Of a stretch of 64,000 nucleotides of DNA, positions 1-64,000 are shown one piece after another. Numbering within the stretch: the stretch's first letter is position 1; the number at the start of each line of letters is the position of its first letter. The position numbers and the translations under genes were made by a program. The notes under the pieces are model-generated. The model was given only the letters and a program-made list of their open reading frames with translations, searched no databases and was not told the origin of the DNA. The stretch is from Candidatus Zixiibacteriota bacterium (GTDB taxonomy: Bacteria; Zixibacteria; MSB-5A5; GN15; FEB-12): positions 132,122 through 196,121 of the forward strand of contig JAJRSF010000033.1 in NCBI GenBank assembly GCA_024278935.1, in the 5' to 3' direction.

Positions 1-117
1 GATTTACATTTAAGCTATGCAACAATACGGAACCATGTACATCATATTCTTTCAAAGTTGAAAGTGCATTCAATTGTAGAAGCAATAGCTTTTAATTTAC
101 TTAAGAAGAAAAAATGA
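1..117 (+). CDS. C-terminal end of a LuxR/GerE-type HTH regulator (5' truncated by window)
   Basis: An open frame enters from the left edge and ends at TGA 115-117, giving 38 residues. They read like the recognition helix and last helix of a GerE/LuxR domain: LSYATIRNHVHHILSKLKV followed by HSIVEAIAFNLL and a lysine tail. In NarL/FixJ-type regulators this part binds DNA, with the S-x-x-T-I/V-x-x-H-V helix in the major groove. The receiver or sensor part would lie outside the window, so the signal is unknown. The fragment is too short for the usual ORF length cutoffs, but the motif match is good. Confidence 0.75.
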   Translation, partial: DLHLSYATIRNHVHHILSKLKVHSIVEAIAFNLLKKKK

Positions 118-274
118 ACCATAAATATTTTAATATTTTTACGATTGTCAGTCCCAGCCCGCAGGAGTACAACCTGAGATCGGTAACAGTTTAACCCGAA
201 CACATAGATAACACTTTTATGAGTTTCGGAGGTTGGTCTTCAGTTTCAATAATTCATCAATGTGAGCAACCCGA

Positions 275-1342
275 CTATTCTTCTTCTAGCTCAGCACCAT
301 ACGATAGACTTAATTTCCCACTAACATAAACATTTACCCCTGAACCATATCCAATGCCAATAAGAACATCCAAAATCCCGTCATCATTTAAATCAGCGAC
401 ATCAGTCGAAAACTGATAACCTGATAAATGATTAAAGTGTGCACGAATATTAGTTCTTGACCATTATATAGAACTATCGGTTACAGTGTACTTATAATAA
501 TAAATCGTATTATGCGTACCTAAAATAGCATCCAAATTACCATCAGAATCAACATCCGCAAAAGTTGGAAAGACATCAATTCTTTCTGTTAGATTCCAAT
601 CAAATAAATCAATATTTAGCAAATTAAAAACAGCATTATTTTTGGTCCCATCATTTTGATATTGCAGGATTCCAATTTTTCCGCCTTCAAGGTCTGTTTC
701 ACTATATGCAACAACTAAATCAAGATCATCATCTCCATCGAAATCTACAAATTCTGGTTTACCCAATCCCATATTCGGAATATTTATAAACGAGTCTGTA
801 ACAAATTCAAACGCTGCAAGCTCAGGTGTACCTATGTTTCTATAGAAATAAATTTTACCTTCCGGGGTATCCGAGAAAGGTCCTACGGTATAATATGTTC
901 CAATGAACAAATCATAATCACCATCATTATCAATATCAGCAAAAGAAGGTGCCGCAGATCGTCCAACATCAATTAAATTAAAACTATCGGTTACATGAGA
1001 AAACAATGGAATTTTTGAAGAACCTATATTTTCATAAAAAGAAATTCTGCCCCACCATTCACCAACAAACAAATCTAAGTCACCATCATTATCAATATCA
1101 ATAAGTTCAGGAACAGCATAAAGCCCAACGTCGATTATTTCTTGATTTTCCTCTGTGACAAATCCAAACGGTACCAGTGTCCAATTTATTGGGGTAATTT
1201 CCGGTGATGTCGGAAGTGCCTTTCGTGAATTAGAATCACATCCTAAGATAATCAAGATAGGAAATATTAAAACCATACATAGACATATAAAGTTTTTTTT
1301 CATTTCAATAGATACCTTACTGTTTTTACTATTTTTATACAT
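275..1342 (-). pseudogene. FG-GAP/VCBS-repeat lipoprotein, interrupted by an in-frame TAA
   Basis: A secreted repeat protein with several calcium-loop-like FG-GAP/VCBS repeats (DIDNDGDLDLFVG, DIDNDGDYDLFIG, DFDGDDDLDLVVA, DVDSDGNLDAILG), typical of beta-propeller surface proteins. The N-terminus is a lipoprotein signal (ICLCMVLIFPILIILGC). I start at 1342 because GAGGG lies just upstream; the ATG at 1303 is an alternative. TAA at 464-466 stops the frame, but reading on gives 62 more codons with another repeat (DLNDDGILDVLIG) before TAG at 275-277, so the true gene is longer than its first ORF. No binding partner can be inferred. A pseudogene or a sequencing error are both possible. Confidence 0.7.
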
Positions 1343-1503
1343 AAAGCCCTCGCCATTAAAATACCAATTCAAATTTATCTCTATTTTAAGATACAACTGA
1401 TTTTGAAAATAGACAAACTAATAATTGTTAATACGGGGTTGACAGACGCCATCGATAGAGTGTATTTAAGATTCAATTTTACAAATAAAAGTAAATTGGA
1501 ATA

Positions 1504-1530
1504 GAAACCCACTCCAAGGAGGGGCTACCT
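1504..1530 (+). repeat. Intergenic palindromic repeat, family A, copy 1
   Basis: GAAACCCACTCC-AA-GGAGGGGCTACC, an imperfect palindrome preceded by TTGGAATA. The same element, in one orientation or the other, occurs near 1820, 42243, 51876, 54891 and 55922, always between genes. This copy has one mismatch in the stem. Confidence 0.75.
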
Positions 1531-1819
1531 AGTTGTCATTTCTAATTATCTTTGTAGGGTTCTGGCATGCCTCAACCTAATGTTGTACCGACAGGGCATT
1601 GCCCTGTCTAGGAGGAACAGGCAGGCCAGTTCCCTACAAAACAAACACACCCCTTAATCCCCTCTTTTTAGAGGGGAACAGCTTGTAGACTGGTAATCAA
1701 TTGTAACAATTTATGCCTTTGAATAATTTTTTATATATTAAATCTCTTCTCTAAACCACCCCTTGCTTGACAAGGGATCCAGTATGAACGGTTCGTTTTG
1801 CGAAACAGAAATATGAATT

Positions 1820-1846
1820 GAAACCCACCCCAAGGGGTGGGCTACC
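1820..1846 (+). repeat. Intergenic palindromic repeat, family A, copy 2 (perfect stem)
   Basis: The core CCCACCCCAAGGGGTGGG is a perfect 8-bp inverted repeat around AA, flanked by GAAA on the left and CTACC on the right as in the other copies. Confidence 0.8.
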
Positions 1847-2308
1847 TACTTTGAGATATGATTGGCGAATCCACACCACTCCTTTCCGTGCTTGGCACGG
1901 AATCCAGTGCGGTAACATATTTAAGCAACTGTTCGATTTATCAAAGTATTCTCCCTAATGTCATCCCCAATTCTACAGATGTCATTCCTCACTTTCACAA
2001 CATAACCAACGCAAATTCACACTCACTCTGGTTAATATGGTGCTTAATAATTTTAAGAAATTGATTTAACTAAATCAGGCAAAGCCTGTCGAAAAACGAA
2101 CCCATTTTGCTGTAAGTTTATACAAATGATAAGATTACAAGGAAATGCCTTGACTTTCAAAGGCCAGCAGAGCATTTTTATAAAAAACTGTTGCACTTCA
2201 AATGTGAATGCAGCCTCCGGCTAAAGCTGGTGAGGAGTTCAAAACATGAGATTGCCACGGCGACAAGTCACAATGTGACAAGTTGCCTCGCAATGACAGA
2301 GAGTCGGT

Positions 2309-2354
2309 GCATACTTCGACTTCGCTCACAACCTGCAGGTTGGTCAGCATGACA
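2309..2354 (+). repeat. Intergenic repeat, family C, copy 1
   Basis: Begins GCATACTTCG, ends CAGCATGAC, with the palindrome ACCTGCAGGT inside. Related elements lie at 13618-13648 and 26275-26309, where the centre is CACCTAGGC. All three are intergenic. Confidence 0.55.
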
Positions 2355-2424
2355 GATTATAAAAAGACTGGTTCCCAGCCTGCGCTGGGATGACATTAGA
2401 GTAGATACTTCGACAAGTTCTGTT

Positions 2425-2476
2425 AACAATGGCAGAACCACTAAAGAGCTTTTAAGCTCGTTGGGTTCTTCCCTAC
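2425..2476 (-). repeat. Intergenic hairpin repeat, family B, copy 1
   Basis: Contains GGCAGAACC, then GAGCTTTTAAGCTC (itself palindromic), then GGGTTCTTCCCTAC. The GAACC/GGTTC arms can pair around the inner palindrome. A nearly identical element is at 6242-6294. Read on the minus strand it starts GTAGGG, like the hairpin at 55824-55856. Confidence 0.7.
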
Positions 2477-2523
2477 GATACTATTTACAGTTTCATGACA
2501 ATTAGAGAAATATAATAAGAAAA

Positions 2524-3063
2524 TCAATCTGTATATAAAGTAAAAGATTTTGAATCATCTCTATACATATGCCATTTGTGAGATAGCGGAATTATTTTAT
2601 CTTTTACATATGTACGAATATATAAAGTCACCCAAATAGTATCAACTGATTCAGGTAAACTCATTTCACTAAAACGGTATATAAAAAACATCGAATCAAG
2701 TTTTTTTCTCTCAGGATTGCTTTGCTTTACTACTTTAGTTGAATTCATAAAAGGATACTTTATTTCAAGACTATCTAATTTAGTTCCCAACACAGAAGCT
2801 AGAGACTTTACTTTATAACTTCCTCCGTCACTAACAGAAAAATATGTTTGATAAACATCACCGTAATATCCTTTTGAGGTCCTCTCTCCTTCAAATCTAA
2901 GCCAAATAGAACATGAATCATCACCAGCTGCAAATTCCCAATTGTTAGAGTTCATATCTGTAAAACCTTTGAAATAAGCAAAGCAACTACCAATAATCAT
3001 TGGTATACTTATTAATACAGGAAGTACTAAAATGTATTTTATTTTTTTAGATATCTTTTTCAT
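2524..3063 (-). CDS. Small putative lipoprotein of unknown function
   Basis: 179 residues. The N-terminus has lysines, a hydrophobic stretch and a lipobox-like IGSC around residues 24-27, suggesting a lipidated protein outside the inner membrane. The rest is soluble and mildly beta-rich in appearance (SIWLRFEGERTSKGYYG, TIWVTLYIRTYV). I recognise no family. It stands alone between the repeat-filled gap and the next minus-strand gene (39-nt gap), and no strong ribosome binding site is visible before the ATG. The reading frame is clean, so it is probably a real gene. Confidence 0.6.
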   Translation of the reverse strand: MKKISKKIKYILVLPVLISIPMIIGSCFAYFKGFTDMNSNNWEFAAGDDSCSIWLRFEGERTSKGYYGDVYQTYFSVSDGGSYKVKSLASVLGTKLDSLEIKYPFMNSTKVVKQSNPERKKLDSMFFIYRFSEMSLPESVDTIWVTLYIRTYVKDKIIPLSHKWHMYRDDSKSFTLYTD

Positions 3064-3102
3064 ACATTAAAATCTAATTGATATCAGGATCAATTTTCTT
3101 TA

Positions 3103-4365
3103 TCAGGTTTTGCGTTCTTTTTTCTTGGCGGCAGGAAATAATATATTATTGAGTATCAAGCGGTAGCCGGGAGAGTTCTTATGCAGTCGCAACTCGGTAG
3201 GAGGGTCTGAAACCATATGGCGATAATCTTCGGGGTCATGTCCTGCTAAAAATGTAAAAGTCCCTCTTCCTAGATTGCCATGAATATACCTGACTTCATC
3301 GTAGTTATCAGGTTGTCCTAAAATCGTTACATGTTTTTTCAAATATGATTTCCGCCATGCCGTCGACTGCCCCATAAACCCATCAACAGTATTGGTGTGG
3401 CACTGGGTCAGCATAGTTGGAATCGGGTCAAGTTTTGGAGAGAACTCAAAGAGGAAAAAATAATCTTCCTGTGCGATCGGAAACCGAATCTGACGTTCGG
3501 GGTAAGTGTCAATATCAGAATGACGGTAGAGCATCGGGTTGGTTGTAATTTTAAAATTTTCAAAGGCAAACGTCTTTGAGAAATCAAGATGGTCGGCACA
3601 TCCCGGGTCTATCGGATCATTGTCAAACTCACGAGGAACAATGTCGACACCCTCGGCAGAAAGAGCAATATCAAAAGTTTCAGGAGCCGAACACATCGAG
3701 AACAAAAACCCGCCACGCCGAACATAATCATAAATCGTCTTGGCAACATCGAGTTTCATACGCGATACTTTTGTATATCCAAGTTTTTGAGCCATCTCTT
3801 CGTGTGTCTTGACATCGGCCTGATACCAAAGTTGGGTGCGGAATGCGGAGTAAAATTTGCCGTACTGTCCTGTGTAATCTTCATGATGCGAGTGCAGCCA
3901 ATCGTACTCTTCCAAGCGACCGGTAAGTACGTCTTCATCCCAAATAATCTCGTATGGTATTTCAGCATACGTAAGTGCTAGCGTCACGGCATCATCCCAT
4001 GGTTGGTTTGATGGTGGCGAATAGACGGCAATCTTGGGTGCTTTTTCTAGTTCGACCCGCTCCATATTTTCAACTTCGATAATGCGTAAGATATCAGCAA
4101 TCTGCCCCTCGGTAACTTTTTCGTACGTCACCCCCATGAGCAGACAAAGCTCGGTAGTTGCTGTTGAATAGTCTAGCAAAAACGCACCGCTTTTAAAATT
4201 AAGCAGCCAGTTTGCTTTGTCGCCATTTTCAAGTGATTTAAAAACAACGCCGTACGCTTTGAGATGATCGTTTTGAGTGTCGTCCATCGGAATCAAAATC
4301 CCGGCAGAAAATGCTGAGATCGGAAACAAAAGCAGTAGTATGAGAGTTATTATTTTCATCTTCAC
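3103..4365 (-). CDS. Secreted conserved protein of the family often labelled asparagine synthetase B in Bacteroidota
   Basis: 420 residues with a clear signal peptide (MKMKIITLILLLLFPISAFSAG) and then ILIPMDDTQNDHLKAYGVVF, a start I associate with a secreted family in Bacteroidota relatives. Some databases call that family asparagine synthetase B, but the exported location and absence of an N-terminal catalytic Cys make the name doubtful. Visible features include a PYEIIWDEDVL segment followed by DWLHSHHEDYTGQYGKF, GGFLFSMCSAPETFD, and HGNLGRGTFTFLAGHDPEDYRH, which recall ThuA/GATase-like folds. It lies 37 nt downstream of lepA and may be cotranscribed. The catalytic role is unknown. Confidence 0.6.
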   Translation of the reverse strand: MKMKIITLILLLLFPISAFSAGILIPMDDTQNDHLKAYGVVFKSLENGDKANWLLNFKSGAFLLDYSTATTELCLLMGVTYEKVTEGQIADILRIIEVENMERVELEKAPKIAVYSPPSNQPWDDAVTLALTYAEIPYEIIWDEDVLTGRLEEYDWLHSHHEDYTGQYGKFYSAFRTQLWYQADVKTHEEMAQKLGYTKVSRMKLDVAKTIYDYVRRGGFLFSMCSAPETFDIALSAEGVDIVPREFDNDPIDPGCADHLDFSKTFAFENFKITTNPMLYRHSDIDTYPERQIRFPIAQEDYFFLFEFSPKLDPIPTMLTQCHTNTVDGFMGQSTAWRKSYLKKHVTILGQPDNYDEVRYIHGNLGRGTFTFLAGHDPEDYRHMVSDPPTELRLHKNSPGYRLILNNILFPAAKKKERKT

Positions 4366-4402
4366 AATGCTCTTTATACAATAGAATTATAAAAAAGTTG
4401 TC

Positions 4403-6211
4403 TTACTTTTCAATTTGTAATGCGGCAAGGAATGCTTCTTGAGGGATTTCAACAGTGCCAAACTGTTTCATCCGCTTTTTACCTTTTTTCTGATTCTCAA
4501 GCAGTTTCCGTTTTCGAGAAATATCACCACCATAACATTTGGCGGTCACATTTTTACGCAGAGCTTTCACCGTTGAACGACTGATTACCCGATTACCAAT
4601 TGCTGATTGGATAGCGACATCATACATCTGACGAGGAATAAGTTTGCGGAGTTTTTCACACATCTGCATCCCCCATCTGTAGGAATGTTCACGATGAATA
4701 ATCACCGAGAGTGCATCAACAGGGTCGTTGTTCAGCAAGACATCGAGCTTGACCATGTCGGAACGTTTATAATACGGCATACCGTAATCAAACGAGGCAT
4801 AGCCACGGGTACAGGACTTGAGTTTATCATAAAAGTCAAAAATAATTTCAGATAGTGGAAACGAATACGAAAGCGATGCCCGCTTCGGAGAAAGATATTC
4901 AGTCGTTTTGTATTCACCACGACGTTCGGTGCCAAGCTTCATAATTGCACCGATATATTCATCGGGAACAATAATCGTGGCATCAACATACGGTTCTTCG
5001 ATACGTCCGATATCACCGGGTTCCGGCATTTTGGCAGGGTTGTCGACAACAGTAAGTTTATTTTCATCATATTTGTCAAAGATATGGTATTCAACATTTG
5101 GAACTGTGTTGATAATCATCTGGTCATGTTCACGCAAAAGTCGTTCGGTGATGATTTCCATATGCAGAAGTCCTAAGAAACCAACACGGAATCCAAAGCC
5201 TAAGGCGGTATATGTTTCGGGAGTAATTGTCAATGAAGAATCGTTCAGTTTTAGTTTATCTAAAGCATCACGAAGGTCTGAAAATTTTTCAGCAACTGCT
5301 GGATATAAACCAGAGAAGACCATCGGTTTTACATCAATAAAACCGCCGATAGCTTCATTGGTCGGGTTTTCAACTGTTGTCATCGTATCACCGATTTTTG
5401 TATCGGCAACATCTTTAATTGAGCCAAAGAAATAACCCACTTCACCGGCTGATAATTTTTTCTGTGGAACTTGATCTAGGCGTAAAAATCCAACTTCGTC
5501 GGCATCATATTCTTTTTGGGTCGAGAGAAATTTAATCTTTGTATCTTTATGTAAAGTACCGTTGATAATTCTTATTAATGGCATAACACCACGATAGGTG
5601 TCAAAGACAGAATCAAAGATCATTGCCTGAAGCGGAGCATTTGGGTCTCCAACAGGTGCCGGAACTCCAGCGATAATTGCTTCGAGAACATCGGAAATAC
5701 CTTCGCCTGTTTTTGCAGAGCATTTGATAACTTCATCCGGGTCGCATCCTAAGAGATCGACAATTTCTAAAGTCACCCGATCAGGGTCAGCAGCGGGAAG
5801 GTCGATTTTATTTACGATAGGAATAATTTCTAAATCATTTTCCATTGCCAAGTAGAGATTCGAAAGAGTTTGTGCTTCGATTCCCTGGGCAGCATCAACA
5901 ACAAGGATAGCACCCTCGCAAGCAGAGAGTGAACGACTTACTTCATAGGTAAAATCAACATGCCCCGGAGTATCAATCAGATTGAGTTGGTAGGTATTGC
6001 CATCGTTCGCTTTATAGTCAAGTCGAATAGCGTGCGCTTTGATTGTAATTCCACGTTCACGTTCTAAATCCATCGAGTCAAGGATTTGCGCTTTCATCTC
6101 ACGATTAGAAATAGTTTGCGTTTCTTGCAGGAGTCTATCCGCCAGCGTAGATTTACCATGATCAATATGGGCGATGATAGAGAAATTCCGAATTTTATTT
6201 AAATCAGCCAC
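4403..6211 (-). CDS. lepA: Elongation factor 4 (LepA), ribosome back-translocating GTPase
   Basis: 602 residues, the usual LepA length. G1 is AHIDHGKS (residues 14-21), G3 DTPGH, G4 NKID. The diagnostic C-terminal tail is present: [35 protein letters not shown] and [20 protein letters not shown]. LepA binds stalled ribosomes and promotes back-translocation or assembly. The start MADLNK fits the conserved beginning just before [15 protein letters not shown]. Odd residues compared with what I know of the family are [14 protein letters not shown] (usually no Cys, and E or H at the end) and [10 protein letters not shown] (usually RETVKALRK). A repeat-bearing 237-nt gap separates it from cdaA upstream. 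Confidence 0.97.
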
Positions 6212-6241
6212 AGGCTAAAGTATCCTTTATAAATTATTAAC

Positions 6242-6294
6242 AACAAATGGCAGAACCTTTTAAAAGCTTTTAAGCTCGTTGGGTTCTTCCCTAC
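6242..6294 (-). repeat. Intergenic hairpin repeat, family B, copy 2
   Basis: GGCAGAACC, then AAAAGCTTTTAAGCTC, then GTTGGGTTCTTCCCTAC; almost the same as 2425-2476. It lies in the 237-nt gap between cdaA and lepA. Confidence 0.7.
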
Positions 6295-6448
6295 AATAAC
6301 AAACCAAACATATAGAAAAAACTGCTTCATTCATATAAAAACGCCCGACAAATCTTGCCGGGGAATTACTGTAATCGGCTTTTGTAATACATCTAACAGG
6401 TGGCAAAGATAGGTAAAAGTGGACGATTTGTCAATTCTGACTTTTTGC

Positions 6449-7210
6449 TTATTTTTTCAGATATTCAGCTAACCGATCTTTGAATTCTGACTTATCAATA
6501 TCAGTTTTTAAGACACCATCAAAAGCAATCGAAATCTTACTTGTTTCCTCAGAAACGACCACGACCACAGCATCGGAAAGTTCACTCACGCCAATAGCAG
6601 CTTTGTGCCTCATGCCATAAAGCTTTCGATACCTTGGGTTTGTTGTGAGGGGCAATGAACAGGCGGCGGCAATAATATAGTCACCCGAAATTATAACAGC
6701 TCCATCGTGTAAGGGCGTATATGGAGTAAACAGAGTGATGAGCATTTCGGATGAGATATTGGCATTGAGTTCTTTGCCGGATTCGGCGTAATTTCTAAGT
6801 CCTGTTCTTTTTTCGAGTACTATCAATCCGCCATAGCGAAGTTCTGAAAGACGCTGCACGGCTCGGTTGACTTCTTCAAGAGATTTTCGTTGTTCCAAAG
6901 TTACGAACCGACGGAGAAATCTGTTTTGACCAAACTGAGCTAGGACTGAACGAAGTTCGGGTTGGAAAACTATGATAATAGCAATCAGTCCAAAAGTAGC
7001 CAGATTTGAAAAGAGCCAGGTGAGTCCTTCAAGTTGTAACCAATATGCTACAAATGAAACACAAGCGACCAGAAAGAGTCCGATAATAATTTGGACAGAA
7101 CGGGTTCCTTTGACCAGTTTGAGAATTTGAAAAATCACAAACGATACAATTAAAACATCGACAATATCTTTGAAACCAAAACTAATAAAATCAACTTGGA
7201 ATATATTCAT
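6449..7210 (-). CDS. cdaA: Membrane diadenylate cyclase CdaA (c-di-AMP synthase)
   Basis: 253 residues: three N-terminal membrane segments (about 16-34, 38-57, 66-85), then a DisA_N cyclase domain. The catalytic motif DGA is at 169-171 (LHDGAVIISG). The second motif is RHKAA at 201-205, where the family usually has RHRAA; a conservative change. The enzyme joins two ATP into cyclic di-AMP, which controls K+ and osmotic balance and wall stress. The ATG overlaps the folP stop by 4 nt, so the two are translationally coupled. The folP-cdaA pairing is common in FCB bacteria. A TrkA-domain K+ channel, a class of known c-di-AMP targets, lies 10 kb away. Confidence 0.95.
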   Translation of the reverse strand: MNIFQVDFISFGFKDIVDVLIVSFVIFQILKLVKGTRSVQIIIGLFLVACVSFVAYWLQLEGLTWLFSNLATFGLIAIIIVFQPELRSVLAQFGQNRFLRRFVTLEQRKSLEEVNRAVQRLSELRYGGLIVLEKRTGLRNYAESGKELNANISSEMLITLFTPYTPLHDGAVIISGDYIIAAACSLPLTTNPRYRKLYGMRHKAAIGVSELSDAVVVVVSEETSKISIAFDGVLKTDIDKSEFKDRLAEYLKK

Positions 7211-8088
7211 TTGAGCTCCATTAATGCTTGAGAAACTTTTAAGGCTTCAACCGTCTGATGTACATCGTGTACCCGTACAATATTTGCTCCATGCATCACA
7301 GCGATAACCGCCGATGCTATCGAACCACCGATTCGAGAGTCGGCATCTTTTGTTGAAGGGTGAATCATATCTATAAAAGATTTGCGTGATGTACCAATTA
7401 AAAGTGGTAGATTCAATTGTTTGTAATTTTCCAAGTCAGCCAGTATTGACAGATTATCAGAAAGTCTTTTACCAAAACCGATCCCCGGGTCGAGAATGAT
7501 TTTGGATTTATCAATTTTATTTGTAACAGCATAGTCTATTCGTTCTTTGAAGAATGAAATAATTTCATCGTTGACAGAATCATAGTTTGGACTGTCCTGC
7601 ATATTTTGTGGATTACCTCTCATATGCATGAGTATGACAGGCAGATTATTATCAGCGACAATTTTCGCCATATCGGGAGAGTTGCCAAATGAAGTTATAT
7701 CATTAACAATATCAGCACCTGCATCAACTGCTTTTTGAGCAACTTCGGACTTACAAGTATCTATCGCAATTGGAATATCTGTCTTTTTTCTTATGGCAGT
7801 AATAAGAGGAATGACACGCTTGAGTTCATCATCTACAGAAAGAGGTTCCGCTCCCGGTCTGCTTGATTCGCCACCGATGTCAATAATATCGGCACCTTCG
7901 GCAATCATCTGCTCTACCCGCTCACATGCTTTTTCAACCGAATCAAACTGCCCACCATCGGAGAATGAATCAGGGGTAGCATTAAATACACCCATAACAA
8001 GCGGTCGGCTCAGAGGCAACTGTTTCCCATTGGCGAGTTGGATTGCTTGTTTGATTTCTTCTTTTCTTACGTAAGTCTGTTTTGGCAT
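7207..8088 (-). CDS. folP: Dihydropteroate synthase
   Basis: 293 residues. Pterin-binding motifs are clear: VMGVFNATPDSFSDGGQF near residues 32-49, IDIGGESSRPGAEP near 70-83, then NDITSFG, LMHMRGNPQNMQ, LDPGIGFGK, and SRIGGSIASAV with IVRVHDV at the end. It joins p-aminobenzoate to the pterin pyrophosphate in folate synthesis and is the sulfonamide target. Two later folate genes (folB, folK) are in the window near 58 kb, so the pathway is split. It is the first gene of the folP-cdaA unit and is divergent from the sugar dehydrogenase-like gene. Confidence 0.97.
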   Translation of the reverse strand: MPKQTYVRKEEIKQAIQLANGKQLPLSRPLVMGVFNATPDSFSDGGQFDSVEKACERVEQMIAEGADIIDIGGESSRPGAEPLSVDDELKRVIPLITAIRKKTDIPIAIDTCKSEVAQKAVDAGADIVNDITSFGNSPDMAKIVADNNLPVILMHMRGNPQNMQDSPNYDSVNDEIISFFKERIDYAVTNKIDKSKIILDPGIGFGKRLSDNLSILADLENYKQLNLPLLIGTSRKSFIDMIHPSTKDADSRIGGSIASAVIAVMHGANIVRVHDVHQTVEALKVSQALMELK

Positions 8089-8273
8089 AACGTCTTTCTA
8101 CTTATAGTATTATATACTAGGTTTAGTAGTTCAAAAGCAAGGGGAAAGTGTGTGAAATTTATTTTCAATCTTTATGTTTATTTTCAATATTGGAAATTAA
8201 AAACTCAAACAAAGACTAATCTTGACCAATTTAAAAAATAGTATATATTGCTATACCTCACAAAAGGAGTTAC

Positions 8274-9692
8274 ATGAAAAATTATATCAAAATTCTATTT
8301 TTGTTTTTTTGCTTAACTTTAATAAGTAACCTGTCTCATAGAACTGTTCAAGCAGCCACGACTTTACATTTGGAAGTTGTTACGACAAATTTAAATTCAC
8401 CTGTTTTCCTGACTTCTCCCTCTAACGATAATCGCTTATTTATTGTAGAAGAACCGGGAAGGATACGAATACATGCCGATGGTTCTACTCTCGCAATTCC
8501 ATTTTTAGATATCACTCCTCAAGTGATATATGATGGTGAACGAGGGTTACTCGGATTAACCTTTCATCCTGATTACGCAAATAACGGATTTTTCTATTTG
8601 AATTATACGACCTTGATTAACAGCCAGACATATTCTCGGATTTCACGTTTTACAGTTGATTCTTTAAATCCAAATATTGCTGACACATCATCTGAAGAGA
8701 TATTATTACCATTGCTCCAACCGTTTAATAACCATAACGGTGGGATGTTGGCATTTGGTGCTGATGGTTATTTGTACGCAGGATTTGGTGATGGTGGGAG
8801 TGGAGGTGATCCAAACAACAATGGTCAAAACGGAGAAAATTTATTTGGTACAATTATCCGATTAGATATTAATGGAATCCTTCCATATGCAATTCCACCA
8901 GACAATCCATTTGTAAACAATAACTCATTCTTAGATGAAATTTGGGCTTATGGGTTGAGAAACCCATGGCGGTTCTCATTTGATCGATTAAATTCTGATC
9001 TCTACATCGGCGATGTTGGGCAGAATTTACTTGAAGAAATAGATGTACAATTATCAAGTAGTACAGGTGGCGAGAATTACGGATGGCGACTTAAAGAGGG
9101 GTCGAATTGTTTTAATCCTCTGACAAATTGTGAAGATGGTGTCACAGTAATAGATCCAATATATGAATATACTCATAGCGGAGGTCATTGTTCAGTAACC
9201 GGCGGTTATGTGTATAGAGGCAGTTGTTTGCCTGAATTTCAAGGAATGTATTTTTTCGCAGATTTTTGTACGAGTAAAATCTGGTCGTTTAAAAGCATAA
9301 ATGGAATTCTTTCAGAATTTACCGACTATACTCCGACTTTATCACCAAGTTTGATTGCATCTTTCGGGGAAGATAGTAACGGAGAAATATATATCATAAG
9401 TTTGAACGGGACTGTGTATCGAATAGTTCCAGAAGGTGGAGCAACAGTGTGTAATTCTTCGGAATGTTGCCAAGGGATCCGTGGTAATGTTGACAATGAT
9501 ATTTTAGATGCAGTAGATATTTCTGATTTGATTTACATTGTCGATTTTATTTTCACAAACGGACCTGATCCGGCTTGCACCGAAGAAGCAAACGCTGATA
9601 GTGATGCTTTAGAAGCAATAGATATTTCTGATTTAATATATATTGTAGATTTTATTTTTACAGGTGGACCAGCACCGATTGATTGCCCATAA
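8274..9692 (+). CDS. Secreted PQQ-type glucose/sorbosone dehydrogenase-like protein with dockerin-like C-terminus
   Basis: 472 residues. Signal peptide at 1-28, then a six-bladed soluble glucose dehydrogenase/HHIP-like propeller: RLFIVEEPGRIRI, GERGLLGLTFHPDY, NHNGGMLAFGADGYLYAGFGDGG, WAYGLRNPWRFSFD, IGDVGQNLLEEID. From about residue 400 there are two dockerin-like calcium-binding repeats (VDNDILDAVDISDLIYIVDF and ADSDALEAIDISDLIYIVDF), each followed by GP-rich loops. Dockerins dock to cohesins in scaffolded surface systems; no cohesin gene is visible here. AAAGGAG sits 9 nt before the ATG. The substrate is unknown. It ends 6 nt from the convergent DUF3857 gene. Confidence 0.85.
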   Translation: MKNYIKILFLFFCLTLISNLSHRTVQAATTLHLEVVTTNLNSPVFLTSPSNDNRLFIVEEPGRIRIHADGSTLAIPFLDITPQVIYDGERGLLGLTFHPDYANNGFFYLNYTTLINSQTYSRISRFTVDSLNPNIADTSSEEILLPLLQPFNNHNGGMLAFGADGYLYAGFGDGGSGGDPNNNGQNGENLFGTIIRLDINGILPYAIPPDNPFVNNNSFLDEIWAYGLRNPWRFSFDRLNSDLYIGDVGQNLLEEIDVQLSSSTGGENYGWRLKEGSNCFNPLTNCEDGVTVIDPIYEYTHSGGHCSVTGGYVYRGSCLPEFQGMYFFADFCTSKIWSFKSINGILSEFTDYTPTLSPSLIASFGEDSNGEIYIISLNGTVYRIVPEGGATVCNSSECCQGIRGNVDNDILDAVDISDLIYIVDFIFTNGPDPACTEEANADSDALEAIDISDLIYIVDFIFTGGPAPIDCP

Positions 9693-9698
9693 AAATTT

Positions 9699-11558
9699 CT
9701 ACTGTGTGTAGAGTTTGATATATTTTGAAGTTATTTTTTTAAATCTTTTATAGTACAATTCATATTCTTCAAATTGGGAAGGAGCTATCTGGTATTTACC
9801 GGTTTCTTTTGTCACATTACAATAATATATGTTATCAATTTGCTTTACCTCTGTAGTAAAGAAATTAAATGATGTTTTAATTGTATCGGGCTTTATAATT
9901 TGAACCGAATCAATTTGGATCGTTGAATCAATGTGAATTGCAATAGAGTCTACGAATCTATCAGGATATCCAAAATTAATTGCATATTCACGGTCAGTTG
10001 TTTTAATTTTTGTGATATTTTTTTCTCTAAAAAACAGATAGGGATTGACATACCATTTTTTGCCAATTTTATCTACTTTCTTTTTTCCGAGAGCTTCAAT
10101 TTGCATAATAAAAGGCTTAGAAATATCATCAAAGTTTTCAAATGAGAAAGATTCTAAGCTAAAAAGAGTTTCATCGCCATTGATATATGAAATAAGGTAT
10201 TCTTCTTTTTCATTTTTTGTTTTATCAGTCAGATGATTTCGCATATACCGACCATAGTTGCCAAACCACTTATACTGACCAGAGATTTGAACAGTTTGAT
10301 CTGCCGAAATTTTCAGCACTGTCTTCCTTAGAGTCTGATTATCTTCCGGTTTGCTTGCGGGGGTTCTTCGCAAAACTCCGCCATCTTCAGTAACAACTAA
10401 CACATCGATATCTTCGTCGCCTGAATGAATTTCTCCATAGGCACATGAGCTGCAAGTTGGATCCATCCAGGTTGTGTCGTTTCCGTCAATTGCAACTGTT
10501 ATGAGATGATTAAAGTTTAGAGATGGGAAATCGGGATCAATTCTTCCGTTGCCACGAGTCAGAACTAAGACAGGGTATGCTTTGATATTTTGATTGCGTA
10601 ATTTGGAGACTAGGAGCGTTGACATATCTTTACAATCACCAAAGGCTCTTGATTCAGTTAGGAGTGCATCATATGGTTGCTAACCTCCGACACCGATTTC
10701 GATTGCGACATAGCGAATGTTTTCGATGACATCATTATATATTTCTTGAGTAGAAAAAGTTTCTTCGACTGGGACAATATTACATTTGCCTTTATAAAGT
10801 TCGTTATACCATTGTCCGATACCTTCCCAGCTTACTTCGGATAAGGCATAATCTCCGAGGGCTAATCCTTCGCAGATTAATCTAAGTCGAATTTCTTGAC
10901 GAGCATCAGGCGGTAAATATTTCAAAGATTTCAAAGCAGGTATATTGTTTAAGACCCATTGATAAGATGTTATGCCACTATATTCAGAAATAAGAGGTTG
11001 GACATCAGAGCCATAAAGTTTTGAATGGATAAGTGTGCCATCGGAACTGTTTACGACATAGGAAATAGAATCTACGGGGATAAATTCCTGGAAGATATCT
11101 CCACTAAGGTAAAACAAACTTTTGCATTCGACGGTATATTCTAAATCTATCACATACGGAAAATGCGATGTCTCCGCATCAAGATAAAAAATGCAATTAT
11201 CATCATAGCCACCCGCGGAACCATAGCCACACTGTTTATTAAAATGTTTTTTTTCTTTTGTATAGAGTTCTTTTCCGTCAATAGATGAAACTCTTAATTT
11301 TGCTTTTTTGATAGTTGTAAATTTATTTTCAATAAAATAGGCAGCATTATATTTTTCACCTAGCTTATTATATATAATCTTTCTGAGATGTACTTTGCCG
11401 GTGTAGGCACCATCGTCAATTGTATACTCCCACGTTTTAAACAAATACTTTGCACCTTTTTCAGGGATAGATTCGTCGGCAAAGCTGTTTGCTGTCATGC
11501 CTGAGAGCAGAAACAAAACAATAAATAAATATGAACTAATTTTATTCAGTTGTTTCAT
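9699..11558 (-). pseudogene. DUF3857/transglutaminase-like exported protein with intact catalytic triad, interrupted by in-frame TAG
   Basis: Second of two tandem paralogs. The start at 11558 gives a signal peptide (MKQLNKISSYLFIVLFLLSG...FADE) and overlaps the end of the upstream paralog by 17 nt. Order: DUF3857 domain, then a transglutaminase core. TAG at 10680-10682 interrupts exactly in the conserved IGVGG-x-QPY motif, where relatives usually have Tyr. Beyond it the frame continues as ESRAFGDCKDMSTLL with the catalytic Cys (codon 10632-10634), NFNHLITVAI (His) and WMDPT (Asp). Read through, it is about 619 residues. Family members are periplasmic or surface proteins of unclear role. The lesion separates the DUF3857 part from the catalytic part. 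Confidence 0.75.
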
Positions 11559-13491
11559 AGACAATAGAAATCTCTTCATCATCAAAAAGTGAAAGTTCTT
11601 CAAAAAGTTTTTTGGCTTGATTATAATTATGTGCTTTTAATTCCGGTTTAATTACTTCGAGTGTACTTGAGATTGTAATAGTTGATCCATTGACTACCGA
11701 TGTACGGCTCATTCTAATTTGCCCCATATCATTTAAGACATCTTTTGGAAGGTGTATCTCTTTTGGTACCTCATCTAAGTTAATTTTAATAACATTTTGA
11801 TAAATAAATGGGTAGGTAAAATCTATAGGGAAAAACCGTTTTTCAGATGTGAATGGGTTTTGTTCAAAAGTAAAACTCACGGGTTTGACAATGAGGTTTT
11901 CATCGAGATGTCTGACAAGTTCTTCAGATGTAAAACTTCCTGTTACAGTAAAATTATTAGATTCATCAGGAGTACATACATAGTCTCCTAGAGCTATTGC
12001 TTTCCCAACACGATCTTTTATGAAATAATCTACAAACTTATCTTGGGTAGTATTGTCGAATTCATTAAGCATGTCAGCAGCATAATACCCAGTCATGACT
12101 GACGATGTTGAGCAGACTGCGAGACCCTCGGTGCTTATATGCATAGTGGTAATATCTGACCTAGTTGAGTTGATAGGTTTTATTGTCATACGGACAAGCT
12201 GCGATTGATCACCGTCAAGAAGTAAGCCACCATTGGTTAAACACTGAGGTTGTAAAATACCGTAAAGAGAATTTCGATCAGCAACATCTAAGAATTCCCA
12301 ACTTTCACCAATTTGTACAAACGAGATAAAATAGTTAAACTGTCGACGCTCAGGGTAACTTGGGTCAAATTTACCATTAGACCGTAATGAAATCAGAACC
12401 GGCCAAGCATCAATCCCTATCGCTTTATGCATCTGTATCAATAGAAGATTTTTTGCTTCGGGAGTGCCGATTTTTTGCGTAAGCATTTCAGACATCTTGT
12501 CAAATTTAAAATAAACTGTTTCATAGTCATCAGTTGATTTAAAATTTGTTTTAATATATTCAAAAATTGCTACTGATTTTTCTTCTTGAGTTTGTAATCC
12601 CGTCGTGATTTCTTCAGCCAGTTTTTTCAGATCTTTATCTTTGTTACAATAACTATCAAACCAATTTTCCGACAACTCTGCTTGATCAAGCCAACCTTTC
12701 ACAATATGCACGACACTTGCATTCGGATAGGTGTATGAAATGAGTAAAAAACGTAATGAAGCGCGGTAGTCATTAAGAGAACTCATATACGGTTCATCTA
12801 CAATAGGAGGTAGATTTTCCATCTCCCAAGTATAGTTTTTTAATTTTTGCAATTTCCGCATTGAACCTGCACGAGGGTCAATTTTTAACTCAATAGTAGG
12901 TTTTTTATTTTTGGCAGGGACATTACTATAAAGCATATCAAACGCATAGCCAGGTGTTAATGAAACTGTTGTCGATGATTTTAGTGTATAAATTTTACTT
13001 TGAAAATACTATGGAGGTATATCCATATACCAATCTTTTTTACTTATTGTATATCGATATTCTAAAATAACTCCTTCAGAAACATTCGGAAAAGAAAACG
13101 ATTGTGTGACCCAATTGTTATGAGGTTTCTCAAAGATAGCATTTTTTTCTACCTTATGTTTTTTACCGTCAGGGGTTATAGTATGAGCTTTAAAATGTTT
13201 TAACTTTTCGTATTTCTCATAAAATCTGACCGACCGATCACCAACTTCATCAACACCAGACGCACGTAAAACTTTTATGCGTATATGGCGTTCGATTTTA
13301 ATTTTTTTGAATTCAACTTTTACTGATTGTTTGTCAAATATAATTACCGCCCCTGCTTCAGGGTAATCATCTGGGGCGGCAATGAACCATTCGGCATCAT
13401 CGATTTTTCCAAATTTTTGTGCAGTAACTGAAGAAGATATAACTAATGAAACTAAAATAAGAAAAAGGAAAAATTGATTACGTTTGCACAT
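11542..13491 (-). pseudogene. DUF3857/transglutaminase-like exported protein with degenerate active site, interrupted by in-frame TAG
   Basis: First of two tandem paralogs; about 649 residues if read through. Signal peptide MCKRNQFFLFLILVSLVISS. TAG at 13009-13011 falls in IPP-x-YFQSK, a place where the family normally has Trp (W-x-F-Q), so TGG to TAG explains it. The transglutaminase-like core lacks the catalytic Cys: where the next paralog has GDCKD this one has GTPEA (12454-12468), FNY replaces FNH, and the Asp segment is LDVADR. It would therefore be a non-catalytic relative even if expressed. DUF3858-like beta sequence follows to the C-terminus. Confidence 0.75.
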
Positions 13492-13576
13492 ACAAACTCC
13501 CCATCAAAGGTTGGTCTCTCTATTTTTAGATGTGAAAAATATAACTTTTCTCACAACCTGTCAAGCGAGTTATAAA

Positions 13577-13606
13577 AAAAGCAGTCTGTGAGTCCAGACT
13601 GCTTTT
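13577..13606 (-). terminator. Rho-independent terminator after ftsH
   Basis: AAAAGCAGTCTG and CAGACTGCTTTT form a perfect 12-bp stem with a 6-base loop, with T-rich sequence on the minus strand past the stem. It lies between the ftsH stop and the DUF3857 genes and separates the two units. Confidence 0.85.
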
Positions 13607-13617
13607 AATTTATACGA

Positions 13618-13648
13618 GCATACTGACCACCTAGGCAGGCAGTATGAC
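13618..13648 (+). repeat. Intergenic repeat, family C, copy 2
   Basis: GCATACTGAC, CACCTAGGC, AGGCAGTATGAC. Related to the elements at 26275 and 2309; it lies just downstream of ftsH. Confidence 0.55.
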
Positions 13649-13660
13649 TAATTTATACTA

Positions 13661-15598
13661 TCATTCAGGGGTTGGAGCAGGTTTCTCTTTTGCTTCTGTT
13701 CCCGATGAACGACCGATGATTTCATCAACTTCGCTGCTATCAAGAATTTCTTTTTCAAGCAGTTCCGCTGAAAGAGCATGCAGTTGTTCAAGGTTCTCAG
13801 ATAAAATCTGAGTCGCTTTTGCTTCGGCATTTTCAACAAATGCTTTTATTTCAGAGTCAATAAGCTGAGCAGTAGCATCGGAGAAGTCCTGGCTTTTTTG
13901 TAACTCTCTGCCTAAGAAAATATGTTCTTCGGTTTTACCAAAACTAACAGGACCGAGCTTTTCAGACATGCCCCAGTTACAAACCATTTTCCGAGCAAGT
14001 TTTGTTGCACGTTCTATATCGTTACCTGCACCGGTATCAAGTTGGTTGAAAACTAAAATTTCCGCAACACGTCCACCCATGAGCATCGCAAGCATTGCTT
14101 CAAGATAATCTTTGGAGTGTGTGTGACGTTCATCAACCGGAAGTGAATGAGTAACACCTAGTGCCATACCACGAGGTATGATTGTCACTTTGTGAATTGG
14201 GTCAGCTTTTGGTAAAAATTTCGCAACCAAAGTATGACCAGCTTCATGATAGGCGATAACTTTTTTCTCATCATCAGAGATAACCATAGATTTCCGAGCA
14301 GCACCCATCATAACTTTATCTTTTGCTTCTTCAAAGTCTTCCATATAAACGGCATCTTTATCACTACGAGATGCAAGCAAGGCAGCCTCGTTGACCATGT
14401 TTGCTAAATCGGCACCAGACATCCCAGGTGTACCACGAGCAAGTGTTACTAAGTCGACATCGCCTGCCATTTTTATTTTACGTACATGTACTTTTAAAAT
14501 TCCTTCGCGTCCGTTTAAGTCAGGATTACTGACAACGATTTGTCTATCAAAACGACCCGGGCGTAACAACGCAGGGTCTAATACATCGGGACGGTTGGTC
14601 GCAGCAATTAAGATAACACCTTCGTTCGTTTCGAAACCATCCATTTCAACAAGAAGCTGATTCAAAGTTTGTTCACGTTCGTCATGTCCACCACCTACAC
14701 CGGCACCACGTTGACGGCCGACGGCGTCGATTTCGTCAATAAAGATAATACATGGCGCGTTTTTCTTTCCTTGTTCAAAAAGATCTCTCACACGAGAAGC
14801 ACCAACACCAACAAACATTTCAACAAAGACAGAACCGGACATCGAGAAAAATGGTACGCCTGCTTCACCGGCAATAGCCCGAGCAAGCAGAGTTTTACCT
14901 GTTCCCGGAGGTCCTAAGAGTAAAGCACCTTTTGGAATTTTACTACCAAGTTTTTGAAATTTACCGGGTTCTTGTAGGAATTCTATAATCTCCTGAAGTT
15001 CTTCTTTTGCTTCCACAGCACCGGCAACATCGCCGAAAGTAACTTTCGGGCGGTCATCGGTGAGAAGTTTTGCTTTGCTTTTTCCAAAGTTGAAAAGTCC
15101 TTTTGCTCCGCCACCACCTTGCATCTGACGGATGAAAAAGAGCCAGATAAGAATTAAAATAATCCATGGTGCCGCAGCAGCCAGATATGTGAACATATTT
15201 GGTGACTGGTCTTTGACTGTAATTTTTATCCCGGCAGATTCGATTTTTGAAACTATCGTATAGTTAAAATCGGGAAATGGAATTCGGGTAACGAACTTTG
15301 AAAAGGTAGCACCACCTTGTGAAGATTCAAACTGTTTGGCATCTTTTAAGACACCGGTGATATTTCGGTCTTCAAAAGTCACTTCAACAATATTGCTGTT
15401 ATCAAGTTCAACATTAAATTCTGAATAGGTGATTTCGACATAGTCTCTATTCATATCTTCAAACATCGAATAGGCAAAGAAAGCTATCGCAAGCAGACCA
15501 AGCCAAAGGAGAGTAGTTTTACCCGTTCCTTTGAGTCCCTGCATATCTTTGTCATCATCTTTGTTATCTTTTTGCTTTTTCTTATTTAAATCAGCCAC
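13661..15598 (-). CDS. ftsH: ATP-dependent zinc metalloprotease FtsH
   Basis: About 645 residues. Two N-terminal membrane segments flank a small periplasmic domain, then an AAA+ domain (Walker A GPPGTGKT, Walker [12 protein letters not shown], second region of homology [20 protein letters not shown]) and an M41 protease domain (HEAGH, third zinc ligand in [12 protein letters not shown]). It degrades unstable membrane and soluble proteins. I place the start at GTG 15598 (MADLNKKK...) because GGAG lies 9 nt upstream; the same frame opens farther at TTG 15613. It is the last gene of the conserved tilS-hpt-ftsH cluster and ends before a strong terminator. The C-terminal tail is Glu/Pro-rich and short. 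Confidence 0.97.
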
Positions 15599-15689
15599 AC
15601 ATACTCCATACAATTTTATATTTCAAGTCAACTTCTGCAAGTTATACAATAGATAGGAAAATATATTCAATCTATCGGTTATATTTATA

Positions 15690-16226
15690 TTATTTATCTA
15701 TCAGCTTTCCAATAAATGGTAAATTACGGTATTTTTGAGTATTATCCAACCCAAAACCGATAATAAATTCATTTCCAACCGTAAAACCTTTGTATTTGAT
15801 ATCAAGCTCTGCTTGATGGCTTCCCGGTTTGTCAATAAGTGTAACAAACTGAATCGTCGCAGGTTCCTTTTTACGTAATTCTTTTACAATAGTTTCCGCA
15901 GTTCTGCCGGAATCTATGACACCTTCGGCAATAATAATATGCCGTCCTTTAAGCGGAATCGGTACAGCAGAGATAAAATCTATCTTTTTTCCCTGCTTTT
16001 CACCATCTTTATACGACGATGCCGAGACAAATTCAATCTCCAAAGGGATATTTATTTCACGAATCAAATCAGCCATAAAGACAAAACAGCCTTTGAGGAC
16101 ACCGATAACAATCGGATTCATCGATTTATAATCTTCTGAGATTTCAGCACCGAGTTCAGATATCCGTTTTGCGATTATGTCTTTATCTAAGAGAATCTCA
16201 AACGGATTATTTTTGTTTACATTCAA
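15690..16226 (-). CDS. hpt: Hypoxanthine (guanine) phosphoribosyltransferase, with altered PRPP motif
   Basis: 178 residues, normal for HPRT. It salvages hypoxanthine and guanine with PRPP. Family features are VIGVLKGCFVFMADL, SSYKDGEKQGK, TLIDKPG and the end EFIIGFGLD...YRNLPFIGKL. The PRPP-binding motif reads IIIAEGVIDSGRT: the second acidic residue of the near-invariant E-D pair is Gly at position 102 (GAA GGT). That pair binds Mg and ribose hydroxyls, so activity may be reduced, or the base may be wrong in this sequence. It sits between tilS (20-nt overlap with its restored end) and ftsH, as in many bacteria. Confidence 0.93.
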   Translation of the reverse strand: MNVNKNNPFEILLDKDIIAKRISELGAEISEDYKSMNPIVIGVLKGCFVFMADLIREINIPLEIEFVSASSYKDGEKQGKKIDFISAVPIPLKGRHIIIAEGVIDSGRTAETIVKELRKKEPATIQFVTLIDKPGSHQAELDIKYKGFTVGNEFIIGFGLDNTQKYRNLPFIGKLIDK

Positions 16227-17585
16227 TTTCTAACACCTTTTTTGTATTTTTGTCAATTTTCACCCGTTCGTCAATTTGATGTCCAACGACCCAGAAAACT
16301 TTATTTTTATCTGCTACAACTACAGTTTCGTCACGGAAAACTCTTTCTACTTTTTTATCGGTAAGATAGTTGCTTATTTTTTTGAACCACGCATACCAAG
16401 TGGACAAAATTGGTCGCCATCTTTGATTGAACGAACAGACAACGGCAATTTTATTTTAGCTAAATCAAAACGCCCGACCATACCATTTTTGTTATCTTTG
16501 AGCGATCCGGTCGTTTTGTTTTTCAACCTGACAGTTATAATATAATTTATTTTATGTAGATGGCAACTTTGGTCGACATCTAATTTCTCATTAAATGAAA
16601 GTTTTTTACGGGGATATAGAACGATATAATCAGAAAATGATTTCATCTCTAATTTCCCTTTGAGAGAATGCGAGTTCTTGCCAGAAATTATCGAATCAAG
16701 CAGACGGTTGATAGTCTCTTTGTCGGGGAATAAATTATTTTCAGAAATTTTTGCAACTGCTGTCCGCAGAATCCTTTTTTGTATCCATTTGTCGCATTGG
16801 AGCAATTTCTCTTTGTGAAGCAGAATTTTATTACCGACTGAGATAGTAAGAATCTTTTTCATCTTTTTCTGTACAACCGAATCAAGGAACGTTTCTTCGT
16901 CTGAAACAGTTTCGGATAAATTTAAAATAGCTTTTTCTACCGATTGGTTCAGGTTTGTTTTCAAAATTGGGAGTAGTTTGTTGCGGATATAGTTCCGTTT
17001 AAAAACTGACTGCTTATTTGAAGCATCCTGACAAAACGACAATTTATGCTTTTCAATATAAGCTAGTATTTAATCTTTTGACATATCCAGAAGTGGGCGG
17101 ATAATAAAACCTCGCATTGGTGGGATGCCTTTGAGACCGGTCAAGCCTGTCCCCCGCAAGATTCGGAACAGAATAGTTTCTACCTGGTCATTTTGGTGAT
17201 GACCGAGGGCAACTTTGGTATAGTTATATTCTAAGGCGAGAGTTTCAAATAGTTGGTAGCGATAGTCGCGAGCGGTTTCCTCGATCCCTTTTTTGTTTTT
17301 TTCAGCGAGTGCTTTTATATCTGCTGAGACTAAGTGCAATTCAATATCCAGAGAATCGCAAAGTTGCTGGCAAAAGAGTTCTTCGGCTTTGGCTGCTTTT
17401 TTTCGAAGTTGATGATTGACATAAACAGCAGCAAGGGTAAGGTTCTGTTTTTTGCGGAGTCTGGCAAGCAGATGTAGAAGTGTCACAGAATCCGCTCCGC
17501 CTGACAATGCTACCAGTATAGAATCATGGGGAGCGATAAGATTATGTTCTTCAGAAAATCTGATAAGTTTTGGTAATAAATCCAT
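16207..17585 (-). pseudogene. tilS: tRNA(Ile)-lysidine synthase TilS, carrying an in-frame TAA and a one-base frameshift
   Basis: TilS modifies C34 of tRNA-Ile(CAU) to lysidine so AUA is read as Ile; it is normally essential. The PP-loop SGGADS is at residues 28-33, followed by TLAAVYVNHQLR, ALGHHQNDQVETILFRILRG and GFIIRPLLDMSKD. TAA at 17070-17072 then interrupts, in a place where relatives have Glu (S-R-E-E-I). The frame continues as ILAYIEKHKLSFCQDASNK...FKRNYIRNKLLP. Near 16377-16383 an A7 run (minus strand) must gain one A to join LGMRGSKK to ISNYLTDKKVERVFRD, the usual TilS end. Two lesions in an essential gene, with all motifs otherwise kept, argue for sequence error. Confidence 0.88.
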
Positions 17586-17636
17586 AGATAGAAAGTACTA
17601 CTTCAAAGCAGGAAAATCGACAAGAATCTTGTTAAA

Positions 17637-18653
17637 TCAGGTAAAACTTTTGGAAATATTTTCAAGCCCATCTTCATGACCAATCAGAACCATAATATCA
17701 TCAGCATCTAGAATCAGATCCGGTCCGGGAGCAATTATCATATCATGGTTTGGTTTTTTCACGCCTATGATCGTCACGCCAAAGTCCTGTTTCAGGTTTG
17801 AGTCTTTGAGACTTTTGCCGGAGAGCGATGAATCTATCGGCACCCGCATCTCTTCAATAGTCAGCCCACTTTCGCCCAAGGATGTTGAATGCATGAAATC
17901 AACGACATTTGGTCTGAGAGTTGCCATTGCCATTCGAATCCCTCCGAGAACATGGGGTGTGACAACATGATTAGCACCGGCTCTTTTTAGTTTTTTGATA
18001 CCTTGTTCGTAATCGGCTCTGGCAATTATATGTAAATTTTTATTCATGAATCGAGCTGTTAAAGTCAGATATACATTTTGTGCTTCATTTGGAAGAGTTG
18101 AGACAAGAGTATGTGCCGATTCGATTCCTGCTTTTCGGAGTACTTCATCTTCGGTTGCCTCGCCTTGAATAAACAGAATTGACTCTTGGTAGAGTTCGGG
18201 GACAGAATTGACATCTTTTTCAATAACGACAAACTGCACATTTTTTTTCATGAATTCAATGGCAACTTGACGCCCAACCCGACCATACCCGGCAATAATA
18301 TAATGATTTGTCATTTTATTTATCTTTCTTTCCATTTTTTTTCTCCCGTATATCTCATTGAACTGCCCTTCCATAACAAGTTGTCCTAAAATTGTCACAA
18401 CAAAACCGGTGAACATCACTCCAAAAAGAATCAGAAAAATAACAAAGAGCCTTCCCGATGGGTGCAATGTAGCTACTTCGCCAAAGCCAACAGTTGACAG
18501 AGTTATTATTGTCATGTAGAGAGCATCGAGTGGGCTAAAGTTTTCGAGAGCCATAAACCCGATCATTCCAATGACAATAATAAGTGTAAGACCCGCAAAA
18601 GCTATTTGGAGTTTTTGAGAGGAAGTCAATTGACCGTTATTTTCCATATGCAT
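17637..18653 (-). CDS. Two-TM potassium channel with RCK (TrkA-N/TrkA-C) domains
   Basis: 338 residues. TM1 at about 16-35, a pore loop with selectivity filter TVGFG (54-58), TM2 at about 66-90, then a cytosolic RCK domain with Rossmann motif YIIAGYGRVGRQVA (GYGRVG at 122-127) and a C-terminal TrkA-C domain (VPIDSSLSGKSLKD...GVTIIGV). It should pass K+ with gating by a ligand or nucleotide bound at the RCK ring; TrkA-C domains are known c-di-AMP receptors in some bacteria, and a CdaA gene is in this window (inference only). It lies 51 nt upstream of tilS and may lead that operon. Confidence 0.92.
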   Translation of the reverse strand: MHMENNGQLTSSQKLQIAFAGLTLIIVIGMIGFMALENFSPLDALYMTIITLSTVGFGEVATLHPSGRLFVIFLILFGVMFTGFVVTILGQLVMEGQFNEIYGRKKMERKINKMTNHYIIAGYGRVGRQVAIEFMKKNVQFVVIEKDVNSVPELYQESILFIQGEATEDEVLRKAGIESAHTLVSTLPNEAQNVYLTLTARFMNKNLHIIARADYEQGIKKLKRAGANHVVTPHVLGGIRMAMATLRPNVVDFMHSTSLGESGLTIEEMRVPIDSSLSGKSLKDSNLKQDFGVTIIGVKKPNHDMIIAPGPDLILDADDIMVLIGHEDGLENISKSFT

Positions 18654-18755
18654 TTAATCTAAACCTATTTATTCTGAATTTCTACAAAAACTTTTTATAA
18701 TAGTTCTCCTTGAGTTTTAGTTGACCAAAATAGATAAATTGAGTACAAATACAGA

Positions 18756-19172
18756 ATGATTTCAGAAGAGAAAACAGAAGTGTCAAAACGATATTTTTTA
18801 AAATACCATTTCCCTATGATTTTATATGCGGCAGCAATAATAGCAATTTCATCGATGACATATTTAAAGATACCTGAGATACGATTTTTGGCTTTTGACA
18901 AAGTAGCCCATCTGTTTGAATATGCCATATTTGCTTTTTTAGCCGTTCGCTCTTTTTTGCATATCTCAGATAAAATCAGCCAAAAGACTGCCTTTTTGAT
19001 GACATCGTTATTTATTGTGATTTTTGCTATATTTGATGAATATTTTGTGCAAAATCTTTCACGTCGGAACTCATCTATATATGATTTACTTGCAGATGTT
19101 GTCGGTGCATTTTTAGTTTTATTTATATATTGGATACAGCGAAAAAGAACAGTCCAAAAGGATGAATCCTGA
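18756..19172 (+). CDS. VanZ-like small membrane protein
   Basis: 138 residues with four likely membrane segments. The VanZ-like signature is there: FDKVAHLFEYAIFAFL in the second segment, DEYFVQNLSRRNSSIYDLLADVVGA before the last helix. The family is widespread with poorly defined roles (teicoplanin resistance in one case, envelope functions in others). It is divergent from the K+ channel gene. An antisense frame over the same region also looks open but has no family features. There is no strong ribosome binding site. Confidence 0.8.
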   Translation: MISEEKTEVSKRYFLKYHFPMILYAAAIIAISSMTYLKIPEIRFLAFDKVAHLFEYAIFAFLAVRSFLHISDKISQKTAFLMTSLFIVIFAIFDEYFVQNLSRRNSSIYDLLADVVGAFLVLFIYWIQRKRTVQKDES

Positions 19173-19489
19173 AACGGCAAAAACTGCTAAAACCCTTTAA
19201 CTTCTTGACTTTTTTAGAACTTTTCCTATATTGAGAATGAATTAATTTGTTTATATTTTAGTAATATTTGATAAATTACATTAACTATTCCTACTTTGAT
19301 AAACTACTACTATTACTACTAAGACTGTTCTAAAAAGAGTTTACAAAAGCTAAACTATTTTCTTCTTTTAAAGAGAAAATAAATATGAAAAAGATTTTCT
19401 CATCGAGTAAACAAGTATGCTTTTTGCAGGGAATTAATTGAATAAAAAATAAATAAACTATAAACATATAAATTGACGGGGATTCAAAA
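19173..19489. other. 317-nt gene-free leader region before the large surface protein
   Basis: Very AT-rich with no convincing gene. It holds an imperfect inverted repeat (ATTTTCTTCTTTTAAAGAGAAAAT near 19350-19380) and a 16-codon ATG frame (MKKIFSSSKQVCFLQGIN, from 19385) ending about 50 nt before the surface-protein start. I see no recognisable riboswitch. It may be an untranslated leader. Confidence 0.4.
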
Positions 19490-22400
19490 ATGAAATCCAA
19501 ATTTTTGCTCACCTTTCTGGCCTGTTTTCTTTTATCATTTTCATTTGTATCAGGTCAAGAAGTTTCTTTAGACAATGTCCAGGGAACTATGTGGAATAAT
19601 CAACCAGATTCCATTATGCCTGGTTCTACTTACATTTTTGATATTCGATTCAACAACCCTACGAGTTCAAATATTAGTGGATTTACTATTCCTTTTCATG
19701 TTTACTCTCCTGATGGAGCGACATGGACAAACACTGTTTCCGACTCAACCGGATTACTTGGTAAAAGTCTAATGGATGGTGGTGTACTTATCACATATCC
19801 TGCTGATGGTGCTAATGTAAATGGAACTGGTGCTGATACTTCAACTTTTGGAGCATTCGTATTCTTTAATCCGGGATTACCTCCCGGCTTTAATGAAGTT
19901 TCATTTACCGTTGAAATCGGACCTGTTGGTATTGATGATGCCGGAAAGACAATCTGCCTGGATTCTGTTACCTTCCCGCAAAATGCTTGGAAATGGGTAG
20001 AAAAAGGACAGCCTGATATTATCCCTTCATGGGACGGTCCTCATTGTTTTGCTATTGGTGGTGCCACCCCAGAGACCCCTCCTGAACTTGCCCCTATAGG
20101 TGCTCAATCAGTTGATGAAGGTCAGGAACTTGTTATCAATGTTTCAGCAACAGATGCTGAAGGAAGTCCTATAACTTTAACAACTTCTACTCTGCCAGCC
20201 GGAGCCATATTCACAGAGACCGGTAATGGTACCGGTACATTCAGTTGGACTCCTGATTTTGATCAGGCAGGTTCTTATGATATATTATTCACAGCATTTG
20301 AACCATCAACTATGTCAGATACTGAAACTGTAACCATAACAGTTAACAATACAAACCGTGCTCCATTCTTTTTCACAATTACTGATGAGTCGGTAGATGA
20401 AGATCAAGAAGTTGGTATATATCCTGTTGTTGATGATCCAGATCCAGAGCATAGTAATATAGATTCTTTGACACTATCTGTTACAACACTTCCTGAAGGA
20501 GCGACTTTTGGGTATGTCTTTAATGGAGATGTATGGGGATGGGAATTTTTATGGACACCATCTTTTGAACAAGCCGGTGTATATGAGATAGAATTTGTAA
20601 TTACTGATGGCGATTTATTTGGATATGATACTGTTGTAGTAACAGTGAACAATGTAAACAGAGCTCCATCTTTTGCTGTATCCGTTGACGACCAAATAAT
20701 TGATGAAATGTAACCACTATCGTTCATCCATCCAAGTGCTGACCCTGATCTAGACGATGTCCTTACAAAAACATGGACTGAACTTCCTGCCGGTGCGACC
20801 TACGTTGCTTTAGATGCAACGGTCAATCAATTTGACTGGACACCTGGTGCTGATCAAGCTGGTTCATATCAAATAATATTTACTATTTCCGACGGTGAAT
20901 TCTCTGATGTTGATACTGTGAACATTACTGTTATCGACGTAAACCAACCTCCTGTCTTAGCTGAGATTGGTCCGAGAGGTGTTACTGCCGGTGAATTATT
21001 AGAAATTTACGTAACATCAACTGATGTTGATGGTACTATCCCTGAACTTTCTGTTGTATCTGCTCCTCCGAATGCTATCTTTGTTGATTCAGGTAATGGT
21101 AACGGATTGTTTACCTGGGCAACAGAAATTGCTGATTCAGGTGAATATGTTGTTGAATTTAGAGCCTTTGATGGTGAATTCATGGCTGGCGAATTAGTAA
21201 CTATTACTGTTGGTAAAGCTCCTAAGATGATTGTTGTAGATACGAACTTTTTCATGTCTCAATATACTCAAGGTGAGTTTTTCGCTGATACTGCTAAGTT
21301 TAATGTTTCTGAATTAAATGGTGCCGCTATTTCTGTTGATGTTGCAACTTCTGCTTCATGGCTTTCAATTACCGGCCCAAGCAATTTCACAACTCCGTAT
21401 CTTTTAGAAGTAGCTCTTGATCCAACCGGATTGGCACTTGGGGATTATTATGACTCTCTAATTGTTACATCTGCCGATGCTGTCAACTCTCAAGTTCTTT
21501 TTGTCGGACTGAGTGTTGTCGAAAGACCTAACACAGTCGCTTATATTGTTTCGCCTGTTGATACAATTTTTACAACAGATGAATGTACTCCGTTGGATAT
21601 AAATTTTGTAACTGCTGATGACGAAGAAGACCAAATTACTATCAGTATGAGTGGCTTAGTTGAGAACATGACTTTCCTTGACAACGGTAACGGTACTGCT
21701 GATTTCAACTTCAGTCCTAACTTTGCACAAGCAGGTGTTTACCCTGTAGCATTGATATTATACGATGGTAGAGATTCTGCTCAATACCCAATAACTATTG
21801 TTGTTGATGAATGTCAACCGGGTACCGAAGGTGATACACTCACCGTAGCTACTGTCCCTGCAGTTCCGGGTGCAAGAGTTACTGTTGCTGTTGATATTGC
21901 GAACCTTTGTGACTTGGATGGTCTTAATATTAGTGTTGGGTGGACTTCATCTAACATAACTCTTGATTCTGTAAGTTTTGTAGATTCACGAATGAATTCT
22001 TTATTCTCTTGGTTAATAGATGCCAATATTGACTCTAACCATGTAAATATTTTTGGTGGTTGGGCTGAAATACCTACTTTACTATCACCTGGTTCTGGCA
22101 ACTTAGCTAATTTACATTTCTCACTTGAAGTTGGCACTCCTGCCGGATTCTATCCGCTTGATTTCTATATGGAGCCAATGTTTAACCGTGACTGTGGTAG
22201 CGGAGTCGAAGCAGTTCGTCCGTTCTTTATCGCTGGTGGTATCGTAGTTGATACTTCCGGTAACTACGTATGTAGTTATGTTGTTGACCCTGGTGGCAAT
22301 CCTGTACCGGGTGCAACAGTAGAACTATGGGATAATTTCCCATCCGGTTCTGCTCAATCATCACAAGATGCTAGTGGTAATGGCGTTTTTGCTTTTGACG

Positions 22401-24016
22401 ATTTCACAACTGTTCCATTTGATTTATATGCCTACCACGAAGGTTTCTATCCTGGTCGTGTTGAAAACATAAATTTTGCTCAAAGCGGAATTATGATAGT
22501 TCTTACTCCTATCCCTGAGTTAGTCACACCGACAAACACATGGGTTAATTTCTACTGTAGTAATAATACATTTAAAAATTCTCCACTCCCAGTTGGTTCT
22601 GTTGTAGAAGCATACGATCCAGATGGAATCAAATGTGGTGAGTTTGTTGTTCATACTGCCGGCGAATATGGATTCATGCCTGTTTATGGTGATGATGAAT
22701 TTACAAGTGGCGATGAAGGTGCTGTTGCCGGCGATGTTTTAAGATTCTTTGTAAATGGAATCGAAGCTATCACTGGTTCTACTCCTATCTGGACTGAAGA
22801 CAGAGCGCAGTTTGAAGTTTGCCTTGATGTTCCTGATGTAACTCCACACAGTTGTTTCTTAGCAGCCGGTTGGAACTTAGTAAGTTGGAATGTTGATACT
22901 GATGTTGATGATATCGCAAACGTATTAGCATCTATTGATGAATGTGTTGAAATTGTTATGGGATTTGAACAAGGTGCCTTAACATATGACGCTTCGCTTC
23001 CACAGTTCTCCGATCTTTGGAACGTTGACCATCTTTCTGCTTACTGGGTTAAAGTAAGTTGTGATATTGAACTTGTTGTCTTAGGTACTCCGGTTCCATC
23101 AACTACTCCTATCCCTGTTACCGCAGGATGGAACTTAGTTTCATACTTACCTGCCGATGCAATGCCAACTGAAGTAGCTTTAACAACTATTCATTCTGAC
23201 TTAGTTGTAGCTTTAGGTTTTGAAAACGGTGCCGGCTTAACATACTTACCGGGTCAAAATGAATTTAACGGTTTGACTTCTATGAGTTCATGTTATGGCT
23301 ACTGGGTAAAAGTAATGAATAACGGTACCCTCATTTATCCTGATGGTGGTGCTGATTCAGTATTTGCTAAAAACACGCACACCCAAACAAGTTCATCAGC
23401 TGGTAGAATCGACGCTACAACATCTTGGATGAACATTTACGCATACGACTTGAAACTTGACGATGTTCAGGTTCAAGCGGGTGCTTCTATTAAAGCGTTT
23501 AACAAAGATGACGTATTAGTCGGTTCCTATGAAATGAAACAAAACGGTAAATTTGGATTTATGCCTATCTATGGTGATGATGCCCAAACTGATTATATTG
23601 ATGGAATGAAATCTGGTGATGAATTCTATCTCACAATCGATGGTGTTGAAACTGCCGAGAAATTCACTTGGACTACTTCAGGTGATAAACAGGAAGTCAA
23701 AGGATTGTCCGCTAAATTATTAAACGGCGCTCTTCCGACTTCATTTGATTTGGCTCAAAACTATCCGAATCCGTTTAACCCATCAACCACTATTAGTTTT
23801 GCTTTACCTACCTCAGGTATTGCTAAAGTTGAAATTTTCAACCTCCTTGGTCAGTTAATAGCCACTCCGTTTGACGAAGTTGCTGCTGCCGGTCAACATG
23901 TTGTAACATGGGATGGTCGAAGTGATGCTGGAAAAACTGTGGCTTCGGGTATTTATTTCTACCGCCTAACTGCCGATAACTTTACAGATACGAAGAAAAT
24001 GACTTTATTGAAATAA
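19490..24016 (+). pseudogene. Large T9SS-sorted surface protein with Ig/cadherin-like repeats, interrupted by in-frame TAA
   Basis: About 1,508 residues if read through. Signal peptide MKSKFLLTFLACFLLSFSFVSG, then an N-terminal domain, then at least four Ig/cadherin-like repeats of about 95 residues with the pattern A-P-x-x-x-x-x-x-x-x-V-D-E-x-Q ... F-x-W-T-P-x-x-x-Q-A-G-x-Y ... V-T-V-x-N-x-N-R-A-P. TAA at 20711-20713 lies in the third repeat at DEM-x-PLSF, where sister repeats have Gln (DEGQ, DEDQ): CAA to TAA. Later come a carboxypeptidase-regulatory-like domain, two GWNLVS domains, two VEAYDPDG-type modules and a T9SS type A sorting domain (AQNYPNPFNPSTTISF ... KKMTLLK). It is probably exported by T9SS and surface-attached; the ligand is unknown. 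Confidence 0.85.
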
Positions 24017-24040
24017 AGTGTTTCTCAATATAAACGTAGT

Positions 24041-24066
24041 TTCCGACCGGATAATACCGGTCGGAA
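24041..24066 (+). other. Strong intercistronic hairpin without U-tract
   Basis: TTCCGACCGG and CCGGTCGGAA form a perfect 10-bp stem with a 6-base loop between the two T9SS genes. No T-run follows, so it looks more like an RNA-processing or stability element, or a partial terminator, than a full terminator. Confidence 0.6.
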
Positions 24067-24082
24067 TAATTAGGTGTAGAAA

Positions 24083-25129
24083 ATGAAGTTCTTAAAAAAT
24101 TTATGTATTACAAGTTTGATTTTAGCACTGCTGACTATGTCAGCTTTTGCAAATCCGCAAGCCCCTGAATGGGTCAATTTCTTTGGGGATGTTACTATCA
24201 ACGGAAACCCTGCTCCGGTAGGTACTGTAGTTGAAGCGTATGACCCTGATGGTGTCATGTGTGGTAGTTATACTGTTGGAACGATTGGTATATATGGCTT
24301 GTTAGCTGCCAACCGTGATGATATTACAACTCCGGGGATTGACGAAGGAGCTGTTCCGGGTGATTCGATTACTTTGAAAGTAAACGGGATTACCGCAACT
24401 CCAACTGTTATTGATACTTTGTTTGTAAATAGTGGTTTAACTTGGACATCTAACGGTGAACAAAACAATGTTAACCTTGCTATAACGGGTCAGACAATTG
24501 CGTTCACAGCAGTTACTCTGCCAGCCGACACTCTTGCTGCTCCGGGTTGGAACATCAAGTTTGCTGTTGGAATTCGTAATGATGGCAATGGTACCGACTA
24601 CTACTCTGTTGTCTCACAAGACGACACCGCAGCCTCACCAGGTTGGACTACTGTTGATCAGGACTCTGTATCTCACGCCGATGTTGGTGCGACTACAACT
24701 CTCTTCTTCGAAGTAAGTCTCCCTCTTTTTGGAGGTGGCGGCGACACTACTTTTGTTGTGCATTACACTGTAATGTCAGCAATCGATAATTCAGTAAACC
24801 ATGAAGATTCAGTTACAATTTATAAATCAGTGACTGATATTGGCGATGGTTATGCGACCGTTCCTGACCGTTTTAATCTCTTCCAGAATTATCCAAACCC
24901 ATTTAATCCGACCACAAATATCTCCTTTTCTCTAGAACAGAGATCATCGGTACGGATCGAGATTATAAACATCAGCGGTCAATTGATTGATGTACGAAAT
25001 CTTGGAAATTTACCGGCAGGTAATCATGATATCGAATATGATGCCTCCAGCTTATCATCCGGTGTATATTTCTACCGTATGACTACAGATAATGGCTCAA
25101 TAAGCAAAAAAATGGTCTTATTGAAGTAA
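24083..25129 (+). CDS. T9SS-sorted secreted protein sharing a module with the upstream surface protein
   Basis: 348 residues with a signal peptide (MKFLKNLCITSLILALLTMSAFA). An N-terminal module of about 75 residues (PVGTVVEAYDPDGVMCGSYT ... EGAVPGDSITLKVNG) closely resembles two modules in the preceding gene. A middle domain resembles bacterial CARDB-like beta sandwiches (DTLAAPGWNIKFAVGIRNDG). The C-terminus is a T9SS type A sorting domain (FQNYPNPFNPTTNISF ... GVYFYRMTTDNG ... KKMVLLK). It probably forms a unit with the upstream gene and ends at a clear terminator. Function unknown, likely surface or matrix. Confidence 0.85.
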   Translation: MKFLKNLCITSLILALLTMSAFANPQAPEWVNFFGDVTINGNPAPVGTVVEAYDPDGVMCGSYTVGTIGIYGLLAANRDDITTPGIDEGAVPGDSITLKVNGITATPTVIDTLFVNSGLTWTSNGEQNNVNLAITGQTIAFTAVTLPADTLAAPGWNIKFAVGIRNDGNGTDYYSVVSQDDTAASPGWTTVDQDSVSHADVGATTTLFFEVSLPLFGGGGDTTFVVHYTVMSAIDNSVNHEDSVTIYKSVTDIGDGYATVPDRFNLFQNYPNPFNPTTNISFSLEQRSSVRIEIINISGQLIDVRNLGNLPAGNHDIEYDASSLSSGVYFYRMTTDNGSISKKMVLLK

Positions 25130-25153
25130 TATTACATATACAAAAAAACTTTA

Positions 25154-25180
25154 AACCCCGAGCAATTCGGGGTTTTTTTT
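25154..25180 (+). terminator. Rho-independent terminator after the T9SS genes
   Basis: AACCCCGA and TCGGGGTT form an 8-bp GC-rich stem with a 5-base loop, followed by a T-run. It ends the two-gene surface-protein unit. Confidence 0.92.
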
Positions 25181-25265
25181 TATTGTCTTTCTGCCGATAA
25201 TATTTAATATTAGATTTAATATTAGATTTAATAAGGTAATGTATATCAATAAGTAAGGAAATTAC

Positions 25266-26264
25266 GTGCCGTTAGAATTGAAAGTTATAGGTAAGACCGA
25301 CATAGGGCTGGTTCGCAAAGGGAATGAAGATTATCTGCACATAGATAAAGAGAATCAGATATTTGCTGTCTGTGATGGTATGGGTGGGCATAATGCCGGC
25401 GAAGTAGCATCGATGTTGACATCGGAAATACTTGAGATTCTATTTAAGAAATTTCACCACGCCTTACAATATGATGAAAATCTAAAGCTCGACAAAACTC
25501 TCCCGGTCAGTGGCGACCTTTTGGTCAAAGCTATTCGGATTGCAAACAGAGCTATCTATAATAAAGCAAACGATAATCCAGAGTTTCACGGGATGGGAAC
25601 TACTGTTGTTGCCTTGGCGTTTGAGTCGGACCTCCTTTCTATTGCCCATGTTGGTGATAGCCGTGCCTATCGAATTGAAGAAAAAAAGTTATTCCCGCTG
25701 ACAATGGATCATTCATGGATTGCGGAAATTCAGAAGTCACAAAACATATCAGAAGAAGAAGCATCATCGGTGGTTGGGAAAAATGTTATCACTCGAGCAT
25801 TAGGTGTTCGGGAAAATGTTGAAGTCGATTATAGTTTGATCAAAGTTAAACCGGGTGATAAATTTCTGCTCTGCTCTGATGGACTTTGTGGGTATGCTGA
25901 TGATGAAGAGATATTTGCATCGGTTGACAGAGCTGATAACAAAAATGAAAAAATTGTTGAGAACTTAATACAAATGGCAAACGACCGAGGCGGTGCTGAC
26001 AATGTTACTATTATTGTTGCCGAAGTTGTTGATGTCGCCGAAAGTAATCTTCCCGAGGTTGAAGTGTTTACTCTCCCAACAGAAGATGAAGATCTGCTTG
26101 CTGCCGAAGATTTCTGGGTTGAGAAAATTAATGACTTTAGTTCAAAAAAAAATGCTGATGGTACTTTGGACTCATCGCCACCTCAAAAAAAATCACTTAT
26201 TCTGATATTTACACTTTTTATCATTGCTGCCGCTGTTGTTGTCTATTTTGCAACGATGAAATAG
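25266..26264 (+). CDS. PP2C-family serine/threonine phosphatase with C-terminal membrane anchor
   Basis: 332 residues, GTG start with AAGGA upstream. All metal-binding PP2C motifs are present: GLVRKGNEDY (residues 14-23), DGMGGH (37-42), GMGTTVVAL, HVGDSRAYRI, CSDGL and GGADNVTIIV. It should remove phosphate from Ser/Thr-phosphorylated proteins and is of the Stp1/PrpC type. After an acidic linker a single membrane helix (about 308-330) anchors it with the catalytic part inside. The only visible kinase-like gene is at the far right of the window. It appears to be a single-gene unit. Confidence 0.93.
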   Translation: MPLELKVIGKTDIGLVRKGNEDYLHIDKENQIFAVCDGMGGHNAGEVASMLTSEILEILFKKFHHALQYDENLKLDKTLPVSGDLLVKAIRIANRAIYNKANDNPEFHGMGTTVVALAFESDLLSIAHVGDSRAYRIEEKKLFPLTMDHSWIAEIQKSQNISEEEASSVVGKNVITRALGVRENVEVDYSLIKVKPGDKFLLCSDGLCGYADDEEIFASVDRADNKNEKIVENLIQMANDRGGADNVTIIVAEVVDVAESNLPEVEVFTLPTEDEDLLAAEDFWVEKINDFSSKKNADGTLDSSPPQKKSLILIFTLFIIAAAVVVYFATMK

Positions 26265-26274
26265 TATCTAGAGA

Positions 26275-26309
26275 GCATACTTCGCCCTCACCTAGGCGGG
26301 CAACATAAC
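26275..26309 (+). repeat. Intergenic repeat, family C, copy 3
   Basis: GCATACTTCGCC, TCACCTAGGCGGGC, AACATAAC. Similar to 13618-13648 and, more loosely, to 2309-2354. It lies just after the phosphatase gene. Confidence 0.55.
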
Positions 26310-26393
26310 TTATTAAATAAATACTAATTCTAAGACAACTAAACATCTATGAAATAGCTTGCGTATATCCGTAAAATTATATTTAATTTTATC

Positions 26394-28321
26394 ATGTCAA
26401 TAATTCATAATGAAAAGCTCAAAGATTATCTGCTCTTATTCTTATTTGCATTTGTTCTGCGAATGATTTTCTTATTCCAATTCCAATCAGTAATAATTTT
26501 TGAGAACCCGATTGTTGATATGGCCTATCATCATAACTGGGCAATGGCTATAGCCAACGGCGAGCAGTTTTATGCCGGACCATTTTTTCGAGCGCCGTTG
26601 TATCCGATGTTTTTGGGTTTTGTCTATTGGTTGTTTGGCGAATCCGCTTGGATTATCAGGATTATACAGGCAATCATCGGTTCGGTCAGTTGTGTATTGC
26701 TCTATGAAATTGGACGAGAACTTTTTGACCGCAAGACAGCAATACTTGCATCGGTAATTATGGCTCTCTATGCCCCGTTGATATTTTTTGACGCTCAGCT
26801 TTTGGTTCCTAACCTGGCAATCTTTTTAAATCTGATGGCGTTAGTTTTCATTGTACGAACACAAACAAAAAACAATTTACAATCGTATCTTTCTCAGGAT
26901 TGTTTTTAGGACTGTCGATGATAGCTCGTCCGACTATTGGGCTGTTTGTAGTTTTTCTTATTCTATATTTAGTATATATAAATCGGAAAAAGTTTCAGAC
27001 TGAATTTAAAAAAATCGGGCTGATGGTTCTTTGTATCTGTCTGCCGATTCTTCCTGTGACAGCCTATAACTATTCCCAGACATCTGAAATCATACCTATC
27101 GCTGCCTATGGCGGGATTAACTTTTATATTGGCAACTACGATGGTGCCGATGGTGTCTCGGCGGTAATACCGGGCGTACGCCCTGACTGGCAAGGTGGTA
27201 AAGAAGATACTAAACGGATTGCTGAAAAAGAAATGGGTCGGTCGCTTTCAGAGTCAGAACAGTCAACTTATTGGTTCGGGAAAACAGTAAATGATGTTTC
27301 ATCTGATCCGCTTAGATGGTTGGGTCTGCTTAGGAGCAAAATTCGTTTACTCATAAATGGTTTTGAACTCTCAAATAATTTTGACTTTTATTATTTCGCT
27401 CATCAAACGACGCTTATGAAAATTCTTCTGCATCGTTCATTACTGTTTTTCCCGTTTGGTCTGCTATTTGCCTTAGGAGTATTAGGATATTCTATACAAA
27501 GAGAGAAAAAAACAAAACAGAAAATTCTTCTTATCTATATGTTGACTACTGCCGTTTCGATTGTCATGTTCTTAGTAACAGCACGGTATCGTTTGTATAT
27601 GGTTCCGCCTCTTATATTGTTTGCCTCTTATGCTATCATTCATTTTAAAAACGAATGGAAAGTTAAAAACATATCGAGTAAGGTTAGTTACATAATCATA
27701 TTTCTAGGATTGATACTGTATTGTAACTCCGACTATAATGATTACTCGAAAACAACCGATGCCCACGGGCTACACACGACCGCATCGATTTACAATAAAT
27801 TAGGGAATCTTGATAGTGCTTCTGTCTACTACCAAAAAGCACTAGATGTTGACTCGAATCAAATTGAGACTCTAAATGACTACGCACTACTATTTGCTTC
27901 GCATAATATATACCCAAAACCATTTAAACTCTTAGAACATGCAATCACTTTACCAAACAAGAATTTTATGACGCATTACAATTTGGGGTATGTTTATATG
28001 CAAGTTGATAAACTTGATGAAGCGAAATAACAATTCAAAATTGTCATTGATGAGAACCCACACTATATTTTTGCTCATAATAATTTAGGCATTTGTTATA
28101 TGTGGCTCGGGCAACTTGACTCTGCTCTCACTGTATATCAGAATTTGATAGGAATCGATCCGACATATACTGAGAGTTACTACAATATCGGGCTGATTCA
28201 GCTTGATAAGTCTGAGCCTGATTCTGCCAAGCACTATTTAAAGAGGTATTTAGCCCATAATCCGTCAAACAGAGGTCTGATAGAAACTTCGAAACATCTT
28301 CTGGACTCTTTAGGGCAGTAA
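26394..28321 (+). pseudogene. GT39/ArnT-like membrane glycosyltransferase with C-terminal TPR repeats; one frameshift and one in-frame TAA
   Basis: About 640 residues if restored. The N-terminal half is a GT-C type polytopic enzyme (dolichyl-phosphate-mannose transferase-like): an acidic first loop (ENPIVDMAYHHNWA) and FFRAPLYPMFLGFVY, which corresponds to the family R-x-P-L-Y-P motif. Such enzymes move a sugar from a polyprenyl carrier to an extracytoplasmic acceptor. At the A6 run 26867-26872 one A must be added to join TQTKK to QFTIVSFSGLFLGLSMIARP. The C-terminus has about four TPRs (SASVYYQKALDVDSNQIE, THYNLGYVYMQVDKLDEAK, ...). TAA at 28028-28030 splits a TPR after LDEAK; the frame continues as QFKIVIDENPHYIFAHNNLG to TAA at 28319. 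Confidence 0.8.
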
Positions 28322-28364
28322 AACAGAGCATTTTTTAAGTTCATTTCTCCCTGAAATAATTCAC

Positions 28365-28394
28365 TTGACATTTTTTGTCAAAATGAGCTTATTA
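28365..28394 (+). promoter_or_regulatory. Candidate promoter of tRNA-Arg, with -35 inside an inverted repeat
   Basis: TTGACA at 28365-28370 and TTATTA at 28389-28394 with an 18-base spacer; the -10 ends 12 nt before the tRNA 5' end, a normal distance. The -35 is also the left arm of TTGACA-TTTTT-TGTCAA. Confidence 0.5.
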
Positions 28395-28406
28395 GAAATC
28401 TCAAAT

Positions 28407-28480
28407 GCGCCTGTAGATCAATTGGATAGATCGTCTGACTACGGATTAGAAGGTTGGGGGTTCGAATCCTCCCAGGCGTA
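28407..28480 (+). tRNA. tRNA-Arg (anticodon ACG)
   Basis: A 74-nt cloverleaf: acceptor GCGCCTG with CAGGCGT (last pair G-U), D-stem GATC/GATC, anticodon stem TCTGA/TTAGA around loop CTACGGA with anticodon ACG (inosine-modified in bacteria, reads CGU/CGC/CGA), T-arm GGGGG-TTCGAAT-CCTCC, discriminator A. CCA is not encoded. Three stems each contain a G-U pair. It stands alone between the glycosyltransferase and the efflux adaptor. Confidence 0.93.
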
Positions 28481-28628
28481 CTTTTTTAATAACCGACAAC
28501 AACTCAACTAGTTACCATCTCAATTCAAAATCTTTTTCAATAATTCTTATTGCAAAACGAAACATTCTTCTGAAATATCAGTCTTATAACTAAACAGATT
28601 AACAAAACAGATATAGGATTTAGAGAAG

Positions 28629-29957
28629 ATGAAAAAATTTGGGAAAAAGTTTTACATAATTGGCGGGCTTATTATTGTAGCTGCCTTAGTTGTTGTCAAT
28701 ATGACAATGAACGGTGAAGAAGAATCTACCTCGGTTCAGGCAGATTTAGCTTACCATGATGAGATTTCTGAAATAGTGACTGCGTCGGGAAGAATTCAAC
28801 CGAAAACAAAAGTTAATATCACATCGGAAGTATCGGCTGAAATTGTTCAGCTTAGTGTTAAAGAAGGGGATTTCGTAACCAAAGGAACCAAGCTTCTTTT
28901 AATTGATACGGTTCAATATAAATCTGATGCGAATCAAGCAAAATATTCTCTCGATGAAATCAAAGCACGGGCAACTGCTGCTGAAGCACTCTTTAAAAAA
29001 GATGAGAAAGAATATAAAAGACAAAAATCATTATTTGCAAAAGATTTAAGCTCTGAAACTGTTTTAACAAATGCAACTTTTGCCTATGAGAACTCCAGAG
29101 CAAATTTTGACGCTTACAAAGCACAGGTTAAAACTGCCAATGCACGTTTAAACAAAGCATTAGATAATTTAAGCAAAACAACTATCACCGCTCCAATGGA
29201 TGGTGTCATTATTTATTTAAGTGTTGAAGTTGGTGAGATTGCTCAAGCACAAACATCGTTTACTCAAGGGAAAACTTTGATGACCATCGCTGATTTAGCA
29301 ATCTTTGAAGTTGAAGTTGAGATTGATGAAACTCAAATTGCCAATGTACAGCTCTATCAGGAAGTAGAAATAAGAGTTGACGCTTTTGATGACTCCGCTT
29401 TTACGGGTACTGTTACAGAAATTGGTAACTCGGCTACAATGAGTGGGCAAGGTACCGAAGAGTTCACAACTGCTTTTAAAGTTATTGTGAAATTCAACGA
29501 GACCGATGTTGTTATTCGGCCCGGTATGTCCGCAACAGTCGACATCACCACAGACTCTGAAAAGAATGCACTCCTTGTTCCGTACGCATCTGTTGTGACC
29601 CGAGTCATCGACCCTGATTCACTTGCAAATAAAACTGAAGATGTCACCGCTGACAATACTGAATCAAATGCAGTATTTGCATCGACAACATCGGCAGACT
29701 CACAGACTACCAAAGGGAAGAAAAAGAAAAAAGAGAAAATTAAAAAACGTGGTGTATATATTATCGAAAACGGCAACGCTGTTTTTAAAGAAGTAAAAAC
29801 AGGTATCGCCGATGAACGGAACATTGTAGTGCTTACCGGTATTAACCCGGGTGATACTGTTATCTCCGGTTCGTTTAAAACTCTACGTGAATTAGAAAAT
29901 GGTGAAGCAGTCACTGTTGATGAGTATTCGATTGAAAAAATGAATGAGGACAACTAG
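28629..29957 (+). CDS. Periplasmic adaptor (HlyD/MacA family membrane fusion protein)
   Basis: 442 residues. One N-terminal membrane helix (about 7-26), a lipoyl-like barrel half (GRIQPKTKVNITSEVSAEIVQLSVKEGDFV), a coiled-coil hairpin (about 85-180, KSDANQAKYSLDEIKARA...), the second half (TTITAPMDGVIIYLSVEVGE), beta-barrel and membrane-proximal domains. It should bridge an inner-membrane pump to an outer-membrane channel. A very basic insert (KGKKKKKEKIKKR, about residue 362) precedes the last domain. It is followed 6 nt later by two MacB/FtsX permeases. No ATP-binding subunit gene is adjacent. Confidence 0.9.
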   Translation: MKKFGKKFYIIGGLIIVAALVVVNMTMNGEEESTSVQADLAYHDEISEIVTASGRIQPKTKVNITSEVSAEIVQLSVKEGDFVTKGTKLLLIDTVQYKSDANQAKYSLDEIKARATAAEALFKKDEKEYKRQKSLFAKDLSSETVLTNATFAYENSRANFDAYKAQVKTANARLNKALDNLSKTTITAPMDGVIIYLSVEVGEIAQAQTSFTQGKTLMTIADLAIFEVEVEIDETQIANVQLYQEVEIRVDAFDDSAFTGTVTEIGNSATMSGQGTEEFTTAFKVIVKFNETDVVIRPGMSATVDITTDSEKNALLVPYASVVTRVIDPDSLANKTEDVTADNTESNAVFASTTSADSQTTKGKKKKKEKIKKRGVYIIENGNAVFKEVKTGIADERNIVVLTGINPGDTVISGSFKTLRELENGEAVTVDEYSIEKMNEDN

Positions 29958-29963
29958 ACTATC

Positions 29964-31190
29964 ATGGTATGGTTCTCAATTCTCATAGAAGCTATCTCAG
30001 CACTTTGGGCCAACCGCCTGCGCTCTTTTCTGACAATTCTCGGAATGGTCATGGGGGTTACATCGGTGATTGCCATTGTATCAACCGTTGAGGGGATGCA
30101 GTCAAACATTGAAAGTACTATCAATTCGCTTGGACCTCGCTCCTTTATCGTTACTCGCATGGGTATGGGAATGACTATGGCTCAATATTTGGAACGCTTA
30201 AAACGAAGAAAATTCACTAAAGGGATGTTGCCGTTTATTGAAGAAGGCTGTCCATCATGTGAAGAAGTTGGTGCAGCATCGTATGCCAACAAACATATCA
30301 AATATAAAGATAAACAAATGCGATGGGTAAGCATCGAAGGTGAGACACCAAATGTGCTTGGCATAAACGGACGTGAAGTTGCGATTGGTCGACATTTTTC
30401 TGATGAAGATAATCACCGTCGGAGAAAAGTTGTATTTCTTGGATATGATGTCTATGAAAAGTTCTTTGAAGGTGAAGACCCTGTTGACTAAAAATTAAAA
30501 ATCGGTGGCATAGAGTTTACTGTTGTTGGAGTCATGACCAAACTTGAAGAAGGTGCTATGATGTCGGGCTTAAATGAATTTGTACTTATTCCAATTTCGA
30601 CACATCAACAACTTTTCCCAAAACCTGGAAACCCTATTAATATAATTGTCTCTTCGGTAACTTTAGATTTACGTGAGCGAGCAATGGATGAAGTCCGGGT
30701 TGTGGTAAGAACCCTCAGACGACTTGACTATGAAGATGAAGATGATTTCTCAATGATAACTCCCGATGGTATCTTAAGTGTCATAAATGATCTGACACAA
30801 AGTTTCAGAGTTATATTTATATCTCTACCTGTTCTCTCTATTGTCATTGGTGGAATCGTGATTATGAACATCATGATGATTTCAGTAACGGAACGTACTC
30901 GCGAGATTGGAATCAGAAAATCTCTTGGAGCTAACAATAGAAATATTATGGTACAGTTTTTATATGAATCTGTCGTCCTCTCTTTAGTAGGAGGGATAAT
31001 AGGTATCGGCTTCGGGGTCTATCTGGGTGGTTATATATTACATAACATGATGGATATTTCTATGACACCTACAACTCTGGGGATAATCTTAGGCTTTGGT
31101 ATTTCATCGGGCGTTGGTCTTTTCTTTGGAATCTACCCGGCTATGAAAGCAGCAAAACTTGACCCAATAAAGGCACTAAGTTATGAGTAA
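29964..31190 (+). pseudogene. MacB/FtsX-type ABC transporter permease, interrupted by in-frame TAA
   Basis: About 408 residues if read through. TM1 at the N-terminus (RLRSFLTILGMVMGVTSVIAIVS) with the MacB_PCD/FtsX architecture: a periplasmic domain, then three TM helices (RVIFISLPVLSIVIGGIVIMNIMM; TERTREIGIRKSLGA; FGISSGVGLFFGIYPAMKAAKLDPIKAL). TAA at 30489-30491 lies after EDPVD and before KLKIGGIEFTVVGVM; relatives have a Gln- or Lys-type residue there (D-P-V-G-x-K/Q-I-x-I). Upstream and downstream parts are each well conserved. MacB-type permeases drive efflux or lipoprotein/toxin export with a separate or fused ATPase. Confidence 0.82.
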
Positions 31191-32436
31191 AATATTTTTA
31201 TTTAAAGATGAAATTATCGAAGGTATCAAACTTGCACTCTCTGCTGTACGAGCCAATAAATTTCGTTCTATCATGACTATCACCGGAGTTATGATTGGTG
31301 TTGGCGGTGTTATTTTGGTTAACACTATTATGGATGGCTTTGTGAATTACGCCGAAGCATCGGTTGATAAAATTGGTAAGAACGTTATCTATGTCACCAA
31401 GTGGGATGACAATACTGACTTTGATAATTTGACAGAGAAACAACGGAAACGTAAAAACATTACTATGGATGAAGCGCTTGCTGTTCAAAATATGTGTTCA
31501 CTTGTCAAAGCAGTTTCGCCTGAGAAAAAAACATATAATAATGTCGCACAATATAAAGAAAGAAAAATTCGGAACCCTGATGATTTCAGAGGATGCTGGC
31601 CGACACAACCATTAGTAACAAACCGTGCCATCGAGTATGGTCGGTTTATCGACGATAACGATATGGGTCAGGCAGCCATGGTTACGGTAATTGGTCCCGA
31701 AGTTGCCGATGCACTCTTTGATGAGCGTGCCGAGGCTATTGGGAAGACGATAAAAATTAACGGCTATAAATTTAGAGTCATTGGAGTGCAGGAACATATT
31801 GAAGATCTCTTCGGGATTTCAGAAAATGATTTTATATATATTCCGATGAGTACTTTTGATAAACTATATCCAAATACCGAAAGGGTATATCTTTTAGTCT
31901 CTGCGGTTTCAAGAGAGAAATTTGACGAAGCACTCGACCAAGTAATTAATGCACTTCGTCGGGTTCGTAAATTATCACCTGAAGAAGATAATAATTTTGG
32001 TTATATCACTCAACGACTATTTAAAGAACAAATTAATGATATAACTATAAATGTACAGCTTGGTGCCACGGCAGTTGCTATGATCGGACTGCTTGTTGGA
32101 ATTATCGGAGTGATGAACATCATGCTTGTTTCTGTGACACAACGTACTAGAGAAATCGGTATTCGAAAAGCAGTTGGCGCCAAACGTAAAAATATTCTAT
32201 TCCAGTTTTTAGTGGAAGCGATAACATTGACCGGCCTCGGGGGCGGAGTCGGTATTTTGTTTGGTGCCGGGATAGGACTTCTGGTCACGACACTTTTGGA
32301 ATGGCAATATTTTTTAAACCCGATGTGGATAGCGATCGCACTTCTGCTTTCAGGCGGTACCGGAATCATAGCGGGTCTCTACCCTGCCTGGAAAGCATCA
32401 AAAGTGAATCCTATTGTTGCCTTAATGTACGAATAA
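31183..32436 (+). CDS. MacB/FtsX-type ABC transporter permease, second paralog
   Basis: 417 residues, intact, overlapping the first permease by 8 nt. Same plan: TM1 (NKFRSIMTITGVMIGVGGVILV), a periplasmic domain, then the three-TM core with VTQRTREIGIRKAVGAKRKN and the final LYPAWKASKVNPIVAL. With its neighbour it could form a permease heterodimer that partners the adjacent adaptor; an ATPase of LolD/MacB type would have to come from elsewhere in the genome. A strong hairpin with a T-run follows. Confidence 0.92.
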   Translation: MSKIFLFKDEIIEGIKLALSAVRANKFRSIMTITGVMIGVGGVILVNTIMDGFVNYAEASVDKIGKNVIYVTKWDDNTDFDNLTEKQRKRKNITMDEALAVQNMCSLVKAVSPEKKTYNNVAQYKERKIRNPDDFRGCWPTQPLVTNRAIEYGRFIDDNDMGQAAMVTVIGPEVADALFDERAEAIGKTIKINGYKFRVIGVQEHIEDLFGISENDFIYIPMSTFDKLYPNTERVYLLVSAVSREKFDEALDQVINALRRVRKLSPEEDNNFGYITQRLFKEQINDITINVQLGATAVAMIGLLVGIIGVMNIMLVSVTQRTREIGIRKAVGAKRKNILFQFLVEAITLTGLGGGVGILFGAGIGLLVTTLLEWQYFLNPMWIAIALLLSGGTGIIAGLYPAWKASKVNPIVALMYE

Positions 32437-32457
32437 ATAAAATTTTCATCCTGTCAT

Positions 32458-32493
32458 AAAAGAGAAAAGAAGATGTTATTCTTTTCTCTTTTT
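32458..32493 (+). terminator. Rho-independent terminator after the adaptor-permease operon
   Basis: AAAAGAGAAAAGAA and TTCTTTTCTCTTTT form a 14-bp A/G-T/C stem with a 7-base loop, ending in a run of T. Confidence 0.85.
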
Positions 32494-32557
32494 TTTATGT
32501 CAAAATATGAATTTCATTCATTTCAGAAAGTATATATAGTAAACAAAGGAGAAAATT

Positions 32558-32971
32558 ATGTCTGGAGCCACAGGTGGTGCATTAGCTGCTGCGATTGCTG
32601 CTAAAAGAAGACGTGAACGAATGTTGAAAGAAGAGAATGTTATGACTAAGTATAATTCTGATGATTTGAATGGGTGGGAATTTAAAATAGTGCGTTCTGC
32701 TTTTGGGTCGTTTCGAAATTTAGAAAAAGTACAGCAACTTTGTACCGAAGAAGCTCTATCAGGATGGGAGATGATTGAGAAATTCGACAACGAGCGTATA
32801 CGTTTTAAAAGAAGAGTAACGATGCGTTCGCAGGACTCATTGGCAGAGACTGATCCATATAGGACTGATTTGGGCTTTAGTAAAGAGAGAGTTAAAAAAC
32901 TTCTACTTGGTGGACTGTTTGTTTTAGGTGGAGCGATACTATTGTATTTACAATTTGCTGATAGAATGTAA
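32558..32971 (+). CDS. Small conserved protein with one C-terminal TM helix
   Basis: 137 residues. An Ala-rich start (SGATGGALAAAIAAKRRRE), a central GWEFKIVRSAFGSFRN ... ALSGWEMIEKFDNERIRFKR that resembles the short DUF4177-like fold in which a GW(E/D)-type motif is repeated, and a membrane helix near the C-terminus (LLLGGLFVLGGAILLYLQF). AAAGGAG lies 8 nt before the ATG, so translation is likely. The role is unknown; the gene stands alone between two terminators' worth of unrelated genes. Confidence 0.65.
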   Translation: MSGATGGALAAAIAAKRRRERMLKEENVMTKYNSDDLNGWEFKIVRSAFGSFRNLEKVQQLCTEEALSGWEMIEKFDNERIRFKRRVTMRSQDSLAETDPYRTDLGFSKERVKKLLLGGLFVLGGAILLYLQFADRM

Positions 32972-33038
32972 ATAGCAGGCTACTTGACACAAGTATCGAT
33001 GTTTCATATATTTAAGTTTAAACTTAATTGGAGGGTAT

Positions 33039-34046
33039 ATGAAACATATACTTTTACTAGCAACTTTTCTTATTATAATAATGAGTACAATATCGTGTTC
33101 ACTGTTTCCAACCGGTACGAGCGAACCGCCACCACCGGATAAACCTATGGAAACTTTTTTACGGGATTATGAATATGTTATTAGAAGAGTTTTTGATTTA
33201 GCCTTACCTATAGACAATTTACAGCCAACAGATAAAGTGACAAAACTTATAATGTACGAATCTGTACTAAGCTATAATGCTGATGTTGCGTTACCTGTAG
33301 CAAATTTCTATGCAATTCCTGAAGACACATCGCAATATAAATCAGAATCTATATTAGGCAATGATACAAAAGTAAAAGAAATTCCTGCTGATGAATTTAC
33401 GGTATGGAATAACTCAGAGAGAAATTTACATTATGTTGTCTTTGAGTCACAACGGTCTCGAAATGTAGCTTTAGGGTATTACATGGAAGTGACAGATTCT
33501 ATTGGCAGTATCCGTACATTTGGAAATTTAAATGATATAGCTGTTGTTGGCACAGATACTACACAAGTATATAGTTTGAAACTACTGGCTCAAGCTGATG
33601 CGAATTATAGAGTAAGTCATGAAACATGGCAGCTTATGTGGCGAAATTGTTATGAAATCCCTAGAGGTATTCCACTTGTGTATATGACAATAAAAGTAAT
33701 TAAAGGTCTTGATGGGACTGAAAACTTTCCAAGCAACCAGACTGGTCAAGGAGAGAATCCTATGATTGACTTCTTGGAAATATTAGGATTAGATTTAGAA
33801 AACTCTTATTCCCAAATTAATATTCCTGATGGTATCGTTGATGAAAAACCTGAAATTTATAGACCTGATTGGGGACTGCTAATTTTTCCAAGTAGAAAAC
33901 CATTTGACGATACAGTCAGTTATAGAATTGATGATAGAGAACTTCCTGAACTAGATGTAAAAATTTCCGAACTTTACGACTATACATCGTGGACAGAAAA
34001 AACAGAAGCAAGTGAATATTTCATACGCTTTGAATGGCTTGAATAA
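33039..34046 (+). CDS. Putative lipoprotein of unknown function
   Basis: 335 residues. A lipoprotein signal (LLLATFLIIIMSTISC, lipobox TISC) then a Pro-rich linker (SEPPPPDKP). The body has no motif I recognise; it reads as a mixed alpha/beta protein with several Asp/Tyr-rich stretches (LGLDLENSYSQINIPDGIVD, PDWGLLIFPSRKPFDDT). GGAGG precedes the ATG. Exported proteins of this sort in the FCB group are often gliding- or outer-membrane-related, but nothing here proves that. It converges on acrB with a shared terminator between. Confidence 0.65.
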   Translation: MKHILLLATFLIIIMSTISCSLFPTGTSEPPPPDKPMETFLRDYEYVIRRVFDLALPIDNLQPTDKVTKLIMYESVLSYNADVALPVANFYAIPEDTSQYKSESILGNDTKVKEIPADEFTVWNNSERNLHYVVFESQRSRNVALGYYMEVTDSIGSIRTFGNLNDIAVVGTDTTQVYSLKLLAQADANYRVSHETWQLMWRNCYEIPRGIPLVYMTIKVIKGLDGTENFPSNQTGQGENPMIDFLEILGLDLENSYSQINIPDGIVDEKPEIYRPDWGLLIFPSRKPFDDTVSYRIDDRELPELDVKISELYDYTSWTEKTEASEYFIRFEWLE

Positions 34047-34077
34047 TATAGAATTCTAATGATTTGATTAAAGAATA

Positions 34078-34108
34078 AAACCCCGACATGGTAAATGCCG
34101 GGGTTTAT
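34078..34108. terminator. Bidirectional terminator between convergent genes
   Basis: ACCCCGACA and TGCCGGGGTT pair around a short loop, with A-rich sequence on the left and T-rich on the right, so it can work for both the lipoprotein gene (plus) and acrB (minus). Confidence 0.85.
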
Positions 34109-34114
34109 TTTTTG

Positions 34115-37100
34115 TTAGTTACTAGTTGGCATATTCTCTATCGGTTTCTTTTTCCAAGTAAATAATTTTCTCACGTCATCACTAAGAAGATACAAACAAG
34201 GTACCAACGCCAGAGTAATCGGAGTGGCAAACAAAAGTCCATAGCCGAGTGCCATAGCCATTGGTCCAATATATGGATCCGAGCCGCCGATACCGTAAGC
34301 AAGTGGAAGCATTCCTACTACTGTTGTTAGAGTTGTGAGTATGACAGCACGCAACCGATCAGTCGTACCATCAGCAACAACTGCCAAAAGCGAATCATCA
34401 GGACGCTTCTCTTTTAACCTGTTAATATGTACAACCAACACTAAAGCATCATTCACAATCACACCAAGCAATCCGATAATTCCTAGCATCGCAATAAAAC
34501 CTAAAGGTTCGTTATGTAAAGCAAAGGCAATAATCACACCAACAATACCAAACGGTATCGAGGCAATCACCATAAATGGTTGCGTGACAGAATTGAACAG
34601 TATGATTAGCAAAAACAAGATTCCTATAATAGCTAAACCAAAAGCAAGGTATAATGAATTCATCGACTTTTCGGTTTCTTCGGCTTCACCCCCAATTAGC
34701 AATCTTACTCCATGCCAATCTTTGCCGACATTAAAATGCTCCGCAATCATTGCTGTCGCTTGAAGCGAGGTCAAGCCATCTTTTTCAAGATCAGCTGTAA
34801 TAGTTACCGCTCGTTCTTCATCATAATGGAAGAAGTTTGATGGTCCCGGTGTTGTTTCAAGGGTTGAACTTCTTTGAGTGGAATCAAACGTCCTCTGTTG
34901 TTCGGAATTAAAAAGTCGTATAGCATATCTGGGTTTTGACGAACCTCTTCTAAAAAGAGAACTCGAAACTCAACATCCTCATCACCGTATCGTACCGATG
35001 TCACCACTTCGCCATCATAGGCAATCCGAACGTTTTGGGCAATGTCCGCAACAGTCAGACCAAGTCGAGCAAGTTTGTTATAGTCAATATTTATATTAAC
35101 CTGTTCTTTACCTAAGCGATCATTGCGGACAATATCTTTAACATCTTGGATCGTTCCCATATAAACTTCGATCGAATCAACTAACTTAGTTCTCAACTCA
35201 TCATCGGAGCTGACAATTCGAAGCGTAATTGGTTTTCCAATTGGTGGACCTCCGCTTTCAATCGAATAATTGATAACGTCGAAGCCTTCAATTTTATTCG
35301 TTTGCTCTCGTAAGCTTTCCACAATATCATCAGCCATACGATCACGGTCGGTATACGGTGTCAGATCCAGCGAGATAAATGCCCAGTTTTCATTTTCACC
35401 CGGAGGGAAACCGCCGGCTGGATATGGTTCTTGGTTGCCAATACGAGTAACAAAAGATGCCAGTTCTTCTCTTGGAAGTTGTTGCACAATTTTTTCGACT
35501 TCTTTAACTTTTTCAGAAGTTGCTTCAAGCGACGAACCCGTTGGCGTTTCCATTAAGATAAAAAACTTTTCTGCCATTGATGCCGGGAACAGTTCGAATT
35601 TAACATGGTTATAAGCGTAATACATCGTGCCTACAAAATAAGCTACAGTTACTAATAAGAATAGATATCTGAGGTTAAGTGTCACACGAAGAATTTTATT
35701 AAATGGTTTTTCTAAAGTTTTGAACCAACTTTGTTTAATTTTTTTCTTTTTTACTTTGCCACCAATAAGATGAGCCGGTAAAGCAATTGTTGCTTCAAAG
35801 AGCGATATGAACAGAGCCAAAGTAATCACAAGTGGGATGACAAAAATAAAACTTCCCATAATACCACTCATGAAAAACATCGGAGCAAAAGCGAGGAAGG
35901 TCGTCAAAATTGTAGTCACTACCGGTGTGAACACTTCGTGGAGTCCATTGACAGCAGCGTCGAGCGGAGTCGCCCCGTTCTCTCTATGACGCTGAATATT
36001 TTCGGCTATGATAATTCCATCGTCGACAATAATTCCGATAATAATAATCATCGCCGCCATAGAAATAGAATCAAGATAAACTCCAAACATCGGCATTAAA
36101 AAGATAGACCCCAAAAGTGTTATCGGAATTCCCATCGCGACCCAGAATGCTGAACGAAGATTTAGAAAAATTGCAAGCATTAATAATACAAGCACCAGCC
36201 CGATAAATCCATTTGTAAGCACAACATCAAAACGATTTTCTACAATTCGAGAGAAATCAGACGAGAATAAAATCTGCACTCCTTCGGGTAAAAATTCTTT
36301 CTCTGCATTGGCTAGTTTTTTTATAGCTTTAACCATTCGTATAACATCGGCATTTTCTTTTTTCGTCACCTGATACGAAATAGCCGGGATACCGTTCATG
36401 CGTGAAAGAATTCTTTCATCTTCATAATCATCTTTGATTATAGAAAGGTCTTTCACTTTTATAAGCGGTCCGTCAAATGATGACCGAACTATCACTTCGC
36501 CAACTTCCATTGGGTTTTTAAACTGTGCTAAAGTCATAAGATTTTTTTCGGAAGTATACGACTCAAATGACCCACCGGTTGCTCTGATATTTCGTTGCTT
36601 GATCGCTGCTATAATTTCTCGAAGAGGAATCTGATATTTTTCCAATTCAGCAGGATCGACCTGTACTTCGATTTCTCTCGCTAAATATCCGAATGACCGA
36701 ACATCGGCGACCCCTGAAAGAGCTTCCAATTTTTTCTCAAACTGTTTGGCGTATTTTCGAAGTTCGGGATATGGAATATCACCTGCAAGCCCAATCTCAA
36801 GAATTGCAAACTCCCCCGTTTCCACTTCCATGATGTGTGGCGACTCTGTTACTTCGGTTGGGAAATCTGAGATCCGACCAACCGCTTCGCGAACGTCGTT
36901 CATAATATCATCTTGGTCGGAAATATTTGGATCCATAACAATAGTCACAACCGATATGTTTTCCATAGAGACAGAAAATACTTTATCAATATTTGAAACG
37001 GTCTTGAGTTCATCTTCTATTTTATTGGTAACATTAAGCTCAACATCTTCCGGCGATGCTCCCGGGAATCGAGTTGTAATGACAGCAATGCCATAGCTGA

Positions 37101-37221
37101 GATTCGGGAAGACGTCACGCCTGATTTCCATATAAGAGAAAAGGCCCGCAATAATTGTCATCAATGTTATGAGGTATGCCAGCAGATGATTACTGGCAAA
37201 ATATCTAATAAGCTTTTTCAT
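34115..37221 (-). pseudogene. AcrB/MdtB-type RND efflux pump, with a one-base frameshift near its C-terminal third
   Basis: About 1,035 residues if restored, normal for RND pumps. N-terminal TM1 with DVFPN and FPGASPEDVE, proton-relay Asp pair D400-D401 in GIIVDDGIIIAEN, and the second TM bundle (FNSVTQPFMVIASIPFGIVG, LLGVIVNDALVLVVHIN, MLPLAYG). The frame breaks after KEVQPL near 34855-34863; adding one base gives ETTPGPSNFFHYDEERAVTITADL and joins both halves. It exports hydrophobic drugs, lipids or metals using the proton gradient. It lies 16 nt after tolC in a tetR-tolC-acrB operon. No membrane fusion protein gene is in the operon, which is unusual. Confidence 0.9.
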
Positions 37222-37237
37222 AGTTCTGCTCCCCTTT

Positions 37238-38656
37238 CTACATTGAGATCAATTGATCGGTTAAGGAATAAAATTGCACGAGTAGTTTTTGATACATAAG
37301 TGAATTTGATGCGTATGATAATTTTGCTGCTTGCTCTTCATCACGACTTAAGATTACAAAGGTAAGCTGTCCTCGTCCTCTATCATAGAGCTTGATTTCT
37401 TCGACTGTCTTATTAGTCGTTGAAATAATTTGTTGTTTGTTCTTAGCTAAGATTTCATCAAAAAGATTTAATTGAGTCACAACTCTTGAAAGATTAGAGC
37501 TCAGATTTCGCTTGAGATTATCAAGCTGGTTTTTTAGATTTTCAACTTTCAATTGTGTTTGTTTCACCTTTGACTGCGATGCTCTTTTCCCAAGTGGTAT
37601 TGCAAATTGCAGCCCAATGGTAAAACTTGGTTTATCAAGCACCAGTGAATTAGGGATATCATCTTCGGCAGTTTTTAAACCTAACTGAGTAATCAAGTCT
37701 AATGAACTTTTATTCTCTTCGCTAAAACCTCTATTGAGATATTCGAGCTGTTTGATTTGCGTAACTATCGAATTTAAAATTCTTGAATTGTTTAGTAGCG
37801 AGTCTTTATATTGATAAAAATCTATCGGTTCATTTGTTTTGTATATATCAAAAATAGGAGTCGCATTTTCTAAATTATTTTCAACAATTATTTCATTTAA
37901 CTCAGCAACAATAGATGATATTTCAGATTCAATAAATAGAAGTGACTGCTCTGCTGTTGTGACCGAATTTTCTGAACGGATAACATCGACATTGTCAATA
38001 AGATTTGCTTTACGTTTTCTTTTGTTATTTTCAAGCAGTTCTTTACTGATACTGATTCGCTCTGCAATAATTTTTCGTTGCTCAATCATATAAACCCAGT
38101 CGAGATATTTTAACGCATAGACAGTTAGAAAGTTTTCCTGATCTTCTTCTGCTACAATCTCGGTAATATCAATCTCAAAATTTTTGAGATCATGTTGTAA
38201 ACGATTTAGAAAGCCATCTTTATTTTTCAGAAGAGGCATGGTATATGAAACAGTCAGTTCGTTTTCATAATATGTCGACGGAATCATATAGATTGGATTT
38301 ATTTTAATGTCTGCACGAGTTGTTTGAAAACCAGCTTGCAGCCTTGAACCATTTTTCCAAAACAGACGTTCGACAGAGCCGGACAGTTGTATAGCGTCGG
38401 TTCTTTCAGGACCTGAAATTGCAAACGATGGTTCATCATGCGTGTAAAATGCTGATGATTTCAACAGCCAATCTTCGGCTGTCCGCATTTCGTTCTGCTG
38501 TTCTTTGATAAGGTTTTGTTTAATTGTTCCTTCTAAAAATATAGGATGAGTCTTTAGTGATCGCAAAAAGTTTTGCATCGTTAGATCCTCAGCTTTTACG
38601 TTCCCGGATATAAGTATTAAGAGAGCTATTATGAGTATTCTAATCTTCGCATTCAA
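37238..38656 (-). CDS. TolC-like outer-membrane efflux protein
   Basis: 472 residues with a signal peptide (MNAKIRILIIALLILISGNVKA). Two OEP repeats rich in long coiled helices (RISISKELLENNKRKRKANLIDNVDVIRSENSVTTAEQ; QLKVENLKNQLDNLKRNLSSNLSRVV...) and short beta segments (NELTVSYTMPLLKNKDG, SFTIGLQFAIPLGKRASQ) match the TolC hairpin-barrel plan. It should trimerise as the exit duct for the RND pump encoded just downstream. The start overlaps the tetR stop by 17 nt, suggesting coupled translation. Confidence 0.88.
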   Translation of the reverse strand: MNAKIRILIIALLILISGNVKAEDLTMQNFLRSLKTHPIFLEGTIKQNLIKEQQNEMRTAEDWLLKSSAFYTHDEPSFAISGPERTDAIQLSGSVERLFWKNGSRLQAGFQTTRADIKINPIYMIPSTYYENELTVSYTMPLLKNKDGFLNRLQHDLKNFEIDITEIVAEEDQENFLTVYALKYLDWVYMIEQRKIIAERISISKELLENNKRKRKANLIDNVDVIRSENSVTTAEQSLLFIESEISSIVAELNEIIVENNLENATPIFDIYKTNEPIDFYQYKDSLLNNSRILNSIVTQIKQLEYLNRGFSEENKSSLDLITQLGLKTAEDDIPNSLVLDKPSFTIGLQFAIPLGKRASQSKVKQTQLKVENLKNQLDNLKRNLSSNLSRVVTQLNLFDEILAKNKQQIISTTNKTVEEIKLYDRGRGQLTFVILSRDEEQAAKLSYASNSLMYQKLLVQFYSLTDQLISM

Positions 38657-39278
38657 AGAGATACCCTCCTTTGCCGTCCGGTTTCATCGTGGCACGTTTT
38701 TGAGGATGAATCGCATCCGTAATAATAGCAGACCCTACATTGTACAATAATTGCACAGGTTCTTCCCGTGAGTTGTACGAAAAATGTTTCAGATGATCTA
38801 CAACAATCATCGAACATAAACCATGCACAAATATCCCTACTTTAATAAGTATTGCTTCTCTGTCAGGTATAGTAAGGTCAGTAAAATAAGGTTCTTTGGA
38901 TAAGTCTTTCATAAGTTCATTGTCAAACTCTACTAAATCTTCCGCATAGTCGTTTAGTTCCATAAATATTGAACGATAGAGAATTGGATATTCTTGAGCA
39001 AAAAAAGTAATCCCTACCCCAACATTTAAAAAATTTATATTTGTATACTTTCGTTTGGAGTATTCAGATACAATTTTCATTGCTTTCTTAAAAACTTGAT
39101 TTTCCAGTTCATTGATAGATGCAAAATGACTGTACACCGGGGCAGTTGATGACCCAAGTTTGGCGGCAACATTTCTGGCTGTTAACTCTTTGAGTCCTTT
39201 TTTTTCCACCAAAGAAAATGCAGCATTGAGAACATCATCTTTTGTGAAAGTCGTTTTAGGTGGCATTTGAAACCTCAC
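38640..39278 (-). CDS. TetR-family transcriptional regulator of the efflux operon
   Basis: 212 residues. The N-terminal HTH is typical (FTKDDVLNAAFSLVEKKGLKELTARNVAAKLGSSTAPVYSHFASINELENQVF; residues 8-60) and the rest is a helical ligand-binding domain with a TetR_C-like end. As first gene before tolC and acrB it is the likely local repressor; binding of a pump substrate would release it. An inverted repeat (CGTTATAT-N10-ATATAACG) lies 44 nt upstream of its ATG and is a candidate operator. Confidence 0.9.
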   Translation of the reverse strand: MRFQMPPKTTFTKDDVLNAAFSLVEKKGLKELTARNVAAKLGSSTAPVYSHFASINELENQVFKKAMKIVSEYSKRKYTNINFLNVGVGITFFAQEYPILYRSIFMELNDYAEDLVEFDNELMKDLSKEPYFTDLTIPDREAILIKVGIFVHGLCSMIVVDHLKHFSYNSREEPVQLLYNVGSAIITDAIHPQKRATMKPDGKGGYLFECED

Positions 39279-39321
39279 TTTATATTAAATTAATTTTATA
39301 TTACATACGTTACATTACGTT

Positions 39322-39347
39322 CGTTATATTACTTAGGTTATATAACG
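39322..39347. promoter_or_regulatory. Candidate TetR operator
   Basis: CGTTATAT and ATATAACG are perfect 8-bp arms separated by 10 bases. Immediately on its left are related pieces (TACGTTACATTACGTTCG). It is placed in the tetR upstream region, as expected for autoregulation. No experimental support. Confidence 0.5.
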
Positions 39348-39661
39348 GATATTATTTAAAAAAGTTGATTTATTTTTTGTTTTTTATGATATATTTTGTA
39401 TGCTGTTGATATAGCAGAGTTTAGGTGTTCGTTTATTTACACCAAGTTACAATAAAAATCTAATAAATAAGCGTCCTTATTGAAAAAGGACGCTTTGAGG
39501 GTAAAGCAGAGGGTGGTATGAAAAATTTTTATTCTGTTGAATACTGTTGAATATTCTTCAATAATGATGAATATCAAATGTTATTATACAATTTTCTTCA
39601 TTATTGTATAGTTTTTATCTGTATTACCCGAAATAAATTGTATAAACTATATATTAAGCAG
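39348..39661. other. Gene-free divergent region with orphan hairpin and short repeats
   Basis: No gene is seen between tetR and the histidine kinase. A perfect 10-bp stem, AAGCGTCCTT with AAGGACGCTT (39469-39495), stands alone and lacks a T-run on the plus strand. It is followed by repeated pieces TGTTGAATA (twice near 39535-39555) and TTCTTCAATAATG / TTCTTCATTATTG (near 39556 and 39594). A weak promoter-like TTGATT (39365) with GATATA (39388) could start a transcript of about 100 nt ending at the hairpin. Confidence 0.4.
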
Positions 39662-39690
39662 TTGACATATAAGCAGTTAAAAACTAATTA
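39662..39690 (+). promoter_or_regulatory. Candidate sigma-A promoter of the histidine kinase/regulator pair
   Basis: TTGACA (39662-39667), 17-base spacer, TAATTA (39685-39690). The -35 is perfect and the -10 matches four of six. The start would be about 58 nt before the kinase ATG. Confidence 0.55.
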
Positions 39691-39754
39691 GAGCGAACTA
39701 TCTCCGTCGGAACAGAAATTGTCTTATATTATTTTATATACAATGAGGAAAAAT

Positions 39755-40813
39755 ATGGACGACCAGAAACCAAATACAAGATTAAAATTGATAATACTCA
39801 CCGTATCAATAATCTTTACAATAAGCTTTCATTACGGATGGATACTGCAATCGTTAATGGAACAATATCATTGGGCTCATGCCCTGCATGGTCGGTTATG
39901 CTATATTCCGATAGTAATCGCAACCTCCTGGTACGGACTCCGTGGCGGAATTTTCACCGCAACAACGATTTCCGTTTTAGTCATTCCATATATTTTTAAC
40001 AATGAGTTGGGAGCACATGATCTGGCCGGTGAAATAATTGAAATCGTATTCTATTTTGCGATTGCTATTGTTACCGGTGCGTTAGTTGAACGTGAACTCA
40101 AGATACGAAAACAACATGCTCAGGCCAATCTCCAACTAGAACGAAGTCACCATCTCTCAATGGTCGGACAGATCGCAGCCGGGGTCGCACATGAAATTAA
40201 AAATCCGCTGGCATCTATTAAAGGCTCTGTGGAGATCCTTACCGATGAACAAACTAATAAATCGGACAAAGATGAATTCAAAGATATTGTCTTTAGTGAG
40301 ATTAAACGGATTGATAAAACAGTCACAAATTTTTTAGAATTCTCACGTCCTACAGAATATAACATGCAAAAGATTAATCTATCGACAATTGTTAAGACTG
40401 CTCTCAAACAGATGAACACGCATACATCAAATCAGAACATTATAATAGAAGAGAATTTACAACAAGAAATTTTTATCAATGGTGACAAAGAAAAGATTCA
40501 ACAAATACTTCTTAATTTACTTTTAAATTCACTGCAGGCATCAAAAGAAGAATCGAAAATCAATGTCAGTTTACAACTTGTCGACTCTATGGTAGAATTA
40601 CAAATCAAAGATTTTGGCGATGGTATCCCTGATGAGATTCTACAAAAAATATACGACCCATTTTTTACTACAAAGCCAAGCGGGACAGGTTTGGGTCTGT
40701 CGCTGGTAAAAAACATTATCGAGAAACATAAAGCGACTATAGATTTTGAAAGCAGAGCCAAAGAAGGCACTACGGTCACAGTCAGATTTCCAACCGATGG
40801 AGAGTTGTCATAA
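39755..40813 (+). CDS. NtrB-like membrane sensor histidine kinase
   Basis: About 352 residues from ATG 39755, chosen because AGGA lies just upstream (the frame is open from 39719). Three or four membrane helices in the first 110 residues (LIILTVSIIFTISFHYGWIL, GRLCYIPIVIATSWYGLRGG, IIEIVFYFAIAIVTGALV), then HisKA with the phospho-acceptor in GVAHEIKNPLASIKG and an HATPase (N-box LLLNSLQAS, G1 DFGDGIP, F DPFFTTK, G2 GTGLGLS). It should phosphorylate the NtrC-like regulator whose ATG overlaps its stop (TAATG). The signal is unknown. The divergent efflux operon may be a target, but that is inference. Confidence 0.93.
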   Translation: MDDQKPNTRLKLIILTVSIIFTISFHYGWILQSLMEQYHWAHALHGRLCYIPIVIATSWYGLRGGIFTATTISVLVIPYIFNNELGAHDLAGEIIEIVFYFAIAIVTGALVERELKIRKQHAQANLQLERSHHLSMVGQIAAGVAHEIKNPLASIKGSVEILTDEQTNKSDKDEFKDIVFSEIKRIDKTVTNFLEFSRPTEYNMQKINLSTIVKTALKQMNTHTSNQNIIIEENLQQEIFINGDKEKIQQILLNLLLNSLQASKEESKINVSLQLVDSMVELQIKDFGDGIPDEILQKIYDPFFTTKPSGTGLGLSLVKNIIEKHKATIDFESRAKEGTTVTVRFPTDGELS

Positions 40814-42186
40814 TGAAAATTCTGCTTGCCGACGATGATGATTCTCTGAGAAAAGTCTTACTTTTTAAACTACGTCAAAAAGGGTTTGATGTTTTTGCTG
40901 TTGCCGATGGTCAGCAGGCATTAGATGCACTCAAAAAGTCACGCTACGATTTACTGCTTTCAGATATCCGAATGCCAAAGATAGATGGTATCGAACTGCT
41001 TGAAAAGTCAAAAGCAATTCAAGCTGATCTCAAAACTATACTCCTCACCGCTCATGCCTCGGTTCCCCAGGCAGTTGCCGCTGTCAAGCTTGGTGCCTTT
41101 GATTATTTAACAAAACCTTTTGAAGATGATATTTTGTTTATAGCAATCGAAAAAGCACTCCTTATAAATAAATTAGAGAATGAAAACAGACAGCTCAAAG
41201 GGAAGTTAAAAGCACAAGACTACAATAATAATTTTGTCGGCAGTTCAAAACCTATTAAAGAGCTTCTCGCACTTGTAGACAAAATCGCCGACACCGATGC
41301 CACCATACTCATCACCGGAGATTCAGGAACGGGAAAAGAAGTTATCGCGAAATCGATTCATTACAAAAGTAATCGCTCCGGCAATCAGCTTATTATTGTC
41401 AACTGTGCCGCTATCCCAAAGGAGCTTATCGAGTCTGAACTGTTCGGTCATACCAAAGGTGCCTTCACCGGAGCTATCAGAGATAAAAAAGGGAAATTCG
41501 AACTTGCCGAGGGCGGGACTATTTTTCTCGATGAAATCGGTGATATGCAGATAGAATTGCAAGCGAAACTTTTGCGGGTAATCCAAGAGAGAACTGTTGA
41601 ACCTATCGGGTCGGAGGCTTCAAAAGAAATCGATGTTCGCCTTATTGCTGCGACCAATGTTAATTTGAAAGAGAAAATCGCTCAAGGGAAATTCCGTGAA
41701 GACCTATATTACCGTCTCAATGTTATCCCGATACATATCCCTAAACTAAGCGAACGTCTTGAAGATATTCAGATTCTTGCTCAGGAATTTATCAAGCGAT
41801 TTAGTAAAGGTACTCTAATTAAAATTTCAACTCAATTACTTGAAAGACTCACTAATTATTCATGGCCGGGCAATGTAAGGGAACTTGAAAATTTAATTGA
41901 ACGACTGGTTATTTTACGTAAGTCAGATGAACTACAAGTTGCCGACCTTCCTAATGATTTTGGAAAAAATGAACAGATACTTTCAACTGATTCTCAACCG
42001 AAAAAAATCGAGAAAACGTCTGATAGTTATTTGTCGTTTCATGATTCTGAGAAAAAAGTTATTATCGATGCCTTAAATAAATTCGCATGGAACAGAACGA
42101 GGTCGGCGAAGTTTTTACAGATACCTCGTCATGTATTAATTTATCGAATGAAAAAATACGACATCTATTATAATCAAAACGAGTAG
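40813..42186 (+). CDS. Sigma-54-dependent response regulator (NtrC family)
   Basis: 457 residues in three domains: a receiver (phospho-Asp D51 in LLSDIRMP, K in LTKPFED), an AAA+ activator (Walker A GDSGTGKE, sigma-54 contact GAFTGA, Walker B IFLDEIGDM, NYSWPGNVRELENLIERLV), and a Fis-type HTH at the end (WNRTRSAKFLQIPRHVLIYRMKKY). When phosphorylated it should remodel sigma-54 holoenzyme. It forms an operon with the kinase. I did not find a convincing -24/-12 promoter in the window, so its targets are probably elsewhere. Confidence 0.96.
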   Translation: MKILLADDDDSLRKVLLFKLRQKGFDVFAVADGQQALDALKKSRYDLLLSDIRMPKIDGIELLEKSKAIQADLKTILLTAHASVPQAVAAVKLGAFDYLTKPFEDDILFIAIEKALLINKLENENRQLKGKLKAQDYNNNFVGSSKPIKELLALVDKIADTDATILITGDSGTGKEVIAKSIHYKSNRSGNQLIIVNCAAIPKELIESELFGHTKGAFTGAIRDKKGKFELAEGGTIFLDEIGDMQIELQAKLLRVIQERTVEPIGSEASKEIDVRLIAATNVNLKEKIAQGKFREDLYYRLNVIPIHIPKLSERLEDIQILAQEFIKRFSKGTLIKISTQLLERLTNYSWPGNVRELENLIERLVILRKSDELQVADLPNDFGKNEQILSTDSQPKKIEKTSDSYLSFHDSEKKVIIDALNKFAWNRTRSAKFLQIPRHVLIYRMKKYDIYYNQNE

Positions 42187-42242
42187 CAGACGTTGCCTGT
42201 TTTATTTAAAATTCACTCTTTACGACATAATATATTGGAAAA

Positions 42243-42269
42243 GAAACCCACTCCAAAGAGTGGGCTACC
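42243..42269 (+). repeat. Intergenic palindromic repeat, family A, copy 3
   Basis: CCCACTCCAAAGAGTGGG core, flanked by TTGGAAAAGAAA and CTACCTAG. It lies between the response regulator and the convergent MORN lipoprotein. Confidence 0.75.
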
Positions 42270-42322
42270 TAGCTATGATTGTAAGTATCAAGATATATGT
42301 GTCTACTGAAAGTTTTATCAAT

Positions 42323-42949
42323 TCACTTTTTTATTTCATCTCCTGCTTCATTCCATTTTGCTTGACTAATAACTTTTCCATCTTTGTAGTTGGCTTCATA
42401 TCGCTTTTGACCATTATCATACCAAATTGTACTTATGCCATCAGGTTTATCATCTTTGTAGTTGGCTTTATTTTGCATTTGACCATTTTTATGCCAACCT
42501 GTGCCTAAACCTTCAGTTTTACCATCTTTGAAGTTGGCTTCATATTGCTTTTGACCATTATCATACCAAGATGTACTTATGCCATCAGGTTTATCATCTT
42601 TGTAGTTGGCTTCATATTGCTTTTGACCATTTTTATGCCAACCTGTGCCTAAACCTTCTTTTTTTCCATCTTTGTAGTTGGCTTCATATTCCTTTTGACC
42701 ATTATCATACCAACCTGCACCTCAACCTTCTTTTTTTCCATCTTTGTAGTTGGCTTCATCATCCTTTTGACCTGACTTGTAAAATGAAATCACCTTACCA
42801 GAAAAGGGGTTGTTCTCATTCACAGCATAAGCTAGTCCATCTCCATGTATCTTTATTTGTGAAGGATTCATTTCCCTATCGTTTGTCGAACAAGATAGCA
42901 CAAAAATAGTTATTACTATTGATAAGACCATTAATTGGATTTTTTTCAT
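42323..42949 (-). pseudogene. MORN-repeat lipoprotein, interrupted by in-frame TGA
   Basis: About 208 residues if read through. The start at 42949 has GGAG upstream and a lipoprotein signal (MKKIQLMVLSIVITIFVLSC). Then about seven MORN-like repeats of 22-24 residues of the type G-x-W-(Y/H)-x-N-G-Q-K-x-Y-E-A-N-Y-K-D-G-K. TGA at 42722-42724 follows DGKKEG, where two sister repeats have Leu (GKKEGLGTG, GKTEGLGTG): TTA to TGA. The frame continues through five more repeats to TGA at 42323. Because the DNA repeats are nearly identical, misassembly or recombination between repeats is also possible. Such proteins are often surface-exposed or toxin-like; the role here is unknown. Confidence 0.8.
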
Positions 42950-43053
42950 TTGTACACTCCTTCTATAAATAAATTTTCTATGTTTTAGATTTCTTCTCAG
43001 AAGATACAAATATCGAGTATGAAGTCAACAATAACTAAAAGGAAGGGATGGTA

Positions 43054-43082
43054 TTGACAAAATCGTATAGGTATGGTAAGAT
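43054..43082 (+). promoter_or_regulatory. Near-consensus promoter without an obvious intact gene
   Basis: TTGACA (43054-43059), 17-base spacer, TAAGAT (43077-43082). Five of six -10 bases match. Downstream is only a 21-codon frame and about 250 nt without a recognisable gene before tRNA-Leu on the other strand. Confidence 0.5.
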
Positions 43083-43114
43083 ATATGTAGATTATTCTTA
43101 AAAAGAATAAATAT

Positions 43115-43180
43115 ATGAAAAATCATGAAGGCAAATTTTTTGGATTCTATAGCCCAAGATATACACAGGTCTTTGCTTAA
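43115..43180 (+). CDS. 21-codon ORF, possibly the remnant of a longer gene
   Basis: ATG 43115 to TAA 43178 encodes MKNHEGKFFGFYSPRYTQVF plus Ala. It has no clear ribosome binding site. The FYSPRYTQV stretch reminds me of the start of replication-initiator or replisome-organiser proteins (often N/Y-x-T-Q-V-P), so it may be a relic of a mobile element, but this is a weak impression. The following 250 nt contain no coherent continuation in any frame. Confidence 0.25.
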   Translation: MKNHEGKFFGFYSPRYTQVFA

Positions 43181-43436
43181 ACGAAATCACCCCTGTGTGT
43201 ATTAAACTGATTTTGATATTCCTATCTCTTCACAACCTTCTGTTCTTTAAACACAGTAAATGGGTCACGTCTGATTATAGGGGAATACTCAGCAAAAAAG
43301 GAATGATAACTTCAGTCTATTCCAGTGGAGCTCCAATCTATTGGTTTCATTTCTCTTGTACGACAAAGTACGACACCACCTGCATAGTAATCATCTAAGT
43401 TTAAGTATGTAGTAATAGGAATTTTAATCTATAGTG

Positions 43437-43520
43437 TGCCGAAGGGGGGATTTGAACCCCCACTCCCTTGCGAGAACTGCACCCTGAATGCAGCGTGTCT
43501 ACCAGTTTCACCACTTCGGC
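43437..43520 (-). tRNA. tRNA-Leu (anticodon CAG)
   Basis: An 84-nt class II tRNA: acceptor GCCGAAG/CTTCGGC, D-arm with AACTGGTAGAC, anticodon loop ATTCAGG with CAG, a long variable arm (CAGTTCTCGCAAGGGAGT region), T-arm GGGGG-TTCAAAT-CCCCC, discriminator A. All stems pair well, unlike the wobble-rich tRNA-Arg. CCA is not encoded. Confidence 0.96.
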
Positions 43521-43523
43521 TTA

Positions 43524-43540
43524 TAGCTGTCTGACAGCTA
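43524..43540. promoter_or_regulatory. Perfect inverted repeat just upstream of tRNA-Leu
   Basis: TAGCTGTC-T-GACAGCTA, 8-bp arms around one base, 4 nt before the tRNA 5' end on the minus strand. A TATATTTATA-rich candidate -10 lies just beyond. It could be an operator or a processing hairpin in the pre-tRNA leader. Confidence 0.4.
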
Positions 43541-43666
43541 TATAAATATAGATTCCCCCTCTAAAAAAGCAATTGAATTCTCCAAAGAAATCATGAAAAC
43601 TCTTGCAAGAAACTGAACGACAAAGTATGTTATCAATTATTAAAGATATTAAATTTGAGGTGTAAA

Positions 43667-44380
43667 CTGAAAACGCTCTGCATTTTACCAGCCTTCAACG
43701 AAGAAGGAAAAATTGGTAAAGTTATTGAAAAAGTTCAAGCTATTGGAATTGTTGACGAAATCGTAGTCGCCGATGATTGCTCTACTGATAAGACTAAATC
43801 TGAGGCTGAAGCTCTCGGTGCCACAGTCATTAGCCATGCAATTAATATGGGCGTTGGTGCCGGTATTCGTTCTGGCATTAAGTATGGCATCGCAAACAAA
43901 TTCGACATTGCTGTTATTCTCTCCGGTGATGATCAGCATGAGCCAAAAGAACTCCCAATGGTAATGGAAAAACTCAAAGAGAATAAAAAAAATTTCATTC
44001 AAGGTTCCCGAAGACTCAAAGGCGGCGATGCGGTCAACCCTCCCCTATTTCGCGAAATCACCACACGTTTGTTTTCTATTGTCATGACTATCTTTACTGG
44101 GCAAAGAGTAACCGATGGCACCAATGGTTTCCGTGCTTTTTACCTCTCTATTTTTGACGATAAATCTATCAACTTAGACCAAGAGTGGCTGAACACATAC
44201 GAGCTGGAACCATATTTACTTTACAAAGCAATCATTTCAAAAAACATAAATGTAATCGAAGCTCCAATCACAGTTTATTATCGGGGCGAGAAAAAATCAT
44301 ATTCAAAGATGAAACCATTTCGGGACTGGTGGCGCCTTTCACGTCCGCTTTTCTTTTTACGGTTTGGAATTAAGAGATAA
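43667..44380 (+). CDS. GT2 family glycosyltransferase (dolichyl-phosphate mannosyltransferase-like)
   Basis: About 237 residues. N-terminal GT-A fold: TLCILPAFNEEGKIGKVI, then VVADDCSTDKT and VILSGDDQHEPKEL (the D-x-D-like metal site), GSRRLKGGD, and the C-terminal region VTDGTNGFRAFYLS. It should transfer a sugar from an NDP-sugar to a lipid carrier or acceptor at the membrane. No ATG is available: GAGGTG lies 4 nt before CTG 43667, which gives the family-typical beginning M-K-T-L; a TTG at 43655 is the alternative. A mis-called ATG is also possible. It precedes the epimerase gene by 3 nt. Confidence 0.87.
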   Translation: MKTLCILPAFNEEGKIGKVIEKVQAIGIVDEIVVADDCSTDKTKSEAEALGATVISHAINMGVGAGIRSGIKYGIANKFDIAVILSGDDQHEPKELPMVMEKLKENKKNFIQGSRRLKGGDAVNPPLFREITTRLFSIVMTIFTGQRVTDGTNGFRAFYLSIFDDKSINLDQEWLNTYELEPYLLYKAIISKNINVIEAPITVYYRGEKKSYSKMKPFRDWWRLSRPLFFLRFGIKR

Positions 44381-44383
44381 CAA

Positions 44384-45334
44384 ATGACTGAACTAGATTT
44401 TGAAGGTAAAAAAGTTCTTATCACTGGTGGAGCAGGCTTTGTTGGTTCCAACTTGACTGAACGAGTAGCAAAAAGTAACGGCAAAGCAATTGTCTTAGAC
44501 GACCTTTTTACAGGCTCACTTGATAATATTTCCAAAGATACTAAATACGAATTTATTGAAGGTTCTGTTGCCGACGATTCCTTAGTTAGAAAACTAGCCA
44601 AAGAAGTTGACTATATCGCTCACATGGCTGCTCGCAATATTATTATTTCTACAAAGAACCCTCGCAATGATTACGAAGTAAATATCGGCGGCACTTTAAA
44701 TATTTTACTGGCTGCCAATGAATTTAATGTCAAACGAGTAGTGTATACTTCGTCAGCATCGGTCTACGGCAACCCTCGGATTCTACCTATCACCGAAGAT
44801 GAACGGACGCTTACTTTTTCTCCATACTCTGTATCAAAACTTGCCGGTGAAAACTATTGCCATGCATTTTACGAGACCTATGGTACTCCGGTTACATCGG
44901 TGCGGTACTCAAACATCTATGGACCGAAACAGGATCCTAAAAATCCATACTGTGGTGTAGTTTCAAAATTCATAGAGATGCTCGACAACGATGAGCAGCC
45001 TCATCTGCACGGCGACGGTCAGCAGACTCGTGATTTCACCTATGTCGACGATGCTGTCGATGGCACCCTTTTGGCTCTGCTCTCCCCGAAAGCCGAAGGT
45101 CAGGTTTATAATATTGGCACTGGTGTTGAAACTAAAATCGTTGAGTTGTATCAGATGATTGCTGATCTGATGGGCAAAGATGCCAAGCCAAAATATATTG
45201 ACAGACGTGACATTGATAATATCAGACGTCGTGCGGTAAGTATCGAACTGATTCGTACCAGACTTCGCTGGCAACCTCAGATTGGAATTCAACAAGGATT
45301 AAAAAGAACTTTAGAATGGTATATGAGTTTATAG
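44384..45334 (+). CDS. NAD-dependent sugar epimerase/dehydratase (extended SDR)
   Basis: 316 residues. Rossmann motif GGAGFVGSN (G15-G21), catalytic YxxxK at Y148-K152 (YSVSK) with SSASVYG before it, and the substrate-binding R-x-S-N-I-Y-G-P-K-Q-D-P. Closest in pattern to UDP-glucose/UDP-N-acetylglucosamine 4-epimerases of the WbpP/GalE group, but the exact sugar cannot be told. It forms a pair with the GT2 gene and so probably supplies a nucleotide sugar for surface glycans. Its end overlaps the convergent membrane gene by 6 nt. Confidence 0.9.
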   Translation: MTELDFEGKKVLITGGAGFVGSNLTERVAKSNGKAIVLDDLFTGSLDNISKDTKYEFIEGSVADDSLVRKLAKEVDYIAHMAARNIIISTKNPRNDYEVNIGGTLNILLAANEFNVKRVVYTSSASVYGNPRILPITEDERTLTFSPYSVSKLAGENYCHAFYETYGTPVTSVRYSNIYGPKQDPKNPYCGVVSKFIEMLDNDEQPHLHGDGQQTRDFTYVDDAVDGTLLALLSPKAEGQVYNIGTGVETKIVELYQMIADLMGKDAKPKYIDRRDIDNIRRRAVSIELIRTRLRWQPQIGIQQGLKRTLEWYMSL

Positions 45335-46699
45335 AGATGACTTAAATTGTAAGAATTTCTTATATTGAGTTTTAATTGAACTACGAGAATGTAAAATTAT
45401 AGTTATCACAAAATAAGAGATTAGGATAGAAGATGCTATTTCGGCTTGATAATGTAATCTTGATCCTTGCCAAAAACTAAAACCTGTTATCAATGAAAAG
45501 TAAATATAATGTGACCCTAATATAAGAGCAGCTAATATTTTTCTTTCGACAAATAATAAAACTATAGAACATAGTGACAGCAAAATTATTGTAACTCCAA
45601 GCCAATTACGATTTGTATCAATTAAATACCACCATACAGGATTCAGAATTGGGATTTGACTTTTAATCATATAATTCCCTGCAGTCATATTTTCATAAAC
45701 GAGTGAAAAAAATGTTTTCAATGTCTGAACTGGATAAGTAGTAAAAATTTCAAAAACTTGTTTTTTTGTAAAGCTATATTGCGCAGCAAAAGTTTTTTTA
45801 TGACCCTCAAAATATTCAAATTCTTTCTTAGAAAGTTCATTCCTCATATCAATAACTGTTTTATCATTATTACTTATATCAGAAAGAATTTTTGCTCCAA
45901 GATACGTTCTTGCAGCATTTACCCCATTGCTTCCAAAGACAAATACATCATGTTTTACATAGTTTCTAAGTGACCAACTCAAAAGACAAATCAATGAAAT
46001 ACAAATTGGTATTAGTAATTTTTTTAATAGTTGTTTCCTGTTTGTATAAATTTTATCGACTGGAATTAGAAATCCGATTGCTAACAATATAAGAAACCAA
46101 AACCGACTAATAGATCTAATAAATAAACTAATTCCAGAAAAGATACCTGATACAACAAAAGATTTAACATCATTTTTTCGAATTCCACTTACTAGGAATA
46201 AAACGGATAACGCATGAAATGTAAAAAAGGATGGGTCTGATAGATAATTACTACTTAAAGCAATTGATGTTAAAGAAAGTGTACATATTAAGCCTGAAAC
46301 AAAAGAAATCATTTTGTTTTTAAATAATTGATAACTAAGTAGATATACAACTACTGCCCCTAAGGAACTAATTATCATATTAAATACATATATAACAAAT
46401 CGTCCTTCCCCAAAAACTAAGTTTAAATTAGCGATAATAAAACCAAAACCGGGACCTATCTTAAATAGTGCATCAGGTCCTCTTGGATGTGAACCAAATA
46501 TCTCATTAGAAATGTATAAATATCCAAATGAATCAGGGCAAGTATTAAAATATTCTTCGAGACCACCATAGTTTTGATACGCTAGTAAAAAGTAGGTTAT
46601 TCTTAACAATAGTCCGGCAACAAATAGGATAGTCAATTGGTAATAAATATGATTTACTTCATCTGATTTACAATTCAAATATTCTTTTAAAAATTTCAT
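45329..46699 (-). CDS. Polytopic GT-C type glycosyltransferase-like membrane protein
   Basis: 456 residues with about ten membrane segments. The first loop contains FNTCPDSFGYLYISNEIFG, with an acidic residue where GT39-like enzymes have the catalytic Asp, and later GPGFGFIIANL. This fits the GT39/PMT_2 superfamily that uses polyprenyl-phosphate sugars at the outer face of the membrane. Its ATG overlaps the stop of the upstream membrane gene by 4 nt, so the two act together. The acceptor is unknown; the convergent GT2-epimerase pair suggests surface polysaccharide or glycoprotein synthesis. Confidence 0.75.
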   Translation of the reverse strand: MKFLKEYLNCKSDEVNHIYYQLTILFVAGLLLRITYFLLAYQNYGGLEEYFNTCPDSFGYLYISNEIFGSHPRGPDALFKIGPGFGFIIANLNLVFGEGRFVIYVFNMIISSLGAVVVYLLSYQLFKNKMISFVSGLICTLSLTSIALSSNYLSDPSFFTFHALSVLFLVSGIRKNDVKSFVVSGIFSGISLFIRSISRFWFLILLAIGFLIPVDKIYTNRKQLLKKLLIPICISLICLLSWSLRNYVKHDVFVFGSNGVNAARTYLGAKILSDISNNDKTVIDMRNELSKKEFEYFEGHKKTFAAQYSFTKKQVFEIFTTYPVQTLKTFFSLVYENMTAGNYMIKSQIPILNPVWWYLIDTNRNWLGVTIILLSLCSIVLLFVERKILAALILGSHYIYFSLITGFSFWQGSRLHYQAEIASSILISYFVITIILHSRSSIKTQYKKFLQFKSSL

Positions 46700-48327
46700 C
46701 TAACCAAACTCTTTACAATTTCTTCTTTACCAACAACTGCATCTTTTCTTATAAAATCACCTGACATAACAACTCTATGTAAATTTCTTTCAGCATACTT
46801 ATCTTCATATTCGTTAATTGGCATATAATCTTGTAAGAATCTTTCGTCTTCATCAAACTTTGATACAACAGTAAAATAACCATGTGTATGGATAAAAGTT
46901 GGCTTAATCTCATCAAAGATATAATCATAGAACTTCTTCTGATTCTTCCCTCTATTTTTAGCTATTACCGGGTCACATAGTCCACCTAAATCATAGATTT
47001 TTAATTTTGAATAGTATAGGGTTCCGCCAATATCAGGAACAAGCAATGAAGCATTTTGCAATTCTAATTCTTTAGCATACTTATTAAATCGTTCACCATA
47101 ATTTCTTGCAATTTGACTAAAACTTACTTTCTGAGTTTTATACCATATTTGTAATCTTGGATAATTATTCTGCACAGTTGAATAACCGACAACTAATATT
47201 AGCAGTATAATAGAAATTCTTCCCAATTTTGTTTTTAGAATTATAAACAAATCATAGAAAAACAATCCAACAACCACATAGCTTAAAAGATGAAATGGTG
47301 TTGCAAAACGATATTCTCCCATCCAGTCTATTGGTAAAAGAAGATAGACTCCTAATGAAATACATGTGACAAACAAAATGATTATTCTATCTAATTTGTT
47401 TTCTTTTTTTATTAGATAGAATATAATTGTCCCAATAATTGCAACTGGAAAAATCAACCAAAAATTGGTTCCTAAAAGATGAGCTGACAAGTCCTGAAGT
47501 TTTAGGAGATACTTTTCTTGTAGAGATAAAATATCCCAAACAATTCTGATATTTGGTCCTCCCTTTACATGATAAGTATTGGGATAAAAATCATTAAAAT
47601 ACAAATATCTAAAGAGAAGAAAACCTGTGATAAATAAACTATATGAAAATAAATAACGAGCTATTAGTTTGAGTGTACTTATCAATGAAATAGATTTTGA
47701 TTCAAATTTCCAAGCTATTAAAGTAAATGGTAAAAGAAACAGGTACACGATTCCATCTGGTCTTGTGATTGCAATACAAAATGCAACCATACTAACAATC
47801 AATAATTTCTTATTTGAAAATTCAGTATAAGTATTCTTCAAAACATACAATAGAAGCAAAGTGATTAGATAAACATACAGCGGATTTTCTAAACCAGAGC
47901 AAGTCCAAATAATAAACGACGCATTCAATGAAACAAAGGAAAGAATCAGAATAGAAAGAATATTACCATTTTTTGTTATATGTGATAATATTTGATTGAC
48001 ATTAATAAATGTTAAAAGAACGAACAAATAACTCACGAATTTGGATGTTATAAAAGGATCAAATAGTTTAACTAAAAAGAAAAAAGCCATTACAACAACC
48101 CAAAGAAAATTTGAATATCCTTCTACTGGAGCCATCCCAGGTTGTGTAACAAGTCCATAACCTGCTGCTAAATTTCGAGAGTATACAAAAGAAATACCCG
48201 CATCATCAATTAACCATTCTGATAAAGGTAATACAAAATAGAGATAGAGAATAAATGGTACTGTCACAGATGCAATATTCCATTTATACTTTATAATAAA
48301 ATTTTTTATGTTTTTTAAAACTCCCAT
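46696..48327 (-). CDS. Polytopic GT-C type glycosyltransferase-like membrane protein (AftB-like N-terminus)
   Basis: 543 residues with about eleven membrane segments. The N-terminal motif WLIDDAGISFVYSRNLAAGY followed by GLVTQPGMAPVEGYSNFLW closely follows the D-D-A-x-I-S-x-R-Y-x-x-N-L-x-x-G-x-G-L pattern of GT-C arabinofuranosyltransferase-like families. The C-terminal third is a soluble domain outside the membrane (DIGGTLYYSKLKIYDLGGLCDPVI), which is also typical. It should add a sugar from a lipid carrier. It overlaps the next gene by 4 nt and is preceded by a terminator shared with sigA's side. Confidence 0.8.
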   Translation of the reverse strand: MGVLKNIKNFIIKYKWNIASVTVPFILYLYFVLPLSEWLIDDAGISFVYSRNLAAGYGLVTQPGMAPVEGYSNFLWVVVMAFFFLVKLFDPFITSKFVSYLFVLLTFINVNQILSHITKNGNILSILILSFVSLNASFIIWTCSGLENPLYVYLITLLLLYVLKNTYTEFSNKKLLIVSMVAFCIAITRPDGIVYLFLLPFTLIAWKFESKSISLISTLKLIARYLFSYSLFITGFLLFRYLYFNDFYPNTYHVKGGPNIRIVWDILSLQEKYLLKLQDLSAHLLGTNFWLIFPVAIIGTIIFYLIKKENKLDRIIILFVTCISLGVYLLLPIDWMGEYRFATPFHLLSYVVVGLFFYDLFIILKTKLGRISIILLILVVGYSTVQNNYPRLQIWYKTQKVSFSQIARNYGERFNKYAKELELQNASLLVPDIGGTLYYSKLKIYDLGGLCDPVIAKNRGKNQKKFYDYIFDEIKPTFIHTHGYFTVVSKFDEDERFLQDYMPINEYEDKYAERNLHRVVMSGDFIRKDAVVGKEEIVKSLVR

Positions 48328-48387
48328 GGCAATAAATCTACATGTTTATATATAATTTGTAAAGGAGATTAGTTTATTCTAGAAAAA

Positions 48388-48414
48388 AAAAGCCACTTAC
48401 AGTAAGTGGCTTTT
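48388..48414. terminator. Terminator downstream of sigA
   Basis: AAAAGCCACTTAC and GTAAGTGGCTTTT form a perfect 13-bp stem with a single-base loop, with A-run before and T-run after, so it can act in either direction. On the minus strand it ends htrA-sigA transcription before the membrane genes. Confidence 0.9.
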
Positions 48415-48437
48415 AATTTATTATGCTTTATCAATCA

Positions 48438-49292
48438 TTAGTTCAAATAAGCTCGCAATGAACGGCTTCTTGAGGCATGACGGAGTCTGCGAATCGCTTT
48501 TTCTTTAATCTGACGTACCCGTTCGCGGGTAAGAGAGAATCGAGCTCCTATCTCTTCAAGCGTTAAAGCTTTCTCATGGTGTAGACCAAAGTAGAGATTG
48601 ATTACTTCCGCTTCTCTTGGTGTCAGTGAATCCAACGCTTTTTCAATTTCAACCTTTAATGAGCCATCTAAAAGGGCTTCATCAGGTGACGGTTGGAATT
48701 CATCTTCTAACACATCAATAAGAGAATTATCTTCCGATGCGGAAAATGGTGCATCTAATGAAAGATGCGAGTTCGAGATTTTTAACGTATCAGATACTTC
48801 GCCCTCGGAGAGTTCCAACTCCTTAGAGATTTCCTCTGGAGATGGTAGCCTTCCTAACGATTGTTCTAACCGTGAGGAAACCTTTCCGATTTTATGCAGG
48901 GTTCCGACTCTATTTAATGGCAAGCGCACAATTCGGCTCTGCTCAGCAAGAGATTGCAAAATAGCCTGACGGATCCACCACACGGCGTAACTGATAAATT
49001 TGAACCCACGGGTTTCATCAAACCTCTTAGCTGCTTTAATCAAACCGATATTTCCCTCGTTGATTAAATCTGCCAGAGATAAACCCTGGTTTTGGTATTG
49101 CTTTGCTACCGAAACAACAAATCGCAAGTTAGCTTTAGTTAATTTCTCCAAGGCTCTTTTGTCGCCTTGCTTGATTTTTCTCGCTAACCGAACTTCTTCA
49201 TCGGCATTGATTAGGGGTGTTTCCCCTATTTCACGAAGGTACAGATCCAAAGATCTGTCTTCATCGCGATATTTTAAGGATTGTTTAGCCAA
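48438..49292 (-). CDS. rpoD: Primary-type RNA polymerase sigma factor (SigA/RpoD, short form)
   Basis: 284 residues, the compact length seen for the housekeeping sigma of Bacteroidota-like bacteria. Region 1.2 is [19 protein letters not shown]; region 2 [57 protein letters not shown]; region 3 begins VRLPLNRV; region 4 contains [15 protein letters not shown] and the [33 protein letters not shown]. It directs polymerase to TTGACA/TATAAT promoters. The start is TTG 49292, with AAGGAG about 12 nt upstream. It is the second gene after htrA, an unusual partner for a primary sigma. Confidence 0.94.
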
Positions 49293-49376
49293 TTTTCTGA
49301 CTAACTCCTTCCAACTTAAAATGTTTACTCATCTCAGAACTTCTCTGAGACCCTACCATATATTTCCATACATCAA

Positions 49377-50897
49377 TTATGGTCTTACTACTACTCGTGC
49401 CACAGCACCATCTGGTTCTACTACAATCATCGGAATTCGTTTTGCCGATGACGGTATCTCTTTTGAGATACGTAAAATATCATCTATCGACGAAACCGAC
49501 TGATTATTTACCTGTAAAATCACAGTTCCTCTTCGAATTGAAGAATTATCTGCCGGGGTACCTTGTCTGACTCTTTGTACAAATACTCCGTCAAGATGTT
49601 CAGTATTCAATAAATTAGCTAACTCATCAGAAAAAGAAACAAGTTCCATACCTAGCCAGCGAACCGAGCGGCTGTCTGATGGAGTTTGCGGAGTCGTTTC
49701 TCTGTTATCATCCAATGACAACATAAATGTTTCTCTATCAGCAACGATAACTTTAGCTTTTATCCTATCGCCATTACGAACAAAGATAATAGGAACAGGT
49801 TGTCCGCCCTTTGCTTGAGAAATCAAAACAGATAGATGTCTGTTATTTTCAACTTCTTGTCCATTTATAGTCAGAATAATATCACCCGATTTTATACCTG
49901 CTCTATCAGCAGGAGAATTTGTAAAAACAGAATCAATTTTGACTCCATGTAAACCATCGATTCCTTGTTCTCTGGTCTCTTTTTCAGTCAATCTGCCAAG
50001 CCAAACGCCTAGCCATCCACGATTCACTTTTCCTAAAGCAATCAAATCCGGTACAACCGAACGTGCCAGACTTATTGGAATAGCAAATCCTATACCGACC
50101 GATGCTCCCGTAGGAGATGAAATAGCCGAATTTATACCAATACATTCACCACGAATATTCAAAAGTGGTCCACCCGAATTGCCGGGGTTAATCGAGGCAT
50201 CTGTCTGAATATAGTCCTGATAGATTGGTGTTTCAGAACCAAAATTTAAATTCCTGCGTCCTTTGGCAGAAATAACACCTACTGTGACAGTTCTATCAAG
50301 TCCTTGTTGTGGAAATGGATTTCCTATTGCTATAGCCCAATCGCCTACTTTTAAATCTTTAGAATTACCAAACGGTATTACCGTAATAATTTCATTTTTC
50401 GGATCAATCTTTAAAACAGCCAAATCAGTTTGAGGATCAGCACCTACAAGTAGGGCATCATAACGGTAACCGGAGGCTGTAGTAACATATAATTCAGTTG
50501 CATTTTCAATAACGTGGTTGTTGGTAAGAATATATCCTTCTTTACGGAAGAAAAACCCTGAACCCGACGATGATGACCCTGTACCGGAATGCCACCATGG
50601 CGTATTCTGGGCAACTGTTTTTGCTGAGATATTAACAACAGCTTCAGATGCTTTTTCGACGACTTGCACAAACGGCGACTCTACGACACCATCACGGGCA
50701 ACTACCGGATAAAGCCCAGTTTCGGCAATATTTGTAGGAGTCTGTGCGATAGTTTCTGGGGTGAGGTCCAAATTAGATGTCACCAACATCCCAAAAAATG
50801 TAAAAATAATTGCCGTCAGCACAAAAAGTGATACTGCCCCGATCGACTTTTTTGTATCTTCTTGTTTATCCTGAGGAGAAATTCTACCCAAATCCAC
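49377..50897 (-). CDS. DegP/HtrA-type serine protease with two PDZ domains
   Basis: 506 residues, GTG start preceded by GGAGG. A membrane anchor at about 19-40, a Ser/Gly-rich linker, then a trypsin-like domain with the triad H128 (LTNNHVIENA), D158 (DPQTDLAVLKI) and S241 (NPGNSGGPL). PDZ1 follows (GLHGVKIDSVFTNSPADRAGIKSGDIILTINGQEV) and PDZ2 near the end (EHLDGVFVQRVRQGTPADNSSIRRGTVILQVNNQSV). It should degrade or hold misfolded envelope proteins. It lies 84 nt upstream of sigA, likely cotranscribed. CATTTT/AAAATG inverted repeats precede it. Confidence 0.94.
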   Translation of the reverse strand: MDLGRISPQDKQEDTKKSIGAVSLFVLTAIIFTFFGMLVTSNLDLTPETIAQTPTNIAETGLYPVVARDGVVESPFVQVVEKASEAVVNISAKTVAQNTPWWHSGTGSSSSGSGFFFRKEGYILTNNHVIENATELYVTTASGYRYDALLVGADPQTDLAVLKIDPKNEIITVIPFGNSKDLKVGDWAIAIGNPFPQQGLDRTVTVGVISAKGRRNLNFGSETPIYQDYIQTDASINPGNSGGPLLNIRGECIGINSAISSPTGASVGIGFAIPISLARSVVPDLIALGKVNRGWLGVWLGRLTEKETREQGIDGLHGVKIDSVFTNSPADRAGIKSGDIILTINGQEVENNRHLSVLISQAKGGQPVPIIFVRNGDRIKAKVIVADRETFMLSLDDNRETTPQTPSDSRSVRWLGMELVSFSDELANLLNTEHLDGVFVQRVRQGTPADNSSIRRGTVILQVNNQSVSSIDDILRISKEIPSSAKRIPMIVVEPDGAVARVVVRP

Positions 50898-51005
50898 TTA
50901 TTTTAGTCCTCCGACTATTTAGCCTAGTAAGATAGTCAACGGTTCCTATTTGGTCAAGTTCTTTATAACCAAACTCTTCTTATTATATTTAACGTAGTAA
51001 CGCTC

Positions 51006-51125
51006 AAAATGATGCATTTTATTTCAAAAATTAACATTTATTTATATATAAGACAATTATATGGACAAAAATGATGCATTTTATTTTGAGGGAATTAATT
51101 ATTAAAATATAGTCATTTTAAAATG
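51006..51125. promoter_or_regulatory. Three CATTTT/AAAATG inverted repeats upstream of htrA-sigA
   Basis: AAAATG-ATG-CATTTT occurs at 51006-51020 and again at 51068-51082 with the same centre and a 62-bp period (about six helical turns); a third perfect palindrome CATTTTAAAATG is at 51114-51125. They lie between the htrA start (50897) and the end of the next minus-strand gene (51141). They look like binding sites for a dimeric regulator, perhaps for looping. The AT-rich background lowers certainty. Confidence 0.45.
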
Positions 51126-51140
51126 AAGGAATAGGGTAAT

Positions 51141-51839
51141 TCAGGGATTAGATTTGTACTTTTTCATCCTTTTAATAGTTTTTTCGGAATAATATCTTGT
51201 AAAGATACTATAAGAACTTATACTATTTTTTAAGACCTTATCCATTGTATAATTAGTAGAATTAGATAATTGGTCAAAAAACGATCTGCTCAAATGGAAC
51301 AAAGTGCCTTGAATATGAGTTGGATTTGTGATTGTACCCATTGTTAATTGTAATTCATAATAGGATTCCTTAGTATTACCAGTTGCAGCCATGCCTCCAT
51401 CGTTAAATATAGTTCCATCTTCTAAATCAGATCTAAAAACTGGGCGCCATCCAAGTTGAATTTCATTCGGGATAAATTTTTTCTCAAAATAATAACTTAA
51501 AGTATCACTATTTGCTCTGCTATATTCGAACTGATCTGAAATCCAAATTACATATATCAAACTGTCTTTGTAAAAACCTACCATACGCAACAAATTATAA
51601 TTCTCAATTACTGGAGAAGAAGCTTTTTCATCTTCTAAAATAATATACAAAGAAAAATCTTGAGCATATTTATCATTTAAAAACCTTCTTTTACTTTTTT
51701 CCAATAAAGGGTTCTTAAATTTATCTAGTGTATATGTTTTTTCAATTTCTAGCTTTGAAGTTCCCCAATCAAATCCTATAGATATTTCTTGAGATAACAC
51801 ACTTGAAGATAATATTAAAAAAATCATTAAAATTCGCAT
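51141..51839 (-). CDS. Secreted protein of unknown function
   Basis: 232 residues. A short signal peptide (MRILMIFLILSSSVLSQ) and then a soluble domain with no motif I recognise (SIGFDWGTSKLEIEKTYTLDKF at the start, FTRYYSEKTIKRMKKYKSNP at the end). Its first part (FDWGTSKLEIE) faintly resembles small periplasmic proteins that begin with a similar W-G-x-S-x-x-E-V motif. It has a reasonable reading frame with no lesion. A family A repeat lies just upstream. Confidence 0.55.
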   Translation of the reverse strand: MRILMIFLILSSSVLSQEISIGFDWGTSKLEIEKTYTLDKFKNPLLEKSKRRFLNDKYAQDFSLYIILEDEKASSPVIENYNLLRMVGFYKDSLIYVIWISDQFEYSRANSDTLSYYFEKKFIPNEIQLGWRPVFRSDLEDGTIFNDGGMAATGNTKESYYELQLTMGTITNPTHIQGTLFHLSRSFFDQLSNSTNYTMDKVLKNSISSYSIFTRYYSEKTIKRMKKYKSNP

Positions 51840-51875
51840 TATAAATCTCCAAAAAAGATTAAAAGATTCTAACTG

Positions 51876-51902
51876 GGTAGCCCACCCCTTGGTGTGGGTT
51901 TC
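51876..51902 (-). repeat. Intergenic palindromic repeat, family A, copy 4
   Basis: GGTAGCCCACCCCTTGG followed by TGTGGGTTTC; the reverse orientation of the 1504/1820/42243 copies, with one stem mismatch. It lies between tldE and the secreted protein gene. Confidence 0.75.
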
Positions 51903-52005
51903 TATTCCAGAATAATTTGTCGGGTTTCTCGATTTTGAAATCTGATGATTTCAAACCAACGGAACCCGACCTACTTTATCTATATTCTGAAAAATCTATT
52001 ATACC

Positions 52006-53358
52006 CTAAAATTCTGTCTTGCCTGAGAACCTGAATGAACCAAGATGCACAGCTGGAACAGTCAAACACCCTACCGCAGACCACCAGGAATCTTTTCGTT
52101 CACGTTCTTTAGAAATAGCTTTGGTCGTACCAAAAGCACGGGTCATCGAATCAGTGAAACGCATATTTTTAATACCGCTTTTTATCTCACCATTTTCTAT
52201 CAAAAAAGTACCATCACGAGTCATCCCAGTTAATACGGCATTGCGAGGGTCAATCAAACCATTGATATAATGAAAACGTGTCACCAAAATTCCACGTTTT
52301 ACATTTTGAATCATGTTTGCTCGTTTAGCTGTTCCTTGTTTCATAAACAAATTAAACCCCGAGGCACCCATGGCGGACATATCAGGAGTTATCGCATGAC
52401 CGGTAGATTTGGTCTTGCCTTTTAAGGCGGCGTTCAAATCATAGACACAACTTTTGGCAACGCCTTTATCAATAATGTTAACTCGTTTTTTAGGAGTTCC
52501 TTCAAAGTCAAATGGAAAGGCATTTGCTTTTTCATCTAAGGCATTATCATAAATTGAAATTATATCAGATGTTATTTTTTTGCCAATTTTCCCTGACAAA
52601 AGAGACATGTTTTGCAAGAAACCTTTTGAACCAAAGCTGACATAGTTTAACCATTCCATCGCTTCCGCAATGGCAGAAGGTTCTAAAATAACTTCATAGT
52701 CCCCCGGTTCTACTGATATCGGATTTTGAGAACGGTAACATTTGTCTACAGCAATTTTTGCAAGAGTTTCAAAATCTAAATCGGTTACTTTTCTCGATGT
52801 ATCCGAGGCGTAACCAGACGATGTATCCGACATAACTACCATGTTGGTAGATGTACCTGTAAATGGTTGGTATGCTCGCAGATCATTTGAGTTGAGAACC
52901 GCTATTTCACCCGACGATGTTGAGAACGCTCCCGCAACGGTAAAGTTTTTTTCATCTGAAAGGGAGATAATAGATTTTACTTTTGTAGCTCTCGCTTTTG
53001 GAGAGTATGAGGCGGTGTCATCATCAAAAGTATTCATCACTTTGTATTTGGCAGGTTTTGCAAGTCCGGCAAAGTTTAGATTTTCAGGTTGTTGCTTGGC
53101 AATTTCAAATGATGCGTCCAATGTTTTGAGAAGTTCACTTGTGACCAATGAATTGGCAGTTGCAACGCCTACTTTATTTCCAATAACAGAACGAATAAAT
53201 ATACGATTGTTATTTTCATGAACATTCTGATGAATATAAGAATTCGCAAAACGAGTCAAGCCTGATTGAGTTCCAATAAAAACGATTTCAGTTTGATCTG
53301 CTTTTGATTTTGCTAAGACAGATTCTAACTTTTTAAATAGTTTTACTTTTCCAATCAT
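52006..53358 (-). CDS. TldE/PmbA-like partner of the metalloprotease
   Basis: About 450 residues from ATG 53358 (MIGKVKLFKKLESVLAKS), preceded by GGGGTGAG; the ORF itself is open further upstream inside tldD. It shows the PmbA/TldD fold: SGLTRFANSYIHQNVHENN at the N-terminus, KGILVTRFHYINGLIDPRNAVLTGMTRDGTFLIENGEIK near the end. It lacks the HExxxH zinc motif, as expected for the TldE/PmbA subunit. With TldD it forms a heterodimeric peptidase that in E. coli matures microcins and degrades unfolded peptides. Start and stop of the pair overlap by 4 nt (ATGA). Confidence 0.9.
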   Translation of the reverse strand: MIGKVKLFKKLESVLAKSKADQTEIVFIGTQSGLTRFANSYIHQNVHENNNRIFIRSVIGNKVGVATANSLVTSELLKTLDASFEIAKQQPENLNFAGLAKPAKYKVMNTFDDDTASYSPKARATKVKSIISLSDEKNFTVAGAFSTSSGEIAVLNSNDLRAYQPFTGTSTNMVVMSDTSSGYASDTSRKVTDLDFETLAKIAVDKCYRSQNPISVEPGDYEVILEPSAIAEAMEWLNYVSFGSKGFLQNMSLLSGKIGKKITSDIISIYDNALDEKANAFPFDFEGTPKKRVNIIDKGVAKSCVYDLNAALKGKTKSTGHAITPDMSAMGASGFNLFMKQGTAKRANMIQNVKRGILVTRFHYINGLIDPRNAVLTGMTRDGTFLIENGEIKSGIKNMRFTDSMTRAFGTTKAISKERERKDSWWSAVGCLTVPAVHLGSFRFSGKTEF

Positions 53359-54797
53359 TTGCTCACCCCAACTTTCACATTGCGGAAACGACTTGGTGCG
53401 CAACCGTGTCCAACTCTTGCAGTTTGCATTGGTTCTCCTTTGCCACAGTTTGGAATACCCCAAACTTGCCAATGATTTTTATTACAAATAGCATCACATG
53501 AATTCCAAAACTCAGGTGTAATTCCTGTGTACAATGCATTTTTATACATCTTACCTTTTTTACCATTTTTAATTTCCCAGGCAGCTTCCACCGCGAATTG
53601 GAAATTCAAACGTTTGTCATCAATCGACCAACTTTTATTCAAGTCAAAATAGATTCCATCTTTAGTATCAGCAATAAGATCATCAAACTCCCAATCACCC
53701 GGTTCTAAATTAACGGTTGCCATCCGAATAATCGGAAGACGGTTCCAACCATCAGCACGCATCGTACCATTTGATTTCTTGTTCACAACAGGAGCAGTTT
53801 CACGACTTGTTAAATAACCAACATGGATACCGTTTTTGATAATCGGTTTTCTTTGTGCCTTCACCCCTTCATCATCATAACCGTACGTGCCTAATGCACC
53901 CGGAATAGTAGCATCGGTATTAATATTTACAATTTCAGAACCATATTTTAATTTATTAAGATTCTCAACAGTCATAAAAGAACCACCGGCGAGTGAAATT
54001 TCTGTACCTAACACTCTATCAAGTTCGATCGGATGTCCACAAGATTCATGAATCTGTAAAGCAAGCTGTGGAGCGCCGATAATAATATCTGTATGAGTGT
54101 CAGGACAGTCTTCTGCTGAAAGTAGTTCAATCGCTTCTTCACGAACTCTTTCAACATTATCTAAAATATTCATTTCTTCAATGAACTCATATCCTCGGGT
54201 AGCCATTACTCGACCTAATGAATTTGGATATGAACGTTTCTGAGCCTCTTTGCCATCAAATGCCACCGCATTACAACCGGCTCCCGATTCGTAAATATCC
54301 TGTTCAATTTCAGCACCATCAGAAGAAACAAACAACTTGTTTGTTTTGAAAAAGCCCATCGATGCTTCGGTGTGTTTAATTTTTTTGTCTTGTCTTAAAA
54401 CATCACAAGCTCTAATCAGAAGATCAATTTTATCGTCTGTTGAAATTTGGAATGGATCTTTTTTAATTTTAGTTTTGTAGTAATCAACATATACTTTTTG
54501 TTCAGCCAATTTTGCCGGACTCTTTATTGTTGTTGCCGATGCACGTGCAATTTGGAGAGCCAAGTTAGCTGTTTTTTTTAATGAGCCGGTTGTTAAATCT
54601 GCAGTTGAAGCAAAGCCCCAAGCTCCTTTAAAAAGAACCCGAATGCCCACCCCAACATTGCTATTTCGAACAAATGCGTCGACCGAACTGTTTGCAACAG
54701 TAATTGCTTCTGTCTCACAGTTGACATATCTGGCGTCAGCATAATCGACCTGTTTTTGTTTTAAGTAGAGAATAATTTCTTTGAGTTTGTTCTTCAT
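53355..54797 (-). CDS. tldD: TldD-like zinc metalloprotease
   Basis: 480 residues. The zinc site HESCGH is at 250-255 (LQIHESCGHPIELDRVLGTE), with SLAGGSFMTVENLNKLKYGS after it; further conserved stretches are YDDEGVKAQRKPIIKNG, GYLTSRETA and NGTMRADGWNRLPIIRM. It should bind the TldE-like neighbour, whose ATG overlaps its stop, and cleave peptides threaded into the dimer. No precursor peptide gene is visible nearby, so a general clean-up role is more likely than peptide antibiotic maturation. Confidence 0.92.
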   Translation of the reverse strand: MKNKLKEIILYLKQKQVDYADARYVNCETEAITVANSSVDAFVRNSNVGVGIRVLFKGAWGFASTADLTTGSLKKTANLALQIARASATTIKSPAKLAEQKVYVDYYKTKIKKDPFQISTDDKIDLLIRACDVLRQDKKIKHTEASMGFFKTNKLFVSSDGAEIEQDIYESGAGCNAVAFDGKEAQKRSYPNSLGRVMATRGYEFIEEMNILDNVERVREEAIELLSAEDCPDTHTDIIIGAPQLALQIHESCGHPIELDRVLGTEISLAGGSFMTVENLNKLKYGSEIVNINTDATIPGALGTYGYDDEGVKAQRKPIIKNGIHVGYLTSRETAPVVNKKSNGTMRADGWNRLPIIRMATVNLEPGDWEFDDLIADTKDGIYFDLNKSWSIDDKRLNFQFAVEAAWEIKNGKKGKMYKNALYTGITPEFWNSCDAICNKNHWQVWGIPNCGKGEPMQTARVGHGCAPSRFRNVKVGVSK

Positions 54798-54890
54798 CCT
54801 ATCTCCAAATACTAAAAGTAAGATTTATAATGGTGAATTATATATACTATCAGATAAAAAATCAAGTAAGTGAAAAAAATTGTATGAGAG

Positions 54891-54917
54891 GGTAGCCCAC
54901 CCCTTGGGGTGGGGTTC
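54891..54917 (-). repeat. Intergenic palindromic repeat, family A, copy 5
   Basis: GGTAGCCCACCCCTTGGGG then TGGGGTTC; a near-perfect 8-bp stem around TT in reverse orientation. It lies between tldD and the methyltransferase gene. Confidence 0.8.
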
Positions 54918-54953
54918 TATACCAATTTGCTATACGGTAAAATGGATTCGCTA

Positions 54954-55664
54954 TTATTTTCTACCTATAAATTTATATGTTTTTTCAAAAGAAATGCTTT
55001 GTTTTTCATATAATTTTTTTAAATTTTGTCCTCTAAGAATAAGCTCATCCTGGTTCCCAAGTTCTTTTAAGTCAGCAATCAAATCATCTATAGTATTAAA
55101 AATTGATGCCAGGGATTCTTTTGTTTCTTCTTCTGTAACAGGTTTAAAAATTTCTGAAACATGTATTGTGCGTAAAGTCAAAGGCTCAATAAAAGAGGAT
55201 ATTTCTTCATAAGTAAAAGTTTCAAAATGATCGATGCCTTGCAGACGTTGCACTTCGCTCCACCAATGGTGGGCATGTCTGTGAGAATTTTCTTTGAGAC
55301 TGTCTACCGATTGAGATATTTCAGAGATTATAAGTAATCCGTTTGGCGTAAGCACACGTTTCATTTCAGATAAGACTGTCACACGGTCAGTATCATTTAA
55401 ATGGTGCAGGGAATTTGAAATTGATACTGTATCAAAAGATTCATCTTCAAATTCTATTTTATTAGCATTCATCACATGAAATGTATGTTTTTTATTATTC
55501 TTAATTGTTTCAGTGATTTTTTCTACGGCAATATCAATCCCTGTTCCCGATTCGTAACTTTTAAAGTTATCTGCTAAATGTTCTAGTAAATCTCCAAATC
55601 CTGTAGCAACATCCAGAATTTTCCCGCCATCTAAGGTTGATAAGTTTTCATCAAAGCTGTTCAT
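54954..55664 (-). CDS. Class I SAM-dependent methyltransferase
   Basis: 236 residues. SAM-binding motif I is GGKILDVATGFGDLLEHL (about 13-30), the acidic end of strand 2 is SGTGIDIA, motif II is HVMNANKIEFEDESFDTVSISNSLHHL and motif III RVLTPNGLLIISEI. This is the Methyltransf_11 pattern (UbiE/BioC-like), but the C-terminal part is not a recognisable subfamily. The substrate is unknown. It is a single-gene unit. Confidence 0.85.
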   Translation of the reverse strand: MNSFDENLSTLDGGKILDVATGFGDLLEHLADNFKSYESGTGIDIAVEKITETIKNNKKHTFHVMNANKIEFEDESFDTVSISNSLHHLNDTDRVTVLSEMKRVLTPNGLLIISEISQSVDSLKENSHRHAHHWWSEVQRLQGIDHFETFTYEEISSFIEPLTLRTIHVSEIFKPVTEEETKESLASIFNTIDDLIADLKELGNQDELILRGQNLKKLYEKQSISFEKTYKFIGRK

Positions 55665-55823
55665 CTGTTTCTCTCATTCCTCAATCTAAATTTATGATTA
55701 CTTCATAATATAATAATTACCATTCACCAATAAATCAAGTTAGGCAGGGATATTATACGTTCGTTGTGGTCGGGTTCTAGTTCAAGACTTGATGTCATTC
55801 CCGACTTGAGACGGAACAGATTC

Positions 55824-55856
55824 GTAGGGCGGAACTCTTTAGCAGTTCCGCCTTTT
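55824..55856 (+). repeat. Intergenic hairpin starting GTAGGG
   Basis: GGCGGAACT (55828-55836) and AGTTCCGCC (55844-55852) form a perfect 9-bp stem followed by TTTT. It resembles the family B elements at 2425 and 6242 in beginning GTAGGG and containing a GAAC arm. It may act as a weak terminator. It lies in the 330-nt gap between the methyltransferase and aldolase genes, which has no gene. Confidence 0.55.
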
Positions 55857-55918
55857 GGTGATTCCATGCTCATCTAATTCTTTGCGACTTTTTTTTGATA
55901 CTTTTTCAATTTCATGAA

Positions 55919-55937
55919 ACTGGGTAGCCCACCCCAC
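55919..55937 (-). repeat. Intergenic repeat, family A, decayed copy 6
   Basis: CTGGGTAGCCCACCCCACA: the left half of the family A element is intact but the right arm is lost. It lies just upstream of the aldolase start. Confidence 0.5.
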
Positions 55938-55994
55938 ACTTTCCCTTTCTATCTTGTTGACATTTCGTCAAAAACCGTCTACTTTGAAATAACT

Positions 55995-56648
55995 ATGAGT
56001 AACCCATTTACTATGAAAAAAGATATCTGCGATATTGGAAAATTGCTCTACGAGAACGGTATGCTTGCCGGAACCGATGGCAATATTTCTGTCAAACTCG
56101 ACGACGACCGTATCATGATTACCCCATCCGGTGTCGCCAAAGGGCGTATGTCACCCGATGAGATGGTGATTGTCGATATAAACGGCAAACATCTGCAAGG
56201 CAGCAAAAAAGCATCATCGGAAATGCTGATGCATCTCGCCGTCTATAAAGCTCGCCCTGAGATAAAATCATGCGTTCATTCGCATGCTCCCTACTCGACA
56301 GCTTTTGCGGCAGCCGGAATTGAGCTGAAAGAAGATATTCTTCCCGAAGTTGTCCTGTTTATCGGTGCAATTCCGCTGACAGACTATGCTCCTCCCGGAA
56401 CCGATGCTCTCCCGAAATCGCTTGAGCCATATTTGGAAAATTCAAATGCATTTCTGCTTCGCAATCATGGTCTGCTGACAATCGGTCATGACCTCGCCGA
56501 GGCGTTCAACCGTCATGAGACAGTCGAACATTTTGCTCGCATTGTACATCTTGCTCGTCAACTGGGCAATGTCAACTCGATACCATCCGATGATTTCAAG
56601 CGTCTTGAAAAGATGCGTGCCAAACTTGATGAGGCATGGAATTCCTAA
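55995..56648 (+). CDS. Class II aldolase/adducin family protein (FucA-like)
   Basis: About 217 residues from ATG 55995 (MSNPFTMKKD); the open frame runs further 5' but only through the decayed repeat. Motifs: NGMLAGTDGNISVKLDD (phosphate-binding G-N-x-S), ITPSGVAKG, SSEMLMHLAVYKARPEIKSCVHSHAPYSTAFA (zinc-binding H-x-H) and LLRNHGLLTIG (third histidine). It would cleave a sugar phosphate such as fuculose-1-phosphate or ribulose-1-phosphate, or be a methylthioribulose-1-phosphate dehydratase relative; the exact substrate is unclear. It is the first gene of the run leading to panB. Confidence 0.88.
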   Translation: MSNPFTMKKDICDIGKLLYENGMLAGTDGNISVKLDDDRIMITPSGVAKGRMSPDEMVIVDINGKHLQGSKKASSEMLMHLAVYKARPEIKSCVHSHAPYSTAFAAAGIELKEDILPEVVLFIGAIPLTDYAPPGTDALPKSLEPYLENSNAFLLRNHGLLTIGHDLAEAFNRHETVEHFARIVHLARQLGNVNSIPSDDFKRLEKMRAKLDEAWNS

Positions 56649-56663
56649 ACGAGACAGGCTATT

Positions 56664-57848
56664 ATGATAAAAAAAGTTCTTATTGATAAAGCAAACCGCA
56701 CCTATCAATTTCCTCCTGATATTTTTTCATTCCTTCCTGACAACGATAAACCATCTCTGATAAAAAAAACAGAGCTTGTTGATTTAGGAAAATTTAATTG
56801 GCAAGTCCCTTATGATAAAGATATCGAGTTAAACCAGGAATCTTTACAAGAAGCATCATCGAGCAAAATTTCAGAACTCAAAGAATCAATCGCTGATTGG
56901 ATTTACGATCAGCACCAAGTGAAAATAAATCCGAAAAAAGAAATTTATATCGGCGGTCGGGTTTCGCAAATACTCTTCACAACGGCTCTTGCCTATATTG
57001 ACCCCGGTGATATTGTTTTTGTCCCTGAGCTGGGACTTCCGCTCTACCGTAAAGTCACAACTGCCGCTGGTGGTGAACCTGTCAGCTATGCGGTTTCATC
57101 AAATACAGATTGGAAACCGAATTTTAAAAAATTGACAACCCGAATCGGACATGTCAGCCGTCTGCTCTTTTTAAACTCTCCGCATAACCCATCGGGCTAT
57201 ACGCTGAACCAATCAGAGCTAGAACAATTAATAACGACAGCATCTAAAGAAAATATAGCTATCATAAATGACGCCGCTTATCAATCAGTCATCGGTCAGC
57301 AGAACTCTTCACTCATCGGCACCAAAAACGGCAAACGTATTGGTTTGGAAATTTATTCATTCTCGTATCAATTTGGTCTACCGCAACTTCCTTTTGGATT
57401 GGCAATCGGGAGCAAAGAACTTGTCGAAGGACTATCGCAAACATCGACACTTTTTTCAAAAAACATTCCAAGCTATTATGTAGACTTAGCCCTTGAAGGG
57501 ATCAGAAAATTTCCATCGGAATCAATTTCTGACTTACAAAAGAAATTTTTAAAATCACGAACCGAAGCTGAGAAATTGTTTGAACTATTACAAATAGAAA
57601 GCTGCTCATCAAATCAGTTACCATTCATTTGGGGTAAATTATCAAACCGAAAATCAGCCAACAAATTTGCGACCCAACTTTTTCGAAAATACAGAATACT
57701 GACTATACCGGGAACAGTTTTTGGGAACAACGGCTAAGGCTTCATCCGCTTATCACTAACCGCATCGCCAGCCGAATATCAGGAAGCATACAGCCGAGTA
57801 AAAAAGAAACTTTCACTTGTACAAATGAGCGACAACTCAGATGACTGA
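56664..57848 (+). pseudogene. PLP-dependent class I/II aminotransferase, interrupted by an in-frame TAA near its end
   Basis: About 394 residues if read through. Fold-type I features: YIGGRVSQILFTTALAYIDPGD, EPVSYAVSSNTDWKP, FLNSPHNPSGYTLNQSEL (NPSG), INDAAYQSVIG, and SYQFGLPQLPFGLAIGSKEL, where the usual S-x-S-K PLP-lysine segment reads S-F-S-Y-Q-F-G-L-P with no Lys in the expected place, so it may be non-catalytic or divergent. TAA at 57735-57737 follows PGTVFGNNG; the family continues E-G-F-I-R-L-S and so does this frame (GFIRLSLTASPAEY) to TGA 57846. GAA to TAA explains it. The restored end overlaps folB by 8 nt. Confidence 0.8.
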
Positions 57849-58200
57849 TAAAATTCGCCTTCTCGGATTATCATTTTATGGCTACCATGGCGTTTCTTCA
57901 TCGGAGCAGGAAACCGGGCGTATGTATGAGGTCGACTGCACAGTTGATATTGATTTAACAAATGCGTGTCAGTCTGATAATTTAAATGATACTATAAATT
58001 ATGAAGCAATTTACAATTTGATAAAAGAGTCTGTCGAAAATAAAAAATATTCTCTTCTTGAAAAACTCGCTGGCGAAATTGCACAAAAGATTCTTGACAA
58101 GTTTGAAGTAAATCAAGTAACTTTACGTATACGAAAAATGAACCCGCCAATCGCAGGACATATTCGTTGCGTTGAAATAGAAATAAGCAGACAAAAATAA
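57841..58200 (+). CDS. folB: Dihydroneopterin aldolase
   Basis: 119 residues, normal FolB length. LLGLSFYGYHGVSSSEQETG contains the family's F-x-G-x-H-G-x-x-x-x-E motif, then LNDTINYEAIYNLIKESVENK, LLEKLAGEIAQKIL, and VTLRIRKMNPPIAG with the conserved K-P-like end. It converts dihydroneopterin to hydroxymethyl-dihydropterin, the FolK substrate. Followed by folK after 30 nt. Confidence 0.93.
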   Translation: MTDKIRLLGLSFYGYHGVSSSEQETGRMYEVDCTVDIDLTNACQSDNLNDTINYEAIYNLIKESVENKKYSLLEKLAGEIAQKILDKFEVNQVTLRIRKMNPPIAGHIRCVEIEISRQK

Positions 58201-58230
58201 TAACTGTCTAAAGATAATATCGAGGTACAC

Positions 58231-58740
58231 ATGGCAGATACAGTTTATATACTCTCCGGTTCTAACTTAGGGGACCGCGAAAAAAATCTTGAATTAGCAT
58301 GCGAAAAACTTTCAGCATTGCCCGGAGTTGAGGTCATTGCAACATCGGCTTTGTATCTCTCCAAAGCACAGGATATGAAAGGTGAGAACCCTGATTTTAT
58401 GAATCAGGTTATCATGCTTGAATTTCAGTATCGACCTAACGAATTACTCAATGGGCTTGAACAGATTGAAACCGAGATGGGTCGCACCGACAAAGGTAAA
58501 TTAAAGCCTCGGATTATTGACTTAGATATTCTGTTATTTGGTGATGAAATTATTGATACTAAAGAACTGACAATTCCACATAAACAACTGCTCAAACGTC
58601 CATTTGCTATGATACCTCTTTTGCAAATTACGCCGGATATTGAACATCCTGTTAAAAAAAGAGCTATCGCAGAATTTCTGAAAAAATCAGATGAAAATAA
58701 AGTAGAGATGTATAAAGATCATGTCGCACGAAATATTTAA
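58231..58740 (+). CDS. folK: 2-amino-4-hydroxy-6-hydroxymethyldihydropteridine pyrophosphokinase
   Basis: 169 residues. LSGSNLGDREKNLELAC opens the fold, GENPDFMNQVIML is the pterin pocket, and the signature R-x-x-x-D-x-D-I-L appears as KPRIIDLDILLFGDE followed by LTIPHKQLLKRPFAMIPL. It transfers pyrophosphate from ATP to the pterin, feeding FolP (encoded at 7.2-8.1 kb). It overlaps the next gene by 20 nt. Confidence 0.96.
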   Translation: MADTVYILSGSNLGDREKNLELACEKLSALPGVEVIATSALYLSKAQDMKGENPDFMNQVIMLEFQYRPNELLNGLEQIETEMGRTDKGKLKPRIIDLDILLFGDEIIDTKELTIPHKQLLKRPFAMIPLLQITPDIEHPVKKRAIAEFLKKSDENKVEMYKDHVARNI

Positions 58741-59383
58741 TCCAAAATATATCGCATTAGAAGGTGTTATCGGTGTTGGTAAGACTACTTTTGCCAAGAT
58801 GCTTGCCGAATGTATCGACGCAGAACTTTTGCAGGAAGAAGTGTTTGAGAACCCTTTCCTTGTAGATTTTTACAAGAACCATAAACGGTTTGCATTCTCC
58901 TGCCAAATGTATTTTCTCATCTCACGGTTCCAACAACAACAACAACTGATGGTGCGTGATCTCTTTGCCGAACGAATTGTCGCCGACTATCTTTTCTCCA
59001 AAGACTCTATCTTCGCATCGATAAATTTATCAGACCGAGAGCTTACACTCTATAACAAAGTTGCTCCGACTCTCTCGCAAAATATTCCAAAACCTGATCT
59101 GACAATTTATTTACAAGCATCAACACACATTCTCACCAAGCGGATTCAGAAAAGAAACTATACTTTCGAAAAAACTATTGGCACCGACTACATAGAGGTC
59201 TTAAACAAAGCCTATGATTATTTCTTTTTCAATTACATCGACACTCCACTACTTGTAGTCAAAACTGATGAGATAGATTTTGTAAACAACCCTGAACATT
59301 TTGATGATTTAATCGAACAGATTTCGAAACCGATAACCGGGAAAAAATATTACTCACCATCAGGTCACCTTACCGGAAAGTAG
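58721..59383 (+). CDS. Deoxynucleoside kinase
   Basis: 220 residues. P-loop GVIGVGKT (residues 15-22), FENPFLVDFYKN, FSCQMYFLISRFQQQQQL, then the ERIVADYLFSKDSIFA segment that corresponds to the family's E-R-S/D-R-S substrate motif and KRIQKRNYTFEK as lid. It phosphorylates deoxynucleosides (deoxyadenosine/deoxyguanosine type) in salvage. It is sandwiched between folK and panB, a gene order found in several FCB-group genomes. Confidence 0.9.
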   Translation: MSHEIFNPKYIALEGVIGVGKTTFAKMLAECIDAELLQEEVFENPFLVDFYKNHKRFAFSCQMYFLISRFQQQQQLMVRDLFAERIVADYLFSKDSIFASINLSDRELTLYNKVAPTLSQNIPKPDLTIYLQASTHILTKRIQKRNYTFEKTIGTDYIEVLNKAYDYFFFNYIDTPLLVVKTDEIDFVNNPEHFDDLIEQISKPITGKKYYSPSGHLTGK

Positions 59384-59387
59384 TCAC

Positions 59388-60209
59388 ATGTCGTCAATTA
59401 AAAGCAGAAAAAAAGTCACTGTACAATCATTCATTTTAAAAAAATCAAAGCAGAAAAAAATTACAGTCTTAACGGCATACGATTATTTTATGGCGTCGAT
59501 TTTAGGCAATGCCGGAATCGATGCAATCCTTGTTGGTGATTCGGCAAGCAACGTTATATATGGACATAGCTCCACCCTTCCGATTACAATGGACATCATG
59601 GTTGCCCACACCGCTGCTGTTGCAAGGGGAACCTCGAAAGCTCTTCTCATTGCCGACATGCCATTTCTCTCCTACCAACCATCAATTGAAACTGCAATCA
59701 ACAACGCCGGACGATTCTTAAAAGAAGGCAACGCCGAAGCGGTCAAGATGGAAGGCGGTATCGAAATGTATGACACGATTAAAAGAGTTATCGAAGTCGG
59801 TATCCCGGTCATGGGACATATCGGACTTACACCTCAATCAATACATAAATTTGGCGGTCCAAAAATTCAAGGTAAAAAAGAGAAGTCTAAAAACTATCTG
59901 CTTGAATCGGCACTCGCACTTGAAGAAGCCGGCTGTTTTGCAATCGTGCTTGAACTTCTTGAGTCAGAAATTGCTTCTGAAATCACAGAGAAACTTCAGA
60001 CGACTGCAACTATCGGAATCGGTGCCGGAGTCAATTGCGATGGACAGGTATTAGTTACCAATGATATGATCGGGTTGCGTGATGAAAATTTTAAGCCAAA
60101 GTTCTTACGTGAATATGCGAACATCACGCCGATAATTTCTGATGCAATTGAAAAATATATCCAAGATGTTGCCGATTCTAATTTCCCTTCGGATGATGAA
60201 TCATATTAA
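59388..60209 (+). CDS. panB: 3-methyl-2-oxobutanoate hydroxymethyltransferase
   Basis: 273 residues. ITVLTAYDYFMASILGNAGIDAILVGDSASNVIYG is the family N-terminus, with metal-binding Asp in VGDS; then LIADMPFLSYQ, AEAVKMEGG, VMGHIGLTPQSIHKFGG, and IGIGAGVNCDGQVLVTNDMIGL. It adds a hydroxymethyl group from 5,10-methylene-THF to ketoisovalerate, the first step to pantothenate and CoA. The folate cofactor link fits the upstream folB-folK. No panC follows. Confidence 0.97.
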   Translation: MSSIKSRKKVTVQSFILKKSKQKKITVLTAYDYFMASILGNAGIDAILVGDSASNVIYGHSSTLPITMDIMVAHTAAVARGTSKALLIADMPFLSYQPSIETAINNAGRFLKEGNAEAVKMEGGIEMYDTIKRVIEVGIPVMGHIGLTPQSIHKFGGPKIQGKKEKSKNYLLESALALEEAGCFAIVLELLESEIASEITEKLQTTATIGIGAGVNCDGQVLVTNDMIGLRDENFKPKFLREYANITPIISDAIEKYIQDVADSNFPSDDESY

Positions 60210-60331
60210 AATAAAAAAGACCAGTTAACTCTCATTAACCTCAAGAATATTCTTTACAAGTTCAATTTCCCCTATTACATTTAATCAAAAGCTAACATAT
60301 TAAATTTTAATCAACATTTTAAGGAGACATT

Positions 60332-61147
60332 ATGGAACAATATACAGATGCATTTATTCAATGGTTGTGGGTGTATGGACCAATAATTTTGACCGCATTA
60401 GCAATTTTTATAATCGGTCGAATTGTAGTCGGCATGGTAGTATCCCTACTTATTAAAGTAATGAAAAAAGCGAATGTCGATGATACCCTCACGAGTTTTA
60501 TCGCAAGCATTGCAAAAATATTTTTATTGTTGGTTGTTATTATCGCCGCTCTGGAATCATTGGGTGTTAACACAACATCGATGGTCGCAATCTTAGGTGC
60601 TGCCGGTTTGGCAATCGGTTTAGCATTACAAAGTTCACTATCAAACTTTTCATCAGGCGTCATGCTTATAATCTTCCGTCCATTTAAATCGGGCGATTTT
60701 ATTGAAGCAGGCGGTGCTATCGGTGTTATTGAAGAGATTCGTATTTTTAACACTCTTATGAAAACCGGCGACAACAAATCTATAATTATTCCGAACTCAA
60801 ACATTATGGGTGGCAATATCACCAACTACTCCGCCAAAGAAACTCGTCGGGTTGATATGGTATTTGGTATTGGTTACGATGATGATTTGAAAAAAGCAAA
60901 AACGTTGCTTGAAAAAATGGTAGCAGAAGACAGCCGTGTACTCCAAGACCCTGCCCCTGTTATCGCAGTTTCAGAACTTGCCGATAGCTCGGTCAACTTT
61001 ATCGTTCGCCCTTGGGTGAAATCTGCTGATTACTGGGGACTCTATTGGGACTTCATGGAAAAAGTAAAAATCACTTTTGACGCCGAAGGTATTTCAATTC
61101 CATACCCACAACAAGATGTTCACATGCACCAAGTTGATCCTAAATAG
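60332..61147 (+). CDS. MscS-family small-conductance mechanosensitive channel
   Basis: 271 residues. Three TM helices; TM3 is LGAAGLAIGLALQSSLSNFSSGVMLI, the Gly/Ala-packed pore helix (A-G-L-A-I-G-L-A-L-Q), followed by the beta domain (FKSGDFIEAGGAIGVIEEIRIFNTLMKTGDNKSIIIPNSNIMGGNITNYS) and alpha/beta vestibule. It opens under membrane tension to release solutes on osmotic downshift. AAGGAG precedes the ATG. It is 17 nt upstream of the DUF3078 protein and may be cotranscribed. Confidence 0.95.
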   Translation: MEQYTDAFIQWLWVYGPIILTALAIFIIGRIVVGMVVSLLIKVMKKANVDDTLTSFIASIAKIFLLLVVIIAALESLGVNTTSMVAILGAAGLAIGLALQSSLSNFSSGVMLIIFRPFKSGDFIEAGGAIGVIEEIRIFNTLMKTGDNKSIIIPNSNIMGGNITNYSAKETRRVDMVFGIGYDDDLKKAKTLLEKMVAEDSRVLQDPAPVIAVSELADSSVNFIVRPWVKSADYWGLYWDFMEKVKITFDAEGISIPYPQQDVHMHQVDPK

Positions 61148-61163
61148 AAAGAACAGAAACAAA

Positions 61164-62060
61164 ATGAAAAAAATATTCACAATCTCTTTTATACTGCTAC
61201 TCATAATTGCAGCAAACGTAACTGCTGCGGACTCTACTGCGAACAACTGGAAACGTTCATTGGTCGTTGACCTCACTACTACCCAAACAGGCTACTCCGA
61301 TTCGTGGGTTGGTGGTGAAGCAGGTTCGTTTAACTGGGTTCTCAACATGAACTCATCGGCTGAAAAACAACTAAGTGAAAGATTCGATTTCAAATCATCT
61401 CTCAAAGTTTCGTTTGGGCAAACAAAAACACAAGATGCTGAGACAAAAGAGTGGAGTCCTGCTGTAAAATCTACCGATTTAATTGATTTTGAAAATGTCG
61501 GCAAATTTACACTCGGTGGCTACTTTGATCCGTATGTCGCATTCAGAGTTGAAACACAATTCTACGATGGGCAAGTCGAGAGTATGAAACAATATTTCTC
61601 TCCTCTAAAACTGACAGAGTCGGCAGGTATCGCCAGAGTCTTTTTCAAAAAAGATAAAGAGACTCTCTCTAGCCGCTTAGGTGTAGGACTTCGTCAGATA
61701 ATGAAGAGTGTTGTTGTTACCGACGTTGAAGAGTTCTTTGTTTTAGATACGACTCTCACCGATGGTGGTTTAGAATCTGTTACCGACGCTGTTTTTAAAT
61801 TATCAGAACGAATGACATTCACCGGGAAACTTACTTTGTACAAAGCACTTTTCTTTTCAGAATCTGATGCTGTCAAAGGTTTAGAATCTGAAGATTACTG
61901 GAAAGCTGTTGATGTCAACTGGGAAAATATAATTTCAGCTCAGGTCTCAAAAATCATCACTGTTAATTTGTACACCCAACTTTTGTACGATAAACAAATT
62001 AGTAAAAAAGGTCGTTTCAAAGAAACTATCGCTGTCGGATTTATTTTTAAATTAATTTAA
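61164..62060 (+). CDS. DUF3078-type exported protein
   Basis: About 298 residues from ATG 61164, chosen because it gives a signal peptide (MKKIFTISFILLLIIAANVTAA); the open frame extends into mscS. The mature part begins NNWKRSLVVDLTTTQTGYSDSWVGGEAGSFNW, characteristic of DUF3078, and alternates like an outer-membrane beta-barrel (FDFKSSLKVSFGQTKTQ, GKFTLGGYFDPYVAFRVETQF, ... ETIAVGFIFKLI). The last residue pattern fits a barrel end. Function unknown. A terminator follows. Confidence 0.8.
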   Translation: MKKIFTISFILLLIIAANVTAADSTANNWKRSLVVDLTTTQTGYSDSWVGGEAGSFNWVLNMNSSAEKQLSERFDFKSSLKVSFGQTKTQDAETKEWSPAVKSTDLIDFENVGKFTLGGYFDPYVAFRVETQFYDGQVESMKQYFSPLKLTESAGIARVFFKKDKETLSSRLGVGLRQIMKSVVVTDVEEFFVLDTTLTDGGLESVTDAVFKLSERMTFTGKLTLYKALFFSESDAVKGLESEDYWKAVDVNWENIISAQVSKIITVNLYTQLLYDKQISKKGRFKETIAVGFIFKLI

Positions 62061-62083
62061 TTAAGTGGTAAAGTTTACTAATA

Positions 62084-62122
62084 AAAAGGCAGGTCAGACT
62101 TTTTGTCTCTCCTGCCTTTTTT
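62084..62122. terminator. Bidirectional terminator between convergent genes
   Basis: AAAAAGGCAGG and CCTGCCTTTTTT pair, with a nested AGAC/GTCT stem around TTTTT in the loop. A-run on the left and T-run on the right serve the DUF3078 gene (plus) and the propeller lipoprotein gene (minus). Confidence 0.92.
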
Positions 62123-62143
62123 ATACTCTTCGTGAACTAGTAC

Positions 62144-63016
62144 TCACCCAGCCCAAAAAGGGTAACTACTTTTACCAAAAAAATCTGTTCGATATAACCG
62201 ACCATCAACACCTGTAAAAATTATCGTATTTTTATCAAGCATTACAACATCAGAATACTTTGATTCAGCAACCTGCCAGACAGAGTCAATACCAACACCC
62301 CCGGCATAAATATTATATTTCCCACTTTCGTGTACTGAATAACAATATCGACGAAAAGCAGGTTCGATACCAAAAGATATTGGAAGTACATTCAAAGTAT
62401 CAATATAAATTTCATTATCATTTAGGATAATTTCACCATCAAGAATAGTAATCAGATCAATGACATACATATTAATAGCAATTGGTTTAATATACGCAAT
62501 AGTATCTGAATTATATGAAGTAGGCATCAAACCTGATGTGAGTCGGCTAAGATTTTTAGTAGTGAGATCATATACAGAAAGAATAGATTGATAACTAACT
62601 AACAATAATGAGTCTTTGATAAACAGAAGCTCCGAAAAACCAAGATCAGTTGGTACCTGAAAGATAGAGTCTGATATAACATCATACAAAAACAGCTTAC
62701 TATTTTGCAAAAACCCAATCATATTACCACTCAAAGCCAAAGTAGGTGACGTTATATTATCACCCAGTAGTTCTGGATTACGATAAGGGTTCCTGACTCT
62801 CGCTGAGTAGATACCGTTGAGAGTCGTTGATGATGTATCAGCTCGTACCATTAGAATTGTAGAACGATCATATGACAACGATGGTTCTATCTCTATACGA
62901 TAAAAAGACTGTGTGTCCTCTCCTCCTCCACCATCATTATTAGTATTCGTAATTTCTTTATCTGCACAAGCAAGAAATAACAGAACTATGAGAAGAAAAC
63001 AAATTATTTTCTGCAT
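62144..63016 (-). CDS. Lipoprotein with WD40-like beta-propeller features
   Basis: 290 residues from ATG 63016, chosen for its lipoprotein signal (MQKIICFLLIVLLFLAC); the frame is open further upstream inside the kinase gene's end region. The body reads SLSYDRSTILMVRA ... ALSGNMIGFLQNSKLFLYDV ... RLTSGLMPTSYNSDTIAYIK ... YCYSVHESGKYNIYAGGV, typical of WD40-like/TolB-type blades. The role is unknown. It follows the kinase-like gene by 38 nt and may be cotranscribed, so it could be linked to that signalling gene. Confidence 0.7.
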   Translation of the reverse strand: MQKIICFLLIVLLFLACADKEITNTNNDGGGGEDTQSFYRIEIEPSLSYDRSTILMVRADTSSTTLNGIYSARVRNPYRNPELLGDNITSPTLALSGNMIGFLQNSKLFLYDVISDSIFQVPTDLGFSELLFIKDSLLLVSYQSILSVYDLTTKNLSRLTSGLMPTSYNSDTIAYIKPIAINMYVIDLITILDGEIILNDNEIYIDTLNVLPISFGIEPAFRRYCYSVHESGKYNIYAGGVGIDSVWQVAESKYSDVVMLDKNTIIFTGVDGRLYRTDFFGKSSYPFWAG

Positions 63017-63054
63017 ATAATAAATATAGAATATTTTAGAAGAAATGAAAAGGC

Positions 63055-64000
63055 TTAATGTAGATACCCGGTAAAATACAAAGTCATCAAAGCAGCCACC
63101 ATACCACCGAGAGCAATCAAGAAATAAACCCAAATTGGAGTTTTCTTCTCGATAATAATAGGGGCTCTGCTTTTCTGAACAGGTTTTCTCATCCGCATTT
63201 CACGGCGATACTCTTCAAACGATTCGTAATCAGCAAAAAATTCTTCACAACTGGTATAGCGACGGCTGACTCGAATCGCCAAAAATTTAGTAAGCATATT
63301 TCGCAGTGCTTCGGGAAGCTCATTTTTAATATCATCAATACGCAAGTTACCGCCATTATCATAGCTTGGGTTCCGACCTGTTAATAACTGGTGCAGGACT
63401 ACTCCAATAGAATAAATATCACCCTGCTTGGATGTTTTATGTTCCGGCGGATTATACCAATTACGTTTTTTGTTTGGTTCATAATGAGCAGGTAATCCAA
63501 AATCGGTAAGCTTTGGAACATCGTTTTCATCAAATAAGATATTTGATGGACGGATATTTGTATGTATAATCTTATGTGTATGAGCATGATGTAAACCTGA
63601 TAAAGTCGCATGTATGATTCCAAACGCTTTCTCCCAATCATATTTACGTGCCATCCGATCAGCTAAGGACCCACCTTTGGCATACTCTGTTATTATTACC
63701 GTATTTTTTGTGTCGCCGCCGGAGCCAAAGATATTGATAACATTTTCATGCTTTAGAGAATTCAGAAGCTTCGCTTCTTTGCGACCTTGTTCACCACGAG
63801 TATGTTTTTTTATAACATATAATTTTTTGTCACACGGTTCTCTACAAGCATGGTAGTACTGTATCGAGTTTCTTTGATAGTATCTAGATGACGACATTTT
63901 CCTAAAAACGAATCTGAACCCATAATTGTCATTTCGGATGCCACACCAGACGAACCATTTGTAATAATTTCTAAAATAGCATCTTTGAGTTCTACCGCTC
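63055..64000 (-). pseudogene. Serine/threonine kinase-like membrane protein; 5' end outside window, one-base frameshift, HTN instead of HRD
   Basis: The C-terminal part has a kinase domain: VIKK (beta-3 Lys), EAKLLNSLKHENVINIFG, ITEYAKGGSLADRM, the catalytic loop as HTNIRPSNIL, TDFGLP, and PPE of the activation segment, then an RRYTSCEEFF end, a basic linker and a membrane helix (VYFLIALGGMVAALMTLYFTG). The HRD Asp is Asn (codon 63556-63558), so it may be a pseudokinase. The ATG at 63897 is not the true start: in another frame the N-lobe continues (KETRYSTTMLVENRVTK) to the window edge. Adding one A to the A6 run (63823-63828) joins them. Confidence 0.75.

Follow-up and report, generated by a model that had tools for sequence, protein, structure and literature searches.

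Pairs of enzyme and pseudoenzyme subunits have been described in a few folds other than the one considered here. Mitochondrial processing peptidase alpha/beta, ClpP/ClpR and trypanosome AdoMetDC/prozyme each combine a catalytic chain with a non-catalytic paralogue, the latter being needed for activity. These systems differ from the gene pair described below in fold and chemistry, and the complex of the present pair is a predicted one. Closer in fold are erythrocyte protein 4.2 and XPC/Rad4, eukaryotic pseudo-transglutaminases that retain the fold without the catalytic chemistry, but which reside in other cell compartments than the predicted exported bacterial pair and are not known to be encoded in tandem with a live sister. 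SVBP, the partner of vasohibin, is a small unrelated chaperone and not a dead paralogue.

The vasohibin/SVBP system itself, in which a transglutaminase-like cysteine protease works with a protein partner, is the subject of PMC4866520 (see also PMC6642083), and a DUF3857 gene adjoining lolA is mentioned in PMC6341742, the one paper of the open PMC library that names DUF3857. The closest solved structure is 3KD4 (BDI_1141 of Parabacteroides distasonis), which is of the DUF3857/DUF3858 type. Although its deposition calls it a 'putative protease', it has YGTPLEI in place of the YGDCKDK of live members and is thus Cys-less; PMC4866520 lists it as a superfamily match only. Searches of the open full-text PMC literature found no description of a live/dead pair of this kind, no mention of DUF3858 and no use of 'transglutaminase-like' together with 'pseudoenzyme', and a part of PMC10318531 holds nothing on such a pair. 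An earlier sequence-only reading of the same DNA did not know the system as a described one. NCBIfam has no family for the two proteins of the locus, for a second pair in the same genome or for one fusion of the two chains.

The gene pair and its active sites

The window, by which we mean the whole 64,000-nucleotide stretch of Candidatus Zixiibacteriota DNA that was analysed, carries two DUF3857/transglutaminase-like genes in tandem on the minus strand, as delineated by ORF reading and Pfam. The upstream, Cys-less gene (13491 to 11542, 649 codons) is referred to here as dead and the downstream, triad-bearing gene (ATG at 11558, stop at 9699, 619 codons) as live; each contains one in-frame TAG, and the two overlap by 17 nt (11542–11558, minus strand). 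Both proteins exceed the Pfam gathering scores for DUF3857 (PF12969; 37.9 bits for the live and 65.9 bits for the dead protein versus 24.6) and for Transglut_core (PF01841; 25.4 bits for either protein versus 23). The live gene has a complete Cys-His-Asp triad, formed by Cys309 (GDCKD, codon at 10632–10634), His351 (FNH, 10506–10508) and Asp366 (MDPT, 10461–10463), all on the minus strand. At the corresponding places of the dead gene, Pro344 (GTPEA, 12460–12462, minus strand) stands for the Cys and Tyr387 (FNY, 12331–12333, minus strand) for the His, such that two of the three triad residues are gone, the nucleophile included, and Asp402 (LDVADR, 12286–12288, minus strand) remains. The sequence-only reading had reported the overlap, the single TAG in each gene and the downstream triad correctly; its observation on the upstream gene is also confirmed, with the third of the places that it named (LDVADR) still being Asp.

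AlphaFold2 models, computed with the TAGs read as Trp, reach a mean pLDDT of 89.0 (pTM 0.85) for the dead protein and 88.5 (pTM 0.86) for the live protein. The best structural match of the dead model is 3KD4 (Z 21.1, 479 residues, rmsd 4.5), which is also the sole PDB sequence match for those family profiles that had one; the profile of the window's kind of dead protein (type I, 11 sequences) has no PDB match. Further matches are PNGase, XPC, transglutaminases and protein 4.2 for the core of the dead model, and ribophorin I and M1 aminopeptidases for its N-terminal domain. For protein 4.2 the match to the dead model is one of fold only (7uzs, Z 10.2, rmsd 4.3, 155 residues), and so it is for XPC/Rad4 (8ebw, Z 10.8). 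The dead chain, as modelled, keeps a transglutaminase-like fold.

Both window proteins begin with signal-peptide-like N-termini. By a crude test, applied to genes with sufficient sequence, signal-like hydrophobic N-termini occur in 61 of 78 dead genes and 65 of 92 live ones, 75 more being too short at the N-terminus. These features suggest that the paired proteins are exported; the earlier placement at the cell surface is therefore supported as regards export, but not as regards a definite location.

The in-frame TAGs are located at codon 161 of the dead gene (13009–13011, minus strand), where Trp (PW[FY]FQ) is invariant among the type I dead sequences aligned (11/11), and at codon 293 of the live gene (10680–10682, minus strand), where all aligned live sequences of type I have Trp (GGWQP, 12/12). 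They are thus single nonsense changes at conserved Trp codons. TAG is the ordinary stop that ends other genes of the window, and TilS and a MacB-like permease in the window each carry one stop (TAA) inside a Pfam domain; recoding of TAG is therefore unneeded. Since stops also lie inside other window genes, the TAGs are no special feature of this pair and tell more about the genome or its assembly than about the pair. The window pair may be broken in this genome, or the assembly may contain base errors; same-frame ORF splits amount to 1.9 per 10 kb versus 1.4 in other Zixibacteria loci of similar GC, which on this crude count is no clear excess, and base error and real decay are accordingly not distinguishable. 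The same genome holds a second DUF3857 pair (contig C32), which is intact and in reversed order, with the live gene first. Of the genes in the sister species G003, the two dead ones are intact and the two live ones broken, and the family has no match in two further species of the genus; these breaks and absences may reflect decay in the genus or assembly error.

Pairing of live and dead genes across phyla

A search of 61 genomes, comprising that of the window and 60 relatives, found DUF3857 in 40, from which 60 loci were taken. Typing relied on best similarity and, for III and IV, on motifs. Type I, the kind found in the window, is arranged dead then live and type II live then dead; type III consists of a live gene (RSGVCKDIA) followed by a dead one (AYGHxLDRA), type IV is a single pair, and longer solitary DUF3857 proteins occur besides these types, with TPR repeats in three of the four scanned. 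Each live or dead class of types I–III forms one clade (SH-aLRT 100). Beside 41 of the 54 live genes of this Zixibacteria set lies a dead gene, and beside three a fragment; eight are alone at contig ends and two are alone with room for a neighbour. The Cys is absent from all 27 dead sequences of type I (including the one in the window), and thus no upstream orthologue with a normal GDCKD, the finding that the sequence-only reading had linked to local decay, was encountered among them (0/27). Across the 11 type I dead sequences that were aligned, the Cys place holds varying residues, and G345, K350 and N351 around it are invariant.

A second scan, run over named genomes with the live profile of type II and anchored on the live motif, yielded 79 loci with 80 live genes from Zixibacteria, Acidobacteriota, Aminicenantes, KSB1, Eisenbacteria, Opitutia and others; two of its loci (L071, L072) are already in the Zixibacteria set. 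Here, 65 of the 80 live genes adjoin a dead paralogue and six a homologous fragment without the Cys region, six have no neighbour but lie within 2 kb of a contig end, three are alone with room, and none stands beside only another live gene. The conserved adjacency of Cys-less and Cys-bearing genes that had been proposed as a check is therefore found in both the named scan (65/80) and the Zixibacteria set (41/54). The dead gene lies upstream for 55 of the 80, and type I as well as most short Acidobacteriota pairs are dead-first. As to the three live genes that are alone with room, the genome of L128 contains a dead copy at another place, and L136 and L139 are each the single family match in theirs; two genomes (G137, G148) hold unlinked live and dead copies. 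The four dead genes listed as alone in the Zixibacteria and named sets all begin 9 to 236 bases from a contig end, and these sets contain no dead gene alone away from one.

As the named scan is anchored on the live motif, we also consider a motif-blind sample of 119 Acidobacteriota genomes, 55 with DUF3857, from which 54 loci with neighbouring matches were chosen by eye with the motifs unseen. One live gene with one to three dead genes makes up 45 of these loci, arranged live-dead in 30, dead-live in 13, dead-dead-live in one and dead-dead-dead-live in one, and no live-live tandem occurs among the 54. One locus (L202) combines a live gene with a partner that has the Cys and lacks the His and Asp (C-S-S), three have one resolved member, and five (L184, L194, L196, L201, L213) show only dead genes on the counted strand; in L196 a live gene adjoins on the opposite strand, and L213 ends at a contig end. 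An Acidobacteriota kind with proteins of about 1240 aa is represented by ten loci (L218–L227), always live then dead. In seven plasmid records examined out of 18 that matched, which are the only source of Bacteroidota in this work, live-dead pairs are present in two Persicobacter (Bacteroidota), solitary live genes in one of three Bacteroidota loci (Aureibacter) and in four of four Pseudomonadota loci. A type II dead protein has no match in plasmids.

The triad reads CHD in 139 of 143 live sequences, with three cut short and one CHE. A corresponding 128 dead sequences have G (36), R (22), S (19), E (12), A (10) or other residues at the Cys place, and they keep the His in 15 cases and the Asp in 83. 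The intergenic gap is at most 30 nt in 79 of 91 pairs, with overlap in 45 of 91, as measured to the nearest possible ATG, which favours short gaps. No conserved third gene accompanies the pairs: the largest clusters of flanking ORFs lie at scattered distances and on both strands, and the others are confined to one subgroup.

Selection, history and fusion

In 17 comparisons between relatives, dN/dS is 0.10–0.20 for dead genes and 0.07–0.21 for live genes, after three saturated comparisons were dropped and with several others being rough, at dS above 1. The dead genes are under purifying selection. The live and dead trees have 10 of 21 splits in common for type I (random mean 0.25, maximum 3) and 17 of 28 for the Acidobacteriota group (random mean 0.27), but only 2 of 8 for type II (random mean 0.27, maximum 5). 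Linkage would by itself account for part of the coinheritance of neighbouring genes.

When the catalytic columns are left out, one clade (SH-aLRT 99) takes in 67 of the 73 dead rows, and in this 153-row set a single clade of all 73 dead rows is not rejected (p-AU 0.676). Live and dead genes as one group are not rejected for type I (p 0.185); the same grouping is rejected for type II (p 0.0024). A larger set of 173 rows rejects a single dead clade (p about 1e-44), and does not when L228 and the first members of L184 and L194 are taken out (p 0.266), all trees being quick searches with many long branches. These results allow one ancient loss of the Cys for 82 of the 85 dead rows, with separate later losses besides; L228 resembles a live/dead pair of recent origin, and in L184 and L194 the first member seems to have lost its Cys at a later stage.

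The two chains are also found fused. A search of 141 Opitutia genomes, 36 of which had a match, revealed four in which one ORF of 1300–1353 aa encodes a live half (GVCRDKA, with His and Asp) followed by a dead half (YG[HN]xADRA), separated by 7–24 residues between the two profile matches. In both fusions scanned, Pfam finds DUF3857 twice. The live halves cluster with type III/IV live genes, and the dead halves fall in the same larger set. We regard the fusion as the strongest sign here that the two chains would act jointly, bearing in mind that it comes from the related types III/IV and not from the window's type I.

A catalytic chain and its probable non-catalytic partner

Taken together, the loss of the Cys and usually of the His, the conserved fold, purifying selection, near-constant adjacency, joint inheritance and fusion support a functional partnership, and the complex or inhibitor/scaffold pair of an active and a non-catalytic sister that the sequence-only reading had put forward is supported, as a functional partnership, by adjacency, coinheritance, purifying selection and fusions. 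They suggest that the disabled twin is a needed partner and no debris. We think it probable that the window pair encodes two subunits of one exported transglutaminase-like enzyme, one chain catalytic and one not. The live chain would carry out the chemistry, which, judged by the superfamily, is most likely amide-bond hydrolysis or transfer, and the dead chain, with the fold and no active site, would be a non-catalytic subunit that holds or activates the live chain or presents substrate to it; physical contact, direction of regulation, reaction and substrate are inferred steps of this scheme. Several observations weigh against the two-subunit reading, namely the solitary live genes (the four of four Pseudomonadota plasmid loci, Aureibacter, L136 and L139), the unlinked copies in G137 and G148, the dead-dead loci L184, L194 and L201, which keep a dead chain without this live partner, the two to three dead genes per live one at some loci, unlike a simple 1:1 dimer, the broken live genes beside intact dead ones in G003, and the low tree concordance of type II (2/8).

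The dead-only tandems and the unlinked copies would sit well with a dead chain that is exported as a binding protein in its own right, belonging to the enzyme's pathway and, for example, catching the same substrate, with no complex being formed. The fusions in four Opitutia genomes speak against such independence, as does the fact that every solitary dead gene of the Zixibacteria and named sets lies close to a contig end, and we consider this explanation unlikely. Another conceivable role of the dead chain is that of a dissociable inhibitor or guard, holding the enzyme inactive until a signal displaces the guard, and adjacency with the dead-first order (55/80) would let the inhibitor be made first; however, types II and III and the long pairs are live-first, and the single chain of Opitutia permits an autoinhibitory domain but excludes a dissociable inhibitor. 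Moreover, known small propeptide-like inhibitors require less than the full length and strong conservation that the dead chains have, and we consider this role quite unlikely.

Continued enzymatic activity of the dead chain, through a different nucleophile or in a different reaction, would find some room in the Asp retained by 83 of 128 dead sequences and in the invariant G345, K350 and N351 near the lost Cys of type I, but the residue at the Cys place varies freely and His persists in only 15 of 128, and we judge this very improbable. Local decay of the upstream gene, to which the TAG in each window gene, the broken live genes of G003 and the lack of a match in two species of the genus might point, has next to no probability, being refuted for the family by the absence of the Cys from 27 of 27 type I dead sequences and by conservation under purifying selection.

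For the family as a whole, live/dead pairing is a near-rule over several phyla. There is perhaps an even chance that the paired DUF3857 types are ancient and widespread secreted enzymes made obligately of one catalytic and at least one non-catalytic chain, in an arrangement that would be older than the split of Bacteroidota, Acidobacteriota and Zixibacteria, would have been re-invented at least once (L228) and fused in Opitutia, and would have survived catalysis in a few lineages as a binding-only dead-dead pair. The reading of the family changes as well, in that its solved structure is named a protease, yet is without the nucleophile. The reversed order, extra dead copies, fusion, recent re-invention and loss of the live partner provide built-in natural experiments, and as some hosts are isolates, such as Acidobacteriaceae bacterium KBS 96 (L112), the role of the non-catalytic subunit is directly testable.

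Predicted fold and a neighbouring gene

In the AlphaFold2 model of the window's dead protein (11542-13491, minus strand; the paralogue without the catalytic Cys), for which the in-frame TAG was read as Trp, the DUF3857 domain (residues about 40-255) matches two structures: ribophorin I of the oligosaccharyltransferase, at Z about 12, and the M1 aminopeptidase N-domain, at Z about 9. A glucose/sorbosone dehydrogenase-like protein is encoded nearby at 8274-9692 (plus strand), and carries two C-terminal repeats around VDISDLIYIVDFIF that resemble dockerin-type repeats.

Other in-frame stops in the window

The TilS gene (16374-17585, minus strand) contains a single in-frame TAA (17070-17072) inside the ATP_bind_3 domain; since TilS is usually essential, this stop probably reflects either an error in the base call or damage of recent date. 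A MacB-like permease gene (29964-31190, plus strand) likewise has an in-frame TAA (30489-30491) within its MacB_PCD domain. Three more genes appear to be interrupted by same-frame stops, those of a large secreted Ig-domain protein (20711-20713, plus strand), a TPR protein (28028-28030, plus strand) and a repeat protein (42722-42724, minus strand).

Live and dead copies at other loci

The two live genes of the sister species (live meaning that the Cys-His-Asp triad is present) are disrupted by frame breaks (L007 2232-4111 and L006 2232-4212), one with a stop as well, and its two dead genes are uninterrupted. Two or three dead copies accompany a single live copy at several loci (L014 2782-8992, L068, L081, L110, L118, L129 and L212). 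At L196 (2798-6879), two dead copies have Asn in place of Cys and retain His and Asp, and a live gene on the opposite strand adjoins them. An additional pair type, with proteins of about 1240 aa in the order live (RFGDCKDKA-like) then dead, occurs in Acidobacteriota (L218-L227). L184, L194 and L201 are dead-dead pairs, where one member has live-like flanks (GYGV[G]RDKA, GAGD[V]KDKA and KCGD[P]KDKA), as though a live partner had since lost its Cys.
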